From: Lota lota
Taxonomy: Eukaryota; Chordata; Actinopteri; Gadiformes; Lotidae
Direction of reading: 5' to 3'
DNA: 64,000 nucleotides
Assembly (NCBI GenBank): GCA_026745465.1
Contig: JACYXH010000802.1
Coordinates: forward strand, 2,281,501 to 2,345,500
The notes under the pieces were generated by a model, which saw only the letters and a list, made by a program, of their open reading frames with translations, did no database searches and was not told the DNA's origin. Below are positions 1 through 64,000 of the stretch, piece by piece; the stretch's first letter is position 1, and every line of letters starts with the position of its first letter. The translations under genes and the position numbers were made by a program.

Positions 1-519
1 CCGGTGGACCAGCAGGCCTACTACCGCTCCTACTTCCTCTTCATCTTTGCCATTGAATTTGTGGCGCCCGTGATCATCATGGCGATGTGCTACGTTCGCA
101 TCTCCCGCGAGCTGTGGTTCAAGAGCGTGCCGGGCTTCCAGACGGAGCAGATCAAGAAGCGGCTGCGCTGCCGCCGCAAGACGGTCATGGTGCTGATCGG
201 GATCCTCACGGCGTACGTTCTGTGCTGGGCGCCGTACTACGCCTACACCATACTGCGGGACTTCCACCCCACGGTCATCTCGGGACAGCGCCACTCGCTG
301 GTGGCCTTCTACATCATTGAGTGCATCGCCATGAGCAACAGCATGATTAACACCTTCTGCTTCGTCAGCGTCAAGAACAACACGGTCAAGTACCTGAAAA
401 AGATTGTGCTGCTGCGCTGGAAGTCCACGTACGCGCCCAGCAAGGCCGCAGAAGACACCGATCTCAGGACATGCTCCATGCCCGTTACAGAGGAAGAAGA
501 GTGCATCCGGCTGAAATAG
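1..519 (+). CDS. prokr1: Prokineticin receptor (probably prokr1), 3' terminal exon, partial
   Basis: This is the last coding exon of a class A G protein-coupled receptor for the secreted peptides prokineticin 1/2; family members sit in the plasma membrane and couple mainly to Gq. The frame is open from base 1 and ends at TAG 517-519, giving 172 residues, so the 5' part lies outside the window. Visible in order are the end of extracellular loop 2 ([11 protein letters not shown]), TM5, the basic third intracellular loop with [20 protein letters not shown]6 with the CWAP motif, and TM7 with NSMINTFCF, the family's variant of NPxxY. The tail ends in CIRLK, as I recall for vertebrate prokineticin receptors. 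By length it corresponds to about residue 213 onward of a 384-393 aa receptor. PROKR1 and PROKR2 are very similar here; prokr1 is preferred because pleckstrin lies 24 kb away, as near human PROKR1. The apparent start inside the exon is not a real initiation codon. Confidence 0.9.
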
Positions 520-1640
520 AAAGGATGGGGGCAAGAGAGAGCGCAGGAGTGTGGGGGGCTTTTTGGATTGTAATGGTGGGCACTCAGGTGGTTGTTAAGA
601 AACATTGCACAGTGGTTAGCGATAATGACATTGAGACCGGCGTTTTGTATGGCCATGAAACTGTATCCCAAAAGGTGTTTTCAGCAGGGCAAGAAAGGTC
701 GATTCATCTGAATAAAAAACTCATACCATGGACATTGTGTTGGTTGAATAGGACCACAAAAGATTTTGTGATGTACATATGAATGTAAGTTATTTTTGTG
801 CAATCTTTAAATGTTCTATATAAAGTTTGTAAATGTGATGGCATTAAGAGTTGTATTTTTTCAAAGAGCTGTGAAGAATTCCTTTTCATTTTGCTTTATG
901 GTATATGTGAAGGGCTTTATGTTATCTAAGATAAAATACACTCTGTCTAACTAATTAACTTAACGTGTTTGATAGCAGATGCTGCTGTTACAGTTCTATG
1001 TTTACAGGTTATGATGACACTTTAATGTACAGTATGTCTTCCACTGACAAAATGTACATTCCACAAGATCCATAGCCTCTTATCCAAAACCCAACTCAAG
1101 GGATTTTCTTCACTTGACGAGATTCCCACTGTCAATATCAAATATGATATTGACATACGAATGCCATTTATGATATTGTCAGCTTGGTCTTTACTGCATA
1201 CTTACCAGTTTAATTGACAATAAAAGCCATATAAACAGTCAACAAACCATACGATAACCCCACTTTGAGTGCATTTTTACAATTTACCACAGTCTTTTGA
1301 TAAGCTATGTGATATGGTATCCTTCTTGGGGAGTTATGTATGTGTACAGAGATGGTAAAGCAACCAAAGACAACAACACTGAGTGATTGCAGGATTATAG
1401 GAAATGAACAGCTAAATCTTGAATGTATCGGAAGACACCGAAGACATGTACAAACTATTATAAATGTTTTTTCTTTTAGATAATTATTATGAGTACAGGA
1501 CTATGAGTACAAGTTACGTTAACATATTATAACGTAAAATCCAAGACAACCGGGGTAGATTAACGGCACTAGTCAGATAGTTTACTGAGGATATTGCTGT
1601 ATGTGTTTGTGGTAATTACAAATAAAAACAGTTTCTTCTA
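520..1640 (+). other. Likely 3' UTR of the prokineticin receptor and downstream flank
   Basis: No reading frame of interest follows the TAG. AATAAA polyadenylation signals on the plus strand occur at 711-716, 1219-1224 and 1621-1626. The first is the simplest choice and gives a 3' UTR of about 0.2 kb; use of the later ones would extend it to about 1.1 kb. The sequence is AT-rich and unique-looking. Which signal is used cannot be told from DNA alone. Confidence 0.5.
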
Positions 1641-4429
1641 TTTATGAAATTTGTATTTTGCTGTTCGTATGTTATGTACTTTCAACTAGCCACACTATTA
1701 ACGCATGGTTAATCAATTGTGGATCAATTCCGTGTGTAATAAAACAGTGCACAGAAAACTGCTGTGTTCCTATTTTTATTCAATATCACTCAATAACTCA
1801 CAGTAAACTGACAGAAAACAGAAAATTAAATTTAGATGGCGTTTAAACGTACAGATTTGGTGCTTGGCTTTCAGGCGTTTACAACTACCTCTGTTCCAAC
1901 AGTGTACCAAACACACACCGCATCATTGAAGAGACGGAGCGATGGAATCAGAGAGAGAGAGAAACAGGTAGCAGAGAAAGAGAGGGAGCTTTGATTTAGA
2001 CCACGCAGTGAAGTGGACGCTGACCTAATTCCTCGTCCGTCTTCCGGCGGCGGTGCTCATCAGACTGTTTAATACGACACTGGTAAAATATACTGTATAA
2101 CCTAGCTCGCAGCGCAATCAAGTGTTATTCATCTCTTGGCGGTGGTGTTGGTGGTGGTCGCCAATAAGATAATCAACCTTTATGATGTAATGACCCTTGG
2201 ACCCCGGAGGTGAGAGTTAAAGGGTTAACTAAACTACCGGACAGGAACTGTTTAGTTCCCAATAGTGTTTATTTACTCAATGCTATTTGGATACGTTTGT
2301 GAGCTCGTGCATTTCAACATTCACAATACACATTGAAATAACGACAGGCATTGTTTATCTTATAAATTATTATTAGACCATTATTATTATTATTATTATG
2401 TTTATTATATTTATTTATGTAATGTTTTTCGTATCGCTTATTCATTTCTTATTTTGTATCTACGTCTTGAATGGATTTCCATTTATTAACAAGCAGAGGC
2501 ACCAATTGTATTCATTGATCCAAGAAAATGCGTAGCTTTGTCTTATCTTTTTTCTTTTTCTTTTTGAAATCTTTGTAATAATCGTAATAGTTATAGTAGT
2601 GATACAAATAATAATAACGATAATGTATGCTATTTAGTGGAAATGTTAGTCCTACAATCTGACCTACAAGTGTGTACATACATTTCTTAGCATGGGAAGT
2701 CCCATTGTGAATTGAACCAGTAGCCCACAGCTAAAGCCATGCTCCCACAATTGAACAACAGTCCCCCATTGTGAATGTTTGTGAGATTGACAGGGATGTC
2801 TACTCTTGCCTGAAACCTGCCATTAGGTCAGACAGAAGATCTTTTGATTTACTGGTTATCATTCACTTTCGGTGGTAACTTTCTGGCTTCATGGTTTCTT
2901 GAGGTTTCTGACAGCAACACTTTGCTATTATTATTTATATGACCGCCTTGCTTACAAAGTGAATAAATGCTTTAATTATTTGTGACTCAAAGAAGAAAAA
3001 TAGCGATGACATTGTACAGAAAGAGACTTGCTTCCTACCGCATGTCTCTCTCCCTCTCTATTTTTCATTCTGTTACTCTCTCCCTCCTCTCTCCCACCTC
3101 TCTCTATGCCTGCCTCCTTCCCTCTCTCGCTCTTTCACTCTTAACATCTAAGTCTATCTCTCTCTCCCTCCTTTCTCTCTTCCGCTGTATCTCCATCTCT
3201 CTCACTCCCTAATTCACTTTCTGTGTGGGTGCGTGCATGTGTGTGTGTGTTTTGAATGCACAAAGCAAATGAATAGATTATCCCCAACTATGCGGTTGAT
3301 GGACATTTATGAAGTATGTCATTGTGATAATAAATTAACCATAATAATATCCTCTGTCAAAAAAATACAGCAAAGCACTTACGCACATAGAAAACATGAT
3401 GTATGCGTCGCCAGGATTTGTAAAGTAGCAGCAATTACATAATTTACCTGTTCTTTCTAGGTAACTGGGCGGGTCATATCCTAATGGCACCCCAGGTTAG
3501 GGGAGAAATGCTGCTGTATATGGAATGGACTCAGCACTCAGGTTATTTACTAAAAGTGTACGTAATATGTGTCTTTCCATTTCACCTGGGCCCCCCCAAG
3601 TCATCCCAAAAATCGATACACAGCTCCCGAGCACTGAGTAAAACGAAGTAAACATAAAAACAACAGCATCATTCCTAGTGATGGGTGAAGCCCCTCTGTA
3701 AACAGGAACTCTTAGTAGTGGATATGGTGCTCAATGCCACAGATCAACACCTGGGTAATTATATCTTCAAGCAGAGCAGCTCTGAGGACATAGACACGGT
3801 GAGCAACAACAGGGATGTTAAGGTCAACCTTGTGACCAATCCAAACCCAATGCCTGTTCCCTTCTCTCACTCTCACATGGCCCAGAGCTGTGTGTTTGTG
3901 TGTGTAAAATTGTGTCTGTGTGCCTGTGTGTGTGTGTGCATGTGTTTGCTGGCGGAAGAATCGATCACCGGTCATGAATAATGGCTAGGATTTCAGGCTC
4001 ATTTAGCCCCGACTTTAGAATAATCAAATCAATGCGTGCCTTTGTTTTTACCATTTCAACCAGGAACTCACCACCTCAAATCTAGGAATTTGGAGGTGGA
4101 AGGAGATCTGTCTTGATTTAAGGTGTTTTCATGAGTGAAAATGCCAATGTAATTCATGTGTTTTAAACTGGTATAGGCCTATTAAATAGTATACATATAA
4201 CTCTGAATGCTAAATCAGTATAACGATTCAAGTCTCTAATTGTTATGAGAGAACAAAATTCTCAGATATACCGTATGCAGGATGGATACTTTTTAAGATG
4301 TACGTCTGAGTATAGTTCATAGCACAGCAGATATTGTACCCTGCCTTGAATCAATCTAAAATGTGTCCGATTATTTCATTAACAAATTGAATATGTATTC
4401 AAATGGAGTCTAAAATAGAGTCCCCCTTA
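1641..4429. other. Intergenic DNA, no gene seen
   Basis: AT-rich unique-looking sequence. It holds a GA-rich patch near 1951-1990, an ATT-rich patch at 2365-2420, a pyrimidine-rich stretch (CTCTC/TCCC) at about 3040-3210, and a degenerate TG tract at 3885-3945. All open frames are short and lack codon signatures. Confidence 0.5.
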
Positions 4430-4870
4430 AACTTGCAGGGCAACATAGTTCAACTCCCTGCCAAAAGGAACTAGGTTCAATCCCCAATGTCTGCAACTAC
4501 CTAGGTATGTGTTACAATCTGCCTAACCCCTACCTGTCTGAATTCACTGTAGGCCCATTATATCCCTCGTCCCATCAGAAATCCTTACCCCTACCTGAAT
4601 ACACTGTAAATCCCTTTCATCCCCAGTCCCATCAGAAATACTTACTCAAGACTGAAATTCACTGTGTGTTTCCCTTACCTCTTGATCTCTTATGTGGACA
4701 TCTTATGTTGTTTATATTGCTTTGGTATTGCTTTACCATTTCTTTTCTTGCTGTATTTTGTGTTTATATTGCTTGTGTGTTTATTACTATTTATTTATAC
4801 TACATGTTTCTGGCTTGAGTTTAGCAAATTATTTCTTCCAGGATCAATAAAGTAATCTGAATCTGAATCG
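4430..4870 (+). repeat. SINE/LINE-type 3' tail fragment
   Basis: The left part contains a tRNA-SINE-like phrase (ggttcaatccccaatgtctg near 4471-4490). The right part ends in a stretch of the form 'cttccaggatcaataaagtaatctgaatctgaatc' split around 4838-4869, the type of terminal tail I associate with teleost LINE/SINE copies. Two near-identical internal phrases (around 4553-4580 and 4612-4640, both with ccatcagaaat) suggest a short internal duplication. Family assignment is from memory and not certain. Confidence 0.45.
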
Positions 4871-7839
4871 ATCACAAAACAAATCCTGAGAACAATACCA
4901 TCTCTCCAACGGTCTCTTGTTAACTTCTTTTTTCAACATGTGAAACACATTACATTTTCGCTTTGGGTTGTAAAATACCATTACTCTCACTATAATGACT
5001 GCTTGCCTATTTTGAAGTCCTCAAACTCATTGGAACAACAATATACAGACAAAACATATTTTATATATTACGTTACGGGGAAAAATCAAGCTATAATTTG
5101 ACTATTGCAATTTCAATTATTAAGAGACTCAGTAATGCAATCACATTTGGAAATTAATAAAGATATTTTATTTTCCAAGAGGGAAATAGGTTTAGCTCCA
5201 GGGTGATGGGAAATAATACAAATAACTTTGATTATATAGTTTTGCATTGATTCATCATCTCAGTGTTTTCCAGGATATCCATGTATATCTTAGTCTTTCT
5301 AAGTTTATTAGAAATCTGTTCACTCAGTGGGTTCAAATTCACTATAATAGCGACTCATTCAGGTTGACTCTATGGCATTGAAAATATCCACTGTCAGTTC
5401 TTGTAGTATATTTATCAAGTCCGCTTTAACATTTGGGATCCTACAAGGCTGATTTGTTTGTGATTAGTTGTACTAGTCTAAATTATATTTAAATTAGATA
5501 CATGATCACCTACCACCTTTAGTCATTAAACAGACACTTTTGTTAAAAGCAACTAATGGATGAAGCTGAATTCAGATACATGCCATTAAATGGCAGGTAG
5601 GGGTGTTTCTCAACAATGCCTACGTCTTAGGCTGCAGACTTTGGGTATCAAACCCAGTACCCTTTAGCTGAGAGTCGAACTCCCAAGCTATCACAGTATC
5701 CTGCCTTCCTACACCATTGTTCTGACTGGAATAATGTCATTTGTAATGTTTATCACATGAAATATACATATTTCAACAACACAAGTCTCAGATACAGAGG
5801 AAAGGCAAACTGATTAGCTTATTGAAAAAATATCATTAAACATATTATGGGAATTAATTCAGCCACTTTCTAGGTATAATACACTTGCCTGGGAAGTTCA
5901 ATAAAATCCTCGGTAGGCCTATGTTTTAATGATTTCTCATTAAGGCTTTTGAACTCTTCCATCAAAAACACCAACTTAAGTACTTCGGAGAATAACTGTG
6001 TTTCCAGCATAATGACCTTATTAATCAAGTCACTTGAGTTCCTGTCGAAGGGAAACCAAGCTTTAATGACAAATTATAAGTTAAGTACCCATGCAATAAG
6101 TATCCTCAACTGGAAAATCGTTTTTTTTAAACACGATAAATGAAAAACAAATGGACATGATGCACTCATCAGGTGAACGGTCGGTTTGCAAAGCAGGAAA
6201 GACAGAGCGATGTTGCTCATTTTTTTGGTGAAGGAACACGAGGAGTTGGCTCCCTAAAGAAGTCTAATGAAGATGAGCTAAATACTAAAGCTTTGGCCAT
6301 GAATTTGTAATCATTAGTGAGAATACAGGGATATGATCAGGCTATTTAGAATGAGTGCTATTAAGCACTCATTCTATTAAGTGGATTAAAGCTAGGGTGG
6401 GCAATATATTTTAGAAGCATTTTTGTCGTATTTGTTTAAATGCTCTTTACATGCCGACAGCAATCAATAAATCAAATGCTCTGTCAAGATAATGAAAACA
6501 GTTCTGTATCTGTAGCTGTCGCATGCAAGCCTGTCCATTCCAATTTGGCTCATTGTGTTGTATAATGGAGTTGTGGTGTTGTGTGTTGTATGGATTTGTG
6601 GTGTTATGTTTGGTGTTTTATAGGTTTGTAGTGTTGTAGTATGGTGTTAGATTTTTTATCAGTGACAGTTTATGGCATGATACCCCCTGTAGCTAAGGGC
6701 CACGTTGTGCTTCCAGGAACACCGGTAACATGCTTCGTAGCACTTTGGTTCACATTGTCTCGCTCTTATGGCCATTTATCTATAAGCATTATTTCTATGT
6801 GATGGCACAAAAGTAAGATGACAAAGCCAAAGCAGTTCCAGTTTCACGTAGCATTTCACAGCATACATGACGCCACACATCATAACAGATGTTGATCCTT
6901 CCTGTCCCTTGTCTTCCCTTTGTCTCGTTAGTCAAATGTGTTTCAGCTGTGTTCATTATTATTCATGGACGTAAAATCCACCAGGACTTACGAAGGACCG
7001 GCGTAGTATTTGTTTGTATGTGTAATGAGTTTATCAAAGGCCACGACACTAGTACTCCCAGCCTGGAAAATACTGCACATACACACCTTCTTGGTACTAC
7101 TTGAGCCATGCAGGGTGCAATGTTATTTCAAATTGAATTATTTTATCGATCATGTTGTGCATAATCATCACAGCGACGTCTGAGGTGTAGCAAATGCAGG
7201 ACCGGCCTCGCCCTTTCGGCACGATTCCCTGCTGCACGACATTTGTCAAGGCAAGTGTTTCATTTGTGCACCTGAGGGCCGGTGTTTTATAGATGGGGCC
7301 ATATATTAGCCCTTCCTGTCGCTTGTACTCTCCACAGGATCTGCTGTTGCTTAAATTAAACGCTCTCCACTTGTCCAGCCGTCCCGCTTCATTGCTTCTT
7401 CCCATGGGCTGAGTGTTATTAGAGCTAACCTTCACCAGGCAGGGATGTGACGAAACCGCTGCCCGAAGTAAATACAAAACCATTAAAATGACATTGCAGT
7501 GCACCTATTCTCATCCCTTGGTCACGATGCCTGACACGCACATTTGCGCACACACGCACCTACACAATACACACTGCAGCAGCATTTTGGGGTAAATTAG
7601 GGAGGGCCTGTGTTCCTCTATTCTGTGTTTGTGTGTGTGTGAGTGTGTGCTAGGACATGACATCGTGGGTATCATGAGTATAATCAATGATCTTCTTTGT
7701 GTAGCTGACTATGAGAAAACAACGTCTGAAGCCTAACTCATGAAAGAAGAACGGTGAGGTCATGTTCAGCACGCCATCCTGTTTTATACTTGTTTTTTTT
7801 AAGATTTGCTTGTATGTCAAATATGATATTCCACTCCTA
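4871..7839. other. Intergenic DNA with two weak repeat remnants
   Basis: No gene is seen. Positions 5520-5710 look like a reversed tRNA-SINE remnant (phrases such as tatcaaacccagtacc and gagagtcgaactccc). Positions 6389-6500 carry a dispersed repeat (gctagggtgggcaatat, then ttttagaagcattttt) with a diverged inverted relative at about 41395-41455. The rest is AT-rich unique-looking sequence, with a TG-rich stretch at 6550-6650. Confidence 0.4.
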
Positions 7840-8021
7840 ACCCTCTCTGGAAGGAGGGATAACCCACTCTGTGTTCCTTTTCAAGATTTCTTCCTTGTTA
7901 TGAAGGGAGTTTTCTCTTGCCTTTTGGGCTAGGGTTAGGGGTTGTCGTAAATATATCGCCTGTAAAGCCCTTTGAGACTGTTACTGTGATTATGGGCTAT
8001 ACAATTAAAATTGACTTGACT
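7840..8021 (+). repeat. LINE-type 3' end fragment
   Basis: The stretch runs from 'ctggaaggagggat' to a terminal 'caattaaaattgacttgac', a 3' end common to teleost non-LTR retrotransposon copies as I recall them. A second related copy in the opposite direction lies in plek intron 3 (26785-26882); both share the block around 'ccactctgtgttcctt' and 'tcttccttg'. Only the 3' end is present, as expected of 5'-truncated insertions. Confidence 0.6.
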
Positions 8022-8806
8022 GCTCAAGAGTTTAGTGATTGCGTGACACATTTGTTGTGCTGAGAGTAAAATCACTTTCTAAATGTTTACTGAATATCCA
8101 TTTGTTGAATAGCTCTTGTAGCATACACTTTGGATTCTTTATTGGCCACCATCGTGGCTTGTGTGCACCCCTGCATGTTCTGTCGCTTAATTTATTTTCT
8201 GATAGAGCAAACAACATGGAAGCAATCAAAGACTAACTTGCTGAGGTTTTCAAATATGTTGATTTGTATGGGACACATCATCCTCACATTATGAATATCA
8301 TTAGTTCAAAATTATTCTGACTTAGTTATAATGAATGGCGAGACATTGTTTTGGCAGTTTATAAGCAGATTAGATACATAAAACTGCTCAGACAGCGGCT
8401 ATTGCACACAGAAGAGCTTTACTATTTCACAATGTTCAATATTTCACACGTCTAGTTAATCTTAATTGTTCTCTCTCTCTCTCTTTCTCTCGGACATAGG
8501 AGAAGAATCCCTTCTCCTGGGATAGCTGTATAGTGCAGTCGGGTGAGGATACGTAGTATGATGGCAAAGCAACTGATAGTCCAATTAGGCAAATAAGCTT
8601 TCAATAAAAGTCAACAATAGACAGCAGCATCGGCAGAGGACCAAACAATGATTGACATAACAAGTCAGACTCTGATTGACAACGGCAGATAATTGTGGCT
8701 TCGTAAATCACAGACAGTCAGAAAGAGTGGAGAGGGATGTGCTCAGAATTAAACTCAGAACTATGTCAAGAATTAGGTCCTATCACACTATACCCTCACA
8801 CAGGGG

Positions 8807-8809
<3 letters not shown>
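8022..8809. other. Intergenic DNA, no gene seen
   Basis: AT-rich unique sequence with a short CT tract at 8470-8490. Short open frames on both strands at 8032-8236 overlap each other and resemble no family I know. Confidence 0.4.

Positions 8810-8880
<71 letters not shown>
8810..8880. repeat. (CA)35 microsatellite
   Basis: An uninterrupted CA tract of 35 units spans 8811-8880. Histidine/threonine open frames through it are artefacts. Confidence 0.98.
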
Positions 8881-8881
<1 letters not shown>

Positions 8882-9775
8882 TAGGATTGCAATCAGAGAG
8901 CATGGCAGGGATAGAGTCAAGTGTTTAGGCTGTCAGGACTTAACATTTTCCAATTGGAAGATTAACATACCCTATCTATGCAAAATCAATAATTCCACAG
9001 TAATTTCTCATTCATAACATTGTTGTCAGAAAAACACTGGATGGATGAGCACCCACCCACATTGATGCTTGGGTGCATTCCCTGTCACGCGGGCTATCAG
9101 CTAATCCAGCAGCAGATACTGGAGGGATGAGCACACTGCACACTGTGACAGCACGTTTTTCTACAATGTTTTATCATTTAATAGCTTCAGTCCTCAGGGG
9201 AACCATCACCCATTAAAGCCCGACAGCTCATCTGGGGAGAGAGAAAAAATAGCTACTTGAAAATAGCCCCGTTTTTACAACAGTTATTTAGATCAATCTG
9301 CCGTTGCCACAGAAAGCAGTTGAACAAAAAAGGATTTTAACTGAACCAATTGAAAACAACCCTTCAGCATTAAATGTAGAAGAAGCAAATGCAGTTACCA
9401 TTGGCTATGTTACTTATATTACCATGGCACAAAGAAAAAAACAAAACAGCGTTCAGAGGGTCAACAGGCCTCCTGTTTGTATTACGACAGTTGAATGAAT
9501 GCAGGCCATTCCAGATTGCTGTGCTTTTACAGCTTCATCTCCAGCAGAAGCATCCAGACTTTGCCTTTGAAAGACCCCATAGAGAGCCAAGAACATGCTG
9601 CACATGAAGTACAGATGGCTTGTATTTTTATCTAGTCTAGTTATTAGTGTAAATGTATTGATAGGGTAAGGGTTAGAATATGATATTTTCTAGGTTCACA
9701 GTGAGACAGCAAGAGAGAGCGAGCGAGAGCTATATATAGAAATAGATTATGTACATATATCTTTTATATCTACAT
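8881..9775. other. Intergenic DNA, no gene seen
   Basis: No convincing coding sequence. A short GA-rich run (agagagcgagcgagag) lies at 9713-9730, followed by a TATATA stretch. Confidence 0.4.
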
Positions 9776-9860
9776 CAGTGCCTATGATTTCTGGGGGGGG
9801 ATTCCCCCCTTAAATGCTTCACATAGGGGGGGATTTCACTTTGCTGGGGGGGGGGGGAAC
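9776..9860 (-). repeat. Possible terminal region of the neighbouring hAT element, G-rich
   Basis: The segment begins cagtgcctatg and contains G8 (9793-9800), a CCCCCC run, another G run, and G12 (9846-9857). Starting with CAG and lying just beyond the 3' end of the decayed hAT transposase, it could be that element's terminus. The matching opposite end was not found, so this is weak. Confidence 0.25.
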
Positions 9861-9909
9861 TACTTGTGAGCTTGACCATCATGTCCTATTCTTACCTCAG
9901 ATTGCATGT

Positions 9910-10286
9910 TGTCAGGGTCAGTTGCTGGCGGGGCAGCAGGAACAAGGAGGGATAGATCCAAATGCAGACGACTCATAACGTAACAAAAAAGGTGCCTTTA
10001 ATAAAGTAACTCAATATCTCTGTTCCGTGAACAGGCAGAAAACACTACAATTTGGGAACCACGAGGAATAAGGGACATGACAAAAAACAACGAACTGACA
10101 AAGGAACAAAGGAAGTACACATGTATATATGGGGAGACACTGATCGGGGAATGAGGTGCAGGTGGAAAGCTTGTGACAAAGACGCACAGGGGAGTGGAAT
10201 AAAGTGATTGGAAAAGTCTAAGGACATCTGGTGGACAGGGGGAGAACGAACACTAAACAACAAAAAGACAAAGTCAGATCATGACA
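9910..10286 (-). mobile_element. Candidate solo LTR (Ty3/gypsy-like)
   Basis: Read on the minus strand the segment begins TGTCATGATC and ends TGACCCTGACA, the TG...CA borders of an LTR. It is 377 bp long, has a TATATA stretch near the middle (about 10120-10130) and an ATAAAG/TTATTAAAG region about 90 bp before its end. The flanking pentamers (9905-9909 and 10287-10291) match at only three of five positions, so a target duplication is not proven. It has the same architecture as the LTRs at 12570 and 15829 and lies between the hAT coding remnant and the possible hAT terminus. Confidence 0.5.
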
Positions 10287-10396
10287 CGTCTTCGTTCTCC
10301 CTCAACTCTATCTCTTTCTCCTTCTCCTCTCTTAGCTGCATCAGTGTCCTTAGTCTTTATATTGGTGGCTCCCCCTGCTCTCGTATGCTTTCTCTA

Positions 10397-11790
10397 TTAA
10401 TTCCCTGTCTCCTGTCTCCTATGCTTCATCTCTTTCCACTTGATAACAGCTCTGTTAAAATCAAACTGCTTTCGGGGAGAGCCAAGCTCTGAAACCAGAT
10501 TGGGGAGGTTTGTATTACTTAGTGCATTTCTGAATTTAGTTTTGATCCTGTTTTGTGTGCTGAATCCACGTTCACATGACACACTTGCAATTGGTCTGAT
10601 CATAGCTATCTTGATGAGTTTCTGCATTTCAGTGAATACAACACTATGTCCATGCAACACAGTCTCTGTAAACTGTTGAAAGGAAAATGAAGCATACGAG
10701 TCACTGGAGACCATGACTTGCTTCAGCATTGCAAACTCTGACTGAGCTTCTTCTGCACTTGCATTACACGAGAAGTGTATCAGTAGGTTTTCAAGTTTCT
10801 CTGCACTATAGAGAGAGACATTCTCAGAGGACTGTTTTGCCACACTGGCTTTTTTGGATTCCAAAATAGTGAACCATGACAGAATATACATTATATTGTG
10901 TCAACAGGGAATCTTCTATCAATTTCATCTATCAAGGATCCCACATACCTGCTCTTCATGTCATCAAAGGCTGGTTTTTGAGTGTGGACGTCAAAAAACT
11001 TGAGCAATGAGGAATTCCTCTTCTGCAGGGCCATGGTGGACTATTATTTCTCTAAGCGCTTCTTTGGTACCTTAAACAACTGGTTGGCCTTTGGAGAAGT
11101 CCAGATCTCCTCTTTGAAAATGCTTTGAAAGAAGGACCACATGCATTAGTGCATCCTTCATTGTGTGACAGAGGGCCACAAAGTTGAACTGTCTGACAGC
11201 TGTCAGTAGGCCTTTGGCTTTGTCACAGTCCTGGGTGTTGGAGGCAAACATGTGCTCCAGGACATCTCTCAGGGCTTTCGGTGATCTGCACACCACTGAC
11301 ACAGCATTGTGAATCGACAGCCACCAGTGAGGTGGCTGTCAATTCACAATGCTGTATGTAGCTGGGTAAACTTAAATTAGGGCTCATCCAACTGTTTCTG
11401 CAACTCATGCAGCTGTCGGGATGTGGCCTTTCTGTGACTCACCAATTGATGTACAGAAACACTGTCTCCAGCTAACATCTCTGCTCTCTCTTTCTCAAAC
11501 ACTGACTCACTCTTGATATTTATTGTCTGACAGTCTGTAGCACTTTGAATTCATGTGAGAGTTGAAAAATATCTGGTGTCTCTCTCATGAGTTCTTGTTA
11601 CAACACTCACATGTCAATACACTTACACTGCGCAAATACAGTGAATGGGCTGAGCTGCATTCTGCTTTTCCTACTTTGTCATCCTCACTGTTTACTATGA
11701 CTGGTGCTTTTGACAGCATCAAGACTACCATCTGTGCTCATTTCTCTCTGCATTTTACAAACTTCGCAGAGTCGAGCATCTAGAGTTCAC
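10397..11790 (-). pseudogene. Decayed hAT-family transposase (ZNF862-like)
   Basis: On the minus strand this is a broken transposase-like gene read in several frames. From its 5' side: a zinc-finger-like patch (CECCNKN...) around 11560-11620; then WLSIHNAVSVVCRSP and a segment ending VVLLSKHFQRGDLDFSK (about 11080-11335) followed by an in-frame TAA; a shifted fragment FFDVHTQKPAFDDMKSRYVG (about 10905-11015), also ending in TAA; and a C-terminal 164-codon piece (10397-10891). That last piece carries SCERGFSTQNRIKTKFRNAL, the hAT dimerisation signature. In the family this protein cuts and pastes hAT DNA transposons; some relatives are annotated as ZNF862-like. Several frameshifts and stops show it cannot encode an active enzyme. 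The 5' boundary is approximate. Confidence 0.8.
11302..11354. repeat. 24-bp near-perfect inverted repeat inside the hAT relic
   Basis: Left arm 11302-11325 (starts CAGCATTGTGAATCG) and right arm 11331-11354 pair with one mismatch around the 5-nt spacer AGTGA. One arm is the WLSIHNAV coding segment of the transposase, so the other arm is an inverted duplicate of it. Confidence 0.95.
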
Positions 11791-12552
11791 AAAATTGCAA
11801 TCCATCTACTAAAACACAGGAGTTTTTAGTTTCAACCTTGTCAACAATAAGACAAACTGTACAATTGCTTTCAGCTGCATTTCAAAAGACCCTGTCTCAT
11901 TAAGGTAGCTTACAACTTGGAACTAAGTAACACAGTGTACTTGTCAACAAAACTCCACTTGCAATAAGGATGCTTTCTGTGATAGTCCGCCTCATTGGAT
12001 ATATCTGAGCTTAGCATGGAATGTAGATGGACAGAGCATATGATAGATATAAAACATAGATGTACACCATCAGCACAACATCAGTTGTGATGTACACAAT
12101 TGATGTAAATGTACATCATACATGTACATGCATGATGTACTTTTGATACAGTAGTATGTGCAATATCTTCTCGGCTGCTGTTTAAAAAAACAAATGTATG
12201 ATGCAAAAGGGGACTTTATGATTGGGCACAAAAAACAATGATTGATTATTTATAATTAGATTTATAAGTAATTATAATTGCACCTTTTCCTGTGGATTTG
12301 TAATTTGTCATCTCGTGCTCCTGTGCCCTATTATAAATTGGATTTGACTGGAGTGTCTGTCCTGCAGTGTTCAAATTGGTCCACTGAGTGGAATTTTTTA
12401 TTTTTATTTGAGTGTACAAATCGGACTCCCTATGTCGTGCACTAGTTTATACCCAAAAGGCACAATGCAACAGATGAACACTTTATTCCGATCTACATAC
12501 AGGTTATTTATGCAAATGAGCTGTCACAGCTCTTGAAATCTAATCAACAGTG
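11791..12552. other. Non-coding DNA with a GATGTACA-rich palindromic patch
   Basis: No gene is seen. Positions 12050-12140 repeat the word GATGTACA in both orientations, and 12111-12140 form a 30-bp palindrome with a single mismatched pair. Confidence 0.6.
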
Positions 12553-13126
12553 CACACGTCACTATAGAGTGTTATGATCCAGCTCTGAGACCATAGCAAG
12601 TAAGGGAAGCACTCGTGAGGGATTCAACAAAAGAAAGGAATTTTACTTAGCAAACATAACTCAAAAACAAGATGTAACAACAAGATCATAATACAATGTC
12701 AAGTAGACTAAGGGCCAGGGGAACGTCAATTGCCAAGATGGGACGGGCTTTATGCAATTCCTGGAGACAATGCCCAGCTGCTTCCAGTTCCATAGTGACC
12801 CAGCTCCAACCAAGCAGGAACCAGGACACTGGAAGACAACACACAAACACACACCCACACACCCTGGCAGAGGCCCTGGGCCGTCACAAGAGTCACACTG
12901 TCACCACCACGGATGGCTGGGGAGAAAACCACAATCCTCTTTCAAACCACTTTCCAATGTGGAATCGGTTATTGGAAAGTACCCAGTGTACTCAGGCACA
13001 TGTCCTAATGTGCACTCAAATAACCGATTCCTCATTAGAAAGCGGTTAAAAAATATGTAGTTTTGTGCCCAGCCATCCTTGGTGTTAACTCACACATAAC
13101 TTAGTGTGACTCCATAGCGCTGTGTG
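12553..13126. mobile_element. Palindromic MITE interrupted by a solo LTR
   Basis: Positions 12890-13112 fold into long imperfect arms. The innermost arms, 12944-12973 and about 13018-13047, include the perfect 13-mer GGAATCGGTTATT and its complement. Further out, ccacggatggctggg (about 12907) pairs with cccagccatccttgg (about 13068), and gagtcacact (12890) with agtgtgactc (13103). Beyond that the left arm is interrupted by the LTR at 12570-12888. Removing it rejoins CACACGTCACTATAGAG to TCACACT, which again pairs with ccatagcgctgtgtg (13112-13126). Without the insertion the element is about 250 bp. Class unknown. Confidence 0.7.
12570..12888 (-). mobile_element. Solo LTR nested in the palindromic MITE
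   Basis: On the minus strand it begins TGTGACGGCCC and ends GGATCATAACA, 319 bp. AGAG at 12566-12569 and 12889-12892 flank it as a 4-bp target duplication. No internal gag/pol region is present, so it is a solo LTR left by recombination, or a short non-autonomous element of the same shape. Confidence 0.65.
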
Positions 13127-13386
13127 TTAGCAAGCCAATTCAAACACAGCATCAGCTGTGTTTGACTGTGTTCTTTTATTGCGCTCTTGGCTGCTATTCT
13201 TCATCTTTCCACGCGCCTGATATATTTAGAAGCTGGTTGTGGTGGTGGATGTCATCGACCGATGAAGTATCATCGACCGATCTGTCATGGGGGTCACCTT
13301 TCAAAAGCTCCCATTGTACTTCAGCTTGTGGGAGATTGATTGATTTTATTTTTACCAAACAACCCATTTCTCTACCCCTGCATACA

Positions 13387-13463
13387 CCCCCCCCCCCCCC
13401 CCCCCCACACACACACACAGACACGCACGCACACACACACACACACAGACACGCACGCACACG

Positions 13464-13514
<51 letters not shown>
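13387..13514. repeat. C20 run followed by (AC)n compound microsatellite
   Basis: Twenty consecutive C (13387-13406) run into an AC tract with GC interruptions to 13514. Confidence 0.97.
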
Positions 13515-13518
<4 letters not shown>

Positions 13519-13690
13519 CAAGCTTTATTCTTGCTCATTGTCCTCTTATGGCTCAAGACATACCGTATAATGCATTTGTGACCCAAAAGGCTGCTTATTT
13601 TGTAATATATTGATAAAAAAAAAGAACGAATGCTGTTTTTTATTTCAGGACTTGGTTCTCCTCATTTCTTCATTCATACAAATCATTTCG

Positions 13691-13691
<1 letters not shown>

Positions 13692-13761
<70 letters not shown>
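13692..13761. repeat. (AC)n microsatellite
   Basis: An uninterrupted AC tract of about 35 units. Confidence 0.97.
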
Positions 13762-15828
13762 AGGATAGTCTCTTGCACATTCATTCTACTATTATTCATC
13801 CATCCATTATGACCCCATTATTAATTACTGGCTTTTTTTGTGCTGTGCTCTAATGGCAGACCTGTATCTACAACCTACCAGGTTTAAAATGGGTTGTAAA
13901 GAGCATCTTTCAATACAAGAAACAAAGGGCCGCACAAATAGAGGTAGGATCTAATTAATCAAGTGTTAAAAGAATACAATTGAAAGATTAACGGTGATGA
14001 AGATAAGTGCTTTTATTAAATGAAAGGTAACACAAATTGTTTAACCTCGTGGATTCACAAATGAATCCTTATACAGACGGCTCTCACGTTGTTGTGATAA
14101 GACACGGAGAGACGGCTGACCCATTTATTCAAATTGTCTTTAACCACTCCTTTCGTGGCTTAAACCTGCACTATGGGTGTTTTCACAAAATCAGCCTCTA
14201 GTGGCTTGAGTTGTAGCTACAGTTATAGCTATATATCGATTTCAGAAGATGGATAATTGTTTGTCTGAGATTTTTTGAAGGGGGAGGAAGCAAAAGTAAA
14301 TATATAAAAATAATTTATAGTGAAAATGTCCCGGGATGGATTGACTGCTGGATGGGCACCCTTTATTCTTGAGAACAATTCTAGATCAGACATGTTTAAA
14401 TGGAGTAAATATCTGCAGTAGAAAAGTCAGGCTACGTAGTGCAGGTTTAGGTATGGCACTTTGACACGGAATGTAGATCTACTTTGGAGTTGAGCTGCAG
14501 AGACAAGGGAGGACTAGGCCAAGGTAATTATTAGAAGAAATGGAGGGAAATGCGCCGTGTAGATTTGCTAGCTGTTGCCGAGTTAATCACTCGAGAGCCC
14601 ACCAGAGCCAGCATGGATATCTTTTGGGGAAAATCGACGGGAAGACGTCTTAAAAACCAATACAGTCAATATCAATGCCATTGCCATGTGTTCACATTCA
14701 GACTGTAGCTTGGAAAGCATACAACAATATAGCTAATGCTAAGTTTGCCATTTTATATTGTAAAAATGGGTCGTGTTTGGATACAACACAGCGCACATAA
14801 AAAAGAATACAACACTGCATCTGAAGTTTATGAGTATCAATATTAATAACCTCTTGCATGGTTTTGATTAACAGCAAGGCACGCATCAATGATGTAACAT
14901 AAACCCTGGCCCTGACTGCGTGTTTTATGAAGCCGGGCTAATTCCTTATGCATAATACATGACTTAGCCTACTAATGACACTTTGATAAACAAGTAGAAT
15001 TACAGTTACTAACTGATTTGAATATAGATACATCAGATGGTAGCAGATTTGAACAAGTGGTCTGTCAGAAAAAGTTAATCCAATTACAGTTAATCCAATG
15101 TTTAAATGAAAATTTACCAAAGGATGCACAGTAAAAATTTACACTCTACACATAACGCCCAACAGTAAGGTTTTGGAAGTGAAAATCCCATTCATATTCT
15201 GAATCGAGGATTTTGATTATTAGCCATGTCGTAACCATCCATGGTAGATTTACCATGGTATATATTTTCTATACAAGTTTACCACACCTGCAACTCATGT
15301 CAGATAGTAAGCACCCTTACTGCTACCACTGAACTGGACGATTATTGAGAGAGTAGAGTGACCATGAGTTCCCCTTCTGACATATTGCACTTTTTATTTA
15401 GAGATTAGGTTATTATTAACATTATTACCTTATATATCTGACCCACCGGATCCTCGCCAGCATTCGTGGGGAATCTGTGGAACCCGCATTGATGGACGCC
15501 AGAGGGGTGATTTCTGTCAGCAACAAAGCAGTGTACCATGTCGATAACAACACTATACAACACTATAGTATACACTATATGAAACACTATATAGCTAAAC
15601 ACACACACACACACACACACACAAACCACGATATGTACAACACTATTATAAAAGGGGCAGTGACACAGTATAACACCACGGTGTTAGAGGATATGTGGAG
15701 CTCTGTGTGGCCAGCGGTTTATTTTGATGTCCACGTCCGAGAGAGGGTTAGGGCTTCTTGGACACTTAAAGTAAAACCCCATGGTGTGTGGCACATTTGC
15801 TATACATCATCACTCATTACAAGGCTCC
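13762..15828. other. Intergenic DNA, no gene seen
   Basis: AT-rich unique-looking sequence. A (CA)12 tract lies at 15600-15623, and short direct repeats (acactat) occur at 15550-15590. Open frames here are under 65 codons or pass through the CA tract. Confidence 0.45.
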
Positions 15829-16283
15829 TGTTACGAGGAACAGAACGAGGGGACCCAAACACACGACACAGAAAGGCGGACACGGCGGAGAGGTTCAAGG
15901 AGTTTATTAAGGGTGGATATCAACAAGACGGCGGCTAAGCAATCCGTAGTCACACGGGCAAGGGCTTGGCAACGGCCAGGCAGTCAGGCACGCAGGGGTT
16001 CGGTGACGGGCAGGAAATCCGGCGGACAGCTGGGCACAGGGAGAGAACAGGTTACGGGCAGGTACTGAGAAAGGGGCAAGCATAAAAGAGCTGGGGACGC
16101 AGATACTAACAGAGGATGAGTAAATAACGAACTAGCGCCGGCTGCTAGGAAAACCACGGTTGAAATAGAGAGTGTTGATTGGGGATTGCCGGCAGGTGTG
16201 TAAACAGAGAGGCACGTGGAGAAGTGGCAGCCGGCGCCCGCTAGGTGGTGGGAGTGGACGGCTTGACGGTAGACGGCGTGACA
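15829..16283 (-). mobile_element. Solo LTR with 5-bp target duplication
   Basis: On the minus strand the 455-bp segment begins TGTCACGCCG and ends TTCCTCGTAACA. GCTCC at 15824-15828 and 16284-16288 is a perfect 5-bp target duplication. An AATAAA on the minus strand (15908-15903) sits about 75 bp before the end, where an LTR polyadenylation signal is expected. The block is clearly more GC-rich than its surroundings. No internal retrotransposon genes are present. The Ty3/gypsy label is inference from border sequence and duplication length. Confidence 0.75.
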
Positions 16284-16288
16284 GCTCC

Positions 16289-17248
16289 TACACAACGAGG
16301 GTACTAATGAAGTATCAGACATGGGTCGTAGCCATGGGGATATCTCCTTTCTAGGACTCTCAGCCAAAAACGCATTTCTTGAAATCTCATAGTGTTTGAA
16401 TGCAGGCTGAAACAGGGAGTTCACTTACACTTTAACAATATAAACACTGTAATAATATAATAATGTCAAAGGTTGAATTCAAGAAGTGCATTCAACTATT
16501 GATAGATTAGAATGATTTGCAATGGTTTATGGGATGAGTTTTTTCTGTTTTCCCACATTTATTTTGCTCTGAATCAACTGTTTTATGGTCACGGTTAATC
16601 TCGTAGTAAAAGACTTTCACAAAAACACCATAATTAAGTAGAACAAGACAACCATAATCATATATTTAACGACATGCACAAGAAACCCCAAAATCCAACA
16701 GTCCCAATTGTCCAAAGAAGGAAAATAAAGTCAATCTCCAAGAAATATAATCTGGACCCAAAACACCTACAAAAAATATTAATGTTTGTGGATTCTCTGG
16801 AGAAATGTTCAACTCTGCTGCACATAAAAATAAAACAAAAAACGCTGTGCAGAGTCTAGGCAGAGTCTGTGCAGAGTCACAAGTAGCCAGTTTCACATGA
16901 TGTCGTAGACATCATCCATCAACTCCAATGGCGCAAATGGCTTATCAGACTGTTAAGAATGTGTGGATTATTTAGTCTATGAAATTGGATGAACATTATC
17001 TGACAAACCACTTAACTTGTTACACTTAATCTTCAAATCTGATACACATTTTTTTTACTCCTGATGAGCTTTTTCTAATTAATGACCTGACAACAAGAAC
17101 AATCAGGCACACATATCCTTCACAGTGAGCCATCAAGTACATATGACATTCCACAGTTTATCTTTTATTATATTGCTGTTATGACTCACGGTCGTGTGCG
17201 ATTGTGTTTTGTGACCCTTTGTGTGTATCCCTCTATCATGTCTCTCTC
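16289..17248. other. Intergenic DNA, no gene seen
   Basis: AT-rich. A triplicated word (cagagtc) lies near 16850-16878. No coding signature. Confidence 0.4.
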
Positions 17249-17250
17249 CT

Positions 17251-17292
<42 letters not shown>

Positions 17293-17395
17293 TGTGTGTG
17301 TTTGTGTGTGAGTGTATATGTGTATGGGAGGGAGAGAGATTGTGTGTGTGTGCACATGCTTGTATGCGTGCATGTATGTGTGTGAGAGAGCGAGA

Positions 17396-17429
<34 letters not shown>

Positions 17430-17470
17430 ACATGCGTAATTTTGTGTGTGTGTGTGTGTGTGTGTGTGCA
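17249..17470. repeat. Compound TG microsatellite
   Basis: Three TG tracts (about 17252-17290, 17399-17428, 17442-17468) are separated by degenerate TG/GA sequence. Confidence 0.95.
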
Positions 17471-17719
17471 CAAGGGTTAATTTGAGAATTTAATCCTCTA
17501 ATTTACCCCAATTTACAATTATTAACTTCTTTTCATGAGTTTCTTGATGTAGGTGAGCCCCAGTGTATCATATTTATTAGCAGTTTCTGTAAGTGTAAAT
17601 TCCCGGGGTCACTTTAATATGTTTGATTTAATTTGATTTGAGAAAGAAGATGTTAAGAGCTTTTCAAGGATCTAGCTTATTTTCCTCTTAAAGTGCACCA
17701 TATTGCTGCAGTTCAATTT

Positions 17720-17826
17720 TAATTGCATGCCCCCAGACCACCTTAGAGGGTTCTGCAGTTTCCCAAAATAGGGGCCCCAAAAAAACATTTAGTATAGGGA
17801 GCCCAAAAAGCTAGGAACGGCCCTGG
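17720..17826. repeat. Possible hAT-type terminus
   Basis: The plus-strand segment ends ctaggaacggccctg, so its reverse complement begins CAGGGCCGTTCC, typical of hAT terminal repeats. It also contains ggggccccaaaa. Only one end was recognised. The following 250 bp end in an AATAAA (17978-17983) and ...gtgtcaca, possibly an LTR-like fragment. Confidence 0.3.
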
Positions 17827-18581
17827 TTGCCTGTGTGGGTGTGGTCTCTTTTAATGGGTTTAGCAGAGGTTGCCACCTCCCTCTCTGTCAACATGACAAG
17901 TGTGTCTGAGTGCAGGTGTCTTAGTTTTATTTGAGTGGTTTAGTGTTGTACAAATGTTCCTTGGTTTAGTCCTGTGAATAAATGTATTATATTTTAGAAT
18001 CACAATTCCGTGTGGATCTACAATTCATGAATGGGGAGTAAACAGTTTGTGTCACATCAAGATTCCCCTTGCCTGCAGCTCCAAAAGGTCAACAGAGAAT
18101 CCATTTTTCCTTAGTTGCCTATTTGTGTCACCGCAGTGGGCCATTTATTTTAGTAGAGGTAATAGGACTGTGACCTAGTGTTTGACAATGTGTAATGTGT
18201 TTAAACATGGACATGTATTAAAGTGTACATCTTGAATACAGCCTCCCTGTGTGTCATATAGCTGTCTACGAGACACATTAGGTCTAAATGGAAGCACGTG
18301 GCTGACTGCATCTCCATTCTTTTAATTGATTATTATTTTTACAGTTGAAAATCACACCCTATGTCCTTTCCTAACCACTTATCCTTGACCACGATGAAAA
18401 ATATCACTTCATTACCAAGGTGGAAATTGAAATAAAATGACTACAGACTACAAGTCACACAAGTCTGTGAAACAAAATGGTTGTCACATTGAGAATGGTC
18501 GCTCACGCTAACCCTCCTGTCTATTCATATCGACATGAATCCCAATTTGTATGATTGTATGAAAATAATTAATAGTTTGCT
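17827..18581. other. Non-coding DNA, no gene seen
   Basis: AT-rich sequence apart from the LTR-like tail near 17940-18056. Confidence 0.35.
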
Positions 18582-18961
18582 TTGGGGAACGGACGATTGG
18601 TGTGTTACTGTAAAAGTTGCTATTGCAAGGAATTGTGGGACGGCATTATCTCATTTTCTTTCATAAAGGGTGCCCCAGTGTACCCTATGCTAAAGGAGAT
18701 AGGAAAGGAAGCATTGAAGCACCTTTCCTTTCACCTTGCGATGCAGCTGTATTTGCAAGACCACCATCACGAGAGAATCCATCTTACCATGCTTCAAGTC
18801 AAGCGGTTGTTGCCAAACCACAGTGGTTCGGACTAAGCAGTGTCCTATTAGGAACTATGTCATACATGATATGGGAGAAAGATGGGGATAGACTTATGGT
18901 TCGTCCAAAACCCTGCCAAGTGTTGTTTGATGTGCCTGCCCTTTGCCCAACAGTTGGATGA
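18582..18961 (+). other. Anonymous overlapping open frames, probably repeat-derived
   Basis: Two overlapping plus-strand frames of 84 and 114 codons (18582-18836 and 18617-18961) occur in a segment slightly richer in GC than its surroundings. One reads KELWDGIISFSFIKGAPVYP, the other VGRHYLIFFHKGCPSVPYA. The local sequence (ggaattgtgggacggcatt) feels like a dispersed teleost repeat, but I cannot name it. Neither frame has a recognisable domain, and two equally open frames argue against coding. Confidence 0.3.
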
Positions 18962-20480
18962 TTTCCTAGTTGTTTCTGTGTAACAAACCATCTGGCACAT
19001 CAGGTTGCCTTTCCTCAGCTCTTATCATGGCTGCCACTTAGATACTTTCAGGAAATTTCACTCAGTTAGTAACCCATATTGGCATAAAATACCATTCCAC
19101 CGGAGCCCATGATTGCGTGACCTAATATTTTACATGTTTGTTAATCATTTGTATTTAATCATTTGTATTTCTGACTATCCATGTCACCTGTGTTTTGATT
19201 GTCATACAGAAAGTCTCAGTGATTCATCTTTTTTCCCATTTTAATTTAATTCAAGTTTCAATTTACCATTCATTTTCATTTAAACTGTCATACGCTTCTG
19301 TGCAGCTACTGAGGAAATGTTTTGTAGACCTAGCCTATTAGTGTGCTATAACATTTGCCACATTACTTGGGCTACTGTTAAGACTGATCGCCTATGTAAT
19401 GGGTAGTTAGAATACATGGATATGTATCTTCAAATTGTGTGCATTCTCACAGGAGAAATAGTGGGTCACTTCTTCAAAAGAGGTGAAAAACAGATTAGTT
19501 TGTCAGCCAATCAGGACGCGAGAAGGATGAGGAAGAGGGGTGGGATAAGAAAGAGAGAAACTTGCTGGTGATGATGAGATGTCACGCATGAGTTGGCTCT
19601 CAGCTTTTGGGGCCGTGTCCATTTTAGGAGGGAGGGAACGAACGGAGCTACTTGCTATTGCATCACTTCATCGGCCGTCTGGACTCCAGCTTGTCCTGTA
19701 GCATGGGAAGGCCCTGTCAACCAGCAATTACATGAGGCCAAGTGACCTGTAAACACAACAGTATCACGTCTCCCTTGGTCTATTTGGTCCACCATGAACT
19801 GAAATCAGAGAACACATTAGCAGTCCAATTAATATTGATTTAGATTAAAAGGGACTCTGAGCTACCTTTTATTTGTTATTTTGAACTGTAAGTTAACACT
19901 GAATAAGTGAATAGACAATTATTTAATTTGATTTATTTATTTTTATGCCACCTTAAGGTGGGGATATTTACTATGGAAGCCCATTTCCGCCAGTAAAATA
20001 AAACAATATCCCCATTGTAAGTCATAATTATGAGATAAAAAGTTATAATTATGAGATACTTTCATACAACAGTCAAAGTAGCAGCTCTTTGGCGCGAGTC
20101 TATTGAATTTGACACGTAAATGCAAAAATATTCAGCAAATATTTCAGCAACGAAATGCTGACATATAAATAGGTGTACACCGTATACCTGCGTATACCCT
20201 GCACTATACCACTGAATAAGACGCCAAGGTCTTTCACAGTCTGATTTGGAACAACTGATCAGCCATCGAGATACCATTCCAGTAATTGCAACATTAGTTG
20301 CACTGCAGCAAATTACATTTTGCAGGTATTCATATTATTGTGCCAACCCACCATATTATGACCAGAAGATAAATCTCACAAATGAAACAACCCATGGGAC
20401 AGGACTACTTGACTAAGGCAGTAACCACCATTGCCCAATATTTGTATACACTCTATCTGACTGAATAGTATTCGCCTCCT
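18962..20480. other. Intergenic DNA, no gene seen
   Basis: AT-rich. A tandem pair of the word 'ataattatgagata' lies at 20024-20058, beside a segment (ccaccttaaggtgggg at about 19950) resembling a dispersed repeat. No coding evidence. Confidence 0.4.
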
Positions 20481-20481
20481 A

Positions 20482-20782
20482 GGAAGAACTTAATGAGGTG
20501 GTATTGACTTGGAACAACCACAGAGTCCGTCAAGTCTACAACTCACAATCACCTCATGGACGTCCCTCCATATTGCATGCAGTCCCTCAACTGTATGGAG
20601 GCAGAGATTGTTTGCACCATATGGACCTGGAGAAGGTTGAAGTCTGCCTTGAAGAGTGTGTGTTCAAGGACTTCCCATGTGATGAAGATGTGTTCCATGT
20701 CTGTGTGGACCTAGTGTCAGAGTACAATCTGCAATTAACAAATAACGTGTTTGAAACAGTAAACCTGTATATCAAACTCTGA
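20482..20782 (+). pseudogene. Fragment of a transposon integrase-like protein, C-terminal part
   Basis: An open stretch reads EELNEVVLTWNNHRVR from 20482, then SPHGRPSILHAVPQLYGGRD, then CLEECVFKDFPCDEDVF, and closes with ETVNLYIKL before TGA at 20780-20782. The pattern WNxHRxR, GRPS, PxxYGGRD, CxxEC and PCD matches, from memory, the C-terminal region of integrase-core proteins predicted in many fish genomes and thought to derive from mobile elements. The frame is preceded by an in-frame TAG at 20479-20481, which doubles as a potential splice acceptor; it is either a last exon or a truncated relic. No upstream catalytic region was found nearby, so a relic is more likely. Confidence 0.5.
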
Positions 20783-21472
20783 CAGCTGATAAAAAATGAA
20801 CTAGATATAGTAGATATAGATATAGATAATTGAAACTTACATACTGATTGCAATTGTCAAAATTATAATATATGTTTTAACCTGTGATGAATGCAAATAA
20901 AGTATAATTGTAGCTATTTTAGACACATCAAAGATGTAGCAAATATTTTCAGTTCTTTCTAACAAAATATAAGTACAAACAAAGTACTTTGTTGTCCTTA
21001 CATTGGCTATTTGTATAACTATAGCTATTTGTACATAGCAAAATCCACACATTAATTATTTATTCAAATATTTAAACAATCACAGCATAAAAAACGGCAT
21101 ATGTTTTCATTTTAACTGCAATTTAATCTAACTTGCTACAGCAGGGAGCCTTCAACAGTAACACATCTATAGGCTTATGGAACGGTTGACAATTCCAAGC
21201 AGTCCTTTGGAAAATAACAATAACGGCACCTGAATAGAGTAAGTACAATAGTGCTTGCAATGTGAAATTAAAAAAGAATATGTGAAATTAAAAAAGAATA
21301 TGTGAAATTAAAAAAGAATACGTAAATTGTAACAAGATTGGACTATTATGTGACATGTGCTTGTTTTGTAAAAAACTAAAAAAAATCCTTCCATTTTGAA
21401 TGAAGGTATTGTGGGACTGAAGTAAAAAGTAGAGGACTCTGGATTAAGAGTCAGTCAGCGCAAAGTCGTATG
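20783..21472. other. AT-rich flank of the foldback element
   Basis: No gene is seen. It contains a short GATATA run (20805-20830) and the 20-bp tandem repeat listed separately. Confidence 0.4.
21261..21320. repeat. Three perfect copies of a 20-bp unit
   Basis: TGTGAAATTAAAAAAGAATA occurs exactly three times head to tail. Confidence 0.99.
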
Positions 21473-21477
21473 CCTGC

Positions 21478-23487
21478 TGTTACACCGTATTCTGTGACCC
21501 ACCGTATTCTGTGACCCCAGGGGTCGCTGTTGCACATTTTCTGCAACATGCACGAGTTTGAAGGCATAAAGTCGTTCATGTGCGGAAACATGCACGAGCT
21601 TCAAAGTAAACATCGTATCGTCATCGCTTTCTCGGGATGGGTTAGTTCGTTTTGTAAAGCCCGTTGAGTGGATAAAGCAAAGAGGTTGATTTGGCTCTGT
21701 GGTGGCACGATGATGACGGGTCCTTCTTTCTTGATGCAAACTTGAATATAGAAACGGTGTTGGTCAATTCTAAACAGCATTTTACACAGTAGCCTATAGT
21801 AGGAAATACTCAAAGGTCAATGAACGTAATTAAATGCTGATTGTTGCTTCTTATGGGGAAAGAAGCAACGTTGATGGATCGTAGTTAACGCCCCGTCCAT
21901 AGTATGTGTCTGTAAAATGATAATCAAAGCAAATGTATTTATAAAGCACATTTGATTACAAAGGGATGGGGGAGAGATGTTTCTTCATTACGAGACTCTC
22001 TCTAATTGCTCAAAGTGTGGTTGTTTTTGTTATAATGCCCACCTTTTTTTTATTACTGCAGTTTATGAAATAATGCCTGTATGGGCGTAAAGTGTGCGTG
22101 ATTGCAGTGACTTGGGTGGATTTGCAGCGTAAGGGTGATTTTAGTGACCTAAGAGCACAATTTTAAAAAAGCCGACAGTATTGCGCCCTGAGTATGGTGG
22201 CCACTGAAGAGGCAGTAGCCTGTGGTTCCAGTGGAAGCACGGCGGGACGAAGCACCCCACAGCATCTGTTTTTCATTTGTCATCCTGTATAATTATTCAT
22301 GTCTGCGATCATCACAGAGTCCACACGCAACAGGAAACCATCCACGGTGGGTCACAATCCATGATAGCTGGCCGTCGTATTCTGTGACCGCACTGTAAAT
22401 GCGATTTTTTTTAACTTAAACCACAACCAAATGTGTTCAGGTCATTTGGCATCCTCATATCTGTATGTGTACAAAATTATTCACGTCTGCAATCATCACA
22501 GAGTCCACACGCAACAGGAAACCAATTACGGTAGGTCACAATCCATGATAGCTGGCCGTCGTATTCTGTGACCCCAACGTAAATGCGATTTTATTTTACT
22601 TAAACCACAACCAAATGTGTTCAGGTCATTTGGCATCCTCATATCTGTATGTGTACAAAATTATTCATGTCTGTGATCATCACAGAGTCCACACGCAACA
22701 GGAAACCATCCACGGTGGGTCACAATCCATGATAGCTGGCCTTCGTATTCTGTGACGTCCCGCCGTGCTTCCACTGGAACTATAGGCTACAGCCTCTTCA
22801 GTGCGCAATACTCAGGGCGCAATACTGTCGGCTTTTTTAAAATTGTGCTCTTAGGTCACTAAAATCACCCTTACGCTGCAAATCACCCAAGTTATTTCAT
22901 AAACTGCAGTAATCAAAAAACGGTGGGCATTATAACAAAAACAACCACACTTTGAGCAATCAGAGAGGGACTCGTAATGAAGAAAGATCTCTCCCCCATC
23001 CACTTGTAATTAAATGTGCTTTATAAATACATTTGATTTGATTAGCATTTTACAGACACATACTATGGATGGGGCGTTTACTACGATCCATCAACGTTGC
23101 TTCTTTCCCCATAAGAAGCAACAATCAGCGTTTAATTACGTTGATTTACCTTTGAGTATTTCCTACTATAGGCTACTGTGTAAAATGCTGTTTAGAATTG
23201 ACCAACACCGTTTCTATATTCACGTTTGCATCAAGAAAGAAGGACCCGTCATCATCGTGCCACCACAGAGCCAAAACAACCTCTTTGCTTTATCCACTCA
23301 ACGGGCTTTACAAAACGAACTAACCCATCCCGAGAAAGCGATGACGATACGATGTTTACTTTAAAGCTCATGCATGTTTCCGCACATGAACGACTTTATG
23401 CTTTCAAACTCGTGCATGTTGCAGAAAATGTGCAACAGCGACCCCTGGGGTCACAGAATACGGTGGGTCACAGAATACGGTGTAACA
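21478..23487. mobile_element. Foldback-type DNA element with ~0.75-kb terminal inverted repeats
   Basis: The 2010-bp element begins TGTTACACCG and ends CGGTGTAACA, and is flanked by CCTGC at 21473-21477 and 23488-23492, a perfect 5-bp target duplication. The left arm is 21478-22248 and the right arm 22757-23487. They pair over nearly their whole length; the left has about 38 bp extra near 22075-22112. Each terminus starts with a doubled 17-bp unit (CACCGTATTCTGTGACC). The core carries 184-bp tandem repeats that contain the same CGTATTCTGTGAC motif. Mirror-image open frames in the arms (21601-21813 minus and 23014-23364 plus) differ by about two residues over a shared 70-codon stretch, showing the arms are nearly identical; they match no transposase. 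No enzyme is encoded, so it is non-autonomous. Superfamily unknown. Confidence 0.9.
22293..22756. repeat. 184-bp tandem repeats in the foldback core
   Basis: Units run 22293-22476, 22477-22660 and 22661-22756 (the last partial, where the right arm begins). Each unit holds a 'ggtgggtcacaatcc' block followed by CGTATTCTGTGAC, at 22376, 22560 and 22744, exactly 184 bp apart. A degenerate fourth unit may precede 22293. Confidence 0.95.
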
Positions 23488-23492
23488 CCTGC

Positions 23493-23656
23493 CTTCTCTT
23501 TCGTTTTTTCTCAGCCTTGAACATCAGAAGATTTGGTTTATAAATACCCACGTTTAAGCAACATAAAAAAAAACTACACTACACTACACTACACCAATAC
23601 ACAGTAACTATTACATTGCTTTCTGTGAACAAACACATTTGTTCATAGACTTACTC

Positions 23657-23692
<36 letters not shown>

Positions 23693-24239
23693 TCAATTCC
23701 TATTAATTAAGTGACGTTTTGCTCGGGCGTACCACTCTTCAGGTTAACAGTGACTCTCATAAATCCCGAAGCCATGCACCCATTGTGCACGGTGCACGGT
23801 AACTTCGATTCGAATTGAGATCCTTTTGCACTCCAGCCGTCCAGAGGACTCGCGTTTTTGAAACCCCTGCTACGCAGGCATCCGTCTGCCACGTCTACAC
23901 GTACGCCATATGGTTTTGATTATATGACCACTCTACCACTCTATGACCGTAAAACTCGAAGAAAATATGTGTGTACTAAATAGCCCTAGGTTAAAACGTA
24001 CCAGATGTTTCTCGTCATACGGTGCCTTGGACACGGTCGTTTAAGGATTATTGGTCAATTGAGGCGGCAGGTACTGTAACTGATTTAATACGTTTGGTCC
24101 TCCAGCATGTGCCCATCAATAGTTTTATACCACCCCCTAGTGTTAGAATTGTGACTTACATGTGAGTTATAGGCAGCTAAGGAAACTTCCACATCTCCCT
24201 TGTGTTGTTATAGCTTCATAGAGCGACACAGACAGTTTC
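23493..24239. other. Intergenic DNA between foldback element and plek
   Basis: It contains an (ACTAC)n run (about 23573-23593) and an (AAT)n run of about 12 units (23658-23692). The remainder is unique-looking with no coding signature. Confidence 0.5.
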
Positions 24240-24519
24240 GTTTATTGAGAAAATAAGTAAATATTGGATATGGCCTAACGTACTCTGTAGGTCGCTTTGA
24301 TAAACGGCTGTGTTGTGGTGTTGAAGTGTGATATAGTGTCAGGAACTATGTAATAGTTATCTAATATCTAATAGTAGTGGTCTAGCCTGGTGCAGTGTCA
24401 TTCCCTAGAACAGAACAGCCAGATGAGATGCTATTAATCGTTTTGCTCGTTTAAATGAACGTTCATAAATATGCACACACATTCTTTGCATAATAAGACA
24501 TATGGTGCTTCTGTGCAAG
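24240..24519 (-). other. plek 3' UTR with candidate polyadenylation signal
   Basis: On the minus strand the first AATAAA after the plek stop lies at 24246-24241, giving a 3' UTR of about 0.3 kb. Not proven by transcript data. Confidence 0.5.
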
Positions 24520-28776
<4,257 letters not shown>

Positions 28777-29334
28777 CGCGATGCTCACCACTTGTGAATT
28801 CTGTACACGTATACAATACGGTTTGGAAACTCTCGTGGTTCAGCCTATTCCGGCCGTCTTTATCACTCACACCCATACCCACCCACACACACAAACACAT
28901 AGTCATGCACACAAACACATGTGCATGTCCATACACACAGTCACACATACACACACACACATACTCATGCACATAAACACATGCATGTGCACACACAGTC
29001 ACACAAACACACACACGCACATACACATAGATTCTGACAGAGGAAGTGCTGTTTTTCTGTCACAATGATGAGTGCTTAACACAAAACTTCCTCTTTTCAC
29101 AGGTTAGAATAACTACAGTATATGTGGAAAATGAAGACTATCCACAGTGAATAATTAAATTTCATATTTATTTAAAAACCAACAGCTGTAAACTTCTATG
29201 GATAGTTCCGAACAACTTGAATAACCCATGGGGACCCAAAGTTAAAAAGTCAAGACCCAAACCCTATCAGGAAAATACATAGTATAACAGAGCCACCAGA
29301 TCCCCCTCACAGTAGGTGGTCCTGCATTGTGGCC
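28777..29334. promoter_or_regulatory. plek upstream region with two Ets/PU.1-like sites
   Basis: Immediately upstream of the plek ATG. It contains AGAGGAAGTG at 29039-29048 (plus) and AAAAGAGGAAGT on the minus strand at 29097-29086, both strong matches to the PU.1/Ets core. A CA-rich tract lies at 28877-29020. Pleckstrin is a haematopoietic gene, so Ets-factor control is plausible. The transcription start is not identified. Confidence 0.45.
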
Positions 29335-29592
29335 TGTACTAACCCTGTTCCCAGGTGTTCTCATCTCACGACGGAACGTGTGGAACGGTGTGGTTCTAAT
29401 GTGCTTGTAGATTGGCGAGAGAGAGGTAATTCCGGAGGGTTCAGAGCGACGTCAGAGGGAGAGGAACTTTACATAGAGGGATATCTGTTTCCATACCATG
29501 TTCGGATATTGCATTGTCCGATTCTTTGTCACATTGTCATTGTTGTTTTCATGTTCATCTTCTCACTCCAGGGACTGTTACTAACCTACACA
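29335..29592 (+). repeat. Dispersed repeat, copy A
   Basis: It shares an ordered set of words with 50115-50440 in reverse: ttctcatctcacgac, ggaac, ttggcgagagag (ttggctagagag in B), gagggatatc, tccataccatgttcggatatt (tccgttccatgtttaggatatt in B), and a closing 'ctccagggactgtta' (ctccggggactta in B). Unknown family. Confidence 0.7.
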
Positions 29593-31347
29593 TAGGTTCA
29601 TTGGAAGTAAGAGATCAGAAATTGCGTTAACTTTCGGTGGAGATTTTCTCAGCCTAGGCCTCTACTGTTCTCTTGATTTATAGCACAGCATTGGTAAATA
29701 CTTGATAGAATGGCCAAGTCCTCATGCGTAACACCTGGACCTTAGAAATGGAAAGAATTATACGTGAGTCAACAGAGCTAGATTTGAAAAGTTGTTATTC
29801 AATTTCACAAGTCGCTGGGAGGGTTTGTCTCAGTTTATTGATTGATGATCAAGAAGATCAAGAAGATGATCTGGAATTTGTTTAAATTTTTTTTAATTTG
29901 TTACAAATATGTTTTGGGTAAACAATTCTGTTTAGACAGTAAACAGTAGTTTATTGCCGTAAAGTAGTAAGGCCAACGTGGAGGCAAAAAGATGCGGGAG
30001 CAACTTTGATGACAGTGTCTGAGCGACTCTGTCTTCATATGAATGGGTACTAGCCTACTAATAGTAGTACCCATACATATGAAAACAGAGTGTATGTATG
30101 TACGTACACAACTATGTACATACAGAAAATTAAATAGACTAAAAGGACTATAGTGTGCAATATAGTGACTAAAATACTGGCCAGCCCGTACCTCTTGTTT
30201 TGTTCACAATAATCTTACTAATGACACTTCCAAAAACCCAAACCACCCAGCCAACCGAGCTACGCAGTTCTTTTTTTTTTTTGCACACCACACATGCACT
30301 CGCCCACTTGTCAAGAACAAAAGACACTGATGCCACTCTAGCCACATCACCTTTGTTTCACATCGTATACCGGCTGGGGTTCCTGCACGCATTCGTTCAT
30401 GTACTGCAATTTACCGTATTACATCAATCTCTGTGTTTTTTGTTTTTTTGGGGCAGACAGTCCCTTGCTGTCATGTTTATTTACAGTTCTTGCTGACATT
30501 ACATTACACACCGTAAAAAGACAAATACAATTGTTATTAAGAGTTGGCCTTAGTAATGTTGTTATGTTACCGCTAGAGGGCGTCACCAACACATCAAAAA
30601 CAACAAGGAACAACAACGCTGCTCGATTGCCAAGGTCACGTTTTTGTACAACAAAACATTAATGTAAGGTTCAGATGTAAGATGTTAGAATTAAAGATCA
30701 AAAGGCCAAGTGTCCTAATGAAATACATTGATTGGCGAAAAACAAAACAAACATAAAGTAATAGCTAGAGTGGCCTAAGCAATCAAGCGGCCCATTAAAT
30801 ATTTACAACATGGGGAACTGTGGCATACCATGTTGACGAGAACAAGGTCACGCATGGAAACATGTCACAACAAAACGTGCGACAAACGTCCTTTGTTGTG
30901 TCTACATCTCCTAAACCCAAAGACAAAGACAGTCTTGTTATTCACACACCTGGCTTACAATTCATTTCTGCTGTATTTAAAATGTTGGCGGTTGATTATT
31001 TTATTGATATCAATAAAAGGTTACAGTCAGGAGGTCAGGAACAAGTGCTCTTGGGAACAGGAAATCAATGTAAGCTGTAAAATATTGCAGAACGCACAGA
31101 GGACAGCCTAGTAGAGCTGCTGGCTCCCTACTGATAGGTGACAGAAACAGCCTTCCGTTAGCCAATCGGCAGAAAGTTGTTAACATTTTATTTGTGATTG
31201 AAATAATGACACTCATGGAGAAATACGTAAATGTGTTGCCCTTTCTTAATTAATTAATTGCTCCACTATGTGCTTGAAAATGCATTTTTAATCCCTCATT
31301 TGTATTCTGTCTGTCTGCTCATCAACCTATCTAGCCAATCATCCATA

Positions 31348-31349
<2 letters not shown>
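29593..31349. other. Intergenic DNA, no gene seen
   Basis: AT-rich, with one strong hairpin at 30026-30091 listed separately. The longest frames, at 30820-31111, lie in two overlapping frames and lack domain features. Confidence 0.4.
30026..30091. repeat. 27-bp inverted repeat with 12-nt loop
   Basis: Arms 30026-30052 and 30065-30091 pair with two mismatches (core TTCATATG...ATGGGTACTA). Confidence 0.9.
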
Positions 31350-31391
<42 letters not shown>

Positions 31392-31416
31392 TCTCTATCT
31401 CCCCCCCCCCCCCCCC
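31350..31416. repeat. (TC)n followed by C16
   Basis: A TC tract of about 20 units with interruptions runs into 16 consecutive C at 31401-31416. Confidence 0.97.
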
Positions 31417-32165
31417 TGCCAGGGAGAATAATGAGTTAATGGAAGACCTGCTTATCAGAGCTCCGGGAATGGGTGGGGTTGATGTTTGAGGGGTGGGGTT
31501 GATGTGTGGCTGGCTGGTGACATGCATACTGCAGGAAACCTGTGAAACAGGAAGTCCTCCCACATTACCTTCATACATTTCTTGTCATACCGCAGATTAT
31601 CAACACCACTGCACATTAGTTTGTGTGTGTGTGTTTGTGTATGTGTATGTGTGTACTGATTCACTGATAAATATGGCATGAATTGTGATCTCTTCTGCCA
31701 GGGTCAAACTCCATCACCACCACCTCCACCATCAGCAACTCTACCATCACCACCAGCTCTACCACAATACCCCACCACCTCCAGCATCACCAGCGCCGCC
31801 ATCACCACCACCACCAGAACTGAATGGAATACAGTTCCGCATTCAGTTCCACTATAAAGTTAGCGTTTTAGAATCAAGATGGCTGCTAGGAGAGTAAGGC
31901 CCACGGCTCTTGTTTTCAGTTCCGCAGATTGAGTCGTCTTTGTCCCTGGCACTCCATATCGCACTCCATATCTCACAATAATTCTGCTGAAGAGTGGGCT
32001 GAGCTGAAAGACTAGGTGGTGTTGTGGGGTGGTTGATGGCTTTTCCACGACTGCACACCAGTCTAGGCGTTCCCTTTTGACTGCTGAGAACGCAGTTTAT
32101 CAGTCCTGCATGACGTTATTCATGCATGACGGGCAGACACGCACGCAAACACAGGCTCACCAAAT

Positions 32166-32170
<5 letters not shown>
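31417..32170. other. Non-coding DNA with a CCA/ACC-rich minisatellite
   Basis: Positions 31710-31816 consist of CAC/CCA/TCA triplets (low-complexity), bounded by unique sequence. A GGGTGGGGTTGATGT direct duplication lies at 31469-31506. No gene is seen. Confidence 0.7.
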
Positions 32171-32232
<62 letters not shown>

Positions 32233-32234
32233 TG

Positions 32235-32280
<46 letters not shown>
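32171..32280. repeat. Two (AC)n tracts
   Basis: AC tracts at about 32170-32224 and 32243-32278 are separated by a short spacer. Confidence 0.96.
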
Positions 32281-32281
<1 letters not shown>

Positions 32282-32665
32282 CTTTCAATGTCTGGCTCAG
32301 GGGGACTTGAGTCTCAGTTGAAGCATTGCCATGCTGTAGTGGATCTAACGGGCGTTCTTCATCAACCAATCAGTGTTGACTAAGGGTGAGCGCTAGGTCA
32401 ACCGAAGAAGCACAAAATGCATTACACACATTGAGGACGAGATTTAAGGGGATCTAAATAACTCGCGGCATCTGGTTCCAAAGCATACCTTGATGTAGCG
32501 AAGCTGATTATAAGTGATTGTAGTTATGAGCGGTTTGAGTTGACGCGTTACCGAAGCCGAGGAAGGGGATTATCTCTGCTCTCTGATGGGTTTCTCCAAA
32601 GCGCTCAGATCCTAATTAACAGCTGCATTATGCCCCCCTTCTCAGATAACCTGACACAGGGAAAG
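32281..32665. other. Intergenic DNA, no gene seen
   Basis: Unique-looking sequence without coding features. Confidence 0.35.
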
Positions 32666-32738
32666 ATTTTACACACACATGCGCAAACATACTCACAAGC
32701 AGGAACATACGCACACTCACACACAAACACATGCACCG

Positions 32739-32811
<73 letters not shown>

Positions 32812-32910
32812 TACAAGCACAGGCATACAGACATGCATGCATTCACACACACGCACACACATGCGCGCGCAAACACACACATACACACATACACGGTGAA
32901 CACACACAAG
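32666..32910. repeat. AC-rich compound microsatellite
   Basis: A perfect (AC)n core at 32740-32809 is flanked on both sides by degenerate ACAC/ACATGC words. Confidence 0.95.
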
Positions 32911-34060
32911 CCTTTGCGGGTAATTAAGACCATTGCAAGACATTCAGAGAGGCTGGGGTCAAATAGCAACTCTGTATTGTCATTTCCCCAACGAGAAAAA
33001 ACAAATGCATGCAGTTTAAATGTGATGTTGTCCCTTAAAGGTTTAATCTGTCCTTCTAGCCCAGCTTCAATAAAGTAATAATTTGAATCTTACAACTCTC
33101 TCATTCCTATCATATGTATTTTATCTTGGGTTCAAATCGCCATTGAACTTTCTCCCAGGGAGTTAAATGGCTAATGTGGCTTGCTAGAACGTAATGCTGG
33201 ATTCTATACTCAATATTCGTAATGTTGTTAGTTCATGATGACAAACTCAAGGTTTCTGAAAATGTCTTCAATTTTGAATGGGTGTTACTTCTCTGCTGGT
33301 ATTTTCAGTAATGCAATGTTTCATTTGCGGTTTGTGCAGTTTAATACTTAGCTGTGCTTTGATGCTACTTCATAAAACATGCTCTTCTTTTTCAACCACA
33401 AGCAAGTGGTATATGAAATGTATAAACCCACACTATGATCTGAGTGCAATGTTAAGCTGAATCAATAAGACAGAACTGTCTATTATTTAACCTTTTCCAA
33501 CACACATTTTCCAATAAGCAGCTATATAAGAAGATATTAACACATAGCTCCAATATATCCCAACATGGTGAAAGCCCATTTACTTACACCCGATAATAAC
33601 TTTAATATTCTTATTTGAACCATGCGAAGGTCCTGACCAAGATATAACTATATAAACTCCACTATATAATGTACACTCTTATAATATAATACAACATTAT
33701 CTTATAAGACTGTACGCAATAAGGTGATAAACCCAGACAAATGGTAAAAAGTGCAAACTATTTAAATCACCCTTTTTAATAATAATTTATTAATCTCCCC
33801 AGATACTTTGCACAGCCAGTACGTAGGCTACTTCATCGAAACGTTATTGAACAAACGTTATCTCGTGTGGCCTTCACCCAGAGTATAGCCCTGTAAGCTA
33901 CCTGGATCTCTTCACCTCTGCAGGTTTTAATGAAACAGGAGAATGAGAGAAAAGACATCAGGTGCAATATTTTAATTAACAACAAACAAAGTGTAATGAA
34001 GGAGCTAGCATACTCTATGGCACACTGTGCCAGCGCCAATGAAGCTCAATGCTGGCGTAA
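32911..34060. other. Intergenic DNA, no gene seen
   Basis: AT-rich, with an AATAAA (33069-33074) within a LINE/SINE-like tail (cttcaataaagtaataattt). No coding evidence. Confidence 0.35.
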
Positions 34061-34061
34061 A

Positions 34062-34072
34062 GGTGTGTGTGT

Positions 34073-34103
<31 letters not shown>

Positions 34104-34115
34104 GGGGGGGGGGGG
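34062..34115. repeat. (TG)n followed by G29
   Basis: A GT tract (34062-34086) continues into 29 consecutive G (34087-34115). Confidence 0.98.
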
Positions 34116-35182
34116 AAGAGGTGCCATCGTATGCCAACCAACTCATGCACAAATTGGCTGATAAACAGTTTAATTGGGAACCGGGATGAGTTGTGTGTTG
34201 CCATATGGGCCCAGGGCTCGTTCCAGCCTCAAGGAGCCATCACACTTGTTTATTAGCATCAGCCGGTTCTCCTTCCACCTGTCATTAGCCCTACTACTTG
34301 TAATAATAGTATTGTTATGTGGTACATGTTGCAGTACGGATGCAATTTAGTGGGACACACATGTGAGGTTGGTTTATATTGCTACACGATTGGATCCAGA
34401 GTGCTGAGAATATATATGTTGTATATAATATGTTGATAAAGCGTTAAGTAGCTAATATGCTTTACCTGTCCATTCTGTATATCTGTATATAAGGAAGAAC
34501 AGAATGAAACACTACTTGCCGTTGAACATTACCTCTTTAACATATTACGTTCATAGAGAGACAGGTCATTTTAAGCTTGTGTTTTATTTTTTGTCACATG
34601 TGTAAGTAATGCAGATGAGGGCTCTTATCGACATAACACACCCTGTGTGCTGCCAGCTAAACCTGGCCGTTATGTAGGCCTAGCGCTGAACTACATTAGC
34701 ACACCTTCCTTGATAGTTAGAGGCGAACCCGGGATGATTTTTTTAAATGCATAAATCACACACTAATATTAATGTTGACCGCAAGCAGTGAATATTCCAA
34801 ACTGGATTTGAACCAATTTGCTTTTATAAAATCGTCATAACTTCACCAAGGCGTAATGACACACATTCCAACACACCATGTTTTTTAATCACCTAGTAGC
34901 ACACAATTAGCACTTGGAAACACTTCTGGGCAGCAGTAAGGTTACGCTCATTAACTGCTAGTGCCAAGAAGCCGCTAGCCTGTAGTATATTTTTATATGT
35001 CCATCTTACACACAAGCTGTGTTTCATCATTTATCCTGGGGCAAACCAATGCTGAAATGAATAGGTTATGTCTCTTACGGCTCTATAAAAGATATATTGA
35101 TCCTGGAATGGTTTTGCATCTCCAGGCTATAGTCCAAAGTATTCAGCAGGCCTACTAGCTAGAAACAACAACATATTCTGTT

Positions 35183-35184
<2 letters not shown>
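34116..35184. other. Intergenic DNA, no gene seen
   Basis: AT-rich unique-looking sequence; no repeats of note. Confidence 0.35.

Positions 35185-35261
<77 letters not shown>
35185..35261. repeat. (CA)n microsatellite
   Basis: An uninterrupted CA tract of about 38 units. Confidence 0.97.
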
Positions 35262-35266
<5 letters not shown>

Positions 35267-35639
35267 TTTTCAACCCAGAGGTTAGAAGTTAGCTGGTCAT
35301 TAAATTATTCATCAAGATGTTGCCCTAGGCCTGCCTTTATGACAAGTTTATTGAGAACCCCTCCCCCCCAGATCTGTTTGGTTTGTTCTGGAGAAATCAT
35401 TTTGACAAGTGGTATGTGTTGATATACTGGTTTTATCTTGTAAGCCTATTACAAATGACAGTAAGATAAGAGAAGCAGTAGCAGCACTTTTTTTAATGTG
35501 ACACAATTAATAAAAGGAAAACCGTAAACTGCCACATTTGTTTGAGGAAATTGTATGATTTTTAAAACAACACATACAAAGATGTCAAATACATTTAGAT
35601 GATGAAATGTGTCTAGGAATTGTTGTATCAGTCTTTTGT

Positions 35640-35800
35640 CCTAGATCATGTTGGCAGTCCAATGGTTCTGGGTTTGATTCCCAATGTTCACAGTCTACCT
35701 GTAGGTATCCTTGAGAAAGATGCCTATATCTTTACACAGTCCTCCGTTTTATCACCTGTGTCTGAATATACTGTAGGTCAATTTGGATAAAAGTGTTAAT
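35640..35800 (+). repeat. tRNA-SINE-like fragment
   Basis: Contains 'ctgggtttgattcccaatg', 'ccttgagaaagatgcc' and a closing 'atttggataaaagtgtta', the order seen in teleost SINE bodies and tails as I recall. Similar phrases occur at 54960-55110. Confidence 0.5.
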
Positions 35801-36225
35801 GTAGTTTAATGTAGTCAATAAAATCCTCATAGATGTGGAGGGATATTACTGGGGTCATGAATCGATATGCTCTGCTTGTTAGTTTATTCATCAACAAACA
35901 CACGATAATGATCCTTTCACAGTTCATTAATTGATTACCAGAATTCAAAGTTAATCTTTGTTCACATGCCCGAACATCGTAATGACTCTTAAAATGTTTG
36001 TCGCACTCGTTGCGATTGTAATGTAAATATTTTGTATGTGTGTTTTCCAGCCACATTACAGGTGTGGAAATCTAAGAGTAAATCTGCATCCAGAAGACTT
36101 GGCTTTTTATTTGATTGGCCGGGATTAGCTGGTAATTAATGCTGGGCTCCAGTGGCATTGAGAGGCGACTGGGGCAGAAATAATGTCCTGTGAAGTTTAG
36201 GGCTGCTTCTCTGCTGTTTGTGGAG

Positions 36226-36230
<5 letters not shown>
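35801..36230. other. Non-coding DNA, possible conserved element
   Basis: No gene. The segment 36115-36200 (gattagctggtaattaatg onward) is unique and non-repetitive, of the kind that can be conserved non-coding, but this cannot be tested here. Confidence 0.3.
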
Positions 36231-36296
<66 letters not shown>

Positions 36297-36315
36297 TGGA
36301 GGGAGGGAGGGAGGA
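36231..36315. repeat. (GA)n and (GGGA)n microsatellite
   Basis: About 30 GA units (to 36293) are followed by gggaggga units to about 36315. Confidence 0.97.
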
Positions 36316-37860
36316 AGGCAGAGGGGTAAATAGGAGATGCCAAATGACAGACTTTGGGGGCGGGCAGGAGAGGGGGGTATAAATCGAATCTCTCTGGAGG
36401 CCAAGGAGGCTCAAACACACACTCATCCTGTTGGCATGTGCCTGGTGTGGACTTGCCCAATAGTCCCAACCACCATCATATTGACCTCAAAACTCTCTGG
36501 GACCTTTTCGGTGTTGCATAAATATGCGACAAGGCGGTTGCAACGGTAAAAAGGGAAACGGCATTACAGCATTAAAGACGATATGCTCCTCGGCCTTGAA
36601 CTCATATAAACTATTAAAGTGTTATGTGTATTACGGGGCACTCTTTTATCCATTGAGATAAAAGCCTTGGACGGAACGGACCGCTAAGCCATATCTATAA
36701 CCAAATTAAGCTTTTTCAGGAATGCTCTTATTAAATATGTTCTGGCTTCCCTTACGAGCCGGAGGTACATTAAATTGAATGCAAAGAGAGGTATAAAAAT
36801 AAGTGGTGGAGCACAGCGTTCTCAACAGAAAGGCATATGTTCACTCTCAGAGCTTTTTGAAGACGTATGAGGATGGCGTGCACTTCATTAGGAGAGGCCT
36901 GAGGATGTAATGAGGCTCCACGCTTCCGGGTCCTGGTGTGAATGGGGAGTGGATTGGTTGCAAGGTAGCTGGGATATCAAGAATGATATCCAGTGTTATA
37001 AGACTATTGATTTGAACTTGAACCAGTGTGGGTCACGGGAATGATGGATTTCCCCGGGGCGATGGAAAATGCCTATTTCTCCATAGACGGAGAAAAGACC
37101 ACTGTTATTTTTACCCATCCTCCAGGAAACCTATGCTCTTGTACCATGGATCAGTAAATAAGACAGATGATAAGGATGCCACTATTGACAAAACATATTT
37201 GATCAATATCAAGTTCTCAAGTTTGAAGCAGTACTTACAGAAATACAATATGATTTGTTCATCTTTTTATGCCCAGGACAGGTCATATCAGAGACATAAT
37301 CACGCAGATTTCTTTCATTGAATTCTAATTGGGATAACATTAGATCTCTACTATTATGCCATATAACACCTTGCTGTATTTGCGTGTGTTGTGTTGCAGA
37401 GTTCTTGCAAGTCTATTCTTTGTGTGAAAAATTGTAATTCAGAGAGGTGTTTGTAGGTATAAATGTGTGTAAAAAAACACAAGGTAAGATTTGTGAACCA
37501 CACATCCATATCCCATATGTCTTGCCGTGTGTGTGTTGGCACTATAACATTTGGACCAGCCCTGCTAAATAGTCACCCCCATAGTACCAGCAAGAAATGA
37601 TCTCTGCGGCGCCGCTGCTTTAAGTACATACTGTGCATTTGTTTTCAAAAGGCCTGTCTGTCACTACTCAACCATCAACATTCCAAAGGTACATTCTTAA
37701 CATATATTTTGTGTAAATTAAACAATAGTATTTCTTTAAATTTGAAGGTTTTCATTAATTAGTGTTGGTTGTGGTACATATCATAGCCCTCATAGATATA
37801 ACCATACGGTCAGATAAAGTAGTGGCTTCCACTCCAAATGATGAAATACTTGTAGGAATA
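36316..37860. other. Intergenic DNA, no gene seen
   Basis: Unique-looking, AT-rich. The 97-codon frame at 37028-37321 shows no recognisable domain and no splice context. Confidence 0.35.
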
Positions 37861-38039
37861 TCATACTAACAGGATAAACACTGTAGCCTGGCTACAGCAC
37901 TCAACTCTATTACATGAACCTCTTGCTGCTAAAGCTTTACCTTGGAAGACAGCTGAGCAAAGAGATAAGAATTCCCTGAGAAGGTCAACAAAGTGTACGA
38001 CAAGGTCAAAGGATGTTAGCATCAGCTCTGTCAAAGCAT

Positions 38040-38240
38040 GCCCCTTGGCATAGTTAGCATATCCCATCACTCTCATAACATGCCCCTTATTATGCTATGG
38101 GGCATTTGGCATAGTTAGCATAGCCCACTAGATCTTTAATAACATACCCTTATTATGCTATGAGGAAGGAAGTATAGCCCACTAGCTTTTTCATAGCATT
38201 CCCGAATGCAAGCTATCTCTTTCATAGCACACTCTTGGAA
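38040..38240. repeat. Degenerate ~61-bp tandem repeat
   Basis: ggcatagttagcat recurs at 38047 and 38108, each followed by 'cccttattatgctatg'. A third, more diverged unit follows, with tatagcccactag at about 38173. Confidence 0.8.
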
Positions 38241-39594
38241 TAAAAGGGCCTGCTTTATCATTTCACTTGAACCTCACAAGCAAGGGTTCGTTTTGAACAA
38301 AGCGCGTAATATGTTGTGCTATTAGTAGCTACTCTCTTGATTAATAGTGGCGTCTTGTATTTGATGGAAGTCCACCAGATATTATTAACATATTCCATTA
38401 ACATTCTTTCTTTCTTGTGAAGATCTATCAAATTCTAAGAGCAAAGCACATTTCACAGGCTTCTGATTAGGAGATATCAACTGGAAGTTTACTTCATATT
38501 CATAAGTACACCTTAGAGCAGTTTTTCTGATCTGTACATCAAAAAAGAAAATATTTAGATATTTTCTTTTTATAAAATTGATTTAATGCTTTAAGTGAAG
38601 ATGGAATATGCTTCCGTGTTTGATTAAAAGTTCCCTTTTTTTTGTCTTAGACTCCTGTTATAATCCTGTGTGTTTAAGTGTTTATGTGTGTGTTTATGTG
38701 TGTGAGTACATATGGTGTGTTTATATATGCGTGTGCATGTCAAGCATCTTAACAAGAGTGAGATGCATGTTAATTCACCATGATGCAGAGATGAATATTA
38801 TTTACTAATTATGCATGTAAAGGCAACAAGATGATTTTACATATTGTCACATTCACCGGATTCTCCTCTCACTTGCTTGTTTAAATCAAGTTAAACCTAA
38901 ATATCAGTGGTCTCATTCATGTTCTAATGAATTACTCTATACCAAGGTAGATGAAACGTCCGTCTTGTCTTATGTACTGTATTTCAAAAGATGTAAGTGA
39001 CAAATTAGGAGAGGACAAACCCAGGACACATGGTTAAACAGAATGGCAGAAAGTGAAGACGATTGACTTGCCTTTGCATGGGGATCATTTCGGAGCTGGA
39101 CTCTCTAGCCCAGAGGACCTAACAAGGGCCTTGTAAACAATATAAAACTGAGAGCCAAATCAGTTGGGTCCATTATAAAATGGCTACCACCTGTTATTGG
39201 CAGGGCTCTGGTTTTGGATTAGTTTTTTTGCCTTCCCAAGATCTATTTTAGCCTTTGCATTCGGCATATCACCAAATGTATCAGCCTGTGGGTGGTGGGC
39301 GGATAGCTGGAAGGATGGTGAGTTAATTGGTTGGATAGTTTGAGGGTTAATCAACCATTGGTAACACTTCAACCCCCGTTAATCAATGAGAGTTCAAGCA
39401 GTTATCAAAGCTTGCTGTTAATTCTAAGGTGGTTAGTGGTGTACAGCGTCTTGATGGTATCCGAGTTAAACGTGTGGCGTTAAACGTGTTTTAAGAAGTG
39501 AACTAAAGAAGAGATGTTCCAAGTAGCCCTTTTGTCTCCATTGTGTCCTGTGAAGCAGCCAAACCTCATTATTCTCATTCGTATGACATCGCAG
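38241..39594. other. Intergenic DNA, no gene seen
   Basis: AT-rich, with a TG-rich patch at 38660-38730. No coding signal. Confidence 0.35.
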
Positions 39595-39924
39595 AACACT
39601 GATTCTGTTCCAGAGATTGCTTATGATGATGCTGTTTATTATGGTTTTGATTATAATTATGATTATCATGTTGTCTATTATGTTGATTTTGATTTTGTTT
39701 GTTCACAATTATGATTTGGATTAGGATTAGGATTTTTATGTTGATTTTACTTTTGAGTTCACCTGTTATTCGAATTAAGGCTTTCATATCATTTAATTTC
39801 TATTTTGTAATCAATAATTTTTTACCGTCATTAAGACCTCCTAAAAGTCATAGTCCAAGTAACCTCCATCTGGTGCTTTGACAACACCCACTGACTGGCG
39901 GATACATGTTAGTAAAGGGCAAAT

Positions 39925-39960
<36 letters not shown>
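39595..39960. repeat. TTATGATT-rich tract and C33 run
   Basis: Positions 39615-39740 are built from tgatta/ttatgat/gattttg words (asparagine/histidine-rich on the other strand). Positions 39926-39958 are 33 consecutive C followed by A7. Confidence 0.9.
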
Positions 39961-41000
39961 AAAAAACATGTTTTGTTGAAAACTGTTACATTTTGGTCTC
40001 ACAAACTGTGAACATTTCTGGGTTACTTTTGACAAAATGTATAATGTTTTCAAATGGCGGAAATAATCCGTAAGCTACATAAAGTCTGCGTACTGTAGTT
40101 TAAGCGAGTATAACGTGCGTTTGACCCTCGTCCCTCGCACTTGCTCCTATGGACCCAATGGTTCTGTTTTTTCTTAAACCTTTACCACTGTCAAGACGGC
40201 TCAGAAAGCTGTTTTTTTCGAAACGGTCCCTACAAAAACGAGGGTTTACTTACCATTCAAGACAATCAAGGAATGATTTTGAAACGATTAACCACCATAT
40301 ACTCTATACTCCATTGGCCACAGCGGCGAGGACATCAGACAAGTTGAGTTACTGTGATTACACGCAATGTGTTTACGAGCTAATGATTCCGAAGCCATCG
40401 GGGAATCAATAGAGGACAGCTCAAGGTACATTTCAACAAGAGGTAGCCCTGCATTGCATAATGGCATCTCTTCTTCAGCCTCCAACTTGGTGATTAATTA
40501 CAGCCAATACTGATGTTAAGCACTCATTAGTATGTGTAGGGAAGCATATGTTTCTGTAAGGTCGGCCTAATACCTGTCGTTCTAACTCTTCAAATAGCAA
40601 TGCCTGACAGGAACTTTGCTATTGTATAGGGACATTTCATATTTCTTCAAATTCACAGCTCATTTTAAGCGTTCCTCTGGTATTTGAACCATATTTTTTA
40701 TGTAAAGACAGATCGGTATGGAATAGTGTTATATCTGATGAATGGTAGAATTTAGAGTCATTAATTAAAGCTCGCAATTTGGAGAAACCAGCCAGAGTAA
40801 GCTAGATTTTGAAAGTATCCAACCACCAAAATCCAACCCATACCTTCTGGCTTACCTCCAAAGCCACTCCCCCAAAACACTTGAGCCATATGTGCATGCA
40901 GGTAGCCGGGTAGGTTGGGAGACAGAGAGCTAGGCCATCCAATCATTTCAATTGGGCCGGAATAAACGATTGGACAGGCGTTTCTGTGGCTGTCGCAAGA
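39961..41000. other. Intergenic DNA, no gene seen
   Basis: No coding evidence; overlapping short frames at 40141-40485 on both strands are mutual shadows. Confidence 0.35.
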
Positions 41001-41370
41001 CAATAACTAACCATTGATTAATATTAGTTAATGCAGCAATAAGCATGAACTAAGAATGAACTTACAATTAATCAACAGTAAACTAATGATCATTTATTAA
41101 TGGTGTTCATGTTTACTAATGAGGCTCATGTTAATTAAGGTATTCGGTTATACATTGTGTAATAGGGTTAGAAATTAAATGTTGAAATTAAAAGTTATGA
41201 AATGTAAATCTTAATATACCTTAGTTAACATGAACACCATTAGTCAATTATTACTAGACCATTAGTTAACTGTTAATTATCTGTTAGTTATTTGTTAGTT
41301 AATGCGGATAGCTGCATTAACTAATGTTGATTAATTGTTAATTATTGTACCCTTATTGTAAAATGTTACC
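41001..41370. mobile_element. MITE-like palindromic element, left end truncated
   Basis: Inverted arms 41001-41037 and 41311-41347 match at about 32 of 37 positions (GCTGCATTAACTAAT core). The right end continues tacccttattgtaaaatgttacc (split at 41348-41370), the terminal sequence of a very common teleost non-autonomous DNA element as I recall it (ends in GTTACC, rich in GTTAATTAA words). The corresponding left terminus is missing. Confidence 0.65.
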
Positions 41371-41790
41371 GATTTATTGATTGCTGTAAGTAGAATTTCA
41401 AAACATTTGAGAAAAATGCTTCTAAAATAATTGGCCTACCCTAGCGTAAAATCGTTGTTGATTTTTATTTGAATTCTGCAGGCATGTCTTTGAGATATTA
41501 TTTCACTTTTAGAGAAAATATCAACAGCCACTACTTTCATAAGGCGGCTGTATCAATTATTTTGAAGTGTTTTTGCCACACTGCAAATCAGACTTTCCTT
41601 TGATTTAAAAATAAACAAGTGAGTGTTTTCTAGTAGCCTAGTTGAAAGAAAAATCTATAATCTGAATATCAAGGGGTTCGTTTTGATTTTAAGAAAATAC
41701 ATTGGTCACTTCGTCTTAACATGTAGGATAAGGTAGCACGATAAGGTTTGAAAGAGCATGCCTATATGTTACAAATATCTTTCCAATTGT
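41371..41790. other. Non-coding DNA
   Basis: Contains the minus-strand relative (41395-41455) of the dispersed repeat at 6389. No gene. Confidence 0.4.

Positions 41791-41876
<86 letters not shown>
41791..41876. repeat. (CA)n microsatellite
   Basis: About 42 uninterrupted CA units. Confidence 0.97.
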
Positions 41877-41959
41877 CCACACAAAAACACACGCACACTG
41901 AAACACAACAGGTGATGGTGCTGTCTAAACTAAAAATCCACCAGAACACCACCTCCAAG

Positions 41960-42210
41960 GTCGTTTGGTGGCGCTAGAGCGCTCCAAAATAGATCAGAAG
42001 TTACCCCCACCACCACCCCCCTTCGCCCAGCCAATGCAGCGCATCGGCGGTCCACAGCATCAGGCAAATGAAGTGAGGAGAATCCTTTCAGCGGACGGCT
42101 GGGATACTGGCCACCTGTCTAGAATAGTAAGCAGTGAGCTCCCGACGACAGAGAACTGATAACGTACGTCTAATAGGCCAATAACGTTATAGTTGCGATG
42201 GGGGTGGGGT

Positions 42211-42248
<38 letters not shown>

Positions 42249-42289
42249 CTAAAAGCCTAGACTAGACTATATTTGGAGACTGTGTCCAG
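41960..42289 (+). promoter_or_regulatory. Candidate promoter with CCAAT boxes and G37 run
   Basis: Upstream of the CpG-rich block. CCAAT occurs at 42031-42035 and 42178-42182. A 37-nt G homopolymer (42212-42248) sits about 40 bp before the CpG-rich segment. Promoter status is inference from composition. Confidence 0.35.
42212..42248. repeat. G37 homopolymer
   Basis: Thirty-seven consecutive G, preceded by GGGGTGGGGTC. Confidence 0.98.
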
Positions 42290-42570
42290 GGAAATGATTG
42301 TGAGCACTCGCGGCAGGATCGCCTCTATGTCATAATTGAGAGTGTCAACTTTGGAGACGGTCGGAAGTGACATTTCAGCGGATCTTAAACAGAGCGTTGT
42401 TATTACTGCTCGTGTATTCTCGCAGCGCGTGTGTTTGTCTCTTGATTTTAGTATTTTGAGCGCTGGTAAAATAATATTGGCTACAGCCGGTTTATTTTTG
42501 ACTACACGCCGACGCCGACGTTTGCGCAATGACCTTAAGCGCACTTGGGAAACAACGCGCGCACAGCGAG
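42290..42570 (+). other. CpG-rich block, candidate first exon ending in a splice donor
   Basis: About 24 CpG dinucleotides occur in 280 bp, far above the flanks, and the block ends GCGAG|GTATGTG, a good donor with the GT at 42571. It would be a 5' untranslated or partly coding first exon of a plus-strand gene. The 111-codon frame across it (42336-42671) reads through the donor and is not taken as coding. Whether it connects to the exon at 63511 is unknown. Confidence 0.4.
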
Positions 42571-42575
42571 GTATG

Positions 42576-43367
42576 TGTTATTTTTCATCTATTTTAAAAT
42601 GGGTTGACGGGCTGTCAAAAGTTTTCTGTCTCAAGTTATCTCAAACAATTTCGTTCGCCGACAACAATTAGATGATTCCAGTGACTACAATTGAGCAGGG
42701 TGCAAGGGTGCACCTAATAATAGTGATTAACCGTGATTAAAGTTACGCAAAAAATCTGTTTACACCTTTTAATATCTCACTACATAGTTTAAAATCGAGT
42801 TTAAATGTTCCGCATCCGCTCATCCCCACATCATTAGGAAGTTGATGTTGATGTTAATCCCACAGCCTAAATCATAGCCTAGTGTATTCCCTGCTGTATA
42901 ATGTATAGCTTAATTAAGCGTTAGTAAATGATTATTTTATCTCACTTTAATTCCAAGGATGATGCAGTCCCTGTGCAATGTTATATCAGCTTGAGAGTGA
43001 GACACATAATTGGCTAAACATAAGTATGATCTCAAAGGTTGGAGCAAAGGGAAACTAGTACACGTCAAAAAATATTTAAATTGATATAATCAAATTAACC
43101 GGTACTCTGTTCTATGCCCTAGCACTAAATCAATTATGCATTTCTTGATTAGGATCTAATAAAGCGTCATGGTAGATTTTTACACTCCCCCATTGTCATA
43201 TCTTTTCTTCGTGTGTGTTATCTCCACTCCGGTTATGGTTGGAAAAAAATGATATTGAGAAAGTATATGCTATCACCAGCAGCCCCCCTATAGATGTTCG
43301 GGGAATACTTAAAAAGCCTCTGTACTGCAGGGTGTCTTCATCGGGTTAGAGAGCCAAAGAACTGGCT

Positions 43368-43368
<1 letters not shown>
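42576..43368. other. AT-rich DNA, no gene seen
   Basis: Unique-looking; possibly intronic if the block at 42290 is an exon. Confidence 0.35.

Positions 43369-43432
<64 letters not shown>
43369..43432. repeat. (CA)n microsatellite
   Basis: About 32 uninterrupted CA units. Confidence 0.97.
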
Positions 43433-43436
<4 letters not shown>

Positions 43437-45239
43437 GGGAAATGAGTGATGACGGTGATGGAGAGAGTGCGGCGTCTCTTATGCCATTGGTATGCTTGTG
43501 TGTGTGTTCTTATCCCCGTTGGCCTGGGCTGTCTCTGTGGGACACACTACTGTGATTGAGATGTGTGAAAGAGCTTTGAATGATGAAGGAAAGGAAAAAC
43601 GAAAAGAAAAACGAAGCGAAAATCTTCACACTTATTTATTGAAGGTCAAGGGGACTCCAATTATTTATTTATTTTCCTGTCCTTGAATATCTAAGTGCTT
43701 GTCTTTGTCGTTTCCCTAATAAGCGATAAAATGTTATCCTTCATATCATTTTGCTTTCACCTTACAAAAACCAAAAATTTGGTTTTTGTAAGCTTATAAG
43801 TTTTATTTTGTGTGCAGTCTCCTTCTCATACCATTCTTTTCCCTGACCCAGCGAGCACTGTGCGTGACTGAGTACGGCTTCATCTTGACTAAATTGGGGA
43901 CTTTTTGGACGTGAGTCATTTCCCAAAGTCAGCAGCAAACCATAATTGAGGAGGCTCATCCTGCTTAAATTGATCTTTAAACCTTATTTCAATGTTAATA
44001 GATGTAGATGTAGGGAAGGCAGGTCAATAACAAAGTTTAATATAATGGATATTCCCAGTCGGGGTCAATGCTGGGCTGAATCGATTAACTTGAGTAACAG
44101 CAACTTAGACTTCAACTGAGTTGTGGGAGTCCAGATGAATTAAAGTGTAACTGTGAAAGTAAAAGTGTGTCTGTCCGTCTGCACCTCAACTCTACCTTAG
44201 TGGAAGCAAAGGGTTTCTCATATACTTGGACTTTATCCGGCCTTCTAGATCTGAAGCATGGGAATAGGGTTTATTGCTCATTCTTTGATTGTCTTTCCAT
44301 GGCTGTGTATCTGGTATAGGGGAATCATGACAGGTGCTATAGTCTTTAAATCAGTCAGTATACTTGATCCTTCATTCCCTACTATAACTTGATTAGGTTC
44401 ACATAAAGTTATGAAATGAGCTACTCGATCAAGCGAGTAGCTCATTTCATAACTTTATGTGAACCTTTCAAGTTTCTTTTGTCACAATCTTTATTTACTT
44501 TAGAGGTTACCCAGAGTTTAGCTTAAGCTATCTGTTGGGGCCACCCTCAATCGTTTTGTCTTTTTCTGAGGAACTAAATGTTCTTTGAGTTACGTGGTTC
44601 AAATCACCCTGAGTCCAGGGTGGCTCCAGGCGAAGATCACAGGCTTCAAGTCTCAGGGAAGGTGGGCACCACAGTTGGAATGAAATGGCTTTAGTGTTGG
44701 GGGTAATTGCAAGTGTGATGTGATTAATGTCCCTCTTTTGGTTGGTATTTAGAGTGCGGACCGCTGAGCAGCTGTGATTAAACCACCTTTGAATACCGTT
44801 CCAAACATCCCACCTGGGAATTAATTCATAAAGGATGATTTATTTTTAAATACCACCATGTTATTTAATCAATTTATCCCGCATGCTATGAGTCTTGGTG
44901 ACCTCAGTGCTGGTCTTAAATTAACTTGTTTATGGTCTAAGACTTTGTCAGTCAAGTTGGACCCAAATTCTGCTGGGACTCAGCTGATAATTCTGCAATA
45001 ACATAATGAATTACAATCAAAGTGTGAATGTATGTAGATGCTCCTAGTCTTTGGACTTTGTAACTATTACTTTACATCTAATAAGAACTTTTGACACACC
45101 AGTATACATAAGCAAGACAGAGCTGTCCTTTGCAGCTCTGTCTGTCTTATTCATCTTGTGGTATCTTACATTTTAATCAGAGGTTTGAATATAAGAGATG
45201 GTGGCAGAGAAGAAGGTTAAAGTGTGTCAGTTTAAATTA
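43433..45239. other. Non-coding DNA with two strong palindromes
   Basis: No gene. A 15-bp perfect inverted repeat with a 2-nt spacer lies at 43761-43792 (CTTACAAAAACCAAA arms), and a 33-bp perfect one at 44395-44466 is listed separately. Confidence 0.6.
44395..44466. repeat. Perfect 33-bp inverted repeat, 6-nt loop
   Basis: Left arm 44395-44427 (starts AGGTTCACATAAAG) and right arm 44434-44466 are exactly complementary; the loop is ATCAAG. Confidence 0.99.
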
Positions 45240-45485
45240 GGTTCCAGAAAAGTTTGGGATTCGTATTGCTGCGCCGGCAGCACATTCAGCAGTCTCTGGT
45301 AGATCATTTAATTCTCCCGGTTTCTGAATCCTACAGCTACTCTGCAGTATTTGGTTGTTTGGTTGTAACTTGGCCCTGCGGTACTAACAGCTTTGTTGTG
45401 GCTCTGATATTGATTTGTTTACTCTCCCTCACCTGGAAGTTGCCTTGGATATAAGCGCACCTTCTAAATGACTCCATGTAAAGGC
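45240..45485 (+). repeat. SINE-like fragment
   Basis: Ends with 'gttgccttggatataagcg' then ccttctaaatgactccatgtaaa, close to the teleost SINE tail 'ttggataaaagcgtctgctaaatg' as I recall it. The body is unremarkable. Confidence 0.45.
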
Positions 45486-45589
45486 AAACCTTGGCATATA
45501 AAACAACAGATGGGTGCCATAGTTGTATGAGCATGTAGATCTGGCACTATAGTTGCCCCCTGATTATTTTGTTTAAATGTCAGTTGTGG

Positions 45590-45735
45590 GTGACTCAGTG
45601 GCTCAACCCGTGCTAACACCTAGGTAACCCCTTCCAGCGACCAATACTTTATTCCGACGTCATAATGCTACATGGCATTCCCTCTCACTTTCAACCCACT
45701 GTCTAATCTCTCTTCACTGTTCTTTCCATAAAGGC
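45590..45735 (+). repeat. tRNA-SINE-like fragment
   Basis: The phrases gactcagtggctcaacccg and 'ataatgctacatggcattcc' resemble a tRNA-derived SINE head and body. Weak. Confidence 0.35.
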
Positions 45736-50114
<4,379 letters not shown>

Positions 50115-50440
50115 GTGAACGCCAGTTAAGTCCCCGGAGCGAGAAGAATAAGAACATGAGAAGAATAACAACAACACAGACAAGGAGAATAAATTTGGCG
50201 GTTTCTGACAAATAATTTGTCAATTAATATCCTAAACATGGAACGGAAAAGGATATCCCTCAATCGGGAGTCCCTTTGCCTCTCCCGCCTCCTGCTGCTA
50301 AACCCGTGTAACTGAAACGGATATCGCTCCCTGCAAAGCATGCTCGGAAGTCCCTCCCTCTCTAGCCAATAACGCAAACTCATAGTACCCTGTTCCGTGC
50401 ATTCTGTCGTGAGATGAGAACGCCCTGGTAACCAGGTTAA
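50115..50440 (-). repeat. Dispersed repeat, copy B
   Basis: Inverted relative of 29335-29592. It contains on the minus strand ttctcatctcacgac, ttggctagagag, gagggatatcc and tccatgtttaggatatt. It is longer than copy A, with an additional 'gcgatatccgtttcagtt' block. Confidence 0.7.
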
Positions 50441-52441
50441 GTAGTGATCTGAACAGCAGTCTTCACCCTTAGTACTGAAAGAAGGCTGCTCGTCCACTTG
50501 TTTTCAGCCTTGGTTACTTGGTAACTTGTGTCATTTAACATATAGCCCCCTGGTGCCAAATAAGAAAAAAGATGGCTCCTCAAGAGGATAATGGATATCC
50601 TCTGTAGACAAGAAGCATCGGTACGGTTCTGGTGTGGCACTGATCATATCTTGAGAGATCCATGACCAGATGTCGGTGTGGACTGTGCAAGCAACAGCAT
50701 GGCCCTGTGATAGTGATGGCATATTGTCCTGGAAATGCTCAACAAACACCCATGAGAAATGAGAAAGGCTGGAGCGCAGTGGCGTCCTGTGACCCCAATG
50801 TAATCTGCAACAATCAGCGGCTTTTAAAGCGCTGAAGAGTGTGTGTGACTGTTTGCAGCCATGCTGCAAGAAAGGAATGCGGAAAAACATGTATTGTAGA
50901 AGCTATTGTTCCATCAGAGAATGCACATATCGAGTGACTGTTACCATGGTGGACTTCTAAGTACACTAATATAAGTGAGAGAATTGAATAAAAGGCCATT
51001 AAATGCAATTTCTGAATGCCTTTTATGTTTAAATCTAAAGTGAATCCTTTAAATGTAAATGTAATCTCGTTCATTGTTCAGGATTCATTGTATAACATAT
51101 TTATTTGAGCCCTAAAATAATGTATTTCTTTAGGGTTTAAACCGACATTTTTACATTCGATATACACAACATTTCCATACAACCTACATTTTATTGTGAA
51201 AGAAAGGGAAAACATTCAAAACGAATGGGTAAGATTCCTGGGTAAGATAAGTAAGATACTTCAATACTACACTATCAGCAGTGTTTACCTTTCAATATTG
51301 AAGAATAAATTTAAAGGCATTTAACAATGCAATAAAAATGTCCCTGATTTGCTTCGCTGAAACGGATAGGAGGATATGAAACATTCTAAACCGTTTTTTT
51401 TAACAACAACTAAAGATTTAACAGGTGCTCACGCTACCATCCAAAGTGCCATCCGTTATCTTGTACAATAATGAGGCTCCAGAAGGTGTCATGTCCCATC
51501 TGTTGCGTGGCGCAACTCTGAGCTTAAGCTCGACCTGTGTGAAAGCCAATTCAGCCTGGTAACGATATGACTATATTCATGTATGGAGCGCATTGAGGCA
51601 GCTAATGTCACACAATCCCAGAATGCAATGCTGCTATCTCGGCAGGGAAACCCAGTTCAGTGGCACAGTTTGAAGCGTTGATCTTTCCCCAAACTGCTTG
51701 TACTGTAATGGTCCTACTAGGATGATGGCTGGTGAGAGACCATGGTTCTCCAAACAGCTAGAAGTGAGTGAGTAAATGAAAAACAAACATGGAATCTTTT
51801 ATGTATCCCTGTAGAAAACCCATCTAAACACACAGACACACACGCACGACACCCGCACACAAACACACACACTGAGATTACCACACACACACTGACATAT
51901 TAAAGAATGTTCTCTACAAGAATTTCCAAAGCGTTGGTTTAAATAAATGGAACCTTCTTTGTTATGCCCCGATGTTCAATGATACGATACTTTTCTTTGC
52001 ATATCCTCTGAAGCTTAAAGGTGAGTTATGTCATTCAGGAACATTATTCCACTCTTGAATAGTGTTTTTATGTGTCACCGTGCTACTGGGTGTGTTAGGA
52101 TGTAGATATCTAACTTATATAATATAATAATATCATTATTCACATGTACATGAATACATACAGTACGCTCTTCATGTTAGAAATGCACTATATTAATAAT
52201 AATATGAATGATAATAATAGGATGCTTCGTTTTATGGATATTATTATTCAAATATATTTTATATAATATTTCAAATGTCAGCCAGACAGCCGACGATGAA
52301 GCCGACATTCGTTTAACACAGATCTAAAAGCCTCAAATTGGCCAACATTGTATCCCGTGTCCGTCTCTATGTGACCACACTAGTGCAATAGTGCACACTA
52401 GTGCAATCATCTTTCAGTAGCACTTTGTTTGATGTGGCTAA
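50441..52441. other. Non-coding DNA, no gene seen
   Basis: AT-rich. A CA-rich patch lies at 51820-51900, and a tandem 'actagtgcaatagtgcac' word at 52379-52405. No coding evidence. Confidence 0.35.
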
Positions 52442-53732
52442 TTAAAGGTACAATGTGTTACATTGACACTGCACATTTAGAATAGGTACTGCAGTCCAAA
52501 TTTACAATATTGAAGAGATTTGTCTCCACCCGTCCCCTCCTCCCAGACTCAAAGCTTACGCGGGATGCCAGGTTGAGGACACTGATCAAACACGAGTGCA
52601 AGAAGAGCCGAGTGCACAATTATTCTTTTTTGATAACGACAATCGACTACAATCCTACACTGTAAGTTGATCAGCTAATGTATATGTTTGCAATTTATTT
52701 ATTGTTTGCTTATTATACAGCAGCTAATTTGGCATTCGTTTTGAAATCCTTCTGTGCTCTAAGCTGTCTCCATAATTGAAATGCAACTCCAAGATTTACA
52801 CGTGTTTTAGCACGTCTCTGGTCAGTGAGCTTTTTCGAAAGAAGGCGAGGCTTTTTAGGTAGGGTAGAATCTAGTACAATCTCAGTTGATGCAGTTAGTT
52901 TGCTTGCTTCATTGGCTGCAGCACACTGTGTTTGTGTGTGCCAATTTGTTTTATATCTGGCAACCCGGGGTACTCTGAGAATAATGAAACATAAGACACA
53001 GGCCAAAACAAAAATGTTCAGATAAGGAATGGCACATGCTGGCTGTCGCATTGTTGTCGGAGAGGCCAGTAATTCAACTCAGCCTGTTTCCTAAATCTCT
53101 GATGTCCTATCATGGTCATTTTATAATTAAATACTGTACATTTGTTACATATACCTCCTTTAAAATGAGACATTGCTTTAATAGAGACATTATCCATGCC
53201 TATTTTTCTTGAGTTAGTTCTAGCTTGTAATGAAAAGATTGAAATATCAGGACTAGCATCAGCGCAGTTTAGGATAACCCATCTTACAGCATGCTAACAT
53301 GCTCTCTGCTATTTGCAAGCAAAAAACTAAGTCACATATATTATATACCAAAAATTGGAATCCTTATTTTTACAAACAACTTTATAAAATGATGTATGCA
53401 ATACTATGATAATAAAAGGGAATAAACATTGATACTATATGTTGCAACTCAGAGTCAATCTCATGAAGCGAAATTAACTGCAATGACCACTACACGTCTC
53501 AAGCACAGCAGCCAACCAAAGTAGTGGTTCATGGACCTAAGATCATAGCAACTCAGAGAAACTCATAGAAACTGTCTGCACCTAGAGAAGAGCCAATGAG
53601 CCGATTCTCTCTTTTTTACATTTACATTGAACCGTTTAATTGATGTAACTTGCTGACTGATGCTTAAATAGCAATGTTTTTAGCTGAGAAAAGGTTGAAA
53701 CATTTATAATTTGGTGCACAATGTATCTTTGA
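52442..53732. mobile_element. Candidate TTAA-bordered element with degenerate terminal repeats
   Basis: The left end reads TTAAAGGTACAATGTG. The reverse complement of the right end (near 53713-53732) reads TCAAAGATACATTGTG, matching at 13 of 16 positions. TTAA borders suggest a piggyBac/Kolobok-like target site, but the right border is degenerate (TTGA). A minus-strand frame inside (52713-53051) has a repeat-associated signature. Family not certain. Confidence 0.45.
52713..53051 (-). pseudogene. Transposon-associated ORF fragment (RVNxGxAFxxWRxL motif)
   Basis: A 112-codon frame begins with a hydrophobic segment (NIFVLACVLCFIILRV) and ends with RRAKTRVNLGVAFQLWRQLR followed by KDFKTNAKLAAV and a stop. 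The pattern 'RVNxGxAFxRWRxLRxxKGxKxDAEvA' recurs, from memory, in many predicted fish proteins tied to mobile elements. Here it stops just after the motif, so it is probably truncated. Function unknown. Confidence 0.45.
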
Positions 53733-57785
<4,053 letters not shown>

Positions 57786-57824
57786 AAGCGTATAAAAGTA
57801 AAAAGTAAAAATGTACATCAATAA

Positions 57825-58151
57825 GTGCCAAAAGGAGGCACTATGGAGGCTTTCGCCTCCATAAGCCAGTCACCATTTGAGCACGTTGTTGTTGGTTCTT
57901 CGGGCCGTAGGTTTACTGCTATAAGGAAAACCCATGCGTTTGCTCCATTGAGGCCTGACATTTATCCTTTGAGGTTCTTTACCCCAAAGAAGATAACAGA
58001 GGTATCTTTGTTAGCGCGTAACAAACTAGCCTTCATCAAAAGGATATACGAGGACATGCTGGCATTTAAAAAAGGGCCGTGCTGCACTTGTTATCAACAA
58101 ACAACGGCAGCCACACCGGGGACTCTTCAGCGGAGCTGGAGGCGTCATTAA
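57825..58151 (+). other. Unassigned 108-codon open frame
   Basis: An open frame beginning MPKGGTMEAFASISQSPFEH, with an inner ATG at 57843, and ending LQRSWRRH. Composition is protein-like (RFTAIRKTHAFAPLRPDIYP; EVSLLARNKLAFIKRIYEDM), and no other frame is open over the same span. I recognise no domain. It lies between a microsatellite and an hAT MITE, so it may be a relic of a mobile element. The segment 57842-57863 is a 9-bp perfect hairpin with loop TTTC. Confidence 0.3.
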
Positions 58152-58269
58152 CGGTTGTAGAATATGAAAGGTAGACGATTCCTCTGTGGTTTGCCTCTTC
58201 TTGTGGCTGGGGGAGTATATTCTCCTAAAATTTGGCTCAATATCATGTAGGCTTAATCATGCTAAAGCC

Positions 58270-58661
58270 TAGGGGTGAGCAACCCGCGGCTCTGGAGCCG
58301 GATGCGGCTCTTCCACCCCTCTGCAGTGGCTCCCTGTAGCTTTGAAAAAAATGGAAATAAATAATGGCTATTTTTTTATTTCAAAGGGAAGACCTCTTAT
58401 TTTTTATTTTTTGTTATTGTTTTCATATTTTGTCCACCAAAATAAACATCACATCCTACAACTACAAATTTCATAAATGCAACAGGCTAAACAATAGGCT
58501 ATTCGTTTTTTTTTTTATATAGTATGACTATATATACAACTTTATACGCTATGTTATCTTCATTTTAGGGGTCAAATAGGTTTTGTTGATCCAGATTAAT
58601 TTTATTTGGTGGGAGAAGGACCAACAATGGCTCTTTTGATAGTGAAGATTGCAGACCCCTG
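58270..58661. mobile_element. hAT-type MITE with 8-bp target duplication
   Basis: The left end reads TAGGGGTGAGCAACCCGCGG and the right end ...GCAGACCCCTG; the reverse complement of the right end, CAGGGGTCTGC, matches hAT terminal repeats. The flanks CTAAAGCC (58262-58269) and CTTTAGCC (58662-58669) agree at six of eight positions, the length expected for hAT. The interior has ctctggagccggatgcggctc, a phrase widely repeated in animal hAT MITEs as I recall. No transposase is inside (392 bp). Confidence 0.75.
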
Positions 58662-58669
58662 CTTTAGCC

Positions 58670-60540
58670 AAATAAAGAGTTGCAACTTTATCCTTTAAGT
58701 GGTTTGATATTTAATCCAGTGTTGGTTGTAATCACTACTATTTATTCATGTAGCAGGTGCTTTAATCCAATGCAATTTGAATCTTCTGAGATACATGTCA
58801 TGGATGCCTACAGGTAGGCTTTTCTTTATATAAATGAACTGCAAGCACATTTTTTCTGGTGTAATAGATTGAGATGTGTTTGCAGATTACATATTATCTT
58901 ACACAGATTCGTCCACTAGAGAAGGTTTTCAATCAAAACGGCCCTACTGCATTGACTAGCATGGCGTTATCAAAATGGCATACTGCAGCCACTCGTCCAT
59001 CTTCAGGCTGCGTCTGTGTCATTGTGTGTCATTCCACAGATGTAAGTTGTAAGAACAGCATTATAATGACTCTGCGGTTTATCATCAGAACACTTCACCA
59101 AGGTTCCACTTTCATTTCAAAGGAAAGGAAAGGAAAGTTTTGTGTTATTTCTTTCCCCTGCTCACGAGTATGAGCAGATCTATCGGCTTACGTTATTTCC
59201 ATAGATGCTTTGTCTTCCATTGTGTTCCAGCCCCACAGTAAAACAAGCAATAGTTGCCATGGTCACATGTAAAGCTACCTTTACTGTCACTTAACACAGA
59301 TGTTTTAGGGGACAAAATGGGATGACCCAATTAGTTGTTAGGGTTGATCCTGTGGGCCGAAAGAGAGATGTGCTTTTAGATAAAAAATTGTGTTGTGGAC
59401 GGTGTTGTCAACAGATAATAGAAGGACCATATTTATCAACCTTAATAGAGTTTTGAGTTAATTGAGTTGAAAGAAAATTTGATCCTATTGATAAAATAAT
59501 AGTAATATAATGGTAGTGCAAATTATATTATAATAACACAATAACACAATTATTTACATGTGAGTACATTTTAACACTCACAGGAAGATTAAATTGGCTG
59601 TCTAATGTCACCAAAACTGATCCACTGTGAATAGCAATTAAACAATGTCAAATGACAAAATTAAATTAAAAACGATAAACTGTGAATAACAAGTGAAATC
59701 GATGTCATAACATTTTAATAAAAAGAAATATGTATTTCTATTATCTGTAGAGACTTGGTAAACACAGTTTAAGTCCTAACTTATACCAAACCAGAACTCA
59801 GAACATGGCGTCATGAGAGGGAAAATGACTCAAAACTTCAAAATAGTTGTACAGAGAGGTCAAGGACCACAGGCCGGTGACATACTGATTTGCCCGTCGT
59901 ATGCTTCGTGGGCAGTAGCTCTCTGTCATTTATTGGCTCGTCTGAATTCTGCTTCCTCCTAAAGTTTAAGTGGGCTGTTCTCTTCACTGTAGTGTCCTGA
60001 TGGGTCACATCATTTTTCAGTTTTAAAGGCCACCTCGACACACCTTGTATGAATACAGCGCTTCACAAAAGGGCACTTAGGCATTAGTACGAAGCATTAA
60101 TCTGAGTAATGCCTCTTCATATTTTCATAAAGAGGATTGGGTAAAAAGCTAACATCAAGTCAAGCCATGCTAAAAAGGATTCACACATACACACAGGTCA
60201 TCGGTTATCCATCCTATCAAGCTTAACAACCACCTGGGAAAGACTGATGTGCACTTGAAATGTTCAATACATCTTGTTCTCCCTTTACAACAGTACAGAG
60301 TACAGAAGATGTAGAATGTACATCAAGAGAAAAAGCACAGCCTCTTTCTTTCGTTCTTTCTTTTTTTTCATGTCTACACTGACCAACTGTAACTATTGTC
60401 CATCATCTCCACGTCACCACCTCCACCTCAGCCCCGCCGCGGTTGCACAAGCCAGATAAACCCTTTCTGGATGTAGACAAATATGGATAGGATAATGCCA
60501 CATTTGCTGTGCCCTCCTCAAACACTGTGTCCTGGGTGGG
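58670..60540. other. Non-coding DNA, no gene seen
   Basis: AT-rich unique-looking sequence. The 99-codon frame at 58874-59173 has no recognisable features. Confidence 0.35.
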
Positions 60541-60541
60541 A

Positions 60542-60566
60542 GGGGGGGGGGGGGGGGGGGGGGGGA
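60542..60566. repeat. G25 homopolymer
   Basis: Twenty-five consecutive G. Confidence 0.97.
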
Positions 60567-61072
60567 GAGGACTGAGGTTGCTTCTGTTTAAACATCCCTA
60601 AAGCTTTATAGACGCAATAGAAAAAGGAAAAAAGACTTAGCATACAAAACGGGGAAATGTTTCTCATATATTAATTTCTCCAAGCTAGTTTTTTTTCTCT
60701 TTCTTCTCTGTTTCAGTAAATAACCCAGCATTTTATAATATAAAGGCTTGGCTTTTAATACACCCACTGCATTTCTTGTGCTTACATTTTGAAAAAGAAC
60801 TAATTTGGACGTGGACTAGAAAGAAAAGACGCTAGTTTCTTATGTGCATACATTAACAACAGCTCCTACAGGGAATCAACCCCCTAGGAATCCTATGTAT
60901 GTGCACTACGTGGTGCCAACATGCCCTCTCTTGAGGACAGTTCCTTTGGATTGCCAATCACAGCGATTTGAATTTTCGTAAGGGGACAACTGATCCAAAC
61001 CCTGATTGTACAGATCGGTATAGTGCGTACCGTTTAATTTCCAATTGAGTGTCTCCTATAGGCATGTCAGCA
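60567..61072. other. Non-coding DNA
   Basis: Unique AT-rich sequence, no gene seen. Confidence 0.3.
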
Positions 61073-61090
61073 CCCCCCCCCCCCCCCCCC
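61073..61090. repeat. C18 homopolymer
   Basis: Eighteen consecutive C. Confidence 0.97.
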
Positions 61091-63510
61091 ATATCTGCCA
61101 GTAACCAGATGCTGTGACAGGTAATTAAAAGTAAAGCAGAACAAGTAGGAGGTGGGAGGGGTACAGAGTGGTGGTTGTTCACTATCTCCACTCACAGATA
61201 TTTACCCTTAAGCTAGGATTCAACCATAACCCACTATGTGTATATTTACCCTCGCAAATGGATTCAGTTATGCGTGATTCATACGCAAGGAGAGCAGTCA
61301 AAACAAACACATGCGTGTAGATATACACAAGTTGCACGATTGGAAATAAATCTTCAGTCTGTATTGTTAGCTGCATGGATGCCAAAGCTGGAAAGCACTT
61401 TGTTGAGGTATATCCAAGTGTTGACACGTGTAACGTGTTAAGCTATAGTTATTCAGAAATTTTTTTTTTCTTCGGGATGTTGATCCGCCTTTTGTCGGAT
61501 CAGCTTTGTCCAATTTTGCTCTTGTGAGTTGTAGATGCTGTGCGAGCATAGGCTACACAACCCCCCCCCTCCTCCTCTCCTTCTTTCTATCTTTTATTGT
61601 TCTTTCACAGTTTTGTCTACAGCCTCTCTGCACCTCCTCCTCCTCCCTCTGCTCTCCTTCACTCTGCTCTTTGCTCATTCTCCTGCCCGTTCCCCATATT
61701 GCGCATTTATTTATTTCTGTATTCTCTGTCTTTCTCTTTCCCTTTTCTCTCTCTCTCTCTCTGCCTTTCTCTCTCAAGCTCTGTCTCCTTTTCTAACCGT
61801 TTGCATATTGCTTGCTTTCTGTATACCCTGTTGCTCTCTGTCACACTCTTTCCTTCTCTCTCTCTCTGTACATTGTCTCTCTGTTGGACTAATGGACCCA
61901 TTGCAATGCTGAATGCTTAACTGTAAAAAATTTTATCTTTGCCCTCTCGCCAATTGACTTCAAGGACCGGCACGTTGGCATGCCAGACTGAAAGGGTGTA
62001 CTTATGGAAGCAGCATACGTGCGGCGTCAAGGCCTCTTATTTCGCAGATTTTATAGGTTTTATACTATAATATCTACGCTGGTGAGAGAATGTAAATGTG
62101 ACCCTCTGTTGTCACTCATTCACTCTCTGTCTCCGTCATTGTGCTCTGCTTGTCTAGTGCCCTTCTTCTGCGCCATTGTCTGAGAAATGCACCGGCCAAA
62201 GTGCAATTTCTTTTTCACACAAGACTTAATGAACTCTAGTCTGCCGCCACAGTCTTGTTCTTCTTCTTCTGGCATTGTAAGCTCAGTCCCCCACCCACGT
62301 TTTCCTGGAGACACCGCCAACGGCGCAGGGCTGCACTCTCACTTTGAACCGTCGTTCTCTTTTGATTCTTCTGCTTTTTGTTTGCTGCTGACAGACGCTC
62401 ACACACGCAGGCTCACACTATTACCTACAGTGCACGTGACATTTATTAGTTTATTTTCATTTAAAGTGGTCATTGATATATCAGGGCTCAATTCGTACTT
62501 TTCTCTCGCTCTCTCTTGTAATTTCTCGTGAACATACCGTGTTGGATTCCGCTAATGTATCCCAACATCTAAAAAAAGAATACTTATTCGTATTATGTTG
62601 TAGCCGTATGCCACAGTGTCAGAGTTCCCTCTTTACTGTGGATCACACGTACTGGAGATGGTTGAGCACTCGACGGGACCCTGTGTGACTGCTAAAAAGC
62701 GATGGAATTAGATGAATCCTATCTCTTCCTGGCGCTAAAACTATCTGTAAGGCTAGCATGCTCTGGTTGTGCAGCGTTGGATTCATGCTTTATCATCATT
62801 GCTGTCACTCATGGCTTGCAAACGCTTTGTGTGTCAAAGATATAACACTAAATTAACCCCGGGAAAGGAAATTGTGTGATGGAAAAGCTCACAGAACACT
62901 GCAAATCAAACATGAAGTAAATCCAAAATGCAAACAGAATAACAATTAAAAGTGGAATATCAGCAATGTAGGCCGAAATATGGGTCTATATATAAGAAAT
63001 AGAAGAGCATAAAAAATTGAAATCATTTGGATTCAAAAACGTGGATCATATCCTCCAACTGCTGAAATGTCTTTCTCCCCCCCAACTTCCAAAATTTTAA
63101 CTAGAACTATAAATATTTCACCTGTATCGTTCCAATGATCCACATTCTACCATGAGGTCATTGGACACAACCCGCATCCATACATTCAGCCGGTAAGAAC
63201 ATAGCGTTCATGTGTCATTAGAGATTCGTGGAAAGATCACGCAGGTGGAACTGATTAGAGTTGATAGGTGTCGTGAACTTGAGTGAAATCTGCTGTAAAC
63301 CAATTTAGAATTCTGCATATGCTAATGTTGAGACGGCAACAGTCTGCTGTTTCATCTGGGAAACATCACTGATCTCAGCTGCCCAGGGATTCCTCTGAGT
63401 GCTTTCTGAAAAGGGGGGATCAAATATATTAATCTATGGGCTAAACGAACATCAAGGAACACACATAGTATACATTTAACATTGTTTTTTGTTCTTGGTT
63501 TGTTTTACAG
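61091..63510. other. Non-coding DNA with a pyrimidine-rich tract
   Basis: Positions 61560-61880 are a degenerate CT/TTC-rich tract generating long serine/leucine frames. The rest is unique-looking and may be the intron upstream of the exon at 63511. Confidence 0.4.
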
Positions 63511-63556
63511 ATCAGCGTGAGTTGAGATGTGGTGTGAACAGAGCAACTCAAGTCAG
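63511..63556 (+). CDS. Candidate short exon carrying a start codon
   Basis: A polypyrimidine-AG acceptor (ttggtttgttttacag) precedes 63511 and a strong donor, CAG|GTACGT, follows 63556. The 46-nt exon has an ATG at 63527, reading MWCEQSNSSQ up to the donor in phase 0. It would be the second exon of a plus-strand gene whose first exon is upstream (perhaps at 42290-42570) and whose body lies beyond the window. Ten residues are too few to name the product. It rests on splice signals only and could be a chance match. Confidence 0.35.
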
Positions 63557-63704
63557 GTACGTGAAATAATCGGTTGTAGTGATAGTTAAAGATAGTTAAG
63601 CCCCTTTTTTTAACACATATTACTATTTTTAATATGAGTTGTAATTGCTAATCAACACTACACCTGGTGGTTTTTGTTGGTATGCATTCCACTGTACGCT
63701 TTTG

Positions 63705-63744
<40 letters not shown>

Positions 63745-64000
63745 GTTGTTAAATATGACAGTTTTGCATCTGTTAATGTTTATGTTCATTCAATGACCTG
63801 TCTTACGTGATCATAAAAAAAAGTGTTAAATGTGCTTCGTCTCCAAGATTGCCCCAGTCGCCAAGATTGTCCCAATCTGCAGACAGGAAGGGTCCTGTGA
63901 AAATGTTCCTAAAGCTTTTAGCATTTTGCTTTCCACCAGGATTTATTGATGTGTCTCTGATGATTCACACTGACATTTGCCCACGCTGTCTGTCTCGTAC
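63557..64000. other. Putative intron start with (TG)n
   Basis: Contains a TG tract at 63708-63741. A pair of 'ccaagattg' words lies at 63843-63872. No coding sequence is seen. Confidence 0.4.

Follow-up and report, generated by a model that had tools for sequence, protein, structure and literature searches.

Results

The element and its surroundings

The window considered here is the whole 64-kb stretch of DNA that was analysed. Within it, an element of 2010 bp (21478-23487) lies downstream, in gene orientation, of a minus-strand pleckstrin-like gene whose open reading frames (ORFs) fall within 24843-27956 (Table 1). The presence of such a gene marks the window as animal DNA. Elsewhere in the window, an ORF of 167 amino acids (10397-10900, minus strand) carries a hAT dimerisation domain (PF05699, E 2.6e-5) and is, judged by this match, a hAT transposase fragment or a hAT-derived gene. 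Two dispersed inverted pairs tie the 8-kb region to the 27-kb region (8367-8491 with 27921-28045 at 93.6% identity; 7836-7928 with 26792-26883 at 84%) and probably belong to other repeat families.

The element starts with TGTTACACC, finishes with GGTGTAACA and has CCTGC on either flank. Between its arms, 26 mismatches fall in 732 ungapped columns (96.4% identity, the value that the sequence-only reading had left to be computed), and the gaps measure 37, 2 and 1 bases. The flanks match exactly at 5 bp and lose the match at 6 bp; when a 2010-bp interval is moved along the window, 81 of its 61,700 possible positions (0.13%) show a 5-bp match at the flanks. The sole match to the joined flanks is an element-free paralogue on the same contig (C802:1885293-1885317), with 2 mismatches in 25 and 77% identity over a 404-column alignment. 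It holds a single CCTGC and reads straight through it. Thus, the feature in the window is an insertion with a 5-bp duplication, and that duplication is real rather than a misread 4-bp one. What had been proposed from the letters of the window, a transposon of foldback shape whose ends coincide and whose 5-bp duplication is real, was right; the ends, arms and CCTGC flanks described then are confirmed, with the arm limits as now given in Table 1.

Table 1. Features of the element and of its neighbourhood in the window, followed by the parts of the long relative L131 (positions within L131, listed in order and all on one strand, as separate pieces)
Feature	Position	Strand	Basis
Target-site duplication, left copy, CCTGC	21473..21477	.	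Flank comparison; one copy at the element-free paralogue
Left terminal inverted repeat, 772 bp; arm found family-wide	21478..22249	+	Arm alignment; genome matches
Left-end tandem pair of 17-bp units CACCGTATTCTGTGACC; candidate binding sites for the transposase	21483..21517	+	Repeat search
Spacer, apparently with the remnant of one more 184-bp unit	22250..22290	+	Read by eye
Subterminal 184-bp tandem array (units 22291-22474 and 22475-22658, partial unit 22659-22756), terminal motif CGTATTCTGTGAC in each	22291..22756	+	Repeat and motif analysis
Internal-deletion junction, where the array runs straight into the right arm (overlap about 1 bp); neither the transposase gene nor a right-hand array is present	22755..22757	.	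Alignment to long copies
Right terminal inverted repeat, 732 bp, with 37-base deletion common to relative L133	22756..23487	-	Arm alignment
Two tandem 17-bp units, right end	23448..23482	-	Repeat search
Target-site duplication, right copy, CCTGC	23488..23492	.	Flank comparison
Second PH-like ORF	24843-25187	minus	Below Pfam cut-off, E 0.035
DEP-domain ORF	25772-26137	minus	Best match pleckstrin 1w4m, E 5e-22
PH-domain ORF	27531-27956	minus	Best match 1pls, E 2.1e-22
L131: 184-bp array, about 7.5 units	First in order, before 2887
L131: piece with F-P and a later Y, reminiscent of YPYY	2887-3036		By eye; no Pfam match
L131: H2C2 zinc finger (Integrase_H2C2, PF17921)	3154-3420		E 1.3e-12
L131: rve core (PF00665), two D residues	3669-3986		E 1.5e-13
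L131: piece with HPQTNGLVER, supplying E (third acidic residue)	4030-4170		rve_3, E 9.2e-6, just under cut-off
L131: further integrase-like piece	4256-4501		No Pfam match
L131: LGPFRV piece, then low-complexity repeat	4539-5378		Motif by eye; Pfam SH3_Tf2-1 only below cut-off
L131: DSTSCG piece, Ulp1-like	6637-6807		By eye; no Pfam match
L131: PHD finger (PF00628)	7776-7931		E 2.8e-6
L131: partial inverted unit and right arm	Last in order, after the PHD finger

Repeats within the element

Between the arms lies a tandem array of 184-bp units, two full and one partial. The array and the termini have CGTATTCTGTGACC in common, at a score that none of 500 core shuffles reached. With at most one mismatch allowed, the 13-mer terminal motif occurs seven times in the 64-kb window, every time within the element, against 0.04 expected. 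In the core, the inverted terminal motif is weaker than the direct one (score reached by 13 of 500 shuffles).

We reject coding in the arms. No transposase was found in the window copy when four arm pieces were compared with Pfam, none of which gave a match, and an ORF mirrored between the arms differs at nine codons, two synonymously and seven non-synonymously, one of the seven being a stop. The high similarity of this mirrored ORF is no coding signal. Patchy gene conversion between the arms finds no support: of 10,000 permutations, 36% gave a stretch free of mismatches as long as the longest one observed, and 13% as high a bin variance; one post-hoc comparison of two arm stretches alone gave p = 0.014. 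Both arms also hold GTGCTTTATAAATA (21936-21949, minus; 23016-23029, plus), which occurs nowhere else in the window at up to one mismatch. It resembles the tail at the 3' end of fish retroposons, one of which may have been captured in an ancestral arm.

A multi-copy family that prefers CCGG

Genome searches covered the element's own genome, which at 575 Mb and in general look would suit a teleost. To the opening 596 bp of the left arm there are at least 40 near-full-length matches (95-100% identity), counting both arms of the window copy; this is a lower bound, as 40 of 518 candidates were scored. With up to one mismatch, the 22-bp end occurs 151 times forward and 149 times in reverse, 300 times in all, and its reversed control not once. 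There are thus enough ends for some 150 copies. The window itself yielded no second copy. The same ends recur at differing flanks, as in a multi-copy family; further copies with shared ends were what the sequence-only reading had asked of a mobile family. For closer comparison we took 40 stretches of the genome holding relatives (L-numbers below), chosen from the 596-bp arm matches and from closely spaced opposite ends among the first 100 end matches.

CCGG precedes 123 of 230 exact 19-mer ends genome-wide, where about one is expected for random four-base words, the ends being non-independent (two per copy, and duplicated insertions). Reading both ends gave 26 rows, which collapsed to 18 distinct insertions when grouped by same flanks, or 19 with the window copy. 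Thirteen of these 19 have a 4-bp duplication (CCGG in ten; CCAC, CCCC and ATGG in one each) and two a 5-bp duplication (ACCCG in L159 and CCTGC in the window copy). A duplication of either length is absent from L134 (three matching bases), L140/L167, L150 and L158. CCGT or ACGG duplications did not occur among the 19, nor did any of 6 bp. The expectation of copies sharing both exact ends and 5-bp duplications therefore held for the ends; the usual duplication is 4 bp, mostly CCGG.

Several ends depart from the common form. L150 has CCGG one base beyond each end (CCGG-G-TGTT ... ACA-C-CCGG), as if its ends were one base longer. At the right end of L158, CC and a new TGTTACACCG start follow directly, and L131 and L132 have extra or shifted terminal units at their right ends; these three give hints of tandem insertion or end remodelling. 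Some insertions recur with the same flanks on several contigs (L128/L129/L130 on C784, C679 and C678; L147/L148/L155/L161 on C769, C62, C295 and C791). These are segmental duplications or uncollapsed haplotypes, and raw copy counts are thus inflated.

Long relatives carry an integrase-like transposase

Long copies of 7.5-8.9 kb have the same ends and the same arms, the latter about 770-790 bp in L128-L131 and 0.73-0.79 kb across the family. Arms of about 0.75 kb are, on these alignments, a family feature. The long copies carry a transposase in pieces, with an H2C2 zinc finger, an rve core, a GPF motif and a PHD finger (Table 1). The LGPFRV string, a GPY/F motif, was also seen by eye in L128, and the DSTSCG string of L131 looks like a Ulp1 signature. 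In L128-L131 the transposase pieces sit between the left and right 184-bp repeats. Neither reverse transcriptase nor RNase H was found in six frames of L131 2719-7700, the one long copy scanned. These copies are the transposase-bearing relatives with the same ends from which the sequence-only reading had expected a classification.

Eleven of 41 stretches match at least one of the eight transposase pieces significantly, L140 among them with a distant integrase (28% identity). All eight pieces are present and free of stops in L131 and in L128, L129 and L130, which are one insertion by their flanks. L136 has seven pieces and no stops. A single stop is present in each of L141 (seven pieces), L142 and L157 (eight apiece) and L135 (three), and L150 has one fragment. 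The 4.5-kb copy L132 matches none of the pieces; its interior holds an ORF (2793-3065) with a BrkDBD domain (PF09607, E 1.3e-8), which is a capture or a nested insertion.

Origin and age of the window copy

Alignment to the long copies identifies the window copy as an internal-deletion derivative that keeps both arms and part of one subterminal array. Its positions 1-1279 align to L131 1-1291, and positions 1279-2005 to its far end (L131 7709-8474); among the long copies, this second block extends to position 2005 or 2010 of the element. The missing interior comes to 6.4 kb relative to L131, 5.4 kb relative to L128 and 5.8 kb relative to L129. At the junction, ...TTCTGTGAC is joined to GTCCCGCC with an overlap of about one base.

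The closest relative is L133 (2974 bp), with an identity of 99.84% on the left (1280 columns) and 99.46% on the right (734 columns). It has the same 37-base right-arm deletion, and its 184-bp repeats are oppositely oriented on its two sides. Since L133 retains these opposed repeats, the simplest origin for the window copy would be a deletion derivative resembling L133. Within the first 700 bases, the left arms of the window copy and L133 are identical and their right arms 99.7% identical, whereas the window copy's own two arms are 96.8% identical. Left-right identity is 96.0-96.8% in the long copies L128, L129, L131 and L157, and elsewhere runs from 94.8% (L150) to 100% (L134), with 99.4% in L151 and 99.1% in L153; L143 (405 columns) and L149 (9 columns) were set aside as unsuited to this comparison. 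Among the best matches to the window's left arm is the right arm of L132, and among those to its right arm is L132's left arm, a swap that may reflect opposite reading orientation only.

From these comparisons, much of the difference between the window copy's arms was inherited. Arm-to-arm identity therefore neither dates the insertion nor shows homogenisation, and the earlier argument that similar arms make the copy young or homogenised drew on the wrong comparison. Its suggestion of youth fares better by another route: the near-identity to L133 suggests recent movement of the subfamily, and the window copy is probably young.

Discussion

A foldback element that had looked unplaceable can now be classified. 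We consider it very likely that the element is non-autonomous and arose by internal deletion within a Ginger1 DNA transposon family that was amplified recently, an assignment made by domains, ends and CCGG preference. Ginger1 elements have TGTNR ends and arms of about 40-270 bp (PMC2836005). Their 4-bp duplications are CCGG in 75% of cases and CCGT/ACGG in 24%, and their transposases combine YPYY upstream of the zinc finger, H2C2, DDE and GPY/F, with OTU, Ulp1 or PHD additions and often introns (PMC2836005). The element begins TGTTA, with the right end inverted. The family has the CCGG-preferring 4-bp duplication, from which the window copy, taken by itself, departs with its 5-bp CCTGC. The long relatives have the H2C2 finger, the DDE core and GPY/F; L131, the copy scanned, lacks reverse transcriptase and RNase H, and it has a Pfam-matched PHD finger, as in Ginger1-9_HM (PMC2836005), beside the piece that looks Ulp1-like by eye. 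Arms of 732-772 bp in the window copy exceed the published range, which is a range from 2010 and no mechanistic criterion. Because of the 5-bp duplication, the window taken by itself had leaned towards a Ginger2-like or unknown integrase-type element, and the CCGG duplications of the family corrected this. The earlier verdict that no superfamily could be named is thus superseded by the CCGG targets and the integrase-like transposase of the long relatives, while its hint that TGT..ACA ends recall LTR-like integration was apt, as the ends do reflect an LTR-integrase-like enzyme.

Under this Ginger1 reading, long copies would produce an integrase-type DDE transposase that also moves the window copy. 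The enzyme would bind the 17-bp terminal units and may also bind the copies of the terminal motif that the 184-bp array holds. By established integrase-type chemistry, the element would be cut out and joined at CCGG-like sites with a stagger of 4 bp, sometimes 5, and faulty repair may have produced the internal deletion.

Four other explanations were weighed. It is improbable that the ends are moved by another enzyme and that the Ginger1-type gene of the long copies is a captured passenger. More than a transposase fragment is present in only three of the 18 distinct relatives with both ends (the L128 group, L131 and L157), as a passenger might be, and L132 has a foreign DNA-binding ORF instead. 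Against capture, the CCGG 4-bp duplications and TGTNR ends are those reported for Ginger1 (PMC2836005), and the transposase pieces of L128-L131 are enclosed by the 184-bp repeats.

Alternatively, the element could derive from an LTR retroelement, for instance as a pair of LTRs in inverted orientation, or be an integrase-bearing element of the Polinton type. TGT..ACA ends with a 4-6 bp duplication suit integrase chemistry (PMC10045372), and the long copies have H2C2 and rve domains. The terminal repeats, however, are inverted rather than direct, the scanned part of L131 is free of reverse transcriptase and RNase H, targets are preferentially CCGG, and 6-bp duplications are listed for Polintons (PMC10045372). 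This makes such an origin rather less probable again.

We give still less credence to a foldback element moved by a THAP or MULE transposase, whether P-type like Galileo or Mutator-type like Tetris. Such elements have the same non-coding design of long arms and tandem repeats that share terminal-domain sequence, but their duplications measure 7-8 or 8-10 bp rather than 4, sometimes 5, and here the long relatives encode an integrase-type enzyme. For the hAT and Transib superfamilies, the comparison was with end motifs that we presume to be theirs, and with those only. A one-off inverted duplication (palindrome) without any transposon, for which the window speaks only by its want of a further copy and to which an absence of copies elsewhere or copies with differing boundaries would have pointed, is refuted by the other copies, with their 300 matching ends, differing flanks and target duplications, and by the element-free paralogue, and its probability is close to nil.

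Phages, plasmids and viral contigs were searched for the element and nothing was found. A 15-mer scan of genome contigs gave bacterial and archaeal records only, among the matches listed. Given so short a word, we take these matches as chance; the longest alignment of the element to these loci spans 35 columns, among the alignments listed.

The element is real, mobile and correctly delimited, and its long arms, its arrays and the family's mixed 4- and 5-bp duplications are unusual, yet it belongs to a known superfamily. An integrase-type (Ginger1) transposon can thus take on the foldback shape, as can the P and Mutator-type elements of the literature consulted. As the alignments have it, the foldback derivatives here came about when the coding interior was lost from a parent that was already long-armed. 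A wider proposal is possible, although we hold it only tentatively, at somewhat less than even chances: that a vertebrate Ginger1 lineage evolved foldback architecture, with 0.75-kb arms and the terminal motif in 184-bp arrays on both sides, convergently with Galileo and Tetris; that it is driven by an integrase-type enzyme whose stagger switches between 4 and 5 bp; and that it was recently active, has coding copies that may be functional, and is a living relative of the source of GIN1 and GIN2. A vertebrate Ginger1 family that is young and has open coding pieces would allow tests of integrase-like cut-and-paste transposition, and of what the vertebrate GIN genes came from.

Comparison with known systems

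Compared with Ginger1, the family differs in its 0.73-0.79 kb arms, in 184-bp subterminal arrays that repeat the terminal motif and in a duplication that is sometimes 5 bp. The 2010 Ginger1 survey (Bao et al.) found such elements in hydra, Aplysia, lancelet and aphid (PMC2836005). Ginger elements have been counted in teleost genomes (PMC4746887), Ginger1 appears in grayling and sole annotations (PMC6505133, PMC7915175), and relics of Ginger1 have been described from frog, coelacanth, alligator and turtle (PMC9004415). Given the earlier teleost reports, a teleost Ginger1 is not new as such. A Ginger1 with 0.75-kb arms and subterminal arrays was not found described in the parts of the literature searched, Repbase lying outside their scope. 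Further background literature is in PMC3517528, PMC10983969, PMC5753468 and PMC12863088.

In architecture, the nearest likenesses are two foldback elements. Tetris, from Drosophila virilis, has long arms, tandem repeats of about 220 bp that share terminal-domain sequence (37 bp at about 80% common to both) and non-coding copies. It differs in its 8-10 bp duplications and suggested Mutator affinity, its own transposase not having been found in the account drawn on (PMC4079207). Galileo, of the P superfamily, has arms of 765/757 bp in a nearly complete copy, arm-only derivatives and tandem repeats in one extended copy, but 7-8 bp duplications with consensus GTATTAC and a P-type transposase (PMC4168063). 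In Galileo, additional binding sites for the transposase lie in tandem repeats inside the arms (cited in PMC4079207), and we infer that the 184-bp array may be a parallel.

Among integrase-type relatives, Ginger2/TDD (TDD-4, TDD-5) resembles the family in its enzyme, its TGTNR ends and its 4- or 5-bp duplication, but has AT-rich RTATAY targets and no GPY/F motif (PMC2836005). With CCGG targets and LGPFRV here, it is rejected. So are IS3EU, which has a 6-bp duplication and ends that are always TA..TA, and GingerRoot, with 6 bp and ends mostly TA..TA and occasionally TG..CA (PMC10045372), a 6-bp duplication being absent from all 19 insertions. Finally, the Ginger1-derived vertebrate genes GIN1 and GIN2 are alike by description, with an integrase-type protein, a zinc finger and several exons (PMC2836005, PMC3424704). 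They are domesticated, immobile host genes, whereas the family described here is multi-copy and bounded by inverted repeats.
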